Assembly (NCBI GenBank): GCA_031082285.1
Contig: JAVHLK010000039.1
Location: forward strand, 1 to 43,853
Reading direction: 5' to 3'
Length of the DNA stretch: 43,853 nt
Origin: Desulfomonilaceae bacterium
GTDB taxonomy: Bacteria > Desulfobacterota > Desulfomonilia > Desulfomonilales > Desulfomonilaceae
Shown here piece by piece: positions 1 to 43,853 of this stretch. Below the pieces are notes generated by a model, which had not been told where the DNA came from, did no database searches, and saw nothing but the letters and a program-made list of their open reading frames with translations. The position numbers and the translations under genes are program-made. The number at the start of each line of letters is the position of its first letter. Position 1 is the first letter of the stretch.

Positions 1-54
1 GGGCTTGCCCGGAAATGACGTACGGTCGGATTTCTCCTTAAACGGACGCGGTGG

Positions 55-182
55 GTGAAAATGTTTCACGAAGTTTGGGGTACGAATGTTTCACGAGTGA
101 AACGATGATGTGCCCACGCGTGAGAAAACCCGCTTGTCTGCAGGATGACTCGCGATGTTGCACAACTGACACGGTGTTTCAC
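55..182. promoter_or_regulatory. Cluster of GTTTCAC/GTGAAAC inverted repeats
   Basis: Three copies of GTTTCAC-type half sites lie upstream of the valS promoter. GTGAAA-ATG-TTTCAC is at 55-69, a perfect GTTTCAC-GA-GTGAAAC is at 88-103, and a single TGTTTCAC sits inside a CACGG/CCGTG stem at about 170-187. Spaced dyads like these usually mark a dimeric activator or repressor. Which protein binds is unknown, and the target could be valS or a gene left of the window. Confidence 0.35.
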
Positions 183-254
183 CCGTGCCTCCATTGCCTG
201 ACCCGGACACACGCGCATAAGCACCCCCGACGGCAGTGCAGCCGTTTGCCGTTG

Positions 255-284
255 TTGACACGCGGTCCCGTTGTGCGATATAAA
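255..284 (+). promoter_or_regulatory. Sigma-70-type promoter for valS
   Basis: A perfect -35 box TTGACA (255-260) is followed after 18 bases by TATAAA (279-284), five of six matches to the -10 consensus. Transcription would begin near 291, leaving a leader of about 75-110 nt before valS. No attenuator, T-box motif or terminator hairpin was recognised in that leader. Confidence 0.6.
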
Positions 285-366
285 CACTGGTCGAACAGTA
301 AGTTCTAAATACACCATACAGCCGAAATTACGTATCGGTGGGTGATCTCGAAGCCATTGTCGGGCG

Positions 367-3027
367 GTGGAAATGACACGTGAGAGCAGCAACGATAGTA
401 TGGACATCAACCAGTTACCGAAACACTACGATGCAAAGGCCGCGGAGGACAAGTATCAAGCGCTGTGGTCCGAACTCGGTATTTTCAAATACGATCCCTC
501 GAAAGCACGGGATGAAACGTTCGTGGTGGACACTCCGCCTCCCACCGTCTCGGGTTCGCTCCATGTGGGACACGTGTTCAGTTACACTCACACGGATATC
601 ATCGTTCGGTATCAACGAATGTTGGGCAAGAACATATTCTATCCCATGGGTTGGGACGATAACGGTCTGCCCACTGAAAGAAGGGTTCAGAACTATTTTC
701 ATGTGAGATGCGATCCCCATGCGCCCTTTGAAAAGGATCCGGACCTGAAACAGGCAAGCTCCGCGGACAGGAAAAAGCCTCCGCGAATCATATCCCGGCC
801 CAATTTCATCGATCTGTGCATCAAACTGACCATGGAGGATGAAAAGGTATTCAAGGATCTGTGGCAGAGGCTGGGCCTCTCGGTGGATTGGAGCGAAGAA
901 TACTCGACGATAGACGGATTCTGCCGAACCATGGCTCAACTGAGTTTCCTGGACCTTTTCGAAAAGGGTCATGTGTACGGCACTGAAGGCCCCACTATGT
1001 GGGATGTGGACTTTCAAACAGCCATCGCACAAGCTGAAGTGGAAGATCGAGAAGTGGATTCCGCTTTTCACGATATTCGGTTCGGGGTTGTGGATTCCGA
1101 CGAAACCCATGTCATATCCACGACTCGGCCGGAGCTGCTGCCTGCTTGCGTCGGGGTCGCGTTTCATCCCGATGATCAGAGGTACACACACCTGAGAGGC
1201 AAGAAGGCCCTGACCCCGCTGTTTCATACGGAAGTACAATTGTTTCCCAGCACGCTGGTGGAGCCGGATAAAGGCACGGGGATCCTGATGGTCTGCACCT
1301 TCGGGGATCAGACGGACGTGCAGTGGTGGCGCGAGGAACACCTCCCTCTCAAACAGATCATTCTGCAAGACGGAAGACTCGCGCGCATCGTGTTCGGCAC
1401 GAACGGGTGGGAAAGCAGGAATCCGGACCTGGCCAACGGCTTTTATTCCCAGCTTGCCGGTAAAACCTTGAAGCAGGCGAGAGCCGCCATTGTGGAAATG
1501 TTGAAGACCGGGGAAGGCGCGGCCGGAGGAAACGAGGCTCCACTCGTGGGCTCTCCGAAACCGATACGACATGCGGTTAAGTTTTTCGAGAAAGGGGACA
1601 AGCCCCTCGAATTCATTATCACTCGCCAATGGTTTGTGCGTCTCCTGGACAAGAAGGATCAACTGTTGCGAAAGGGTGAGGAAATCAAGTGGTTCCCCCG
1701 CTTTATGCACAGTCGATACAGAGACTGGACGCAGAATTTGAACATCGATTGGTGCATAAGCCGGCAAAGATTCTTCGGTGTCCCCTTTCCGGTCTGGTAT
1801 CGGCTTGACGGAGAAGGAAGGCCGGACTACGAGAACCCTTTAACGGCCTCACGAGAGGAACTTCCGGTCGATCCTTCCACGTCTCCGCCCGCAGGCTTTC
1901 GCGAAGAGCAACGAGATCGACCGAACGGGTTCATGGCGGAGCCGGACGTCTTTGATACGTGGTTCACCAGTTCGCTCACCCCGCAGATCGGATCTCACTG
2001 GGTGCTGGATCGAGATCGCCACCGCAGATTGTTCCCGATGGATGTGCGCCCCCAGAGCCATGAGATCATACGGACGTGGGGTTTCTACACGATAGCCAAG
2101 GCCTTGCTGCACGAGGACGAGATCCCGTGGAAGAACATCAACATCTCCGGTTGGGTCCTTGATCCGGACAGAAAGAAGATGTCCAAGAGCAAGGGCAACG
2201 TAGTGGTTCCCACGGAGCTGCTGGAGACGTTTTCCTCGGATGCTCTTCGCTATTGGTCCGGCAATGCCAGACTGGGGGTGGACACCGCGTACGACGAGAA
2301 CATCGTCAAGATAGGTAAACGGCTTGTCGTCAAGATATACAATGCATCCAAATTCGTATTGTCCCAGAGCGGAGACGTTTCCGACGTATCCTGCGAAATG
2401 GATCGTGCGTTTGTGGACCGATTGAGAAAAGTGGTTCTGACGGCTACCGAACATCTGAACGAGTTCAACTTTTCAGGAGCGCTCTCTGCGGTGGAGAGCT
2501 TTTTCTGGAATTCGTTTACGGACACGTACGTGGAGTTCAGCAAGGTGCGAGCATGGGGAGGGCAAGGCGTTGAGGCCAAGGATCAGGGGTCTGCTCTTGC
2601 GACCCTGCGCATGGGACTTGAAACCTTGATCAAGATGTTTGCACCGTTTGTTCCCTACATTTGTGAGGAGGTGTGGTCCTGGCGATTTGCGAAAGAAACC
2701 GGTATCAGGAGCGTGTGTATCGCGCCATGGCCGAAAGTGGAAGACTTTGACGCCATCCCTCTCCCCGACAGCCCCCGGAGTTTTGACGTCGCCGTCGCGG
2801 CGTACTCCGCAGTGAACAGAGCAAAATCGGACAGCCGGCTTTCCCGTGGCGCATACATTGAGCGCCTTGCCCTCAGTGCCGCGCCCAAGACGCTCAACAT
2901 CATTGAAACCATTGCCGACGACGTGAAGGGAGCGGCACGGTGTCATGCTTGGGAATTGATTCCGAAGGAGGGCCTGGAAGAGGACGTCGTCGAAGTGGGC
3001 GACGTGCACGCGGCGGAACGGGATTGA
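367..3027 (+). CDS. valS: Valyl-tRNA synthetase
   Basis: Class I aminoacyl-tRNA synthetase that charges tRNA-Val in the cytoplasm. The HIGH-type signature is HVGH at residues 66-69 after PPPTVSGSL. The KMSKS loop is at 604-608 (KMSKSKGNVV). A CP1 editing domain lies between them and a C-terminal anticodon-binding domain ends the protein. The motif GWDDNGLPTERRVQNYF and the absence of a long C-terminal coiled coil resemble the archaeal/rickettsial/actinobacterial branch of ValS rather than the E. coli branch; this is from family memory. At 886 residues the length is typical. The longest reading starts at GTG 367. ATG 373 and ATG 400 (MDINQLPKHYD) are also possible, and 400 fits the usual N-terminus best. 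No strong Shine-Dalgarno decides between them. Transcribed alone from the promoter at 255-284 and convergent with the next gene. Confidence 0.96.
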   Translation: MEMTRESSNDSMDINQLPKHYDAKAAEDKYQALWSELGIFKYDPSKARDETFVVDTPPPTVSGSLHVGHVFSYTHTDIIVRYQRMLGKNIFYPMGWDDNGLPTERRVQNYFHVRCDPHAPFEKDPDLKQASSADRKKPPRIISRPNFIDLCIKLTMEDEKVFKDLWQRLGLSVDWSEEYSTIDGFCRTMAQLSFLDLFEKGHVYGTEGPTMWDVDFQTAIAQAEVEDREVDSAFHDIRFGVVDSDETHVISTTRPELLPACVGVAFHPDDQRYTHLRGKKALTPLFHTEVQLFPSTLVEPDKGTGILMVCTFGDQTDVQWWREEHLPLKQIILQDGRLARIVFGTNGWESRNPDLANGFYSQLAGKTLKQARAAIVEMLKTGEGAAGGNEAPLVGSPKPIRHAVKFFEKGDKPLEFIITRQWFVRLLDKKDQLLRKGEEIKWFPRFMHSRYRDWTQNLNIDWCISRQRFFGVPFPVWYRLDGEGRPDYENPLTASREELPVDPSTSPPAGFREEQRDRPNGFMAEPDVFDTWFTSSLTPQIGSHWVLDRDRHRRLFPMDVRPQSHEIIRTWGFYTIAKALLHEDEIPWKNINISGWVLDPDRKKMSKSKGNVVVPTELLETFSSDALRYWSGNARLGVDTAYDENIVKIGKRLVVKIYNASKFVLSQSGDVSDVSCEMDRAFVDRLRKVVLTATEHLNEFNFSGALSAVESFFWNSFTDTYVEFSKVRAWGGQGVEAKDQGSALATLRMGLETLIKMFAPFVPYICEEVWSWRFAKETGIRSVCIAPWPKVEDFDAIPLPDSPRSFDVAVAAYSAVNRAKSDSRLSRGAYIERLALSAAPKTLNIIETIADDVKGAARCHAWELIPKEGLEEDVVEVGDVHAAERD

Positions 3028-3049
3028 CCGGATACGGCATCACGGCATG

Positions 3050-3073
3050 ATCGTCGGTTCCTCTGTCGACGAT
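3050..3073. terminator. Weak hairpin between convergent genes
   Basis: ATCGTCG (3050-3056) and CGACGAT (3067-3073) can form a 7-bp stem with a 10-nt loop in the 69-bp gap between valS and the convergent sigma-54 activator gene. There is no T tract, so a terminator role is only an inference from position. Confidence 0.25.
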
Positions 3074-3096
3074 ATGTCGGCGCACATCATTTAACT

Positions 3097-4452
3097 TCAG
3101 CGGGAGCATGCGGCGAGCCTACCCAAGCCGTATTTCTGCATCTTTCGCCAAAGCGTGGAGCGACTCATTCCCAGCTTTCGCGCGGCCTCACTTCGCTTCC
3201 ACTCGGCGGCTTCCAGTTCGCCGCGTATCAGGTCTCTCTCGACCATGTCCAGCACGTTTTGCGGCTTTGGGTGCTTTCGATGCAACCCTGCTCGCCCGGA
3301 GGACCGTACGATATGCTGGGGCAGGTCCGAAGGGTATATGAGAACTCCCTTGCTGTGAACGAAGGCATGTTCCACGGCGTTTGCCAGCTCCCGGATGTTT
3401 CCCGGCCAATGGTACGCCTCGAGGATTTCCAGTACTCGGTCCGCAATTCCCTGGACGCACTTCCCCATTTGTCGATTGAACTTGTCGACGAAGTGACTGA
3501 CGAGGAGTGGGATATCCTCTATACGTTCCCGCAACGGCGGCAGGTTGATCGGAAACACGTTGAGGCGGTAGAACAGATCGTCGCGGAAAGATCCGTCCAT
3601 GACCCGTTTGCTCAGATCTTTGTTCGATGCCGTGATCAGTCGAATATCCAGCTTTATTGTCCGATTGTCACCCACGCGTTGGAATTCCCGTTCTTCAAGC
3701 ACGCGAAGAAGCTTCACCTGGATGTTCCGGCTGATCTCCCCGATTTCATCGAGAAAAAGCGTACCTCCATTCGCGGTCTCCAGTTTGCCCGCGTGATTGC
3801 TTACTGCACCGGTAAAGGCTCCCTTGACGTGTCCGAATAACTCGGACTCGAGCATGCCTTCGGCAATCGCGGAACAGTTGATGGCCACGAAGGACCGATT
3901 CCTGCGAGGACCATAGTAATGGAGGGCTCTGGCAATCAATTCCTTGCCCGTTCCCGATTCCCCCTGAATGAGAACGGTGGTGTCGGTGTCCACCAGGTTG
4001 GAAAGCATACCGAACACGGCCTGTATCTTGTCGCTTCTCCCCACGATATTGCCGTAATCGTACTGGTGCTGCAGCTCCTCCTGCATCCAGTGGCGGTGAG
4101 AAACGTCTCGGAATGTCTCCAGTCCCCCGATGATTTCTCCGTTGTCGCCGTACAGCGGAGCCGCATTGACCACCAGGTGAATGATCCGTCTGCTCTTGTT
4201 GCGTACCGACACCTCCACGTCCTGGTACGGATGACCGCACAACAGGGCCTTGTCCACCGGACACCGCTCGCGACACAACGACGCCTGGAAGATATCCTCA
4301 CACTCTTTTCCCAAGACCTCTTCCCTGAGAAAACCGGTGATCTTTTCCGCAGCACTATTCCAGCTTAAGATCTTCCAGTTTGCATCGAGGGTGATCACGC
4401 CTTCGGAAACGCTGTCCAGGATGGATTGAAACAGCCGTTCCGACCTTTCCAT
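3097..4452 (-). CDS. PAS-domain sigma-54-dependent transcriptional activator
   Basis: Bacterial enhancer-binding protein that remodels RNA polymerase-sigma-54. Its 451 residues comprise an N-terminal PAS sensor (about 10-120), an AAA+ domain with Walker A GESGTGKE (164-171), the sigma-54-contact loop GAFTGA (211-216) and Walker B TLFLDE (231-236), and a Fis-type helix-turn-helix at the C-terminus. The PAS domain carries four cysteines (C51, C60, C64, C72) in a C-x8-C-x3-CP arrangement, which may bind a metal or Fe-S cluster or sense redox; that is inference. ATG 4452 is chosen because GAGGAGGGAG lies just upstream, although the frame stays open to 4632. There is no adjacent histidine kinase, so it is probably a one-component sensor. 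A -24/-12 promoter lies about 200 bp upstream, suggesting autoactivation. Its other targets are unknown. Confidence 0.92.
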   Translation of the reverse strand: MERSERLFQSILDSVSEGVITLDANWKILSWNSAAEKITGFLREEVLGKECEDIFQASLCRERCPVDKALLCGHPYQDVEVSVRNKSRRIIHLVVNAAPLYGDNGEIIGGLETFRDVSHRHWMQEELQHQYDYGNIVGRSDKIQAVFGMLSNLVDTDTTVLIQGESGTGKELIARALHYYGPRRNRSFVAINCSAIAEGMLESELFGHVKGAFTGAVSNHAGKLETANGGTLFLDEIGEISRNIQVKLLRVLEEREFQRVGDNRTIKLDIRLITASNKDLSKRVMDGSFRDDLFYRLNVFPINLPPLRERIEDIPLLVSHFVDKFNRQMGKCVQGIADRVLEILEAYHWPGNIRELANAVEHAFVHSKGVLIYPSDLPQHIVRSSGRAGLHRKHPKPQNVLDMVERDLIRGELEAAEWKRSEAARKLGMSRSTLWRKMQKYGLGRLAACSR

Positions 4453-4654
4453 GGTAAGGCTCCCTCCTCGAGCAAGAGTCCGTCTCGAAATAGATCCTCC
4501 ATCTTTCCGGATTACCGGTACGGCCCGCGCAGAATGCGGGACGCAACGCCGGCGCGCGCTTATGAACACGTAACCGCATTTGAGAAATCCGGTACTCGGT
4601 CTCGCGACCATCGGCGGCCCGGTCGTGTCCACGGACGTTATCAGGTAATGTTAA

Positions 4655-4670
4655 AGCAATAATTGTGCCA
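4655..4670 (-). promoter_or_regulatory. Sigma-54 (-24/-12) promoter of the activator gene
   Basis: Reading the minus strand, TGGCAC (4670-4665), five bases, then TTGCT (4659-4655) matches the sigma-54 consensus TGGCAC-N5-TTGCW exactly. It points toward the PAS/sigma-54 activator gene, with a predicted start near 4643 and a leader of about 190 nt. The activator therefore probably controls its own transcription. Confidence 0.75.
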
Positions 4671-4765
4671 CCAGCGTAATCCAAAGACCGAAAACCGGGT
4701 CAGATACGGTGAGTGCTGCGCAATGGGCGACTCTGGTAAACAGCTTGCAGTTGATCGTCTCCGAC

Positions 4766-4782
4766 CGTTGCATTGTGCAACG
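4766..4782. promoter_or_regulatory. Candidate upstream activator (enhancer) site
   Basis: CGTTGCA-TTG-TGCAACG is a perfect 7-bp-arm inverted repeat centred about 105 bp upstream of the -24/-12 promoter, a usual distance for a sigma-54 enhancer. A related TTGC-N6-GCAA dyad lies near 4819-4832. Proposed as the binding site of the Fis-type helix-turn-helix of the neighbouring activator. Confidence 0.4.
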
Positions 4783-4988
4783 GGATCTCTGTGCAGGTCG
4801 TTTCAATCAGCAGTCTTTTTTGCGATCAGGCAATCGAGGCATCAAAATCCAAATGATCGAGAGTGTCGTATGCGAAGTCGACAGAGAAAAGCAGGGAAGG
4901 GGAGGTTGGGAATCTTGACGGCACTCCCGTGGGGCTCGAGCGCGCGCACTCTGCAACATCTTCGCTCAAGGCGTCATTGCGAGGGCGC

Positions 4989-5003
4989 AAGTTGCGGCAA
5001 CTT
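4989..5003. repeat. Perfect inverted repeat AAGTTGC-G-GCAACTT
   Basis: A 15-bp perfect dyad lies 83 bp beyond the ilvE stop, inside GC-rich sequence that begins with CGTCATTGCGAGG (4972-4984). That opening resembles the edge of dispersed repeats seen in several deltaproteobacterial genomes (from memory). It shares the TTGC/GCAA core with the dyad at 4766-4782, so it may be a further activator site or the end of the ilvE transcript. Confidence 0.3.
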
Positions 5004-5085
5004 CCCGCGTTCGAAAATATGCCGCGAAACCTGCGTCGCTCACTCTATAGACAATGTGAAGAGGTGAATCGAGACCGTGGCCCGG

Positions 5086-6159
5086 CTATTGCGCTCCAAT
5101 GTTCACGATCCAGCCGTGCGGATCGGGTCTGGCACCCGTCTGCATGCCTGTTATCTCGTCGAACAACTTGCCGGCAACCTCTCCCGTCTCTCCGTTTCCC
5201 ACCATGTAATCGACACCCTGGTAACGAAAATGGCTCACGGGGGAGACCACCGCAGCAGTACCCGATCCGAACATCTCGAGTAAGGTCCCTTTTCGAACCG
5301 CGGCGACGACTTCTTCCATTGATATTGTGCGTTCGGTGACCTTGTAGCCCATGTCCGCAGCAAGTTTGATGACGGAATCGCGCGTCACTCCGGGGAGAAC
5401 GGTTCCTCCCAGCGAGGGAGTGATGACTTCGTCCTCGATGCGGAAGAATATGTTCATGGTGCCCACTTCTTCAACCGAGACCCTGTCGACGGCATTCAGC
5501 CAAAGCACCTGGGTAAATCCCTCGCAGTGGGCCTCTTCCGCGGCAAAAAGAGAAGCCGCGTAGTTGGCCCCTGTTTTCGCTTCACCGATTCCGCCCGGGC
5601 ATGCTCGGACGTACTTGTCCGTGACCAGAATCTTAACCGGTGCAAAGCCTTCGGGATAGTACGCGCCCACGGGAGACAGGATTATGTAGAAAAGATAATC
5701 ATTGGACGGTCTCACTCCCAGAAACGGATCCGTAGCTATCACCGTGGGGCGGACGTACAGGGACGTGCCCGGAGACCTGGGAATCCAATCGCGATCTTTT
5801 CGGATCAGCTCGGACATCCGGTCCATGAACAGTGCCGGGTCTACGGGAGGAATACACAAGCGAGCACAGGACTTGTTGAAGCGTGAGATGTTCATGTCCG
5901 GGCGGAAAAGCAGGATATCGTCTTCGTCTCGACCGGCGAAGGCTTTGAGTCCTTCGAACACTTGCTGGCCGTAGTGGAGAACCATGGTTGCGGGATGGAG
6001 AACGAGATGTTCCACCGGTTTGATTTCCGGCTCCGACCAACCTCCTGCGCTGGTGGAATAGGACATGGTGAGCATGTGTTCCGTGAAGATTTTCCCGAAA
6101 CCAAGATTGTCCTCTTCGTATAACTCCGACGAAGTCCTGTTTCGCGGTATCGTTCCCAT
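5086..6159 (-). CDS. ilvE: Branched-chain amino acid aminotransferase
   Basis: Fold-type IV PLP enzyme that interconverts valine, leucine and isoleucine with their 2-oxo acids using 2-oxoglutarate/glutamate; cytoplasmic. The Schiff-base lysine is K195 in GEAKTGANYAAS. The motifs YGQQVFEGLKAF (63-74) and FGSGTAAVVSPV near the C-terminus are typical of the larger (about 350-residue) BCAT subgroup, and 357 residues fits. The start ATG at 6159 is supported by AAGGGAGG about seven bases upstream. It is a single gene, with a 537-bp gap upstream and a regulatory region downstream. The assignment to BCAT rather than D-amino acid aminotransferase rests on length and the EGLKAF motif. Confidence 0.94.
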   Translation of the reverse strand: MGTIPRNRTSSELYEEDNLGFGKIFTEHMLTMSYSTSAGGWSEPEIKPVEHLVLHPATMVLHYGQQVFEGLKAFAGRDEDDILLFRPDMNISRFNKSCARLCIPPVDPALFMDRMSELIRKDRDWIPRSPGTSLYVRPTVIATDPFLGVRPSNDYLFYIILSPVGAYYPEGFAPVKILVTDKYVRACPGGIGEAKTGANYAASLFAAEEAHCEGFTQVLWLNAVDRVSVEEVGTMNIFFRIEDEVITPSLGGTVLPGVTRDSVIKLAADMGYKVTERTISMEEVVAAVRKGTLLEMFGSGTAAVVSPVSHFRYQGVDYMVGNGETGEVAGKLFDEITGMQTGARPDPHGWIVNIGAQ

Positions 6160-6696
6160 GTAGCCTCCCTTAGATCTTAATCAAGCGATGTCTGCGGACG
6201 TTTCCCCTTTCGATGAATCATCGTGCGCCGCTCAGCGACAACCGGGAAATGGAATTACATCTGGTCCGATGCGTGTGTCCGAGTGATATTGGCTCGTCTG
6301 GTGTGCGGCCGTTCACGGCAAGTCGCTCGCGGTCCTCTGCATCCGATGCTGAGGAAAGTCGCCGCCATCGGAATTCCATGCGTCACTTTTCTTGCCGACG
6401 CATTGGTCGGAACCAGTCTCAAAAGGCCCAACAAAACACATAGCAAAAGCCCGAGAATCAGTCAAGCAGGGGTTTGTTGAGCCGTGCAGTACAAGGCGGC
6501 CGACGCTCACGGCTCACACCGGTCCGCGGGATCGGATCCGGCGCTTTCAGGTCGCGTGCGGCCGGTACCCCCGGCGCAATGAGCGAGGCCATGATCTATT
6601 CGTCCGCACACCGCGCAGGTCGGACTCTTGGAATTGAGATGGCAGAGTCTCTTTGACGGAGCAAGACCTCACAATGAGCTCCGGGTATCAATCAAA
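6160..6696. other. Intergenic stretch without recognised features
   Basis: This 537-bp gap separates ilvE from the upstream membrane-protein gene, both on the minus strand. Only short frames without Shine-Dalgarno sites or recognisable motifs occur in it. No convincing promoter for ilvE, terminator or repeat was found. Confidence 0.5.
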
Positions 6697-7416
6697 CTAC
6701 CACCGGCCCGGGATATGGCCGACCTGCCGGTCCGAGGGTTCCGGGACATTGCCGGCAGGTGCACGCAGGAGAATTGTAGCGAAGGTGGTAATGCCGACGG
6801 CAAGTCCGATGAAAAAGAGCGTCCAATTGAACGGATTCGGAACGCCGCCGTTCATTATGTTTCGGTAGTCCCAACAAAACGAGACGATCACGATCAAGCC
6901 TCCCGCGGTCAGGAAAGCCCAATGTGTACGCGTGGGGGACAAAGGTCGGCCTCGGTCTTCACGGGCGAGCACCATGAGGCCGGAGACGATGAGGGTAACT
7001 GAGACGATCAACGGGGCCGCCGCCGGTGAAACCCACGGCACCGGAACGAGGAAGAGCAGATCCCACGTCATGAGACCCGCGGGCCAGTCGAGAAAGATCT
7101 TGAGCCAAATATAGTACGCGATGTCCCACGCGCCGAAGGCAATCATGAAGTAAGCCCAACCTTCGCGTCTGTTTCTCGAAGCGGCGACCGCGGCCAAGGC
7201 CAACATCGCCAAGGTCGCGATCTCACGCCCGACTTCTATCGTCAGACGATTCAGATGCTCTGTACCCATTGCTCCGAGTTCATCGAGTGTAAGTATGGGG
7301 AATGCGAAGCCCCCCGTGCCCGGAGGATAGTAGAGGGCACGCAAGTACTCGACGACCGCGGCCTCCACGTACGCAAAGGCAATCGCCCAGAGAATGATTA
7401 CAGGTACTTTTTTCAC
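6697..7416 (-). CDS. Polytopic membrane protein of unknown function
   Basis: A 239-residue protein with about six or seven hydrophobic helices (roughly residues 5-21, 65-83, 88-110, 113-130, 133-152, 167-183 and 198-219), so an inner-membrane protein. Aromatic and charged residues cluster in the third helix region (AFGAWDIAYYIWLKIF). There is no signature of a known transporter or enzyme. The start is a GTG at 7416 followed by a lysine-rich N-terminus, with AAGGTGA just upstream as a plausible ribosome-binding site. The C-terminal 20 residues are polar and probably cytoplasmic. It stands alone between gaps, so context gives no functional clue. Confidence 0.8.
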   Translation of the reverse strand: MKKVPVIILWAIAFAYVEAAVVEYLRALYYPPGTGGFAFPILTLDELGAMGTEHLNRLTIEVGREIATLAMLALAAVAASRNRREGWAYFMIAFGAWDIAYYIWLKIFLDWPAGLMTWDLLFLVPVPWVSPAAAPLIVSVTLIVSGLMVLAREDRGRPLSPTRTHWAFLTAGGLIVIVSFCWDYRNIMNGGVPNPFNWTLFFIGLAVGITTFATILLRAPAGNVPEPSDRQVGHIPGRW

Positions 7417-7615
7417 CGTTCACCTTGACCGGCCGTTGGACCGTTTCGGGCCGATGGATCGGATGATCGGTAGCGCAGATCTGCCGGAAGGAACATCATG
7501 AATCGCTCGGTGAGCGGCAACTCACGAGCACAAATCACAAGTCATGAGGCACCGGGCGCCAGGTCGATGAAACGGCCGGAGCGGCACCCGGGACGATCCG
7601 CCAACGCGTCACGGC

Positions 7616-7813
7616 TTACCAGTAATCGTCCGACCCGGTGGCGCTTTCGATAAATCGAGTTCTCGTATAGGCACCGCACATAGTGCAGGAGAAATCCGAC
7701 CAGCGACTCTTCAACGCCCTGTCCAGGCATTCGCCGTAATGGTCGCAGTCCACGTTTCGATAAGGTCTGTCCGACTCGCGGTTACCTCTCACCATAACTG
7801 GACACGGTTCCAT
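7616..7813 (-). CDS. Small Cys-rich protein, likely zinc-binding
   Basis: A 65-residue protein with cysteines in CPVM near the N-terminus, then C-D-H-Y-G-E-C and C-T-M-C. The pattern CDHYGECLDRALKSRWSDF followed by CxxC resembles small uncharacterised proteins common in sulfate-reducing deltaproteobacteria (from memory, not checked). Six thiolates plus His could hold one or two zinc ions. ATG 7813 is preferred because GGGGAGG lies 12 bases upstream; the frame is open to 7900 but the extra residues look like non-coding sequence. No neighbour within 200 bp. Function unknown. Confidence 0.6.
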   Translation of the reverse strand: MEPCPVMVRGNRESDRPYRNVDCDHYGECLDRALKSRWSDFSCTMCGAYTRTRFIESATGSDDYW

Positions 7814-8314
7814 CACTTTTCTCAACCTCCCCGTCGGTTCGGAAGACTCCCGACTCGCAGTCCGCCGGATCGTGATTGCCGGCGACCGGGTCCGCGGCAC
7901 CGTTCATTGTACCGGTTTCGCCGGGAGCCGGAGTCCGTAACCATATGATATGTCTTTGTAAAGGCAGATCCATCCTCACCACAGTGTGTTTTTGAGCCGT
8001 CCGGCAAGATTGGCAAGTTCTGAGATGCATTACATTTACACTGCGATTACATGTAATTGGAAGAAACGGCGAAAGAATTCTCTCGCCTTTAGGATAGGAT
8101 TCTTTAAACTGATACGTACTCTTTGTCAAGTCCCCGCAGGGAAAAGGATAGGATTCGAGAGCGCGAAGGGCGCCGCAAGGCGGGCGGAGGGCGCTTCCGA
8201 GTGTGCTCTTTTCTGCTGGACTCGCAGATTGGAAATTGCTAACAAGAAATGATTTGTGCCGAGAACTCGCCGTTGCGAACGTCTTGGCCTATGCGAATCC
8301 GACGGGGCAAGAGC
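7814..8314. other. Intergenic stretch with a weak minus-strand promoter candidate
   Basis: No gene is supported here. On the minus strand TTGACA (8129-8124) and TAAAGA (8106-8101) are 17 bp apart and could serve the small Cys-rich gene, but the leader would be about 280 nt. AGGATAGGATTC occurs twice (near 8091 and 8147), and ATTACATGTAAT near 8046 is a 12-bp palindrome. None is conclusive. Confidence 0.3.
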
Positions 8315-8659
8315 ATGACGATAGTGGGCCACATATCTCGTATGGGCGTACCGATTGCGGACGTCACATATAGAGCGGGACTTCATGTCGAGGTCCGGGT
8401 GGCGAAGGGCTTTCAGAACGAGAAGATTTATTTCGAACTGTCCCATTCCGGCAACGGTCCGCTCACCGGAACCTGGGAATCGGCTCTCGACGAGTACTTC
8501 AATTTTGGATGCTTCGACTCAAAAGATGGTCTCCTCCGCGGGGAAATGCGACGTGTGGGCGCGGCCAGAGACCACAAGTCGTTATTTCGAATCGCAATAC
8601 ACGCGTTGATGAAGGATTTGGGGCCGTACGGGTACGAGGTCGAGGTCGAATTCATATAA
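8315..8659 (+). CDS. Hypothetical protein
   Basis: A 114-residue soluble protein, predicted from ATG 8315 (MTIVGHISRMGVP) within a frame open from 8249. No signal peptide, membrane segment or known motif is visible. The composition is a balanced alpha/beta mix with a conserved-looking core (YFNFGCFDSKDGLLRGEMRR), unlike the Arg/Pro-rich spurious frames around it. A weak purine stretch (GGGGCAAGAG) precedes the ATG. It is convergent with the degP-like gene and its terminator. It could be a real orphan gene; no function is proposed. Confidence 0.5.
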   Translation: MTIVGHISRMGVPIADVTYRAGLHVEVRVAKGFQNEKIYFELSHSGNGPLTGTWESALDEYFNFGCFDSKDGLLRGEMRRVGAARDHKSLFRIAIHALMKDLGPYGYEVEVEFI

Positions 8660-8728
8660 GAGTGCGTGCCGCCGGCCGTCAACCCGATCACGAGACCGCC
8701 GCGCTGCGTTGACCGGAAGACTGCCGGG

Positions 8729-8768
8729 AAAAAACGGGGGGAACCGCTTCTTCGTCAAAGGGTTCCCC
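8729..8768 (-). terminator. Rho-independent terminator of the degP-like gene
   Basis: On the minus strand GGGGAACC (8768-8761) pairs with GGTTCCCC (8745-8738) around a 15-nt loop, followed by CCG and six T residues (8734-8729). It begins 31 bp past the protease stop codon. Confidence 0.7.
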
Positions 8769-8799
8769 GCCGCAGTGCTTACAGAGTCAATTTCAGACC

Positions 8800-10269
8800 T
8801 TACGTCAAGGGTCCCGCCAAAAACAACTTCGCCGAGCCTCTTTGCACTTTCAACTGAATGATGCCGTCCTTCCTGTTCTTGGCTTTTGCCACGGCGTTCG
8901 TAAATTCGGAGGCGTTATTCACCGAAGCGCCGTCAACTTCCAGGATCACGTCGCCTTCCCGAAGTCCGATGTTTCGACCTGCGCCGTCTCCCGTCACGCC
9001 TTTCACCCGAAGGCCCTCACCCTCTTTGATGCCGAGTTTGGCCGCCATTCCCGCGGGAACCGGCTCGACTTCGATGCCGAGTTCATTTGAGGTGTCGGCT
9101 TCCTCACTCGGTTTGATCGCTGCAAAAGATTTGGGGGTACGTTCGCCTACCTTGACGGTCACCTTGATGGGCTTCTTGTCGCGAATAATGGTGAGCGTCG
9201 ATTCCGTACCCGGCTTCACTCTACCGACGATATTCTTCAGTTCAGGCGCTCCGTCGACGGATTTGCCGTTGAACTCGATGATGATGTCGCCATCCTTCAC
9301 GCCGGCTTTTTCGGCCGGGCTTCCCGGTACAACTTGTGAGACAAGCGCTCCATCGGTGTCCTGACGACCGTAGTACTTCGCCTGGTATTCATCGAGGCTC
9401 TGAATGTTGACGCCGAGCAGACCGCGCTTGACCTGCCCGTGCTCCATAAGGTCTTCCATGATCAGTTTGGCCGAATTGACCGGTATGGCAAAGCCGATCC
9501 CCTGGTATCCGCCGGTGCGGGTCGCTATCGCGGTATTGATTCCGATCACCTCACCGTTGATGTTGACCAAGGGGCCGCCGGAGTTGCCCGGGTTGATGGC
9601 CGCATCAGTCTGGATGAAATCCTCGTAATCAATAATGCCCATATTGGTACGACCTTTGGCGCTGATAATTCCCGATGTCACGGTGCGGTTGAGACCGAAC
9701 GGGTTGCCGACGGCCAGTACGATTTCCCCTACCCGCAACTTGGTTGAATCTCCCAGCGTTGCAATGGGAAGATCCTTCGCATCGATCTTGATTACGGCTA
9801 TGTCGCTCTCCGGATCGGCTCCGATCACTTTTGCGGTAAACGATCTCTTGTCCGACAGGTTCACCTTAATTTCATCGGCGTCCTTGACTACATGGGCATT
9901 GGTCAAGATCGTTCCGTTCGGTCCCACGATCACCCCCGAGCCCATTCCTCGTTGACTATACCCCTGACCGCCGGGTCCCTTCTTGAACCGCTTGAAGAAA
10001 TCATCTCCAAAAAAGTCCCTGAAGGGATGATTCTTGAAAAAATCTTCCATGTCCCCCCCTGAGGCCCCAGGGGAAATCTTCTTGGTGGAACTTATGTTTA
10101 CGACCGCGGGAGTTACCTTTTCCGCCACCGCCACGAAGGCATTGTCGAGTTCTCTCAGTGCCGGAGGGCTTTCCGCTGCTGTGACGGGAAGTGTCCAGGC
10201 AATGACGATGATGCCCAACAAGGCGGCCATATGAACTACCGTTGATCTGGTCGGATACCCTTTGCTCAT
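8800..10269 (-). CDS. degP: Periplasmic serine protease, DegP/HtrA (Do) family
   Basis: Envelope quality-control protease/chaperone acting on misfolded periplasmic proteins. The N-terminus has a signal peptide (hydrophobic 14-30, cleavage near AAES). The trypsin-like domain carries the triad H126 (TNAHVV), D156 (DPESDIAV) and S230 (NPGNSGGP). Two PDZ domains follow (about 270-360 and 395-480), with the ligand loops G-L-L-G-V and an IGLREGDVI segment. A Gly/Phe/Lys-rich region at 66-105 corresponds to the LA-loop region. 489 residues is normal for the family. ATG 10269 has GAAGGAGAGA upstream. Divergent from the methyltransferase gene and ended by a terminator. DegP versus DegQ/MucD cannot be decided, so the symbol is by family. 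Confidence 0.93.
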   Translation of the reverse strand: MSKGYPTRSTVVHMAALLGIIVIAWTLPVTAAESPPALRELDNAFVAVAEKVTPAVVNISSTKKISPGASGGDMEDFFKNHPFRDFFGDDFFKRFKKGPGGQGYSQRGMGSGVIVGPNGTILTNAHVVKDADEIKVNLSDKRSFTAKVIGADPESDIAVIKIDAKDLPIATLGDSTKLRVGEIVLAVGNPFGLNRTVTSGIISAKGRTNMGIIDYEDFIQTDAAINPGNSGGPLVNINGEVIGINTAIATRTGGYQGIGFAIPVNSAKLIMEDLMEHGQVKRGLLGVNIQSLDEYQAKYYGRQDTDGALVSQVVPGSPAEKAGVKDGDIIIEFNGKSVDGAPELKNIVGRVKPGTESTLTIIRDKKPIKVTVKVGERTPKSFAAIKPSEEADTSNELGIEVEPVPAGMAAKLGIKEGEGLRVKGVTGDGAGRNIGLREGDVILEVDGASVNNASEFTNAVAKAKNRKDGIIQLKVQRGSAKLFLAGPLT

Positions 10270-10549
10270 GAATGTCTCTCCTTCTCATCAAATAAGCTTA
10301 GTTTCTTTGACCCGCGTCCTCAATTTTGGTTCTTGTGAGATTTTGACTTCGGCCGGACCGACTGTTAGTATGGGCTCTATAACACACGGGCCCGCCGGTG
10401 TGAAGCGTGTCTGAACGATTTTGCGAAATGGGGCCGGAAGAGACGTGTTCGGGCCCGCGGGCTGAGGTCGCCGAGGCCGTCGCCGGCCGACGTCCCGGAC
10501 CCCGGGCGGAAATGGTCGTACACACCCGCAGTCGCCCAGAGGCATCCCA

Positions 10550-11263
10550 ATGAACAGCACAATAGAGTTTTTTGGCGGACAGGCATCGTTGTACGACGCC
10601 TACCAACGGAACTGCGTGCCCCGATATGGCGAAGCCGTCTCCGTTGCCGCGGGATGGCTGGATCGCCTGTTGATCCCTAAACGCGGAGCAAGAATTATTG
10701 ACTTGGGGTGCGGCACCGGCAACACTACGGAAGAACTCGTCAGACTCTTCCCCGACGGGATCATCACGTGCGTTGACGGTTCCCGTGAGATGATTGCCGT
10801 TGCGCGCACGAAGCTGGAAAATCGCGAGATGGAGTTTCATTGCCGAGACCTTACCGAACCGGGATGGAACGAACCCCTGCTCCACGAACCGGTTGACGCG
10901 GTCGTATCGGTGTTCGTGCTCGAGCACCTGCCCTTTGACGCGTATCGGAAGGTCCTTGCCGATATCCTGAACCTCATGAAGCCCGGCGGCCGGCTGGTTA
11001 CCGTGGAAGGATTTTCCGGCGATACATGTCAGGAGATCTACTTCGAAGAGATGGCACTTTGGGAGCAACGCGCAGTGCAAAGCGGGATCGTCACGCGGGA
11101 GCAACTCGATGACGTAAAGCGATTAAGCTCGGAAAAAGAAGTACATTACTTCGCGGCGGTCGACGACAAAAAAGCCTGGTGGGCCGAGGCCGGACTCACC
11201 GACGTCGACCTGATCTGGTACTACTACTGCATCGGCGTTCTGGTAGGACGGAAGCCTCTGTGA
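10550..11263 (+). CDS. SAM-dependent methyltransferase, class I
   Basis: A 237-residue Rossmann-fold methyltransferase. Motif I is DLGCGTG at 51-57, the acidic residue after strand 2 is in TCVDGSREMI, motif II-like VDAVVSVFVLEHLP follows, and motif III is LMKPGGRLVTVEG. These are typical of the UbiE/methyltransferase-12 type that modifies small molecules, but the substrate cannot be inferred. No signal peptide or membrane helix. Upstream sequence has TTGACT (10343-10348), 17 bp, TAGTAT (10366-10371), a mediocre promoter with a 170-nt leader. It is divergent from degP and monocistronic. Confidence 0.85.
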   Translation: MNSTIEFFGGQASLYDAYQRNCVPRYGEAVSVAAGWLDRLLIPKRGARIIDLGCGTGNTTEELVRLFPDGIITCVDGSREMIAVARTKLENREMEFHCRDLTEPGWNEPLLHEPVDAVVSVFVLEHLPFDAYRKVLADILNLMKPGGRLVTVEGFSGDTCQEIYFEEMALWEQRAVQSGIVTREQLDDVKRLSSEKEVHYFAAVDDKKAWWAEAGLTDVDLIWYYYCIGVLVGRKPL

Positions 11264-11387
11264 CGCAGACATCCGTGGTCTCGAAGCTACAACGGATCCC
11301 GACAAACAATTGTTCGGCAAGAATGTCGCCCGCGTGCCGCACGGTCGGGCTTGGGACCGGCCGCGTCCATGGGGGTTGCGTTCCGGA

Positions 11388-11783
11388 TTACCGAGTCATA
11401 ATGACTTGAAAGTATCCGGGTTCTGATTCCATGTCCGGTTTCGTCCCGTCCGGATCCGTATTGATTACGATCCACCGCCACAATCCCGCCGTGTCCGGAG
11501 TAAACTCGAAAGAAGTCCTCCCCACCGGAACCTTCAACAATACGTACGTCCCTGAAGGTCTTATGAAGACGATGTAATAGCCGTTCCCTTCCTTCTCGCC
11601 CCCGGTGCATGTCCAGCTGAACTGTCCGGCCATTCCCAGTTCAATCGTTCCGGACTCGGCCGGCTGGGGACGGCAAATTGTCGATGTGCCGCTTTCTCCG
11701 GCCGAGCTCCCGTGACCGGAAGTGCCGGCAATAACAAACATTCCAGCCAAAAGCATCATTCCGGCGACGGCATTGTTTTTCAT
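11388..11783 (-). CDS. Secreted protein of unknown function
   Basis: A 131-residue protein with a clear signal peptide (MKNNAVAGMMLLAGMFVIAG, cleavage near SGHGSSAG). The mature part contains two cysteines (ICRPQ and WTCTGG) and repeated beta-strand-like segments (YYIVFIRPSG, FEFTPDTAGLWRWIVI) that suggest an immunoglobulin-like or PPC-like beta sandwich; this is inference from pattern. The start at 11783 is chosen at the signal peptide; the frame opens 14 codons earlier. The ribosome-binding site is weak. It is convergent with the methyltransferase gene and divergent from the zinc-ribbon gene. Confidence 0.65.
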   Translation of the reverse strand: MKNNAVAGMMLLAGMFVIAGTSGHGSSAGESGTSTICRPQPAESGTIELGMAGQFSWTCTGGEKEGNGYYIVFIRPSGTYVLLKVPVGRTSFEFTPDTAGLWRWIVINTDPDGTKPDMESEPGYFQVIMTR

Positions 11784-12027
11784 CGGCTGTCCAAACACTT
11801 GATTCCCGGCCGTTAATTCGGGCATTCGAACGGCGGATCGGCACGACCGTCCGGGGCGGAAGCCTCGGCGGACTGGGAAACTGAGATACTGCTATTGCCA
11901 GGTGAGCCTAGCCCAAGGTCGTAATCTTTGCAAGCCCTATCCCGGCGGCACCCCGATGCGCTGGGGAAGTGCGGGGCTCAATATCTAAATCAAATTCTAG
12001 ATAATTGAAACACCTATTTAAAATAAC

Positions 12028-12056
12028 TTGCTATTTCTTAAAACATCTGGTATAAG
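12028..12056 (+). promoter_or_regulatory. Sigma-70-type promoter for the zinc-ribbon membrane protein
   Basis: TTGCTA (12028-12033), 17 bp, TATAAG (12051-12056), in a markedly AT-rich stretch (about 11980-12060). The predicted start near 12063 leaves a 25-nt leader containing the ribosome-binding site GAGGTGAAGG. Confidence 0.6.
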
Positions 12057-12087
12057 AGACGTGCACTGTCTATACGAGGTGAAGGCA

Positions 12088-13203
12088 ATGAACACGATTC
12101 AAAACTCGCAAGTGAAAAGAAGCATTCGGGTGAGGGATTTCCTCGATGACTTCCATTCCGGAATGACGGACCAGGATCTCATGGAGAAGTATCACCTTAC
12201 GCCGACCGGCCTGGAGAGGTTCTATGACATGCTGCAGGACAGGGGCATTATAGATCCCGAGGAACTCTTGATCCGGTATACGGAGTCGGTCGTAGTGGAC
12301 CAAGAGCCCGCAGAGGAAAGTGATTCCACAAGCTTCATATGTCCTTCATGCCTTGCTTCGCACAAGACGATGTTTGATATCTGCCCTGACTGCGGGGTAT
12401 CGTTCCAGGACATGCTCGGCCGGGAAGAGTCGGAAACGGAGTCCGAGTCATTTACCGATTCCGGTGTGGCCGGCGAGTCGGCCCGAGCGGAGATCCCACA
12501 AGGATATTCTTCGCGGACGCTCCATGCCGGGAAAGGGTCTCAACCCATCGAGATTTCTTCGGAGCCCGAGTCGTCACACGATTTTTTTGTAGCTCCTTCG
12601 GAAATGAGGGAGCACGATCAATTCTCGTGGCCTGGAGAAGTTGAGATAGGCAGATCGGAAAGGGATGAGTTTCTGTCGGCGGACGACGCTGAATTCGGCA
12701 CTCCTGCCGTGGGTGAAGATTTCGCGTCTGAATGGGCTTTCGAGAGTGAAGACTCGATGCGGGACGAGTCCATGGACCGTCTTGGAGCCGATGATGACTC
12801 GGGAAATACCGACCGGTCAACCGACTCGTTGGGCGAGTTTGAATCAGCACCCCGTTTCACGAGCTTTCTTGATGAGTCCCCCGCCGATACTCACGGGCGG
12901 ACGGGAGCCTTGTGTGAAAGCTGCGACGAGATTATGGAGCCTGTGCTGCGCGACATCTATGACACGAAGAGGAGCCATTTTGCCCTGCTTCTTGCCGGTG
13001 CGTTCCTCGTACTGGGGTTTCTGGGTTCGGCCGCGGTGAGCCTCTTTGAGGGGTACTCGTTGGGTAGACTGTTCGTGGTCTACTTCACGGGTATGTGCCT
13101 CCTGTTCGGAGCCGTCCTTTCCTCGGTCGGCGCCTTCATGTATCTGGCCAGGGAAAAGGTCTATTATTGCTCTTCGTGCAGGCGCGTATATCCCAGAGGA
13201 TGA
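12088..13203 (+). CDS. HTH-like/zinc-ribbon protein with C-terminal membrane hairpin
   Basis: A 371-residue protein of mosaic architecture. Residues 10-60 form a helical module (FHSGMTDQDLMEKYHLTPTG) like a small HTH-type domain seen repeatedly in deltaproteobacterial proteins. A four-cysteine zinc ribbon follows (C85, C88, C99, C102). Residues about 105-270 are a low-complexity Ser/Glu/Asp-rich linker, probably disordered. Then come CESC (C276, C279), two hydrophobic helices (about 297-318 and 327-352) and a terminal CSSC (C361, C364). The two CxxC pairs flank the membrane hairpin on the same side and could make one split zinc site. ATG 12088 follows GAGGTGAAGG. Function is unknown; perhaps a membrane-tethered sensor or scaffold. 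Confidence 0.85.
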   Translation: MNTIQNSQVKRSIRVRDFLDDFHSGMTDQDLMEKYHLTPTGLERFYDMLQDRGIIDPEELLIRYTESVVVDQEPAEESDSTSFICPSCLASHKTMFDICPDCGVSFQDMLGREESETESESFTDSGVAGESARAEIPQGYSSRTLHAGKGSQPIEISSEPESSHDFFVAPSEMREHDQFSWPGEVEIGRSERDEFLSADDAEFGTPAVGEDFASEWAFESEDSMRDESMDRLGADDDSGNTDRSTDSLGEFESAPRFTSFLDESPADTHGRTGALCESCDEIMEPVLRDIYDTKRSHFALLLAGAFLVLGFLGSAAVSLFEGYSLGRLFVVYFTGMCLLFGAVLSSVGAFMYLAREKVYYCSSCRRVYPRG

Positions 13204-13361
13204 TACGTCGGAAACGGAGGGAAGCGGCCGGTACGGACCGGTACAGGATCTTGTGAACTGCGCGAGCCTCCTTCCGACTATTCCTGATGTGAACACGCAC
13301 GCGATTCATGTCTCGCCGCGTGCGCCGGCCGGCATGAAATCTCTCGTGAACGTCTCCTTAA

Positions 13362-13420
13362 TGAAGCCGACCGGCTTCAGGCCTCGCATGGGGGGCCTGG
13401 GGGGAGATTTGTCTCCCCCC
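13362..13420. repeat. Three adjacent hairpins
   Basis: TGAAGCCG-AC-CGGCTTCA (13362-13379), CAGGCC...GGCCTG (13378-13399) and a perfect nine-bp stem GGGGGGAGA-TTTG-TCTCCCCCC (13399-13420) follow each other within 59 bp. There is no T tract on either strand. They lie in a 617-bp gap (13204-13820) without a supported gene. Could be a structured RNA, a transcription end or a palindromic repeat unit. Confidence 0.45.
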
Positions 13421-13820
13421 GACGATCTCCCGCGTCCGGGGTAATCTTCACACCACAGCCTTGACCGCGCGGTCCCTGGGGCCGAGAAGGGCCACGGACG
13501 TTTATGGTTCCTTGTGTCTGCGCGCATATGACGGCCGGTATGAAACCGTATCGCCGCGGACGGCAGTGTCTTGCACAATCGGTCAAGGCACGGTACACCG
13601 ATCGCGGAGAACCAAATGAACCTTCGGCAGGTCCGTGCTCCCGCCCCTGTCTCTCTCTTGCTCTTCCCATTGGTCACGATGGGATTCGCACCGATTTTAT
13701 GAGGAAGTGTTCTTCACACGCGTGGGGTGAACGCAGGGGGCATGGGGTGAGGTGAGACCGTCGCGGCTCGTGCCGGCGCACCGCCGCGTACAAGTTCGAT
13801 GCCCCGAGTGGAGGTCCGAG

Positions 13821-14699
13821 ATGGAAGGCAACCTGATCAGAATACTCTTCGGCAAGCTTCTCGACGCATTGCGGTTCGATAAACCTCGGCTTCGGTCCGA
13901 GGAAGCGGATCCCGAAGCCGCGAGGAGACGGGAACGATTCACGGTGCAGTGTGACGGCATCGACATAAAGGGACAAATCCTTTTCCCTTCGGCTCATCCT
14001 TCCCGACAATATCCCGCGCTGATTATCTGTCACGGGATTCCGGGCAGTGGGGCGCAAAGGCCGCCCAACGATCCGGGCTATGAGGGACTGTCGTCCCATT
14101 TCTCTGATTTGGGGTTGGCGACGGTGATTTTTAATTTCAGGGGTTGCGGAGATTCCGGAGGAAATTTCGACATGCTCGGCTGGGTCCGCGACCTGGAGGC
14201 GGTTGTCGACATGGTTCTGAACACGCCGTATATCGACCCGACGCGTCTGATGATCCTGGGTTTCAGCGGAGGCGGCGCGGCCGCGATCAGGGCGGCCGCG
14301 GACAGTGACAAGGTGTTCAGCCTCGCGGTGGTCGGCACTCCGGCACATTTCAAGCTCTTCGAGGCTGACCCGGATGAAATTCTGAGCGATTTCAGGGAAC
14401 GGGGTCTCATTAAGGATAAAGATTTTCCTCGAAACGTTGACGCCTGGTTGCGCGGTTTCGACGAGATTGAGCCTCGCCGGTGGATAGCCTACTTCAAGGG
14501 AAAGCACTTGCTTGTCGTCCATGGGGACGCGGACGAGCTGATCCCCGTGGAGCACGCTCGGGAAATCGTCGATCACGCGCCCGCGGGAATTTCCGAAATC
14601 GCCGTGATCCCCGGGGGAGTTCACCGGTTGCGACTGGACCCCAGGTGCATAGAAATCGTCTCCGATTGGTTTCTGAAAACTCTGGGTGTGCAGCGCTAG
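13821..14699 (+). CDS. Alpha/beta hydrolase
   Basis: A 292-residue serine hydrolase of the alpha/beta fold, cytoplasmic (no signal peptide). The oxyanion/entry motif ICHGIPGSG is followed by FRGCGDSGG, the nucleophile elbow GFSGGG (S149), an acid in HGDADELIP (D236 or D238) and a histidine in PGGVHRLR (H268), giving a full triad in family order. This is the dipeptidyl-peptidase/acylaminoacyl-esterase-like group with unknown substrate. ATG 13821 is supported by GGAGG about eight bases upstream; the longer frame from 13752 has none. Convergent with mtaB. Confidence 0.86.
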   Translation: MEGNLIRILFGKLLDALRFDKPRLRSEEADPEAARRRERFTVQCDGIDIKGQILFPSAHPSRQYPALIICHGIPGSGAQRPPNDPGYEGLSSHFSDLGLATVIFNFRGCGDSGGNFDMLGWVRDLEAVVDMVLNTPYIDPTRLMILGFSGGGAAAIRAAADSDKVFSLAVVGTPAHFKLFEADPDEILSDFRERGLIKDKDFPRNVDAWLRGFDEIEPRRWIAYFKGKHLLVVHGDADELIPVEHAREIVDHAPAGISEIAVIPGGVHRLRLDPRCIEIVSDWFLKTLGVQR

Positions 14700-14768
14700 A
14701 CGGAGGTTGTCCTTACGGAAACTCGAGGCCGTCCGTCCGCGATCGTTACGTGAGTCGGGGAAAAGAGA

Positions 14769-16151
14769 TCAAGGACGCGCCTTGCGGGGGCTCACGGCAG
14801 CTGGTTCGGGCGGGGCCGTCGATGCCCGGACTTGGTCATCCGCCGGACCCTCCAACGTCACGAGAAACGCCCCGTCTTTGGGGATCCGATCCGAACTCCT
14901 CAATCTCACGGGTATGTAATTGTCGGTGCGGGCAGTGAGCGTGCCGGCCGGAGAGAGGGAGTCGGATTCCAGTACCACACTCATGACTCTTCCGATGAAG
15001 CGGGAATAGAAGCGTCTCCTCAACTCTTTCGAGATGCGTCTCAATTCGGCGACCCGTTCCTGAGACGTCGCGGCCGGGACGAGCGGTTTGAAGTCGGCGG
15101 CCGGGGTTCCGGGCCTGGGCGAGAATGGAAAGACATGAAGATAGGCGGCCCCGGTCGAAACGATGAGGTCTACCGTCCTGCGGAAGGAACGCTCATCCTC
15201 CCCCGGAAACCCGACCATTACGTCCAGGCCGATGCAGGCCTCGGGCACTTTGTCGATTATTGTACGCGTGAGCGCAGTGACGGCCGCTGCATCGTAAGGA
15301 CGTCTCATGCGTTTGAGGATCGCGTCGTCCCCGCTTTGCAGCGGAATGTGGAAGTGGCTGCACAGCCGTTCATGTCGAGCCGTCAGGTCGATGAGACGAG
15401 TGGTAATTTCCTGCGGTTCGATGGAACTCATGCGGAAACGAGCGGCCGGGCACCGGCTCAGGAGTTCCTCAACCAGGTCCTCCAACCGCAACGGCCGGTC
15501 CAGGTCTCTGCCGTAGCTGCCGAGGTGGATTCCGGTGAGAACGATTTCGGCATGTCCTGCCAGGCTCAACTTGCCCGCATGGGACAGTACTCTTTCCGGA
15601 TGCATGCTGCGGGAGCGGCCGCGGGCCTTGGGAACGATGCAGTATGTGCAGTGTTGATTGCAGCCGTCCTGAACCTTGAGAAAGGCTCTGGCCCGCTGGG
15701 GAATGCCCGGAGCGCCGAGATCGACGAAATCTCTTGTCCTCGGGTTGAGTCCGCATTCAGGTGCTCCATCCGGCAGCGACCCGCGGTCGGCGAATTCCTC
15801 GAACCGGTCCTTCTCGTACGTGCCGAGAACGACCGTGTCGGCACCTAAGCCCTGCAACGAAGTCGGGTTTATCTCGGCAAGGCAGCCGGTCACCACGATC
15901 CGTGCGTGGGGAAACCTTTGGGCAAGGCTTCCGACGGTTCTCCTGGATTTCCCTTCCGCCTTGGCCGTCACGCAGCACGTGTTGATCAAGACCAGATCGG
16001 GATCTTGTGTCTCGGGATCGACTCGATACCCGCGGTTCTCGAGAATTTTCGCCATAGCCGCGGCTTCAGCCTGGTTCACTTTGCAGCCGAGCACGCGAAC
16101 GATTGCCTTGCCGGCGGGTTTCTTGGACGTGACACTCATCTGTTTTGACAT
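14769..16151 (-). CDS. mtaB: tRNA t6A37 methylthiotransferase (MtaB-like radical SAM)
   Basis: Radical-SAM enzyme that adds a methylthio group to N6-threonylcarbamoyladenosine-37 of tRNAs reading ANN codons. The N-terminal UPF0004 domain has cluster cysteines C23 (LGCKVNQAEA), C59/C60 and C90 (VTGC). The radical-SAM CxxxCxxC is C164, C168, C171 (DGCNQHCTYC), and a C-terminal TRAM-like region follows. GCKVNQ favours MtaB over MiaB and RimO. 460 residues is slightly long, with a Pro/Ala-rich tail. Start ATG 16151, or ATG 16139 four codons in. Convergent with the hydrolase gene. Confidence 0.9.
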   Translation of the reverse strand: MSKQMSVTSKKPAGKAIVRVLGCKVNQAEAAAMAKILENRGYRVDPETQDPDLVLINTCCVTAKAEGKSRRTVGSLAQRFPHARIVVTGCLAEINPTSLQGLGADTVVLGTYEKDRFEEFADRGSLPDGAPECGLNPRTRDFVDLGAPGIPQRARAFLKVQDGCNQHCTYCIVPKARGRSRSMHPERVLSHAGKLSLAGHAEIVLTGIHLGSYGRDLDRPLRLEDLVEELLSRCPAARFRMSSIEPQEITTRLIDLTARHERLCSHFHIPLQSGDDAILKRMRRPYDAAAVTALTRTIIDKVPEACIGLDVMVGFPGEDERSFRRTVDLIVSTGAAYLHVFPFSPRPGTPAADFKPLVPAATSQERVAELRRISKELRRRFYSRFIGRVMSVVLESDSLSPAGTLTARTDNYIPVRLRSSDRIPKDGAFLVTLEGPADDQVRASTAPPEPAAVSPRKARP

Positions 16152-16411
16152 GATTCCCCATACATGCTATCAATCCACGAATCTAAGGTCAATTTTCCGT
16201 CGGGTCAATAGGTTCGAACGCCCCGCGGATGCGACACCCGCGCGGAAAACCTGATCGACATGCGGAACGCGGTTCCCAGGCATTGATACGGAGAGATCCC
16301 TCCGGTCGCCGGATGGAGCGGGCCGGATTCGGCAGGGAACGACAATGCCGGCGAGTCTCGGAGAAGAATAATATGCGGCACGCGCCGCAATAGCCCCACG
16401 GAGGGTCCGTC

Positions 16412-16945
16412 TTGAGAAATGTTACTGTTGTCAAAGTGATCATGGTCTCGGTAGCCCTGTGCATGTTGCTGAGCCAACCGGGACGGACCGAGGACGCGAC
16501 CGAACCCTCGAACCAGGATGAGGCCGACATCATGGAACAGCCCGGGCGACTGTTCGATATGCAGGTTCCGGAAGGGTTCGAGCCGGTGCCTACGGATGAA
16601 GCCGGCATACTCAAATGGAAGAAGGATTCCGCAGAGATCTACCTTGTAGTGGGCGATCTGTTCGTCGAGTCCGGCGACGAGTTGTTCAAGGCGCTGCGCA
16701 AGGCTGCCGGAGACGGAAAGAACCTCGATAAGGTCGAGACCGTCAAGATTGAAGGCGGACAGGCCATGCTTCTCAAGGAGAAGCCTCCGGGAGAGTCGGA
16801 ACGGCCCATGACATGGCGTCTGGTAATCGTGCTGGACAAGAAAGTGATCAATGTGGATTTCACTGCTCCCGCAAAGGATTTCGACCGGTTCCGAGGCGAC
16901 TTCATGAAAGCCCTGGATTCCTTCAGACTCAAGACCGATTCGTAA
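16412..16945 (+). CDS. Secreted protein of unknown function
   Basis: A 177-residue protein with a signal peptide (basic start, hydrophobic 8-21). The start is a TTG at 16412, chosen because GGAGG lies eight bases upstream. The mature part (LFDMQVPEGFEPVPTD..., ending DFMKALDSFRLK) looks like a compact alpha/beta periplasmic domain resembling photosystem-II-PsbP-like or DUF folds in outline only; no family was recognised. It precedes selA by 17 bp on the same strand, so the two are probably co-transcribed, but a functional link is unproven. Confidence 0.7.
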   Translation: MRNVTVVKVIMVSVALCMLLSQPGRTEDATEPSNQDEADIMEQPGRLFDMQVPEGFEPVPTDEAGILKWKKDSAEIYLVVGDLFVESGDELFKALRKAAGDGKNLDKVETVKIEGGQAMLLKEKPPGESERPMTWRLVIVLDKKVINVDFTAPAKDFDRFRGDFMKALDSFRLKTDS

Positions 16946-16962
16946 CGAGAGGACGGGTTGTC

Positions 16963-18390
16963 ATGCAGGATCGCGCAACGAACAACCTGCTCCGATCGAT
17001 TCCTTCCGTGGACAGGCTTCTGTCGGACCACCTTTTTGAAGAAATCAAAAAAAGATATTCCGATGAGATCGTCAAACGGATGGTCAGACTGGCTCTGGAC
17101 GAGCTCAGAGAAGAGATCCGTGAGGGGAGGGCGGGGCCGGCGGAGTGTACCGTCGAGGCGCTCGCGGCGCGGGCTTGGAGAACAGCCCTCTCGCGGGTCG
17201 GCCCGAGGGTTCGGACGGTGATCAACGCCACCGGCGTGGTGGTTCACACGAATCTCGGCCGTTCGCCTTTGTCCAAGAAGGTTGCCGACAGAATCTCCCG
17301 GGTTGCTCTTTCCTACTCCAATCTCGAGTACGACCTGGAAAGGGGGAGACGAGGCGAGAGGAACTCACATCTACGGATGCTCATGCAGGAACTGACCGGT
17401 GCTCAAGCCGCGCTCGCGGTGAACAACAATGCCGCCGCGGTCCTCCTGGCACTCTCGACTCTGGCCGAGGGCCGCGAGGTCATCGTTTCCAGGGGAGAAC
17501 TCATCGAGATCGGGGGATCGTTTCGCATTCCCGAAGTGATGGCCCGATCCGGTGCCGTCCTCAAGGAAGTGGGCACCACGAACCGTACCCATCCGCGCGA
17601 TTATACCGATGCCGTGGGCGAACACACGGCGCTCATCCTCAAGGTACACACGAGCAATTACCGAATCGTCGGATTCACGAGAGAAGTGGGGCTGGAGGAG
17701 CTGGTGGGAATCGGTCGCGAAAAGGGCATCCCGACGATGATGGACTTGGGCAGCGGCTGTCTGACGGATTTGTCCGCGTACGGATTGGCCGAAGAGACGA
17801 CCGTGCAGGAAGTCTTGGCCAAAGGGGTCGACGTGGTCACTTTCAGCGGGGACAAATTGCTCGGCGGTCCCCAAGCGGGCATAATTGCAGGCCGCGCGGA
17901 CTTGATCGAACGGATGCGCACGAATCAGCTGGCCCGGGCCCTGAGGATGGACAAGTTGACGCTTGCGGCTCTCGAAGCCACGTTGGAAGAATATACGAGG
18001 CCGGAAGGACCGTTTGCGGGAATTCCAACCCTGGAGATGATCGCCAGACCTCGGGAATTGCTGGAAGAAGCCGCCTTGTTGCTCTGCCAGTCAATACGGG
18101 ACCGCACTGGGGATCGTTGTGAAGTCACAATCGAGCAGGGTGTCGGCCGTGTTGGAGGAGGGGCCCTGCCCATGAGCGATCTCCCCGGACCCCGAGTGGT
18201 GATTCGACCGCGGCACGTGTCCGCTGCCCGGCTGGAAAAAGGATTGCGAGAGGGAGATCCTCCGGTGATTTGTTTGGTCAAGGAAGACGCGGTCATGATG
18301 GACCCGAGGACGTTGCTCCGCGACCAAGTGTCGCTGCTCCCCCAACTCGTCGCGAAGGTATTCGACGGGGAAACGGACCACAGGGGTTGA
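16963..18390 (+). CDS. selA: L-seryl-tRNA(Sec) selenium transferase
   Basis: PLP enzyme converting seryl-tRNA(Sec) to selenocysteinyl-tRNA(Sec) with selenophosphate, so the cell should decode UGA as selenocysteine. 475 residues, normal length. The N-terminal domain (IPSVDRLL) is followed by INATGVVVHTNLGRSPLS and the PLP lysine K298 in FSGDKLLGGPQAG, close to the E. coli K295. ATG 16963 follows GAGAGGA; upstream codons belong to the overlapping frame of the preceding gene. selB, selC and selD are not in this window. A candidate selenoprotein lies about 5 kb to the right (22466-22804). Confidence 0.96.
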   Translation: MQDRATNNLLRSIPSVDRLLSDHLFEEIKKRYSDEIVKRMVRLALDELREEIREGRAGPAECTVEALAARAWRTALSRVGPRVRTVINATGVVVHTNLGRSPLSKKVADRISRVALSYSNLEYDLERGRRGERNSHLRMLMQELTGAQAALAVNNNAAAVLLALSTLAEGREVIVSRGELIEIGGSFRIPEVMARSGAVLKEVGTTNRTHPRDYTDAVGEHTALILKVHTSNYRIVGFTREVGLEELVGIGREKGIPTMMDLGSGCLTDLSAYGLAEETTVQEVLAKGVDVVTFSGDKLLGGPQAGIIAGRADLIERMRTNQLARALRMDKLTLAALEATLEEYTRPEGPFAGIPTLEMIARPRELLEEAALLLCQSIRDRTGDRCEVTIEQGVGRVGGGALPMSDLPGPRVVIRPRHVSAARLEKGLREGDPPVICLVKEDAVMMDPRTLLRDQVSLLPQLVAKVFDGETDHRG

Positions 18391-18565
18391 CGGCATCCAA
18401 TGTCCGGCGTGCGGAAACCTTGAAATGGAAGAGCAGACATATGATGAAATCGTGTCTCAGGGCGGAGAATCCATCAAGCGAACTGATGGGCTTCTACCGC
18501 GTTTCGTCGGACCGGGCGGAGCCCTGGAAACTGTCTCAAAACTCCGGCATGGAGACAAATCGTAG
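18386..18565 (+). pseudogene. Possible zinc-ribbon gene remnant after selA
   Basis: In one frame directly after selA the translation reads VDGIQCPACGNLEMEEQTYD and continues in coding-like fashion to about 18513. It then runs into the inverted-repeat element and stops at 18563-18565. The CPACGN knuckle suggests half a zinc ribbon. No ATG, GTG or TTG start lies in this frame near the right place and a second CxxC is missing. If it was a gene, it is truncated by the element or starts at a non-standard codon. Chance is a real alternative. Confidence 0.25.
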
Positions 18566-18775
18566 CACGATGTGGATTCATTTTCGTTTCGCAATGCGAT
18601 ACGGGTTGCCACCTCGTTGCGGACGTTTGCTGCAGACCTATGTAGGGGCGGGTTTTATACCCGCCCGCAATCTAGCGCTCAGAATCGGGCGGGTGTAAAA
18701 CCCGCCCCTATCACCGCGGCGTGCCACGATTTGGGCGTACATTTGAGTTTTGAGACAATTTCCCTGTGTCCGCCC
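18514..18775. mobile_element. Nested inverted-repeat element, MITE-like
   Basis: A 262-bp element with no coding capacity. The outer 31-bp arms (18514-18544 and 18745-18775) match at 26 of 31 positions and end in GGGCGGA; their inner 13 bases TGTCTCAAAACTC are identical. Inside lies a second pair of 25-bp arms (18643-18667 and 18686-18710), 24 of 25 identical, built on TAGGGGCGGGTTTTA. It sits between selA and the pseudouridine synthase gene. No target-site duplication was identified. The sequence GGGCGGAGCCTGGGAACGAGG (18838-18858) may be a fragment of a related repeat. Confidence 0.6.
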
Positions 18776-18911
18776 TAATTGCTCTGCCATGCAACTCCCA
18801 CTTACGGCGCCCAGCCAAAAGATATGGGACATGCTCAGGGCGGAGCCTGGGAACGAGGGAAACGTATTTCATCATGCATCGTTCAACCCCATTCACTGCC
18901 GCCTAAATCAC

Positions 18912-19892
18912 ATGGACCCTCCCGTTTCGTTCGTCATTCCCCAAGACGTGACCGCCGACCGGGCGGACAGGATAATTGCCGCGTGCATTCCAGGCGGTCT
19001 GAGTCGTTCTTCTGCCGCCAGGCTCATCCGCGAGGCAAGGGTGCTCAGGGGGGGGCAACCGGTACGTCCGGCAACCATGATCGGGCCCGGAGACCGGATC
19101 GTCATCCTGCCCGCCGAAGCCGGGCCCGAGCCCTCGTTGCCTCGGGAAGTCCCTTTGTTTGCGATTCTTCATGAAGACGGCGATCTCATCGTCGTAGACA
19201 AACCTGCCGGACTGGTAGTTCATCCGGGCGCGGGGCGTCCGTTCGGCACGCTCGTGGACCTGTTGGTCGCGGACAGACCGGAGATGGCGGCCGTGGGCGA
19301 ACCCGGTCGTTGGGGAGTTGTTCACCGGCTCGACAGGGACACCTCCGGTGTCATGGTCCTCGCGAAGACTCAACCCGCGCATGCGGCTCTCTCGATGCAA
19401 TTCAAGAAACACTCGGTTCACAGGATCTATCTGGCGCTGGTGAGGGGCGCTCCCGGCAAAGAGAGCGGGATGGTGGACGCACCGTTGGGAAGGCATGTCA
19501 AGGACAGGAAGAAAATGTCCACCTCCACCCGAAAGGCGAGGCATGCCGTCACCAGATGGGCCGTGCTCAGGCGTTTCAAGGGTGTAACACTGCTCGAAGT
19601 GCGGCCGGAGACGGGTCGGACTCACCAGATCCGGGTACACCTGGCGTCGATCGGCATGCCCGTGCTGGGAGATGAGGTCTACGGTAAGGTTCGCAAGACA
19701 GGTACCCGGTCGGACCCAGTACTGGTCACGGCCGCCAAGATCATCAAACGCCAGGCTCTCCACGCCGCGACGCTCGGATTCATACATCCCGCGAGCCTGG
19801 ACTACGTAGAGTTTTCATCCGATCTGCCGGAAGACATGGCGGAGGTCGTTTCGCTGTCGGCCTTCGAGCACGGGGTCATGGACGCACCGTGA
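18912..19892 (+). CDS. RluD-family 23S rRNA/tRNA pseudouridine synthase
   Basis: Isomerises uridine to pseudouridine in RNA. 326 residues from ATG 18912: an N-terminal S4-like RNA-binding region (SRSSAARLIREARVLRGG) then the catalytic domain. The signature HRLDRDTSG gives the catalytic aspartate D141. DKPAGLVVHPG, the KKHSVHRIYLALV segment and PETGRTHQIRVHL are all in family order. It is closest to RluC/RluD, but which uridines are modified cannot be told. No clear ribosome-binding site precedes 18912, and the frame is open upstream into repeat-derived sequence, so the start is less sure than the product. Confidence 0.9.
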   Translation: MDPPVSFVIPQDVTADRADRIIAACIPGGLSRSSAARLIREARVLRGGQPVRPATMIGPGDRIVILPAEAGPEPSLPREVPLFAILHEDGDLIVVDKPAGLVVHPGAGRPFGTLVDLLVADRPEMAAVGEPGRWGVVHRLDRDTSGVMVLAKTQPAHAALSMQFKKHSVHRIYLALVRGAPGKESGMVDAPLGRHVKDRKKMSTSTRKARHAVTRWAVLRRFKGVTLLEVRPETGRTHQIRVHLASIGMPVLGDEVYGKVRKTGTRSDPVLVTAAKIIKRQALHAATLGFIHPASLDYVEFSSDLPEDMAEVVSLSAFEHGVMDAP

Positions 19893-19991
19893 GCACGGTG
19901 TTCGGAGATAGGGTCGCTCGTATCCTACTCCCCGATTCCGCCCGGAGGCCCAATGCGCGGAGGAATTTCCGCAACCGGCTGCGAAACCCAT

Positions 19992-21779
19992 CTAAGACGG
20001 GTCCTCTTCATCGACCGCTCTGATCTCATAGAGATCTCGTACGCCGTCAAGCCCTTTGAGGCAGGCCTGACACTTGAGCCCCACATCCACGCTTGCCGCG
20101 ACAAGGGCATACGTCTGTTCCGAGATCATTATGGACCCGCCGCGCGCAGTTGACTGAATACGATCCGTTTCATTGACCGCGGATCCGACGATTCCATATT
20201 TTGCACGTGACTCTGAACCGATGTTGCCGACAATCACCTCCCCGGTATGGATGCCGACGCCCATCTGCAAGGGGGGCAGTCCTTCTCGTTTGTTGTCCTC
20301 CGAGACCACGGTCATTCGCCGCTGCATCTCCAATGCGCACTGCACCGCGTCCGATGCTCTCTCCGCGAGCCGGTCATCCAGCCCGTTGAAGAATACCAGC
20401 ACGGAATCACCGTAAAAATCCACAATGATTCCGCGGTAGCGATCTATGATTGTGATCATCTGCCCGAAGTAACGATTGAGCATTGCGATGACGACTTCCG
20501 GGGGCATTTTTTCCGTAGCCTGAGTGAATCCCCGCAGGTCGGCCATCAATATGGTCACGGTTCGCTTCTCCCCGCCCAAGTGGAGAGCCTCCGGTCGGCT
20601 CATCAGATCTTGAGCGATGCCCCTGTCAACGTATCGGCCAAAGGTGCGTTCAATGAGGTCTCGTTGCCTGAGGCCTTCTATCATCTTATTGAAGCGTCGC
20701 TTCAAATGTCCGATTTCATCCGTGCGGGTTTCGCTTACGGCAACCGAGTAATCACCTTTTTCGACCCTTTCTGCGGCCCGTGAAATCTCGGTGACGGATT
20801 CCGCGACGGGGCGTGTGTTCCACAATATGAGCAATCCCACGCATATCAACAAAGCCGTCCCGGCCAGAAGGTACGTGAAGCGGAAGCGAACTACGGGGTC
20901 CAGAACGACGTTTCCCTCTGAGAAGAGGAGCAGATACCAGTCGGTGTCGGGTACTTTGTAGAAGCCTACGACCCAGTCCGGAGGATGACCAGAACCAAAC
21001 ACCGTCCCGAAGTGTTTTTCCTTCATGTCCTTCATGACTTGCGTTTCGAGGGGATCTCCGGTCTCACCCAGAGTCTTCATCATGTACATGGTAGGGTCCG
21101 TATGAGCCAGATATTCACCTTGCGAATTTACCAGGCACGCAAAGCTTCCCTGCCGATGTCCCACTTCCAGAATGTTCTTGATGAAAGACTCGAAACTCAC
21201 CTTCACGGTCACCTTCTGCTTCGGCTTACCGTCGACGCCTCCAAATTCACTTACAAGAGAGAGGTAATCTCTGCCCTCATCCAGCCACACGGACATGCCT
21301 CGATGACTCATTACGCCGAGACGACGCGAAGGCATGTACGAACCCGGTCCATGCATCATGCGATGACGATCCCGCATGCGAGCGTTCCTGTCTCGTGATG
21401 GGTCCTTTTCGACCGGGTCCTTGCCGAATCGAACGCGCGTCTCTTCGAGCGGACGAGCAACATCTCCGCCTGAAGATTCGATGTCTACGAAAGCGACACC
21501 TGGTTGAGCGGAGAGCCGTTCTGCAAGGTATGCACGGGTGACGTCGCCATCGGGGATGTCTTCAGCGTCTACTATGAGGTGTATTATTTCCTGCTTTTGA
21601 TCCAGCCTCGCTTGAATTTCTCGGGCCATGTTCCCGAGCTCCATCTTGGCGCCGGAACTCCATTCATCGAGCAAATAAGAGCGCGCGTACATGAACGAGG
21701 CAACTCCGGTGACCACGAGAAGTAACGTCACGGGAAGCAACAGGAACAGAAAAAATCTCTTCTGAAGGGAAAAAACCAT
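19992..21779 (-). CDS. Membrane sensor nucleotide cyclase (class III)
   Basis: A 595-residue signalling protein. One membrane helix near the N-terminus (about 7-29) is followed by a periplasmic Cache-like sensor to about residue 300, a second helix, a HAMP linker (AAERVEKGDYSVAV) and a C-terminal class III cyclase domain. Catalytic features: a metal aspartate in MADLRGFTQATEKM, a second in DFYGDSVLVFFNG, a lysine in AKYGIVGSAVNETDRI and the Asn/Arg pair of that motif. The usual IGDAVN aspartate is Ser here, so cAMP is likely but not certain. ATG 21779 is favoured over 21803 because GAGGAA lies about six bases upstream. Convergent with the pseudouridine synthase gene. Confidence 0.9.
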   Translation of the reverse strand: MVFSLQKRFFLFLLLPVTLLLVVTGVASFMYARSYLLDEWSSGAKMELGNMAREIQARLDQKQEIIHLIVDAEDIPDGDVTRAYLAERLSAQPGVAFVDIESSGGDVARPLEETRVRFGKDPVEKDPSRDRNARMRDRHRMMHGPGSYMPSRRLGVMSHRGMSVWLDEGRDYLSLVSEFGGVDGKPKQKVTVKVSFESFIKNILEVGHRQGSFACLVNSQGEYLAHTDPTMYMMKTLGETGDPLETQVMKDMKEKHFGTVFGSGHPPDWVVGFYKVPDTDWYLLLFSEGNVVLDPVVRFRFTYLLAGTALLICVGLLILWNTRPVAESVTEISRAAERVEKGDYSVAVSETRTDEIGHLKRRFNKMIEGLRQRDLIERTFGRYVDRGIAQDLMSRPEALHLGGEKRTVTILMADLRGFTQATEKMPPEVVIAMLNRYFGQMITIIDRYRGIIVDFYGDSVLVFFNGLDDRLAERASDAVQCALEMQRRMTVVSEDNKREGLPPLQMGVGIHTGEVIVGNIGSESRAKYGIVGSAVNETDRIQSTARGGSIMISEQTYALVAASVDVGLKCQACLKGLDGVRDLYEIRAVDEEDPS

Positions 21780-21881
21780 GGTCGATTCCTCTACGCCGGT
21801 CATTACGTACAGGGGAGCGAGTCATCACCGGGGCGACCGCGGAAATGCTCAACCGTACCTGCGACACGTGATACTGAGTAT

Positions 21882-21911
21882 AAAGGAAAAGCTCCCGCGT
21901 GTGCGAGAGCT
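21882..21911 (-). terminator. Terminator after the small Gly/Tyr-rich gene
   Basis: On the minus strand AGCTCTCGC-ACAC-GCGGGAGCT (21911-21890) forms a nine-bp stem with one G-U pair, followed by TTTTCCTTT. It lies between the stop of the small secreted-protein gene and the start of the cyclase gene. Confidence 0.55.
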
Positions 21912-21954
21912 CCTCGGATTCGGTCCTCGTTGGCGGAGTTGGAAAGCCGGCCGA

Positions 21955-22242
21955 TTACCATCCCAATCGACGTCCGTAGCCCACTCCTTGGCCTCCACCC
22001 ATGCCCCTTTTTCCGCGCATCCCGGGCCCGAAGCAGTAACCGTCTCGGTACCCTCGAGAATACGTATCCGGACTCGGGGGGGCCGGAAGGGTCCCGTATG
22101 CCATCGGACAGTCTCCGTACCCCATCCACGCCGGTCCGCCACCGCGTGCCCAATATCCTCCACCGTTCCAGGCGTAAGATCCCGCGCCGGCTATGGCCGT
22201 AATCAACAACGCGGCGAGAATGACAAGCAACAGTGTCTTCAT
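21955..22242 (-). CDS. Small secreted Gly/Tyr/Arg-rich protein
   Basis: A 95-residue protein. The first 20 residues are a typical signal peptide (MKTLLLVILAALLITAIAGA). The mature part is rich in Gly, Tyr and Trp with two lone cysteines (GDCPMAYG, DGYCFGPG) and ends in basic Gly-rich repeats, so it is probably unstructured or envelope-bound. ATG 22242 has a strong AGGAGG about seven bases upstream. A terminator follows it. It is 223 bp downstream of the candidate selenoprotein gene, perhaps with its own promoter. No family recognised. Confidence 0.75.
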   Translation of the reverse strand: MKTLLLVILAALLITAIAGAGSYAWNGGGYWARGGGPAWMGYGDCPMAYGTLPAPPSPDTYSRGYRDGYCFGPGMRGKRGMGGGQGVGYGRRLGW

Positions 22243-22465
22243 GGACTGCCTCCTGTGTTGAACTGTCTGCTTGTTACTACGCCGGGGAGTCGCAGAACTC
22301 GCGCAATGTCAAAGTCTTTTTACGGGAAACGCGACAGGTGGTTCCGAAAAATCTCACAGCGAGGCGGGGCCCCATCTCAATAGCCGGGAAGACACACAGG
22401 GTCGGGAAAAAGCCCACAAAGATCGGTTTGACGTTGGTTTGACGTTCAAATGACTGCCCGCCCAC

Positions 22466-22804
22466 CTATGCCTTGCCGGATCGATCTTTCACGTATACTC
22501 GGTATTCTCTGAGCAGAGCATACGCGTACTCTCTCCGTACACGTTCCGAGTCGGGAATATAGTTCTTTCTTTCCTCCAGTCGTTTGATTATTTCTTCGGC
22601 GGTCTCGTCGGTTGCCTTCATGCCTTCGGCATAGAGTTCCGACAGGATATCGTCCAGACCGTTGAGGCCGACTTGCGTGTCATCCGGGAATTTCAATATA
22701 CGCCGGCCAACTGCCGGCGGCGCCGGGACTCAGCCGTCTTTTCATCCGTTTTCTTCACGCGGCGGAATGGACTGATTATTCTCGAGGAAATCTTCCGAGC
22801 TCAT
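22466..22804 (-). CDS. Small conserved-looking protein; candidate double selenocysteine protein
   Basis: The reading frame from ATG 22804 to the stop at 22466 has 112 codons and is interrupted only by two UGA codons (22744-22742 and 22732-22730), giving ...REENG-U-KDG-U-VPAPP and then a long open part. The ATG has AGGAG at a good distance. The only start inside the uninterrupted part is TTG 22696, which has no Shine-Dalgarno site. A perfect 7-bp hairpin follows the second UGA. The open part (KFPDDTQVGLNGLDDI...) is soluble and helical, with the conserved-looking block NYIPDSERVRREYAYALLREY. selA is encoded nearby. It lies downstream of the Fe-S and arsenite-permease genes. Alternatives: a gene of 76 codons from TTG 22696, or a decayed gene. 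The open part is surely coding; the selenocysteine reading is inference. Confidence 0.6.
22701..22719 (-). promoter_or_regulatory. SECIS-like hairpin
   Basis: On the minus strand CGCCGGC-AGTTG-GCCGGCG is a perfect 7-bp stem with a 5-nt loop. The loop's second base is G, 19 nt after the nearer UGA and 31 nt after the first. Both distances fall in the range given for bacterial SECIS elements (apical loop about 16-37 nt downstream, G in the first two loop bases). It is inside the open reading frame. Confidence 0.4.
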
Positions 22805-22823
22805 CCGTCTCTCCTCTTTGCGT

Positions 22824-22868
22824 CCGGACATGTCCGGCCTGACCGATCGCGGACGAAAGACGCGATCG
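22824..22868. repeat. Two dyads between the Fe-S gene and the small gene
   Basis: CCGGACATGTCCGG (22824-22837) is a perfect palindrome. CGATCGCG (22844-22851) and CGCGATCG (22861-22868) form an 8-bp stem with a 9-nt loop. Both lie in the 145-bp gap before the ATG at 22804, with no T tract. They could be an operator, an mRNA processing site or a transcription end. Confidence 0.35.
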
Positions 22869-22949
22869 TAACTCATATGTACGGCGAGCGGCTTCGTAAT
22901 ATGACCGTGGAACGGGCATCGCGCGAAAGTTAGACCGAAATGGGCGACC

Positions 22950-24341
22950 TCAACTCGCCGATGACCGATACGTATCGTACGCATGCTTCATTATCTCAAT
23001 CGGATGCGACACCTGATACCGCGTCAGGTGGTTGAACTGGTACCGGCAACCAAGACAATCGGTAAGGAGCTTATCGGGGTCGAGCGCCTTGATACGGTCG
23101 ATCAGCGTGTTCGCCATCTTGATCGAACTGTCGTGAAAGTCACGCTTGAATCCCATGATCCCGGCGGCTCCGCAGCAATAGGAGTATCCTTCAATGGAAT
23201 CGATCTTCAACCCGGGAACCAGAGACAACAGATCCGCGTACGGATTCCCGATCCCCTGTTCCCGAAGGTGACAAGGAGGATAGTACGCGCAACGCGCGGT
23301 CACTTCGCCGAATGTCGCATCAAGCTCGCCGAGTCTGTGAAGATTTCTCAAGTATTCCCCGAGATCGTAGGTATTTTCCGCGACCAAGACTCGCTTCAAT
23401 CCGTTAAGTCGAGCGAAATAACCCTCATCCTTCATATGTCTGAGACCATGCAGACGACCGTATTCGCTTATCCATCGGCCGGTTCTCCGCTCAATAGGGA
23501 CTGAAAGAAGATTGTTCCAGTCGGCCTCGCCCAAACCGTGTGCAGCCCTGTATTCGTCGGAATAATGGGCGCCCTGCTTCAAGAGTATTTTCAGTGCAAA
23601 TCCGCACGTAGGGCATGAGCATACGATGTCATAACCTTCCTCCACCGCTTCGGCAAGCTGGTCCAGATTGAACCCGGCAAGTTCAAGCGCCAACTCTTTG
23701 TCGCCTTCGAGCAGAGGAGGCATGCCGCAGCACTTCTGTTCCGGTATGTGAACCTCTACTCCGTTGCGTTGCAAGATCTCGACCGCGGCCGTGCCCACAT
23801 CAGGAACGTAATATCGTGCGCTGCAGCCTGCAAAATAGGCCACCTTGCGCACGGCGTTTGCCGGCCGGCGGACGGGCTTTGTTCCGTCTTTCATCCGATC
23901 CGAGAAGCTCTCTTTGGGGAACGGCGGAAAACTCCGATCCTTGTGAATGCCGAGTGCGCTCTGCAGGAGGCCCTTTGTTACCGGGTTCCGGAGGAAGAAG
24001 TTCGAAATCCCCGGCACGGCGCCCGCGACGCGTCCGACGAGCTCAACCCGTTCGATGGCCTTGATCTTAAGCGGCAGACCGTTCCTTGCAACGAATTCGG
24101 TCTTCGCCTCCATGAGGGACGTGGGGACTTCGGGGCAAGGGCAGGTCCCGCAAAGATTGCAGAGATCTATCAGGCGCCTCATGTCATTGGTCGTAATCTT
24201 TTCCCCCGATTCTTGCCTCTCGTCCCAGATCTTGTACAATTCCGGGAACATCTGGCAACCTTCCTCAAACACGGTTCTGCAGCAATCGCAGTCCGCACAA
24301 CGTTCAATCCAGTACCGAAGCTTGTCTTCAGCGCTCATCAC
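22950..24341 (-). CDS. Fe-S oxidoreductase with two CCG domains (GlpC/HdrB-like)
   Basis: A 463-residue cytoplasmic electron-transfer protein. The N-terminus holds ferredoxin-like cysteine clusters (CADCDCC...C and CNLCGTCPCP). Two cysteine-rich CCG domains follow: the first with AGCSARYY and EQKCCGMP, the second with YYPPCHLREQ, YSYCCGAAG and DCLGCRYQF. Such domains bind [4Fe-4S] clusters in heterodisulfide reductase B and anaerobic glycerol-3-phosphate dehydrogenase C. No GlpA/GlpB or HdrA/HdrC partner is nearby; instead it lies 34 bp after the ACR3 permease in the same direction, so it may serve metalloid or thiol redox chemistry. ATG 24341 follows AGAGG. The partner and substrate are unknown. 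Confidence 0.85.
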   Translation of the reverse strand: MMSAEDKLRYWIERCADCDCCRTVFEEGCQMFPELYKIWDERQESGEKITTNDMRRLIDLCNLCGTCPCPEVPTSLMEAKTEFVARNGLPLKIKAIERVELVGRVAGAVPGISNFFLRNPVTKGLLQSALGIHKDRSFPPFPKESFSDRMKDGTKPVRRPANAVRKVAYFAGCSARYYVPDVGTAAVEILQRNGVEVHIPEQKCCGMPPLLEGDKELALELAGFNLDQLAEAVEEGYDIVCSCPTCGFALKILLKQGAHYSDEYRAAHGLGEADWNNLLSVPIERRTGRWISEYGRLHGLRHMKDEGYFARLNGLKRVLVAENTYDLGEYLRNLHRLGELDATFGEVTARCAYYPPCHLREQGIGNPYADLLSLVPGLKIDSIEGYSYCCGAAGIMGFKRDFHDSSIKMANTLIDRIKALDPDKLLTDCLGCRYQFNHLTRYQVSHPIEIMKHAYDTYRSSAS

Positions 24342-24375
24342 GAACCTCTTGAGAAGGGCTTTACGCGTGGCTTCA

Positions 24376-25614
24376 TCATATTTCCGTCTCCTGGGACCGC
24401 ATAGCGGCCGTTGCCGTTGCAGGCGATTCCCTGCTGAACCAATGCGGCGTGCACAAACAGATCTTCACGAGCATCAGCATTACCGGCACCTCGATGAGCA
24501 CTCCCACCACTGTGGCAAGGGACGCCCCTGATGACAGGCCGAAGAGCATGGTGGACGTGGCGATGGCCACCTCGAAGTGGTTTGATGCACCGATCATTGC
24601 CGACGGAGCAGCGTCCTCGTAGGTCAGCTTGAGTACTTTGGCCAGACCGTACGCGAGCCAGAAAATGATGTTCGTCTGAATGAAGAGCGGGATTGCTATC
24701 CACAGTATCGTGAGCGGATTGGAAACAATTACCTCGCCCTTGAAAGAGAAGAGCAGAATCAGCGTGATCAACAACGCGATGATGGTTACGGGAGTAAGAA
24801 CGTGGAGAAACTTCTCTTTGAACCATTTTTCTCCCATCGCCTGTATCAGGAATTTTCTCGAGAAATAGCCGGCCACCAACGGCAGGGCAACATAGATGCC
24901 TATGGAAAGGAGCAGTGCCTGCCAGGGAACCGGAAGTCGCCCGACTCCCAGGAGAAACCCTCCCAACGGCCCGTACAGAAACAACATGGTCAACGAGTTG
25001 ATGGCCACCATCACGAGGGTATGTCCATCGTTTCCTCTTGCCAGAAATCCCCACACAAGGACCATGGCCGTGCACGGTGCGATGCCGAGAAGGATGCATC
25101 CGGCCAAGTAGCTTCGCCATAATGGCACTTCAAGCATTTTCACGCCGTCAACCAAGACCACCTTGCCCTCTCCGTGCGAACCCCCAACCGGGAGGTCCAG
25201 CCCCAAAGGCATTTTCACGTAATCCACGGCATCGGGTCCAATGAACGTGAGGAAGAGCGTGCCGAGGCAAAACACCGAGATGGCATACATGGTGAAGGGT
25301 TTGATCGCCCAGTTGACGAAGAGCGTCAGCCCCACCGGTTTAATGTTCTTGCCTGCTCGGAGGACTTCCCCAAAGTCAATCTTCACCATGATGGGGTACA
25401 TCATGAAGAACAGACAGATCGCTATGGGGACTGACACGACCGGCGCTTCGTTCACGTAGATTGCCAACCCATCGAGAAACTGAGCCACTTCCGGGGCAAG
25501 CTTGCCGAGGACAATTCCCGCGATTATGCACAGGATGACCCAAACCGACAGGTACTTCTCAAACAGGGACAATCCCTTGGTCTCTTTTGTCATACACACT
25601 GCGGGTTCGCTCAT
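24376..25614 (-). CDS. acr3: Arsenite efflux permease, ACR3 family
   Basis: A 412-residue inner-membrane transporter with about ten hydrophobic segments that exports arsenite using the proton gradient. The essential-cysteine motif is [12 protein letters not shown], and the late segment [14 protein letters not shown] is characteristic of ACR3 (BASS superfamily). A 40-residue insert between early helices ([20 protein letters not shown]) is longer than in short ACR3 proteins. ATG 25614 follows GAGGGAG. The downstream Fe-S protein gene is 34 bp away, so the two are probably one transcript. The upstream small Cys-rich gene is 136 bp away. Likely controlled by the ArsR at 26595-27005. Confidence 0.94.
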
Positions 25615-25750
25615 TACGATTCTCCCTCATTCGATTTCAGAGTTTCCGGCATCCGTTCGACACGTGTTCCTTTCTCGTCACCGACTCGTCGCGAATGTCT
25701 TAAGACCCGTTTCAACGACAATGGGGCACCATGACGGACATGAGCCTTCT

Positions 25751-25984
25751 TCAATCCCATTCGTTACGGCCCACACAGTCGCGGCAATCCATTACCTCCC
25801 GGCCGCCGAGGTCGTGACATTCTTCAATAGTCTTGAAGTCGCACTCGACGACCTTTGGGTTGCAGGTGCACGCAAGACGACAGCACGGAATCTTCGCTTC
25901 CCGGGAAGAAAGGGTGCCTGCACCGGGGAGGACCACAATCACAATCACAATCACAATCACAAGGAAAATCAAGATATTCTTCAT
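25751..25984 (-). CDS. Membrane-anchored Cys-rich protein
   Basis: A 77-residue protein: one N-terminal membrane helix (KNILIFLVIVIVIVIVVLPG) and a mature part with seven cysteines, in the order CC, CTC, C, C and CRDC. Cysteines in this spacing could bind arsenite or a soft metal in the periplasm or serve as a metallochaperone; inference from context, just upstream of the ACR3 permease gene in the same direction. ATG 25984 follows GGAGAAGGG. The frame stays open upstream but without a ribosome-binding site. The helix is encoded by a hexanucleotide repeat. Confidence 0.7.
   Translation of the reverse strand: MKNILIFLVIVIVIVIVVLPGAGTLSSREAKIPCCRLACTCNPKVVECDFKTIEECHDLGGREVMDCRDCVGRNEWD
25934..25962. 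repeat. Hexanucleotide tandem repeat CACAAT
   Basis: Nearly five tandem copies of CACAAT (minus strand ATTGTG) encode the Val-Ile repeat of the membrane helix of the Cys-rich protein. Gain or loss of a unit would lengthen or shorten the helix by two residues without changing the frame. Confidence 0.8.
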
Positions 25985-26127
25985 CGACCCTTCTCCGAAT
26001 AACATCGATTGAGTGTCGTCGGGCCGGCAGCCGGCCCATTTGGCGGAATCTGTTCTTTGCGAAGCCTCACATGAGGAGGAGACCGCGGATTGAGAAGGTA
26101 TCCCAGAGATTTTCCGTCGAACCAAAC

Positions 26128-26424
26128 TCAAACCGACGATGGAATTGCCTCCATGAGTATTAAGTAGTCGGCATCCTGAGAGATCTTATAAACCTCTTCC
26201 GTTGCAGCAGCGACAATACCGGCCGCGGTAAGAAGATTCGACTTATCTGCCTGTTGGACAAGGATCTCAAGAAGTCGTGTATAATAGCGATGGGGACCCG
26301 GGCGACGGCGGAGACACAGTACGGAAGGCTCTCGCCAAAACGAAATATCCCTCGGTGTCCGGTCTGCGTGGAGAATAAGCCGAACATCTGCGATGAGATT
26401 GTGGAGGCATCCGGAATTGCTCAT
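26128..26424 (-). CDS. Small unknown protein of the metalloid island
   Basis: A 98-residue soluble protein, first gene of the leftward unit. ATG 26424 has a near-perfect AAAGGAGG seven bases upstream. The second half (RYYTRLLEILVQQADKSNLL...VYKISQDADYLILMEAI) is helical and coding-like; the middle (DISFWREPSVLCLRRRPGP) is less regular. No motif recognised. It is driven by the strong promoter TTGACA-N16-TATCAT at 26573-26546 that overlaps the arsR promoter, so it is probably arsenite- or metal-regulated. It is followed by the membrane-anchored Cys-rich protein. Confidence 0.6.
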   Translation of the reverse strand: MSNSGCLHNLIADVRLILHADRTPRDISFWREPSVLCLRRRPGPHRYYTRLLEILVQQADKSNLLTAAGIVAAATEEVYKISQDADYLILMEAIPSSV

Positions 26425-26522
26425 CTGAATCCTCCTTTCCGTGGTTCTCAAGGTGTGACAAGCTTTGAAGACCCTCGGAAGTCGAAGGCCGACCCTCACA
26501 CAAGCGGACTAAATCAGTGACA

Positions 26523-26577
26523 ATTTCTTGACTTATCAGGATTCCATGATATGATGAATTCAAGAAATGTCAAGAAA
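26523..26577. promoter_or_regulatory. Overlapping divergent promoters with ArsR-type operator
   Basis: Rightward: TTGACT (26528-26533), 16 bp, TATGAT (26550-26555), toward arsR. Leftward: TTGACA (26573-26568), 16 bp, TATCAT (26551-26546), toward the small-protein/ACR3 unit. The two -10 boxes overlap by two bases. ATTTCTTGA (26523-26531) and TCAAGAAAT (26560-26568) form a 9-bp dyad covering the promoters, with a third TCAAGAAA at 26570-26577. One ArsR dimer bound here would block both directions. Confidence 0.7.
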
Positions 26578-26594
26578 AAAGAAGGAGACCTTCC

Positions 26595-27005
26595 ATGAAC
26601 GCCGAGGAGATGCAAGACAGGGTATTCTGCGCCCAACAGCCGAAGATCGAGGAGCGTCCGCTGTTGAGCCAAGAAATGTCGGAGTTGCTTGAGGCCACCT
26701 TCAAAGACTTGGCAAACAGCACAAGATTGCGCCTTGTACATGCCCTGATCCGGGAGCCGGGTATGAACGTGGGGGACCTTGCCGCGGCTCTCGGAATGAA
26801 CATCACCGCCATTTCCAATCATCTGCGAAAACTCACGGACAGGGGAATCGTGAGACCGCAACGGGTCGGCAAGCAGGTGAACTACAGCATCGTAAATCCA
26901 TGCACCGTGAGTCTCCTTGACCACGGACTCTGTTTGGCGGAAGCTCTTCTGGAAGTCAGACCGGTCATGCCCGACATGGGAGCATCGGTAACTCGGCTTG
27001 GATAA
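26595..27005 (+). CDS. arsR: ArsR/SmtB-family metalloid-responsive repressor
   Basis: A 136-residue winged-helix repressor: LANSTRLRLVHALIREPG (helix 2-3), recognition helix region MNITAISNHLRKLTDRGIV, wing VRPQRVGKQVNYSIVN. Cysteines are at 12, 103 and 113 (NPCTVSLLDHGLC). They differ from the helix-3 CxC of classic E. coli-type ArsR and may form a sensor site of another type; the effector is inferred from the ACR3 neighbour. ATG 26595 follows AAGGAG. The divergent promoters at 26523-26577 allow it to control itself and the leftward unit. Followed by the 4Fe-4S protein gene. Confidence 0.92.
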   Translation: MNAEEMQDRVFCAQQPKIEERPLLSQEMSELLEATFKDLANSTRLRLVHALIREPGMNVGDLAAALGMNITAISNHLRKLTDRGIVRPQRVGKQVNYSIVNPCTVSLLDHGLCLAEALLEVRPVMPDMGASVTRLG

Positions 27006-27088
27006 TATGAAACGCCGACTTTTCCGGTACAACGATACCGCGATCGATGACGACGGCTCTTCCGAGCATTCCGAAAGGAGACAAGACC

Positions 27089-27613
27089 ATGCTGCTGCAG
27101 GGATACAGTAAAGAAATGTTCCGGCCGAAATGCAACCCGAGCTTTCAGTCCGTGCATTGCGTCGCGCGCCTGGATCAAGACATTTCGGAAGTGCTGCCGT
27201 ATTTGAACACGGCACTTGGGGGAGGGGACTATGTTCCCTCTCCTCCCAGTCTGACACTGAGAGTTCACGGCAAACTGATCAGCCTGCACGCTCGGGAGAT
27301 CTTTGTGAACGCGCTCAACGACGAAGAGGAGGCCGAGAAGATCCTGGGATGGCTCAAGAAGGAGATTAACGATACGTGGAAACACAGAACCGACATCGAG
27401 CCTACCTATGACGCGCCGGAAGTGCCTCAAATGATGCAAATTCTCAAGCTTTTGCCCAGAACCAATTGTCTTCGGTGCGGCGAGCCTACGTGCACCGTCT
27501 TTGCGTTGCGAGCCGCCGAAGGGATAAAGGGGCCCGACGATTGTCCCGAGCTCAAAGGCGATGAAAAGGTTCGCCTGGAAGAATACCTGGGCCGGTTCCG
27601 GTTCGAGGTGTAA
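27089..27613 (+). CDS. [4Fe-4S]-domain protein
   Basis: A 174-residue protein. The C-terminal part has the putative Fe-S motif of PF04060 (LPRTNCLRCGEPTC followed by TVFALRAAEG and DCPEL), the same module as in RnfB and the acetyl-CoA decarbonylase gamma subunit. The N-terminal 110 residues (GYSKEMFRPKCNPSFQS...) look like a separate alpha/beta domain, with LTLRVHGKLISLHAREIFVN. ATG 27089 follows GAAAGGAGA; the earlier in-frame start at 27047 has none. It is 83 bp after arsR on the same strand, so probably co-expressed. Function unknown; redox partner to the leftward Fe-S protein is a possibility. Confidence 0.8.
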   Translation: MLLQGYSKEMFRPKCNPSFQSVHCVARLDQDISEVLPYLNTALGGGDYVPSPPSLTLRVHGKLISLHAREIFVNALNDEEEAEKILGWLKKEINDTWKHRTDIEPTYDAPEVPQMMQILKLLPRTNCLRCGEPTCTVFALRAAEGIKGPDDCPELKGDEKVRLEEYLGRFRFEV

Positions 27614-27637
27614 TAGCCGTCATACTCGGTTCAAACC

Positions 27638-27670
27638 CCGCTGCGTGAAGTGCGGCACTTCATGCAGCGG
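27638..27670. terminator. Strong hairpin between convergent operons
   Basis: CCGCTGCGTGAAGTGC (27638-27653) and GCACTTCATGCAGCGG (27655-27670) are 16-bp arms with one mismatch around a single base, followed by the palindrome CGGAATTCCG. It lies 25 bp after the Fe-S gene stop and between convergent units. There is no T tract on either side, so termination is inferred from position and stem strength. Confidence 0.45.
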
Positions 27671-27821
27671 CGGAATTCCGATTCTTCAACACCCGTCAGG
27701 ACCGCCACATTACACTGCTCTAAGGGATGGACGCCGCCCTGCATGGAGATTACGGCTTCTCTCTTATGTCGCGAAAAATCCAACGCTCAGCCATCATCGA
27801 TCGAGAAGAGCCCCAAAGGCC

Positions 27822-28484
27822 TCATTCGTAGACGACCCCCTCCTCAAGTCTCAATGTTCTCTTGGCGCTTTTTGCAGCTTCGGGAGTATGGGTCACCATG
27901 ACGATGGTTCTCCCTTCTCTGTTCATCTCAACGAGAAATTGGACGATCTCCCGAGTCATGGCAGGATCGAGATTGCCGGTGGGTTCATCGGCGAGTATGA
28001 TCCTCGGATCGTTTGCCAGCATCCGTGCCAGTGCGACACGCTGCTGTTGGCCGACGCTCAGTTCGGAGGGCTTGTGGTCCATCCGTTCCGCGAGCCCCAC
28101 ACGTTCCAGCAGAGCGGACGCCTTCTCTTTCTGAACGGCCTCGTCTGCTCCATCCAGGAAGAGTGGGATCTGGACGTTCTCCAAGGCTGAGAGGTACGGC
28201 ACGAGGTTAAAGGTCTGAAAAACAAAACCGATGTTTTCTCTTCTCACGCGAGCCCTTTCATCAGGGGTGAGAGAGTATATCGGGCGGTCGTCCAGAAGAA
28301 CCCGTCCCCCCGAAGGAGACAGCATTCCTCCCAGTATCAGCAGCAACGTGCTCTTTCCACTCCCGCTGGGGCCTACGATCGACAGGAAGTCACCCTGAGG
28401 TACCTCCAGCGTCACATCGTGCAGGGCCGTCACGGGTTCACGGGAGTGGTTGTAGCTCTTATTCACGGCTTCCAACTTCAACAT
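27822..28484 (-). CDS. ABC transporter ATP-binding protein (MacB/LolD type)
   Basis: A 220-residue ATPase of the MacB/LolD/FtsE group that powers the FtsX-type permease encoded just before it. Walker A is GPSGSGKST (38-46), the Q-loop is FVFQTFNLVP, the signature region is LSVGQQQRVALAR, Walker B is ILADEPTGNLD and the H-loop is VMVTHTPE. The start ATG 28484 is two bases after the permease stop with AGGAGA upstream, so translational coupling is likely. Last gene of the ArsR-headed operon and convergent with the 4Fe-4S gene. Confidence 0.94.
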   Translation of the reverse strand: MLKLEAVNKSYNHSREPVTALHDVTLEVPQGDFLSIVGPSGSGKSTLLLILGGMLSPSGGRVLLDDRPIYSLTPDERARVRRENIGFVFQTFNLVPYLSALENVQIPLFLDGADEAVQKEKASALLERVGLAERMDHKPSELSVGQQQRVALARMLANDPRIILADEPTGNLDPAMTREIVQFLVEMNREGRTIVMVTHTPEAAKSAKRTLRLEEGVVYE

Positions 28485-28486
28485 TA

Positions 28487-29707
28487 TTACGTCTCCTGGA
28501 GCGTGGTACTCGGATCCAACCGTGCCGCGCGGCGAGCCGGAAAGTAGCTCGCTGCGAGGGTTATCGCTACAGAGATCCCCATGGCCCAGAGTAAGAGGGT
28601 GGGCATGGGCAGGACGGGAACGCCTGCAAGCCTGGGACCCAGAATCACGGCCAAGACGGTCCCCACCAGGTACCCTCCGATGCCGCCTCCAACGCCGATG
28701 AGGAGCGCCTTGAGGAGGAAGAGCTTCAGCACCAGGCCGGAACCGGATCCAAGTGCCATGAGGGTTCCTATTTCGCGCCTGCGCTCAAACACATTGGCAT
28801 ACATGTAATTTGCGATGCTCGCCCCGCCGACCAGGACAATGATGGCGAGAAATACCATGGACAGGCGGGACATCATTCCGTTTGTCTTGATTTGCGTGTC
28901 GACAACCTGCCTGATGGTCACCACGCGAGCTTCCGGGAGCAACTTGTTGATATTGGCCGTCAGCCCCTTGGATATCTCGTTACAGCACCCAACAATCTCG
29001 ATCGCATTCACGACCGGTCCCTTGCCGGCCAACTCTTGCACCGCATGCAGATGCGCAAAGATGCGTGAGTCATCCACAGTGCCGGTTTCGGGAAGGATTG
29101 CGGTGACGGAAAATGTCTTGCCAAGAACCGGGAGCTCGTCCCCTTCTTCAAGTCGCAGAAAGGAAGCCGCATCGGCCCCGACAAGCACCTGGTTACGCTC
29201 CAGCGTTTCGATTACTCTCTTGCGCACCAAGGTTTCCTGCGGCGCCGACGGCGTGAGACCGGGAACGTTGGCAACCACGCCGCACCCTTGTGGACGTGAG
29301 AAGACTCCAGCTCCCTTCCAGGCCGCCTTTGCTTGGAACTCGTTCTTTGGGAGTATCCCGGTCAGGGTAAATTGCCTGTCGCGCACGGAAACCGGCACCG
29401 ATAGTTTCGGAGAAAGATTGTCTATCCCCTGGATATCGGACGCGGCAAGCCGGGTCACGTATTCCTCCGGTATTTCCTCGGCCTGCATGTCAGCTTTGTA
29501 GTAGTCGTCCAATGTCACCGACTTGGGGAGTATGAGAACGTTCGCTCCCAGCGCGTCAAGTTCCCTGGCAACGGCCTTCTCGGAATAGAAGGACGTATTC
29601 TTTATGGCCACGATAACGGTGATGCCCAGGAGTATGGCAAGAAATCCCGTGGCAACTTGATTCTTGCGCTCGAAGAGCTCTTTCCACACAAGGGTTCTCA
29701 GTCGCAC
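28487..29707 (-). CDS. FtsX/MacB-type ABC permease
   Basis: A 406-residue inner-membrane protein: N-terminal helix (about 15-33), a large periplasmic MacB-PCD-like domain, then three C-terminal helices in FtsX style (LSMVFLAIIVLVGGASIANYM, a pair near 310-370). The ends of these helices carry the ERRREIGTLMALG coupling segment. Start is GTG 29707 (VRLRTLVWKE), whose GGAGG overlaps the stop of the upstream gene. Together with the ATPase it should act as a mechanotransmission-type transporter on envelope or periplasmic cargo rather than a classical ion pump. The substrate is unknown. Confidence 0.9.
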   Translation of the reverse strand: MRLRTLVWKELFERKNQVATGFLAILLGITVIVAIKNTSFYSEKAVARELDALGANVLILPKSVTLDDYYKADMQAEEIPEEYVTRLAASDIQGIDNLSPKLSVPVSVRDRQFTLTGILPKNEFQAKAAWKGAGVFSRPQGCGVVANVPGLTPSAPQETLVRKRVIETLERNQVLVGADAASFLRLEEGDELPVLGKTFSVTAILPETGTVDDSRIFAHLHAVQELAGKGPVVNAIEIVGCCNEISKGLTANINKLLPEARVVTIRQVVDTQIKTNGMMSRLSMVFLAIIVLVGGASIANYMYANVFERRREIGTLMALGSGSGLVLKLFLLKALLIGVGGGIGGYLVGTVLAVILGPRLAGVPVLPMPTLLLWAMGISVAITLAASYFPARRAARLDPSTTLQET

Positions 29708-29717
29708 TTGACGCCTC

Positions 29718-30506
29718 CTACTGCACGCTGCAGCCGCCTGCTCCGCAACCCGCACCGCAACCGGACACTGCGCTGGTGAGCGCGGCAACCAATTGGTTCT
29801 TATCAACCGGTCCCTGGAATTGACCTATGACCGACCCTGGTGGGGCAAGGAGGAACGTGGCCGCCTGATTCAGAGGCAAACCGGCGCCAAGTTTGGTGAG
29901 AAGCGGTTGTGCGTCGGCCTGAGCCGGATCGAGCGTCACTACCTCAGTAGCCGCGCTGAAACGCTGATCGGCTTTGAATGCCGTGACGCCTTGCATCGCC
30001 TCGTTGTTGAATCTCGTCTTACCGTTCTGCGCGCACAGGACGACCAGCTTGCCTTGTTGCAAAGATCCGAGTACCTGTGCCTCGACCGGGCCCACGAGTG
30101 CACCGATGAGTTGATCCTCCGTGAAGCTGGTATGAAAACCTCCGGTTAATGCCCCGTTTGGAGCGATGGCCAATACAATGGGCATGGGCGCGGCGTCCAG
30201 TTTGAATTTGGTCACAATCCCTTGCTCAGCCGGGTCGGTCGTCATCACCGCGATCGCATCCGCGCGGTTTGAGACCCTACCCGCGGCCCTGTTGAACACG
30301 TCCCTCAGCGCGCGGGTTTGCGGGTCGTCGCTCTTAAAGAAAAACACGAGCAGGTACCGCTGCGCGCGAGCAGCGCTTTCCATGGATGCCAGTCCCCGGC
30401 CGGAAGTATTCTGCGTTGATTGGGCCGCCGCCTCGGCGACGAATGAGACGAATATCATGCATGTCAACGCTGCTGCGGCAGCTGTCAACGCCTTAAGCTT
30501 CTCCAT
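29718..30506 (-). CDS. Secreted thioredoxin-like protein with Cys-rich tail
   Basis: A 262-residue protein with a signal peptide (MEKLKALTAAAAALTCMIF..., cleavage near AEAAAQ). The mature part contains two thioredoxin-fold-like repeats (QRYLLVFFFKSDDPQTRALRD; GKLVVLCAQNGKTRFNNEAM) lacking the CxxC active site. It ends in SGCGAGCGAGGC, five small residues alternating with cysteines that could hold a soft metal. ATG 30506 follows AGGAGG. It sits between an ArsR gene and the ABC permease gene (11-bp gap), so a periplasmic metal-binding partner of the transporter is plausible; no biochemistry is known to me. Confidence 0.8.
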   Translation of the reverse strand: MEKLKALTAAAAALTCMIFVSFVAEAAAQSTQNTSGRGLASMESAARAQRYLLVFFFKSDDPQTRALRDVFNRAAGRVSNRADAIAVMTTDPAEQGIVTKFKLDAAPMPIVLAIAPNGALTGGFHTSFTEDQLIGALVGPVEAQVLGSLQQGKLVVLCAQNGKTRFNNEAMQGVTAFKADQRFSAATEVVTLDPAQADAQPLLTKLGAGLPLNQAATFLLAPPGSVIGQFQGPVDKNQLVAALTSAVSGCGAGCGAGGCSVQ

Positions 30507-30670
30507 ATGAATCCTCCTGGAGTCAGTGAGAGTTTGCATCTTGCCCGGTCCGAGCTCGGTGAATACGAGCACTCCACGGCGCCGGACTCTTTTGGTTCGG
30601 ATTCGAGGAGTTTCGGGGCGGGCTGATTGAAATGACCGTACTTCAACCCAAATCAATTACCCGGGCCGCG

Positions 30671-31045
30671 TCACTTTCGGCCGCCGGCTGCACACGCAGG
30701 ATTCTCGCCGTTGGTTTCTGCGTTCAGTCGTCCGGTCAGCAAGTCGGCCAGAAAAAGTACTGTTTGATCGTCTACCCAGCACTCAATATTTCTCCCGCGG
30801 CGTTCAACGTGAAGGAGCCCCGCTCTTCGCAGCTCCTTGACGTGATGCGACACGGTTGTTCGCGAAATTCCGAGATCTTTTCCCACATCGCCGACGCATT
30901 GGCGTATCTCCTCATCGTAGGCACAGGAGGTACCAGGGGGACATCGGGCAACCAGGCGCAGGAAGATGGCCAACCGATTGGGGGTGGACAGGGCCTTGAA
31001 GATCTCGGCGAATCGTTCCAGCTCGTGTGGTAAATATGTCGACAT
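30671..31045 (-). CDS. ArsR-family repressor with three-Cys sensor
   Basis: A 124-residue winged-helix repressor from ATG 31045 (MSTYLPHELERFAEIFKALS). Three cysteines C35, C41 and C50 sit between helices 2 and 3 (RCPPGTSC and RQCVGDV), where ArsR/CmtR-type sensors bind metals; a fourth, C89, lies in the wing (NIECWV) and a fifth near the C-terminus. The recognition segment is ISRTTVSHHVKELR. The frame is open to a TTG at 31081 that is part of the -35 box, so ATG 31045 is right and would give a nearly leaderless mRNA. It heads the operon of thioredoxin-like protein, permease and ATPase. Confidence 0.9.
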   Translation of the reverse strand: MSTYLPHELERFAEIFKALSTPNRLAIFLRLVARCPPGTSCAYDEEIRQCVGDVGKDLGISRTTVSHHVKELRRAGLLHVERRGRNIECWVDDQTVLFLADLLTGRLNAETNGENPACAAGGRK

Positions 31046-31081
31046 GTGCACGCTTATCGACGAAAAGCCGTCCTCTGTCAA
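31036..31081 (-). promoter_or_regulatory. Promoter and palindromic operator of the second ArsR operon
   Basis: Minus strand: TTGACA (31081-31076), 17 bp, GATAAG (31058-31053), then seven bases to the start codon at 31045, so transcripts would start at or next to the ATG. The start codon is part of the perfect palindrome ATGTCGACAT (31045-31036), a likely operator. No Shine-Dalgarno site is present. Confidence 0.5.
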
Positions 31082-31162
31082 GGAAAAACTTTCGCCTCAC
31101 AATGGTTTCGTGTCCTCGATGTCAGTCAGGCTGTTCCATTCAATGCACCCTTTTTCGTAACG

Positions 31163-33016
31163 TTACCTCTGAATACTCCAGCACCGGAGCCGTATCCTTC
31201 GCTCCGCAGACTCGAGCGGCCTGTATTTCACAAACCGGGCCTCCACGTAGTCGGCTCCGTAGTGCTCATATCCCGGCCACAGCGAGAAGTTGTCCAAGTC
31301 CTTGTTGGAAGCTTCGACCCAAGCGTCCCAGGATTGCCCGTCTCTTGATACGTCCACGGCCCATTTCTCGGGAACCGACTGTTCGTCTGCCCATACCAGC
31401 CTCAGCCGACTCATTTTGAATTCACTGCCCAGATCCAGCACTACCTCCAGTTTCTCGTCATCGGGAACCATTTTCGACGAATAGAGCGTGGTTCCAGGGT
31501 AACCCGACAGCATGTTGCGTGGTCCGTTGGCCGAGTCATCCTCGGGCGGGGCGGACACAACGGTGGCGGCCATTCCGAGGCTCCAGAAAAAGCTGTCCTT
31601 GTAATCAACTCTGTCGCCGTCCGTCAGCGGCTTCTGAAAAAAACGCTCCTTGATCACGTTTGAGAGTTCCTTTGCTATCAAGTAGTTGGCTCCGGAGGTT
31701 AAATGGCACCAATCGGCAAATACCCATTCCGATACGTCGTCAAAGTATGCAGAGAAATCCGCGACGAAGTAACCCTTATGTCGAGAACTGAACGCGATGC
31801 TTTCCACAATGTACTTGTAGCACTCGTCCGCGACCACGTCATAGTGCTGCTTATGCTCTTCCAAGGGTTCGACTTTCTTCTCCATTTCGTGGCGGGGCTT
31901 CTTGCTGAGATAAAGGAAAGGCTGCAAAGCGAACATGTGTGGTACGCCGTCGTTTTGGAGCGCGGCGTGATAGTTCTCCACCATTCGAACCACGGAGGCA
32001 ACATTGGCGGATATCATTTTGGCGCGTTCCTCTCGGGAAAACTCGGTGGGTTGTTGCGGTTCCTTTCCGTCGGACAATGGCATTGAATGCTCGAAGACCT
32101 TGCGGTTGAGCACCGGGAACAGGTCACTTCCCGACCAGAGAAAGGTCATCAGGTACGAGTTGTTCTTGAACCAAAGTGTCAGATAAGAAGCCAATCCCGC
32201 TCTTTCGTACGCGAAAATCTGCCGGAGCACCGAGTTGTACTGTCCTTCTTCAAAATAGTTCCAGTCTCGCGTCGGTCTGCTCACCGGTGCGATCTCGTTT
32301 ACCCCGTCGAGAGAGACTACCAGATCCGGTTTGTACCTCCGAAGTTTTGTGAGATAGCGCATGAGCAGATGCTGGTACGCGTGGCCCCAGACCGCGGTAT
32401 TGTAAACCCGGATGGTCTTCCCGGGAATCGGAGTCGTGGCATTGAGAATCTTCTCCATCATGTGGGAGATTGTCTCCCTGTATCCCACTTGATAGTTGTC
32501 CGTGAGTGGTGCGGCCCGTCCCGCCGCTCCCATACCGAAGGCGGTGGATCCGCCCGTCAGCAGGATGCGAAACTCATCGTCGGGCTTGTCCGTCCCGATA
32601 TCCCGCGGTTCCCTGAAACCCGCGTTGTTTGCGTATTCGAGGCGGTTGCCAAGGGTCTGATTGTAGACCAGGCAACCTCCCGGTACCAGGTCATAGTCAT
32701 AATGCGAGACCGGCATGGTCAAGTCGCGGCGGACCCTGCTGAAATCTTCGGGGTACACCTGGCCGAACTGAGAACGCCGGAGCGCCTGTTCGGCAAGCCT
32801 GTCCAGTCCCCACAAGATGAAGATGACGGCTCCCAAAAGGAAGAGTGCGTAACCCAAGACCTTCACCGGCGGCCAAAGGAATCTTCTCAGCATCCCTTTG
32901 CCCTTGACCGGTCGACCGTTATGGGTTGATTCCTGATTAGGATCGGATTGCTTCCGATCGGCCCCCTTATCCGTCCCAGAGACTTCCGTCATATGAAACG
33001 CTGCGTCTTGGCTCAT
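31163..33016 (-). CDS. Membrane-anchored SGNH hydrolase-like protein with discoidin domain
   Basis: A 617-residue envelope protein: cytoplasmic N-terminus (about 40 polar residues), one membrane helix (near 50-72), then an SGNH/GDSL-type domain with block I GGSTAFG (S157) and the catalytic pair D435 and H438 (DWCHLTSGANYL). The central VSLDGVNE has Asn near the block III position. A C-terminal F5/8 type C (discoidin-like) beta domain carries LDLGSEFKMSRLRLVWADE. Such enzymes remove or transfer acyl groups on surface polysaccharides. ATG 33016 has AGAGGGA upstream; the longer frame from 33226 is unsupported. Same strand as the downstream ArsR gene, 118 bp apart. Substrate unknown. Confidence 0.82.
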   Translation of the reverse strand: MSQDAAFHMTEVSGTDKGADRKQSDPNQESTHNGRPVKGKGMLRRFLWPPVKVLGYALFLLGAVIFILWGLDRLAEQALRRSQFGQVYPEDFSRVRRDLTMPVSHYDYDLVPGGCLVYNQTLGNRLEYANNAGFREPRDIGTDKPDDEFRILLTGGSTAFGMGAAGRAAPLTDNYQVGYRETISHMMEKILNATTPIPGKTIRVYNTAVWGHAYQHLLMRYLTKLRRYKPDLVVSLDGVNEIAPVSRPTRDWNYFEEGQYNSVLRQIFAYERAGLASYLTLWFKNNSYLMTFLWSGSDLFPVLNRKVFEHSMPLSDGKEPQQPTEFSREERAKMISANVASVVRMVENYHAALQNDGVPHMFALQPFLYLSKKPRHEMEKKVEPLEEHKQHYDVVADECYKYIVESIAFSSRHKGYFVADFSAYFDDVSEWVFADWCHLTSGANYLIAKELSNVIKERFFQKPLTDGDRVDYKDSFFWSLGMAATVVSAPPEDDSANGPRNMLSGYPGTTLYSSKMVPDDEKLEVVLDLGSEFKMSRLRLVWADEQSVPEKWAVDVSRDGQSWDAWVEASNKDLDNFSLWPGYEHYGADYVEARFVKYRPLESAERRIRLRCWSIQR

Positions 33017-33283
33017 GATTCCCTCTGTACGACACATCTTTTGTGCTTCTGATTGCCGGCCGCCGACGGAAACGCGGCGCCGACCATGATTGGCCGGGGC
33101 TCGGGCCAGGCTGTTCGGATCGCCACAGACAACCTTTTGACCCGATCGACAACCGCGCTTCCCCGACCGGGGGGAGCAACGCGCGGTGACGATCGGTGTT
33201 GGACAATCGAACACACGTACTCCCAATGGTCCGTGAACAAGGATTCCGGCCTTTGAGGAATTCGACGGATTGCGAGGGGATTT

Positions 33284-33754
33284 TCAGATCAGAAGGATTG
33301 TGGATCGAAGTCCGCCAAGAGTCGGATGGAGTTTGAATGAGCAATGCCGGACGACACCGGTACGCGGTAGGTGAAGGACCTCATGGGCGTCGAACGCCGA
33401 CATCGCCGGCGCTAACCCCGGACCCGAGCGGCACGCGCCTTGATTGCGAACGTCACCCCTACTCGAAACTATCATAGCCTGGGATATCTTGAAACACGAT
33501 CTCTTCTTATTGCAACAGGGAGTGGGTGCAGTACGAGTCTCATTGGGAGCGGCCGACCTGTCGGCTGGTCCCAGGAAAAAAGCCGGGCATGGCCATGGAC
33601 CGCACCGGTATGACGCTTTTATCACGGCCCGGTCGTCCCCCTGAAAGCACAAAGTCAAGCCGAGCGGTGTCTGACCCACGAGCAGCAGCAGCACCAGCAT
33701 GACTCCCAGACTTCCGATGCGTCTTTCTTCGAATACCCTGTTCAAGTTAACCAC
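33284..33754 (-). CDS. Secreted Cys-containing protein of unknown function
   Basis: A 156-residue protein with a late signal peptide (IGSLGVMLVLLLLVGQTPLG) and mature cysteines in LCFQGDD, RCGPWPCP, PCCNKKRSC and further on. The ending LRSTILLI resembles the ending LTIVLLI of the secreted protein at 42947-43399, so the two may share a family. Candidate starts are GTG 33754 and TTG 33745; a weak AAGGA lies before GTG. The frame opens at 33874 without support. A similar type of small protein seems to occur next to RND efflux genes in related bacteria (from memory). It lies downstream of the RND pump gene and the ArsR remnant, same strand. Confidence 0.5.
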   Translation of the reverse strand: MVNLNRVFEERRIGSLGVMLVLLLLVGQTPLGLTLCFQGDDRAVIKASYRCGPWPCPAFFLGPADRSAAPNETRTAPTPCCNKKRSCFKISQAMIVSSRGDVRNQGACRSGPGLAPAMSAFDAHEVLHLPRTGVVRHCSFKLHPTLGGLRSTILLI

Positions 33755-34024
33755 TCCAAATCCTTGCCTCTCCTGCAACACTGCACGACTCGCCCTGCAA
33801 GATTTCTTCAGGCCCTTTGGGGTTGATGTGAGTTCGTCCACGGGACCGGCGTGGTACCGAGATTCATTGTTCAACAGGCCGACTTCGGAAAAAAGGCCGT
33901 TTCACTATTCGCACGGCACCCAGTATTTCTCCCGCGCCTTTCACGCGAGGGAGGGAGCCGTTTTTTCAAAGCTCCTCACCATGACCGGAAGCCGCAAAAG
34001 GGTGTTTCCCCGGCCGCGGCCCGT

Positions 34025-34102
34025 TATCGCCGATCTACGGGAGTCGGACAAAGCCGTGAAGATCTCCGTGATCGGCTCCAACGAATCCGGTCGATATGTC
34101 AA
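34025..34102 (-). pseudogene. 5-prime remnant of an ArsR-family gene
   Basis: The 26 codons from TTG 34102 (LTYRPDSLEPITEIFTALSD...RRSAI) match the N-terminus of the ArsR at 31045 (MSTYLPHELERFAEIFKALST...NRLAI) at about half the positions, including the EIF-ALS core. After ATA at 34027-34025 the similarity ends and the frame runs on with unrelated, Arg-rich sequence to 33941. No helix-turn-helix follows. It is a truncated paralogue, downstream of the RND pump. Confidence 0.55.
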
Positions 34103-34112
34103 CGTGTGTCGA

Positions 34113-34141
34113 CGTATAAACTCAACGTGTCGCCATGTCAA
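34113..34141 (-). promoter_or_regulatory. Retained promoter of the ArsR remnant
   Basis: Minus strand: TTGACA (34141-34136), 17 bp, TATACG (34118-34113), 10 bases before the TTG at 34102. This is the same near-leaderless layout as the intact ArsR operon at 31036-31081. Repeated GTCGACA/TTGACAT motifs (about 34092-34140) may be operator copies. It might now drive the secreted-protein gene at 33284-33754. Confidence 0.45.
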
Positions 34142-34217
34142 CACAATTCCTGTGTTCAAGAGATTCATTTAAGACGAACAGGCAACCCGAAAGGCCGCAC
34201 TGACCAGTTCCGTCAAC

Positions 34218-37200
34218 TCAACATTCGGAATTCTTTTCCGGAGTGCAGATCACGTAAAGGCAAGGCATAAGAAACAGCGCCACGGGTAACAACATGATCA
34301 GTCCCCCTATAGCCCCGACGGCCATGGGTTGCAGCATATCTCCTCCATCCTCGATGTTCAAGGCCAATGGGATCAAGCCCATGATGATGGGAATGGTAGT
34401 CATGAGCCGCGGGCGAAGCCGGATTTTTGCGCCTGCAATAACGGCGTCGAACGCGGACAAACGATCACGCACGCGCAGTTCCTCCGCAAACGTCAAGAGC
34501 AGCACTCCTTCATTTACCGTTGCTGCAACGACAACGAGGGCACCGATCAGGACGGTAGCTCCCAGAGGAATTCCGGTAAGGTAGAGCATGTAAATCAAGC
34601 CTGCCAGACAAAACGGGACCGAACCGAGAATCAGCGCGGGGAGTTTCAGGCTGTTGAACTGCACTGCCAGCACCACAAAAGCGAAGAACAAAGCAAACGC
34701 GAGGATCCCGGTCGTTGTCCTCTTCATGTCGGCCATCATGAGGGCCTGTCCACCAAACGTAAATTCGTAACCCGTAGGTCGCTTCATTTTGGCCAGGGCG
34801 TCCTTTAACTCGGCCAATGCTTGTCCGACGGTTGTCCCGGACGCGTCTCCCCGGACGACAACGGACTTGACCTGATCTTCTCTGACTATTTCCACAGGGC
34901 CCACGGCCTGATTCACCGTGGCGAGATCCCGGACCCTCAAGTACCCTCCTTGAGCACATTCCAACACGAGGTTTTCCAGGTCTTGTCGAGTGGTCATTTC
35001 CTGTTCGGGAATGACTACGCGGACGTTGTAGTACCTCTGGCCTTCCCTGTACTTTGTTGCAACGGCACCATGCAGCAGAGCCTTCACGCTGCCGGCGACA
35101 TCCGAAATGGAGACCCCGAGCTCTGCCGAACGCTTTCTATCAACGTGAATTTGGTATTCGGGCTTGGTCATATCCATAGACACGTACACATTTGTGAAGT
35201 ATGCCAATTTGTTCATGATCCCAGCTGCTCTCTGAGCCAATTCAAAAATCAGTGTCGTGTCGGGTCCTCTTATGCTCAACTCTATGTCTGCGTCACCGAG
35301 CTTTCTAATCCCCTTGACCTTCATCGGCATAACCATGGCCTTGCCGCCTGGAATACCGATCTTTGCCGCGGCCGGGCGAAGTCGTGCGACGTACTCGTTT
35401 GTGCTCAAATTGCGATCGTGCCGGGGAACCAGTTGAATATTAATCTCTCCCTCGTTGGCTATCTGGTACGTGTAAAGTCCCCATACCTTTCCTCCCACCA
35501 ACGTGAAATAGGATTCTATAAGAGGGTCGTCCTCCATTAACGCTTCAATGCGACGCAGGGCCTTGTCGGTCTCGCTCACGGACGCTCCGGTAGGAAGCCG
35601 GACCTTGACCATGATCCGTCCATCGTCCACTTGCGGCAGGAATTCGGTTCCCATCCTTGGAAGAACGATCACCAGACCGACGAGAACGGCACACAATGTT
35701 CCTACCGCGATCCAGCGCCGGCGGAGGATGGATTCAAGCACCAGTCCATATCCCTCGGTAACTCGTGAAAAAAGACGTTGGAATCGCGTACTCTCGGAAT
35801 CGTGTGGCGACGTTCTCCCGAGGAGTGCCGAAGTGAGCATGGGGGCAAATGTGACGGCAGTGATGAGGCTGATGATGACGACGCCTGCTATGACAAGGAT
35901 CAGTTCGCGAAACAACAGACTTACAAGCCCGGGAAGAATGAGAAAAGGAACGAAGATGGCGATAAAAGAAAGTGTCGCGGCAACGATTGCAGGACCCACT
36001 TCCGCGGTGGCGGTAACGGCGACCCGATCGAGTGGGGCATCGGGCTGTTCGTGTTTGAGCCTGGTGATGTTTTCGATCACCACAATCGAGTTGTCGAGCA
36101 CCACACTTATTGCGACGACCAAGCCCCCCAATGAGAAGATGTTCAGTGAAAAGCCGGCTATCTTCATGAGACCAAAATTCACCACCATGGTCACCGGAAG
36201 AGCCAGGGCCATAACCAGCGCCTGACGCCAACTTCCCAAGAAGACGTACACGATCAGGATAACGAGAATGGCTCCCTCTACGGCTGCGTTGCGCACGCCG
36301 GTGAGCGCGGCCTCAATGTATTCAGCCTGATTTTCTACCATGCCGATCTGGACACCTTCAGGAAAGCCCGCCTGGAGTTCCTGAATTTTTCGGTTCACCG
36401 CTCGTGCAACCTCGACGGTGTTCGCATCCGCCTGTTTAAGGACACTGAGCTTGACGCAAGGTTTGCCGTCGAGTCGCGTGATTACGCGGACATCTTCATG
36501 CGAGTCCTCCACGTTCGCGACATCGCCGACAAAGACCTTGCCCTCATCCTTGCGAGCGAGGAGCACGTTCTTGATTTGATCGAGGTTGTCATATTCACCG
36601 ACGGTCCGTGCAATGTATTCACGCGGACCAACCGTCACCCGGCCCCCAAACTGTTCTACGTTTTCTTCACGTAACCGTTTGATCACATTGGCAAGGGTGA
36701 GCTGGTACTTCTCGACTCCCTTTGCGTCAAGGTGAACGCGGATTTCCCGCTTCAATCCTCCGACGATTTCCGTGCCCGCGACGCCTGGAACAGCCATGAG
36801 TCTGTCTTGCAGCCAGTCTTCCACCCAGGTTCGGAGTTTCACCAGATCCCATTGCTCCGAACTCGCAGTCAGCTGCACCACGGGGAGCTGTGACGGGTCG
36901 GCTTTGATGATTATCGGCGGCTCGATGTCTTCCGGAAGGTTCCGAGCGGCCCGCGCCATGGCCGCCAGAACATCTTGATAGCCGACGTTCACGTCCACGC
37001 CGTACTCGAAATTCACCAGCGCCGTGTACATGCCTTCAATGGCCGATGATTCAAGGTAATCAAGTCCCTCGACGCTTGCCAGCTGCCGCTCAACGGGATC
37101 GGCCAGGCTCTTGTCTATTTCCTCCGGCGTTGCTCCGGGCCAATAGATATGCACTTTGACAAGCGGGTAGGTAATGTCCGGCAGGAAGTTGAGGGGGATC

Positions 37201-37292
37201 CGCCAAAGACCATAGGAACCGAGAACTACAAGAGCAATCACGATAACACTGGTGGCCGTGCGGCGCTTGACCGATGAGTCCGTAATTCTCAT
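34218..37292 (-). CDS. RND efflux pump, inner-membrane transporter
   Basis: A 1024-residue resistance-nodulation-division pump driven by the proton gradient: N-terminal helix with FLPDITYPLVKVHIYWPGA, a large periplasmic loop, helices 2-6 (IAGFSLNIFSLGGLVVAISV, LDNSIVVIENITRLKH), second periplasmic loop with LPQVDDGRIMVKVRLPTGAS and helices 8-12. The proton-relay region has LDNS in place of the DD seen in drug pumps. The DGxxVMVEN motif of heavy-metal (CusA) pumps is not seen, so the substrate class is undecided. ATG 37292 overlaps the adaptor stop by four bases (ATGA) and has GGAGG upstream, so the two are translationally coupled. Confidence 0.93.
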   Translation of the reverse strand: MRITDSSVKRRTATSVIVIALVVLGSYGLWRIPLNFLPDITYPLVKVHIYWPGATPEEIDKSLADPVERQLASVEGLDYLESSAIEGMYTALVNFEYGVDVNVGYQDVLAAMARAARNLPEDIEPPIIIKADPSQLPVVQLTASSEQWDLVKLRTWVEDWLQDRLMAVPGVAGTEIVGGLKREIRVHLDAKGVEKYQLTLANVIKRLREENVEQFGGRVTVGPREYIARTVGEYDNLDQIKNVLLARKDEGKVFVGDVANVEDSHEDVRVITRLDGKPCVKLSVLKQADANTVEVARAVNRKIQELQAGFPEGVQIGMVENQAEYIEAALTGVRNAAVEGAILVILIVYVFLGSWRQALVMALALPVTMVVNFGLMKIAGFSLNIFSLGGLVVAISVVLDNSIVVIENITRLKHEQPDAPLDRVAVTATAEVGPAIVAATLSFIAIFVPFLILPGLVSLLFRELILVIAGVVIISLITAVTFAPMLTSALLGRTSPHDSESTRFQRLFSRVTEGYGLVLESILRRRWIAVGTLCAVLVGLVIVLPRMGTEFLPQVDDGRIMVKVRLPTGASVSETDKALRRIEALMEDDPLIESYFTLVGGKVWGLYTYQIANEGEINIQLVPRHDRNLSTNEYVARLRPAAAKIGIPGGKAMVMPMKVKGIRKLGDADIELSIRGPDTTLIFELAQRAAGIMNKLAYFTNVYVSMDMTKPEYQIHVDRKRSAELGVSISDVAGSVKALLHGAVATKYREGQRYYNVRVVIPEQEMTTRQDLENLVLECAQGGYLRVRDLATVNQAVGPVEIVREDQVKSVVVRGDASGTTVGQALAELKDALAKMKRPTGYEFTFGGQALMMADMKRTTTGILAFALFFAFVVLAVQFNSLKLPALILGSVPFCLAGLIYMLYLTGIPLGATVLIGALVVVAATVNEGVLLLTFAEELRVRDRLSAFDAVIAGAKIRLRPRLMTTIPIIMGLIPLALNIEDGGDMLQPMAVGAIGGLIMLLPVALFLMPCLYVICTPEKNSEC

Positions 37293-38416
37293 CCGACTGC
37301 GCCTCCACAAGCAGGGCCGTCCCTTAACTCACTTTTTTTCGGGACTTTTTGATCCTGACCTTTCTTCAGCCGGACTCTTGTTCCATCTTTCAACTTTTCG
37401 TTACCGGCAACAACGACTTGTTCGCCGGGTTTAAGCCCCGAGAGGATTTGAACTTTTCCTTTTGACTCCAAACCTGTGGAGATTTCGCGTCGTTGAACTC
37501 GATCTTCTTGGATGACATACGCGACCCGGTCTCCTTTTGGCGTAACTATGATTGCTTCACCGGGAACTACAATCGTACCCTCCTCGGTTCTGAGTGCGGC
37601 AACAAGCCTGGCAAACATTCCGGGAACGAGTTTGACCGCGTCCAAGAGTTCTACCTCGGCAGTCTGAGTCCTCATTCTCCGGTCCAATTCCGGATATATT
37701 CGGGAAATACTCCCACGGAAGACTTTCCCTTCATACGCGTCCAGTTCGACGGAGACCGACATGTCCTTTTTCAGACTCTGACTGTAGACCTCCGGGACCG
37801 CCACGCGAACCACGAGCGACTTTGGGTCGAAAATCTCCACCAGTGCGCTCCTGGCAGCCACGTAATTCCCGTCCGTGACAAGGACTTTGGACACTATTCC
37901 GTCCCACGGAGCTACCACGTCGAAATCCCGAGCGCTCTCCTCCATTTTTTCCATCTGCGCGATGGCCTTGGCATGCTGGGCTCTGGTCAACTCCAACTGG
38001 TCTCGGGGAATCGCACCACTCTCCACCAGCGTTTGGATCCGTTCCAACTCGTTTTCCGTGTAGTCCACTTCGCTCTTGGCGGACTTGAGCAGAGCCTCTG
38101 TCGCTTTTTTTCTGCCAATGCTCAACAGCTTGTTTCCTTTTCCGACGGTATCTCCCTCGCGGATGGCGCAGTTGATAATTGGGCCTTCGGCTGGAGAGGC
38201 CAAGCGAGCGACTCTCGTGGGCTCCACCGAGCCGGTGAGTTCCAGAAATGTCGAAATGTCGCCGAGGACGACCTCCTGAACTGCCACGAGAGGAGCCGGT
38301 CTCTTGGGTTTTACGTCGGGGGCTTGTCCCGTCGATGCAGAGATCCCGGATATCCACCACAGGCCACAGACGAGTAAGACGAGACCACCGCCGATAATCA
38401 CGATACGTTTCATCAT
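37289..38416 (-). CDS. RND efflux periplasmic adaptor (membrane fusion protein)
   Basis: A 375-residue adaptor bridging the inner-membrane pump and the outer-membrane channel. An N-terminal membrane anchor (IVIIGGGLVLLVCGLWWI) is followed by split lipoyl-like halves (ASPAEGPIINCAIREGDTVGKG and FDVVAPWDGIVSKVLVTDGNYV), a helical hairpin between them (residues about 105-160, ESGAIPRDQLELTRAQHAKA), beta-barrel and membrane-proximal domains (ending GEQVVVAGNEKLKDGTRV). The last 20 residues are Lys-rich. ATG 38416 follows AGGAGATGA. It has its own promoter at 38551-38578, apart from the upstream channel gene. Confidence 0.92.
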   Translation of the reverse strand: MMKRIVIIGGGLVLLVCGLWWISGISASTGQAPDVKPKRPAPLVAVQEVVLGDISTFLELTGSVEPTRVARLASPAEGPIINCAIREGDTVGKGNKLLSIGRKKATEALLKSAKSEVDYTENELERIQTLVESGAIPRDQLELTRAQHAKAIAQMEKMEESARDFDVVAPWDGIVSKVLVTDGNYVAARSALVEIFDPKSLVVRVAVPEVYSQSLKKDMSVSVELDAYEGKVFRGSISRIYPELDRRMRTQTAEVELLDAVKLVPGMFARLVAALRTEEGTIVVPGEAIIVTPKGDRVAYVIQEDRVQRREISTGLESKGKVQILSGLKPGEQVVVAGNEKLKDGTRVRLKKGQDQKVPKKSELRDGPACGGAVG

Positions 38417-38550
38417 TCATCTCCTGGATAGCGCGTTCACGAAGCTTTGGCTGAGAGTACGGACCGGCGTTCGTTGCTGCGTCCTTGGAATGATTGGTTA
38501 TGGTTTGTTCTACAACCAGGATAGCCGAATCCCGCGCTTCAACATTGAGG

Positions 38551-38578
38551 ATTTTACGGAATAGCGAAATACTGTCAA
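38551..38578 (-). promoter_or_regulatory. Sigma-70-type promoter before the adaptor gene
   Basis: Minus strand: TTGACA (38578-38573), 16 bp, TAAAAT (38556-38551): six of six and five of six matches. The predicted start near 38544 gives a leader of about 128 nt to the adaptor ATG. The 293-bp gap after the channel gene otherwise holds no supported feature. Confidence 0.6.
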
Positions 38579-38709
38579 GACCTTTCTCGCCCCACTCTCT
38601 ACCATCCGGATAATAACACGCCGATCTCCCTTCCGTTATCGAGTTTCGCCCAGGATCTTTCTACGAGAAGATTACGGCCGTTGCCCCATCTCGCGAAAAG
38701 TTGAGCCTC

Positions 38710-40194
38710 TCATCTCTTTTCACCGACGGCCAATCCCAATTGAGCGAACGCCAGGTTGTAGTCGACCAGAGCGTGGTAGTAGTTTGTTTCAGCTTCCAAT
38801 GCGGCTGATTGAGCGTCGAGTACGTCCGTAATGGTTCCCTTGCCGAGATCGTACCTGGTTCGCTCGATTCTGAGGCTTTCTCTGGCCTGTTCAATCGCCT
38901 TTTGCGTGGCCGTCACCCGCTGCAGTGCAGAAGAGCCGTTGAGCAGCGCGGTCTCAACCTCAAGACGGATCTGCAACTCAAGCTTCCGCAACAACTGTTG
39001 CGCCGACAGGAGCTTGGCCTCCTGTTCGCGAATCTGGGAGGATATGCGCCCCCCGTCAAAGATCGGATAATCGAGAACCACCCCAATGCTTCCTACAGGG
39101 AGATTCGAGTCGGGGTTGGGCCATGGACCGCGCAAGGGGGCCCTTTCCACAGGAATTGTCGGAAAATTCGGCCAATTGAGACGCCGCGTGATCGCCACCC
39201 CGTTATCGTCAATTCCCGCGGCCACTCTCACGCCGTAAGATCCTTCCACTGATACGGTCGGCCATTGGGCGGCGCGTGCAACCACAACCTTGGTTCCCTG
39301 GGCGTCGAGAGAGGCCCGTGCGGCCCGATAGTCACTGCGTTCTGAAAATGCCATCGCGAGGGCCCCGTCGACACTCGGCAAAGACCGCCTGACCCGCAAT
39401 TCTCCCTGGATGTCCGCCGACTCGTTTCCGGTCGATGCTCCCAGCAGTGTTGCCAGCACCCTTCGCTGAATGTCGAGAACGGTCTGCTCTCGTATGATGC
39501 GCTGATCTATGTCCGCAATCCGCACCTCGGTACGGAGGACATCCACCCGAGCAGCTTTATCCGCGGTAAACATGTCCATTACGCGACGCCGGTGTCTGGT
39601 CAACACATCGCGGGAGAATCGAAGGGATCCCAACAACTTCCGCTGACCGAGGATGGAATAGAATGAACTGGTGATGTTGAAGACAATCTCCTCCCAGCTT
39701 CGCGCGAGACGATTCTGCGCCGCCAGGGCCAACAGATCGGCGCCACGGATTTCATTCGTGATTCTGCCGCCTGTGAACAACGGCATATTCAGAACCAGAT
39801 CCATCGAGAGAACGCTGGATGAGAACATCCCCGGTTCGGCGTTGATTCTGGCCGGCTGGAGCCTCTGATTCTGGACGAAACTCCGGTAACTGTTTCTTGT
39901 GGTGATCCGGGGCCGGCACTGCGACGCCGCGGTATCTCGTTGTGCCTGCGCAGTCCGGACATCCCAACTGCCCGCGGCAAGGCCTGGGTTATTCGTTCGT
40001 GCGATCTCTATGCATTGTTCCAAGGTCAGACGAGCGGACAAGGATGGGGAGCGGGAAGGCCCCGGCAATGGAACTCCGACGGAACCGGCCACATGGGGCT
40101 TCACCACGCGCTGTTGGAACACTGTCGGTAATCCTACACAGCCGGTCAGAAGAACGGCCAACGACAAAATGACGGGGAGTCGCACGGGAGTCAT
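38710..40194 (-). CDS. Outer-membrane efflux lipoprotein (TolC/NodT family)
   Basis: A 494-residue outer-membrane channel subunit for the RND system. The N-terminal lipobox is LAVLLTGC (lipidation on C18), as in NodT-type members. The body has the two tandem OEP repeats, each with long helices and beta strands (IARTNNPGLAAGSWDVRTAQ; ERSDYRAARASLDAQGTKVV) and SIGVVLDYPIFDGGRISSQI. Conserved ending DYNLAFAQLGLAVG. ATG 40194 follows GGGAAGAAG. A 60-codon frame upstream ends with TGA overlapping this ATG; it is not supported as a gene. First gene of the tolC-adaptor-pump series, all on the minus strand. Confidence 0.91.
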   Translation of the reverse strand: MTPVRLPVILSLAVLLTGCVGLPTVFQQRVVKPHVAGSVGVPLPGPSRSPSLSARLTLEQCIEIARTNNPGLAAGSWDVRTAQAQRDTAASQCRPRITTRNSYRSFVQNQRLQPARINAEPGMFSSSVLSMDLVLNMPLFTGGRITNEIRGADLLALAAQNRLARSWEEIVFNITSSFYSILGQRKLLGSLRFSRDVLTRHRRRVMDMFTADKAARVDVLRTEVRIADIDQRIIREQTVLDIQRRVLATLLGASTGNESADIQGELRVRRSLPSVDGALAMAFSERSDYRAARASLDAQGTKVVVARAAQWPTVSVEGSYGVRVAAGIDDNGVAITRRLNWPNFPTIPVERAPLRGPWPNPDSNLPVGSIGVVLDYPIFDGGRISSQIREQEAKLLSAQQLLRKLELQIRLEVETALLNGSSALQRVTATQKAIEQARESLRIERTRYDLGKGTITDVLDAQSAALEAETNYYHALVDYNLAFAQLGLAVGEKR

Positions 40195-40869
40195 GACTTC
40201 TTCCCGATCCCGATACAGGTGCCCCCCTCATCGGACCGGCTCTCGAAAAGGCATGCCTTCTCGATACGGATCAACCTGTCAAAAACCGTTCTTGTCGGTT
40301 CGGAATAACCCGAGGAGCGGAAACGATTATCCAGAATGGGGTCATGCCATGGCAGAGTGCAACTGGTATTCAAGAGTCCTTACCGTCCTTTTCGCGATCG
40401 GACATTATCCATCCGGCAACTCTCAAGTCTTTGGCCGCCGTACCGGCGGCATGGCATCAGGCCGGTGGCGAACCCTCAACAAATGAACCGTCCCCCTGAG
40501 CCATCGGCGAAACCTTGCCGGATCGCACCGAAGGGCGGAGATCACGCGCGTACGCATTTCAGAGTTCCCTCGAGCTCCTACGATCCATGATTCTCCGGTG
40601 TTCGGTGAATGATTCCGCCGGGGAGACTATTTCACTTTTGCGTCAAATAGTCAATGTCATTTTGACTCACGGACTGCTTTAGTGTCGCGCCTTGAATACT
40701 CCGGACGCCTCCACGTTTGTCATTGGGAGGGTCCCGCGCGGAACGCGGATGGCACCCTCGAAGGGTCAGGAATATGTCACCGTATTGGGGCAACGGCGCA
40801 CCAAGTCCAGGTCTTGGGCACATCGGTCCGGCAAATGAGTCGGACGTAGCTCAAAGACTCCAGGGCCTG
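40195..40869. other. Intergenic stretch without recognised features
   Basis: This region lies upstream of the efflux lipoprotein gene. A 60-codon minus frame (40191-40373) ending IGIGKKS overlaps the lipoprotein start by ATGA, but its upstream part has no recognisable motif or ribosome-binding site. TTGACA occurs on the minus strand near 40280 without a matching -10 box. No repeat or RNA structure of note was seen. Confidence 0.4.
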
Positions 40870-41112
40870 TCAGGTTGCATTGAGGACCTTTTCTTCGGCC
40901 TTTGCGGCAAGCTCGATCAGTTGCAGCTCTTCGTTCAGTCTCATCTGAAATCGTGGGGGCTGTCTTGTCCTGCTTGAGCAGTGCGGTCGAACGCCATTGA
41001 TCCACCGGACAGGAACGCGCACAAAAGAATAAACCCATCCGATGCCGGCAGGTATCACGAGTACCTGAAGAAGGATAAGGAGTGAGCATCGATCTTGCAG
41101 CGACGAAGCCAT
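40870..41112 (-). CDS. Small membrane protein of unknown function
   Basis: An 80-residue protein with one N-terminal helix (LLILLQVLVIPAGIGWVYSF), then a basic stretch (RVPVRWINGVRP) with a lone cysteine and a soluble helical tail (LNEELQLIELAAKAEEKVLN). ATG 41112 has a strong GAGGAGG six bases upstream, which is the main support. It lies 75 bp beyond the terminator of the CcdA gene, so it needs its own promoter, which I did not find. No family recognised. Confidence 0.5.
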   Translation of the reverse strand: MASSLQDRCSLLILLQVLVIPAGIGWVYSFVRVPVRWINGVRPHCSSRTRQPPRFQMRLNEELQLIELAAKAEEKVLNAT

Positions 41113-41180
41113 CCTGGGCCTCCTCGGAGATCTCCGTGTTCAATGACTCCCAACGATGCTGCTCGAGTCGAGAGAGAAAG

Positions 41181-41217
41181 AAAAAGGGGGACTCTTCTCC
41201 CATGCCGAAGAGTCCCC
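41181..41217 (-). terminator. Rho-independent terminator of the CcdA/thioredoxin unit
   Basis: Minus strand: GGGGACTCTTC (41217-41207), nine-base loop, GAAGAGTCCCC (41197-41187), then CTTTTTCTTTC. The 11-bp perfect stem with a T-rich tail is strong. The adjoining palindrome CCAACTAGTTGG is at 41217-41228. It lies about 140 bp beyond the CcdA stop. Confidence 0.75.
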
Positions 41218-41357
41218 AACTAGTTGGGAGGGAAGACCAACGGTGCCGCGGTCGGCAACCCTGCCGGCGTAAGAATCAGTCCGCGGCGATGTTAGTCTCG
41301 GTTGGGGAAAGGTAAGCCTACCATGCTCCTGCCTCACAATTGTCGGATCTGCATGGT

Positions 41358-42068
41358 TCAGAACGCGAACCCCAAACTGGGGAACAGCGCGCCCACCGCG
41401 ATGTATATGCCTACGGCTCCGAGAAGGGCTCCAGCCGCTCTTTTGACCATCAGGTTTGCGGTGCGGAGTCTTGTCGATCCGAGGATGTGACGTGCCGCGC
41501 CTGCGGATGTTCCCACCGCCACGATGAGCAGGCTGTGCCCGATGCCGTAGAAGAGCATCATGACGCCGCCGAAGAGAGCTCCTTTCACCGGGATGACGCT
41601 CACGATGAGTAACAAAGCCGGGCCCGTGCAGGGCAAAGACACCAACCCGAACATGAAGCCGAACAGCGCCGCGCCTAAATAGCCTGTATGTTTTGGCAAC
41701 TTGTCCTGCGATATGGGAAGGGGAATATGGAACAGATCCATGAAGTGAAGCCCCAGCAAAATGCAGATGCCGGCCACCACGTAGATCATGTACTTGGATT
41801 GGAGAAACGGCGCAGCGGCCAAGCCTACGGAAAAGAGTATTGCCAGCTCCAGGCTGAATCCGAGGACAAAGACGACCGTATAGAGGAATGATCTCTTCGT
41901 GGTCATCTCCTGTCCCATACCACCGATGAACCCTATCAGCAGAGGAACCATCACGAGAACACAGGGGTTCAGCGCGGTAAGGGCTCCGCCGACAAACGCG
42001 CCGCTCGCGGCCAGGACAAGACTCCCGGACGATACCCATTGTTGGACGATCTCGAATAGCGATTCCAT
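41358..42068 (-). CDS. CcdA/DsbD-like thiol-electron transporter
   Basis: A 236-residue inner-membrane protein of the CcdA/DsbD-beta family that carries reducing equivalents from cytoplasmic thioredoxin to periplasmic proteins. About six helices; the redox cysteines are C36 (ALNPCVLVMVP) and C147 (VSLPCTGPALL), each in helix 1 or 4 next to Pro as the family requires. ATG 42068 has GAGGAGG eight bases upstream. It is 85 bp after the thioredoxin gene, same direction, and ends at the terminator at 41181-41217. The pair should reduce periplasmic disulfides, cytochrome c precursors or metal-binding cysteines. Confidence 0.9.
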   Translation of the reverse strand: MESLFEIVQQWVSSGSLVLAASGAFVGGALTALNPCVLVMVPLLIGFIGGMGQEMTTKRSFLYTVVFVLGFSLELAILFSVGLAAAPFLQSKYMIYVVAGICILLGLHFMDLFHIPLPISQDKLPKHTGYLGAALFGFMFGLVSLPCTGPALLLIVSVIPVKGALFGGVMMLFYGIGHSLLIVAVGTSAGAARHILGSTRLRTANLMVKRAAGALLGAVGIYIAVGALFPSLGFAF

Positions 42069-42153
42069 TCTGTACTACCTCCTCATTTCGTAACCGGTTC
42101 TCCCTGCCGGAAGCGTGTCCGGCAGGAGTAATTCGGGGTCGGTGCCCGGCTCG

Positions 42154-42624
42154 TTATCTTGGGGCCGACCTCTGTCCCTCTTGAACCCGAGCCGTCGGAG
42201 ATCCGGGGCCCATGCTTTGGGGAGCTTGCGGAGATGGCACGCCCATTCGACTGAATACCTGAGCGATTTGCTCGCGTTCCAAGATTCCCTCGTTCCTGAA
42301 ATACTCTTTTCCGTCAGGCGTCAGGAAAACCTGAGTGGGCATCATTCGTATTCCAAAGGATCTTACCAGGTCGGCGTTTTCGTCCATTTCAACAATTGTG
42401 ACGACCGCTCTTCCCGCGTACACTCTGGCCATGTCGTCCAAAATAGGCTTCATATATTTGCAGGGTTTGCACCAGCCGCGGCCGAATTCCAGGAGCACGG
42501 GCACACGGTTTGACAAAACGGCCTGAAGATCGAGTCTCCCCGACGCCAGTCCGGAACCGGGCGTCACCGTGAGGATAAGACATGCGATGGTGAGTAGAAT
42601 TGACAGCCTGTGAATACCTTTCAT
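42154..42624 (-). CDS. Periplasmic thioredoxin-like protein
   Basis: A 156-residue protein with a signal peptide (MKGIHRLSILLTIACLILTV, cleavage near LASG) and a thioredoxin domain whose active site is W-C52-K-P-C55 in EFGRGWCKPCKYMKPIL. The cis-Pro loop is MMPTQVFL. The C-terminal 25 residues are Pro/Gln/Ser-rich and probably disordered. Expected partner of the CcdA-like transporter encoded next; it would be kept reduced by it. ATG 42624 has AAGGAGG seven bases upstream. Confidence 0.92.
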   Translation of the reverse strand: MKGIHRLSILLTIACLILTVTPGSGLASGRLDLQAVLSNRVPVLLEFGRGWCKPCKYMKPILDDMARVYAGRAVVTIVEMDENADLVRSFGIRMMPTQVFLTPDGKEYFRNEGILEREQIAQVFSRMGVPSPQAPQSMGPGSPTARVQEGQRSAPR

Positions 42625-42946
42625 TCTCTACAACCTCCTTGGTTATGCCGTATGTGCGGACCGGAGCGCCTCGATTCCCGAATGGGATCGTCAGAGCTTT
42701 CATGCCGTACGGTAAATACCGGTAACGGCCTTAGGGCTCACACGGCAGTTTTCCCTTATTGATATGGGGGGCGAGCCTCCCTGGTTTTTCCATTTCCATC
42801 AAGCGCATCCTCCCGAATTGCAGCATGCGATCATCCGCCAAACGGTTCAATCGCCGAACCGAAGTACCCGATTTTCGGTGCTCCGTGAGTTCGTGAGAAA
42901 TCCGACTCGATTGTTGAAACAGATGGATTTGGGGAGACGGATAGGA

Positions 42947-43399
42947 TCAAATGAGCAGAACGATGGTTAGACGTATCTCCGAATGAAGGACTTGAACATA
43001 TCTGAAACCTGATGTATCAAGGGCTCCAGGCGGCCCTGTGGCGAATTGGGTTGCCGATGGGCTGCAAAAGCAGGATAACTGAAAGGAATTCTTTTCGGGG
43101 GATTGCTCGACGCGTGACACGTTTCGTCCCGAAACAAGAGTGACCTGGGGAATACCAGGGCAGGTCTTTCCCTTCTTGCACTCACACCGGGGCTTGCCGC
43201 CGAGAGAATCTCCGTTTGTATCGGGAGTGACCACTTCTTCAGCGGGCAAAGTCCATTGAGAGAGTTGTATGAAGCCCTGTGCGTCGGGCTTCTTGGCGCA
43301 CACCTTCCAGCCGCCCATAAGGGGCACCGCCATGGCAATTAGAGCGACATAGGTGAGGTATTTTATATGCGGTCCCGAGCGTGCCATTATTGACGTCAC
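42947..43399 (-). CDS. Secreted Cys-rich protein
   Basis: A 150-residue protein with a signal peptide (KYLTYVALIAMAVPLMGGW) and cysteines in KVCAKK, RCECKKGKTCP and LSCFCSP. The tail VLHSEIRLTIVLLI resembles the end of the secreted protein at 33284-33754. Start is GTG 43399 (GTGGAA upstream) or ATG 43387. It lies upstream of the thioredoxin and CcdA genes on the same strand, separated by 322 bp, so a substrate of that thiol system is conceivable. Function unknown. Confidence 0.6.
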   Translation of the reverse strand: MTSIMARSGPHIKYLTYVALIAMAVPLMGGWKVCAKKPDAQGFIQLSQWTLPAEEVVTPDTNGDSLGGKPRCECKKGKTCPGIPQVTLVSGRNVSRVEQSPEKNSFQLSCFCSPSATQFATGPPGALDTSGFRYVQVLHSEIRLTIVLLI

Positions 43400-43853
43400 A
43401 TTTCCACGAGTTCTTCGTATGGGCCGATTATATCAAAGAAGCATCGACCGTTCAATGAATTCCATTTCGGCTGTCTTGTGCCCCGGCCTCAGTTCCGCAA
43501 CAGTTGTTACGGAGTATGGCGTGAAGCCCATGGCCGGAATATTACGTGCCGGTTTCAAGCCCGGTTGCTCTTGCCGTATGAGCCCCCGGTGTGTGTTCCA
43601 GGCACTTCAGTAACAGTATGGAATCTCCTTGTCAAGTCCTTCGTAACCGCCGGACGAAAAAGGGGAACCTCAGTCCCTAAAGGTCGAGCTCGAATCGGTC
43701 CGGATGTACCGCACAGTGGACCGAGAGGAATCCCGAGTTGCATTTGGGTCCGTGCATTTCCTTGGTGTAGCCGTGAAACACATGTCGTTCCTTCCTCTTT
43801 CCAATAGTTCGAGTACAGCCTACCTCTCCTGATCGATAGCGATTCGTCGGACC
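43400..43853. other. Window end without recognised features
   Basis: No gene is supported. CGGTAAATACCG at 42710-42721 is a short dyad left of this region; here only short frames without ribosome-binding sites are seen. The promoter of the Cys-rich protein gene probably lies near its left edge but was not identified. Confidence 0.4.

Follow-up and report, generated by a model that had tools for sequence, protein, structure and literature searches.

A putative bacterial double-selenocysteine protein family served by a single SECIS-like hairpin and often encoded beside arsenic-efflux genes

We found that a small gene in a 43,853-nucleotide stretch of DNA from a Desulfomonilaceae bacterium (hereafter, the window) very probably encodes a genuine selenoprotein in which both of two in-frame UGA codons are read as selenocysteine (Sec), although no protein data are available. 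The best overall explanation, to which we assign a probability of roughly 0.6, is a selenoprotein whose selenol pair captures trivalent arsenic for efflux by ACR3 or ArsP; this function is inferred and rests on neither protein nor phenotype data.

The gene (22466–22804, minus strand) would encode 112 residues, from ATG 22804–22802 to a TAG stop at 22468–22466, as judged from the frame and from comparison with its family. AGAGGAGAGACGG precedes the ATG, and the Shine–Dalgarno sequence GAGGAG was read at 22811–22816 (minus strand). The frame reads MSSEDFLENNQSIPPREENG-U-KDG-U-VPAPPAVGRRILKFPDDTQ..., and its only interruptions between ATG and TAG are TGA at 22744–22742 (Sec21) and TGA at 22732–22730 (Sec25), both on the minus strand. 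An earlier sequence-only reading had proposed exactly this start and this twice-interrupted frame, open to 22466, and re-reading of the sequence bore it out. The homologous upstream start was preceded by a loose Shine–Dalgarno pattern in 15 of 16 loci. The open reading frame listing of the window starts the gene at TTG 22696 instead. No Shine–Dalgarno sequence precedes this TTG, as that reading had also stated, and the codon was CTG in 14 and TTG in 12 of 44 aligned rows and hence is not conserved as a start.

The effect of selection on the sequence after the UGAs was assessed by comparison with the relative L038. In the 74 codons of the body, 40 were identical, 22 differed synonymously and 12 nonsynonymously, with 9, 4 and 26 changes at codon positions 1, 2 and 3, respectively. 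The 20 codons before the first UGA were less constrained (6 identical, 5 synonymous and 9 nonsynonymous). Because of this pattern of codon change, and because the body is homologous to UGA-free proteins, we regard the sequence 3′ of the UGAs as protein; at the level of sequence comparison, these data establish that protein constraint acts on it.

Relatives were collected in several searches. Among 99 genomes (the window's own and its relatives), we detected five close relatives besides the window gene, each of the six having two in-frame TGAs just before the conserved body, and a scan of genome contigs gave 16 loci, again all with two TGAs; some of these 16 lay on the same contigs as in the 99-genome search. 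Of 395 genomes of the phylum, 75 had matches, which were members with two TGAs, Cys forms and also longer proteins. Finally, all collected loci were scanned uniformly in six frames, which left 44 distinct rows with two UGAs: the window and 43 relatives, among them L116, a truncated copy from the same genome as L117. Both codons were TGA in all 44 rows. Ten rows scoring at least 45 with no UGA pair were left out: L087, with a single UGA; L104, which is decayed; L105 and L111, at contig ends; five Cys paralogues; and one fusion. In L087 (genome G348; Sec gene near 6252–6254, minus strand), TTA stands in place of the first TGA and the second TGA is kept, which could represent either a genuine single-Sec variant or an error of assembly. 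L104 (6876–7110) retains both UGAs; a deletion has removed the hairpin described below and part of the body and has shifted the frame. The double-UGA members came from the window's phylum and from metagenome-assembled genome records titled Desulfomonile, Desulfohalobiaceae, Thermodesulfobacteriota, Nitrospiraceae, Spirochaetes and Proteobacteria. Since G420, the genome of L039 (titled Nitrospiraceae), was the sole match among 295 genomes of its phylum, L039 and the Spirochaetes member L044 may be transfers or mis-binned contigs. No relative of the Sec gene was found in viral contigs or, by tblastn, in plasmids and phages.

The spacing of the UGA pair varied among clades. The proposed U-x3-U motif was confirmed in the window, but it is not a fixed feature of the family: of 41 rows, 13 had U-x3-U, 24 had U-x2-U and four had U-x4-U; these counts omit three rows lacking the Val anchor of the hairpin. 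In a tree of the bodies, the form with two-codon spacing made up one group with support of 96/89 (few columns were available, and 13 forks remained open). The sequence-only reading had further named homologues with Cys or UGA at both positions as a supporting test. The UGA part of this test was fulfilled, but no aligned CxxxC was found: the eight Cys relatives that were read carried CC (six) or CxC (two) in the N-terminal tail, and this pair could not be aligned to the Sec pair without gaps. Profiles of the Cys and Sec forms nonetheless matched in hhalign with a probability of 99.8 and an E value of 2.7e-29. Five Cys relatives from three genomes (L046, L106, L107, L108 and L110) share a contig with a Sec copy, that beside L110 being cut by the contig end, and the genomes of L156 and L157 (G353 and G411) hold a Sec form elsewhere. 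For G316, the source of the Cys form L159, no double-UGA member was listed in the 395-genome search.

We then examined the SECIS-like hairpin (22701–22719, minus strand), which is placed to serve both UGAs and was assessed by covariation, synonymous-codon conservation, a covariance model and folding. In the window it is CGCCGGC-AGTTG-GCCGGCG, with a 7-bp stem (22719–22713 paired with 22707–22701) and a 5-nt loop (22712–22708) whose second base is G; it begins 11 nt past the second UGA, and its loop lies 29 nt from the first UGA and 17 nt from the second. According to a 2026 review (PMC13188914), bacterial SECIS elements lie 16–37 nt after the UGA and have a loop of 3–9 nt, a stem of 4–16 bp, G in one of the first two loop positions and a minimum free energy of −7.5 or lower. 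The window hairpin satisfied all of these rules (distances of 17 and 29 nt, a 5-nt loop with G as its second base, a 7-bp stem and −18.4 kcal/mol for the 48-nt fold), so the geometry that had been claimed from the sequence alone was upheld. Over the 41 anchored rows, the loop distance ranged from 17 to 23 nt from the second UGA and from 26 to 32 nt from the first.

To the 41 anchored rows, alignment A2 (43 rows) adds the hairpins of two of the rows without the Val anchor, the third being identical. Paired cells made up 84.1% of the hairpin against 78.1% in shuffled alignments (0 of 500 as high), and 19 cells were changed on both sides against 7.3 in shuffles (0 of 500), with one pair seen as A-U, G-C and C-G; structures slid along the alignment paired at most 45.8% of cells. 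Pairs with a double change were, however, no more numerous than in shuffles (3 versus 2.2; 154 of 500). The two outer pairs were each unpaired in 18 of 43 rows, and therefore the firm core of the hairpin comprises five pairs. The second loop base was G in all 43 rows. Synonymous conservation was strong at hairpin codons −2 to +2 (z of 11.2, 12.7, 29.2, 8.5 and 9.1) and not strong in the five codons directly past +3; because several later codons also scored high (e.g., 8.2 at +25 and 12.4 at +38), this measure includes shared descent. The covariance model gave 34.8 bits (E of 2.6e-6) to the window site, which is itself among the 43 training rows, against 13.1 bits for the next best site in the window. 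In the whole genome, it was again the best site (34.8 versus 20.3 bits) among the 150 of 1,502 first-look candidates that were scored. Rfam at its gathering threshold gave no match in the window.

Folding of single sequences gave a less uniform picture. The 48 nt past the second UGA of the window did fold into the hairpin, whereas 58 nt around both UGAs alone preferred another GC-rich fold (z of −1.0). Across the 44 rows, the minimum-energy fold of the 48 nt contained four or all five core pairs in 35 and fewer in nine, and its energy reached −7.5 kcal/mol in 40. The claim of a hairpin therefore rests mainly on comparison. The VxRR residues encoded by the hairpin are absent from the Cys forms, which have no UGA and need no such element. 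Together, these comparative results show that the mRNA carries two UGAs at a spacing of two to four codons, with a single conserved SECIS-like hairpin behind them, and the main selenoprotein reading is supported by the 43 relatives that keep both UGAs and by the covariation of the hairpin.

The genome contains the bacterial machinery for Sec incorporation. The selA gene (Sec synthase) had been noted in the window and was confirmed there (16813–18390, plus strand; TIGR00474, 597.9 bits), and selB (393.9 bits, over the cut-off), selD (366.4 bits, itself with an in-frame TGA) and a Sec tRNA with a tca anticodon were all found in the genome, so that selA, selB, selC and selD are present together and the lack of selC or selB, named in the sequence-only reading as refuting, does not apply. 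We considered the co-occurrence of selB with the Sec gene as support and dropped it, since selB was over the cut-off in 35 of 38 genomes on the carrier list (three of which proved to have no Sec member) and likewise in 37 of 40 genomes of the phylum without a Sec form found. Because it is near universal in the phylum, selB permits Sec reading and does not argue for it. Between selA and a pseudouridine synthase gene, we also observed inverted repeats with 25-nt arms, 96% complementary and 18 nt apart (18643–18710), inside an outer inverted repeat with 31-nt arms, 84% complementary (18514–18775); they may represent an interspersed or mobile repeat.

An AlphaFold model was generated from a 17-row alignment with Cys in place of Sec. 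The protein has a predicted ββααα body (residues 34–112; 22469–22705, minus strand), whose blocks in residues 41–110 had pLDDT values of 84–93. The tail with both Sec sites had a mean pLDDT of about 42–50 and is probably disordered according to this model, although the low values may stem from the shallow alignment. No known structure matched convincingly: a PDB sequence search gave nothing at E ≤ 1, Foldseek gave no match at E ≤ 0.001 (the best PDB match, E of 1.1, was the leader-peptide-binding protein TbiB1), and fold comparison by VIA gave Z of at most 4.9, too weak for naming a fold. Among sequence models, the window protein matched no Pfam model and no NCBIfam family at E ≤ 1, eight relatives had only chance-level NCBIfam matches at E ≤ 10, and no Pfam or NCBIfam model covered the short proteins that were scanned.

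The same body is common to the Cys homologues and to fusion proteins of about 170 residues, in which it forms the N-terminal domain ahead of a C-terminal Thioredoxin_3 domain (PF13192). The Sec-protein body and the fusion N-terminal domain matched in hhalign with a probability of 99.1 and an E value of 5e-19. These mini-thioredoxin fusions, one of which is encoded next door to the Sec gene in L101, begin at about the TTG 22696 point of the domain and carry CxxC in the C-terminal domain. A fusion scored 27.6 bits against the MTH895/ArsE family TIGR00412, below the cut-off of 62 (a truncated sequence was scanned). For the window protein, neither PF13192 nor TIGR00412 gave a match at E ≤ 1; no thioredoxin domain was found in it, and it has only the body in common with the fusions.

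Next, we characterized the genomic neighbourhood. In the window, ACR3, a GlpC-like Fe-S protein and the Sec protein are encoded in this order on one strand, with ArsR and a further Fe-S protein past ACR3. The ACR3 arsenite efflux permease (24376–25614, minus strand) scored 374.4 bits with TIGR00832 (cutoff 282.8). The GlpC-like CCG-domain protein (22950–24341, minus strand; PF02754), encoded directly upstream of the Sec gene here and in L101, was below every listed NCBIfam curated cut-off. The divergent ArsR-type regulator (26595–27005, plus strand) scored 45.1 bits with PF01022 (cutoff 22). It is followed by a recurrent island neighbour with a C-terminal Fe-S motif, PF04060 (27047–27613, plus strand), found in 14 of 46 loci including the window; the N-terminal part of this protein is uncharacterised. 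The arsenite-permease unit named in the sequence-only reading was confirmed. Two small frames were also observed on the minus strand. One, Cys-rich and preceded by a low-complexity IVIVIVIV stretch, lies between ACR3 and ArsR (25751–26131) and had no Pfam match at E ≤ 0.001. The other, just past the Sec gene (21955–22242), encodes a Gly/Trp/Tyr-rich, probably exported protein and occurs in none of the other loci of the 46-locus set.

Within 6.5 kb of the Sec gene in these 46 loci (window included), ACR3 was found in 25, the PF04060 and DsbD-like proteins in 14 each, the long thioredoxin and the mini-thioredoxin fusion in 12 each, ArsR in eight, ArsP in seven and ArsM in six; family names were assigned from representatives, and many flanks are cut by contig ends. 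Among the 25 ACR3 loci, 18 had the Sec gene 3′ of ACR3 and on its strand. At least one of ACR3, ArsP and ArsM was present in 30 loci and absent in 16. The claimed tie to metalloid efflux accordingly holds for most loci but is not universal. Thirteen loci had none of ACR3, ArsP, ArsM, ArsR, the mini-thioredoxin fusion, long thioredoxin, DsbD-like and PF04060 proteins; a DsbA/VKOR-like gene (Thioredoxin_4 in the representative) was found in four of these, a PhnD-type gene with a kinase in one, and nothing that was sought in eight. Two of these eight, L104 and L108, adjoin a heavy-metal P-type ATPase (just upstream in L104), and L119, L113 and L123 have unrelated neighbours, judged from sequence starts.

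A search of 36 carrier genomes for acr3 gave a match in 29, over the cut-off in 26. Among 28 copies over the cut-off, 20 lay within 10 kb of the Sec gene and 18 within 5 kb, as against 0.19 expected within 10 kb under random placement; pairs split across contigs are missed by this count. No acr3 match was found in the other seven carriers (G013, G102, G219, G277, G298, G359 and G406), of which G219 and G359 have ArsP beside the Sec gene. These results establish a strong, though not universal, association of the putative Sec gene with arsenic-efflux genes, as read from gene positions. A PhnD-type periplasmic binding protein (PF12974 in the representative) was also observed 3′ of the Sec gene in L048, L087, L092, L094 and L112, with sensor kinases (HisKA/HATPase_c in the representative) in four of these five loci; such a combination of binding protein and sensor kinase resembles arsenic-sensing gene sets.

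Two alternatives to a selenoprotein were weighed against these data. The upstream frame with its two UGAs might be noise and TTG 22696 the true start, as a gene caller that stops at UGAs would have it, and the mini-thioredoxin fusions do start at about this point. The sequence-only reading had named homologues of this kind, without an upstream Cys or Sec pair, as potentially refuting; they exist, but they are distant, and no close relative of this kind was found among the full-length members from the six-frame scan. Since both UGAs are kept in 43 relatives together with a conserved hairpin, and since the TTG is neither conserved nor preceded by a Shine–Dalgarno sequence while a loose Shine–Dalgarno pattern precedes the upstream start in 15 of 16 loci, a chance open frame is refuted by the comparative data and can be practically dismissed. 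Alternatively, the UGAs might usually terminate translation, with selenium- or arsenic-dependent readthrough sensing supply for the operon and the body as a by-product. In-frame stops near a start codon followed by a hairpin do look like attenuation elements, and arsenic disturbs selenium metabolism. However, the body evolves under protein constraint, as its mostly synonymous codon changes show, and is homologous to translated proteins without UGAs; moreover, because the gene follows ACR3 on the same strand in 18 of 25 loci, it stands at the wrong end for a leader. We consider this regulatory role very improbable.

As for function, some role in metal(loid) detoxification seems likely, with no phenotype data to support it. 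Whether the protein is a chaperone or ligand rather than a redox catalyst is evenly poised, arsenic binding being inferred. On the redox side, U-x(2–4)-U would form a diselenide/diselenol couple of very low potential, fed by the Fe-S GlpC-like protein or thioredoxin, whose target for reduction might be the mini-thioredoxin, arsenate or an organoarsenical, or a permease disulfide; the protein would not carry arsenic. This possibility, the main rival although we hold it to be somewhat doubtful, stays close because so many neighbours are redox proteins: the long thioredoxin (12 of 46 loci), DsbD-like (14), PF04060 Fe-S (14) and mini-thioredoxin fusion (12) proteins, as well as the GlpC-like protein adjoining the Sec gene in the window and L101. 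In addition, most uncharacterised selenoproteins are likely redox proteins according to PMC13188914. Set against it are the location of the Sec pair in a tail with a mean pLDDT of about 42–50, its clade-dependent spacing, the lack of a thioredoxin domain, and CC (six) or CxC (two) in the eight Cys forms. Because the tail is probably flexible, the spacing drifts (CC, CxC, UxxU, UxxxU and UxxxxU) and no thioredoxin domain is present, a chaperone or ligand is preferred; we infer that spacings ranging from 0 (CC) to 4 residues are easier to reconcile with chelation than with a folded redox site.

The preferred reading, arsenic capture by the selenol pair, would proceed as follows. SelB and Sec-tRNA, acting on the single hairpin, would decode both UGAs, as inferred from the established bacterial pathway, to give a product whose mobile N-terminal tail carries Sec21 and Sec25 ahead of the compact ββααα body. 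This selenol pair (in Sec-less forms, vicinal or near-vicinal Cys) would then act as a soft-metal clamp that takes up cytoplasmic trivalent arsenic, or an organoarsenical or other thiophilic ion, and would pass its cargo on to whichever permease lies nearby, ACR3 or ArsP. The body may be a module that docks on a partner, a role suggested by its occurrence, in proteins encoded in some of these islands, as a fusion with an ArsE-like mini-thioredoxin. This mini-thioredoxin and the thioredoxin, DsbD-like and Fe-S proteins of the island might keep the selenol pair reduced. In its most specific form, which we put forward only tentatively, the protein would be a selenium-based arsenic metallochaperone of anaerobic bacteria, with a mobile two-Sec tail (one SECIS, free spacing) and a docking body, forming a capture-and-regenerate pair with the ArsE-like mini-thioredoxin that feeds ACR3 or ArsP.

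The earlier description of the protein as uncharacterised was sustained, as no library model matched it and a literature search covering open-licence PMC papers (subscription papers were outside its scope) found no description of the family. PMC13188914 tabulates 119 prokaryotic selenoprotein families, and none was recognisable as the window family by domain or motif. The family adds a double-Sec protein, present in many genomes of one phylum, to those that gene callers stopping at UGA truncate or miss, and ties selenocysteine directly to arsenic-efflux islands. It also brings to light a small unnamed domain common to Sec, Cys and mini-thioredoxin proteins and, with one short hairpin inferred to serve two UGAs of drifting spacing, offers a natural case for testing the spacing rules by which SelB decodes.

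Several known systems resemble the family in part. Double-Sec UxxU families (the putative mercuric reductase/metal-binding NF041115, FmdB-like TIGR02605 and Prx-like PF00578; PMC13188914, Table 1) likewise have closely spaced Sec pairs, and metal links are suspected for some of them, whereas the window protein has another predicted fold (a short ββααα), a spacing of 2–4 and no NCBIfam match. Against the NCBIfam selenoprotein families SaoC, SaoT, MbdU, CC/Se motif, UXX-star and FmdB, it did not meet the cut-off criterion. The Sao-type proteins (SaoC NF040734, SaoT NF040730 and SaoE NF040736) are similarly Sec proteins near metal(loid) efflux genes, and the ArsP neighbour in L090 scored 102.5 bits against SaoE, under the cutoff of 325; in contrast, the window gene matches no Sao model and the nearby permease is more often ACR3 (25 of 46) than ArsP (7 of 46). 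A Brachyspira protein (PMC5330540) has Sec in an N-terminal extension, and the window body is the N-terminal domain of fusions resembling the MTH895/ArsE family TIGR00412 in some islands; unlike both, the window protein lacks a thioredoxin domain, and it has two Sec rather than one. No ArsD model appeared in the Pfam and NCBIfam family scans of the window protein and its relatives. The arsenic metallochaperone ArsD, which hands arsenic to the ArsA ATPase, would work alike in that paired chalcogen residues carry As(III) to an efflux system, a purely functional analogy. Together, these comparisons suggest that the window family is a double-Sec form, not found described, of a known kind of bacterial selenoprotein, built on an unnamed domain.
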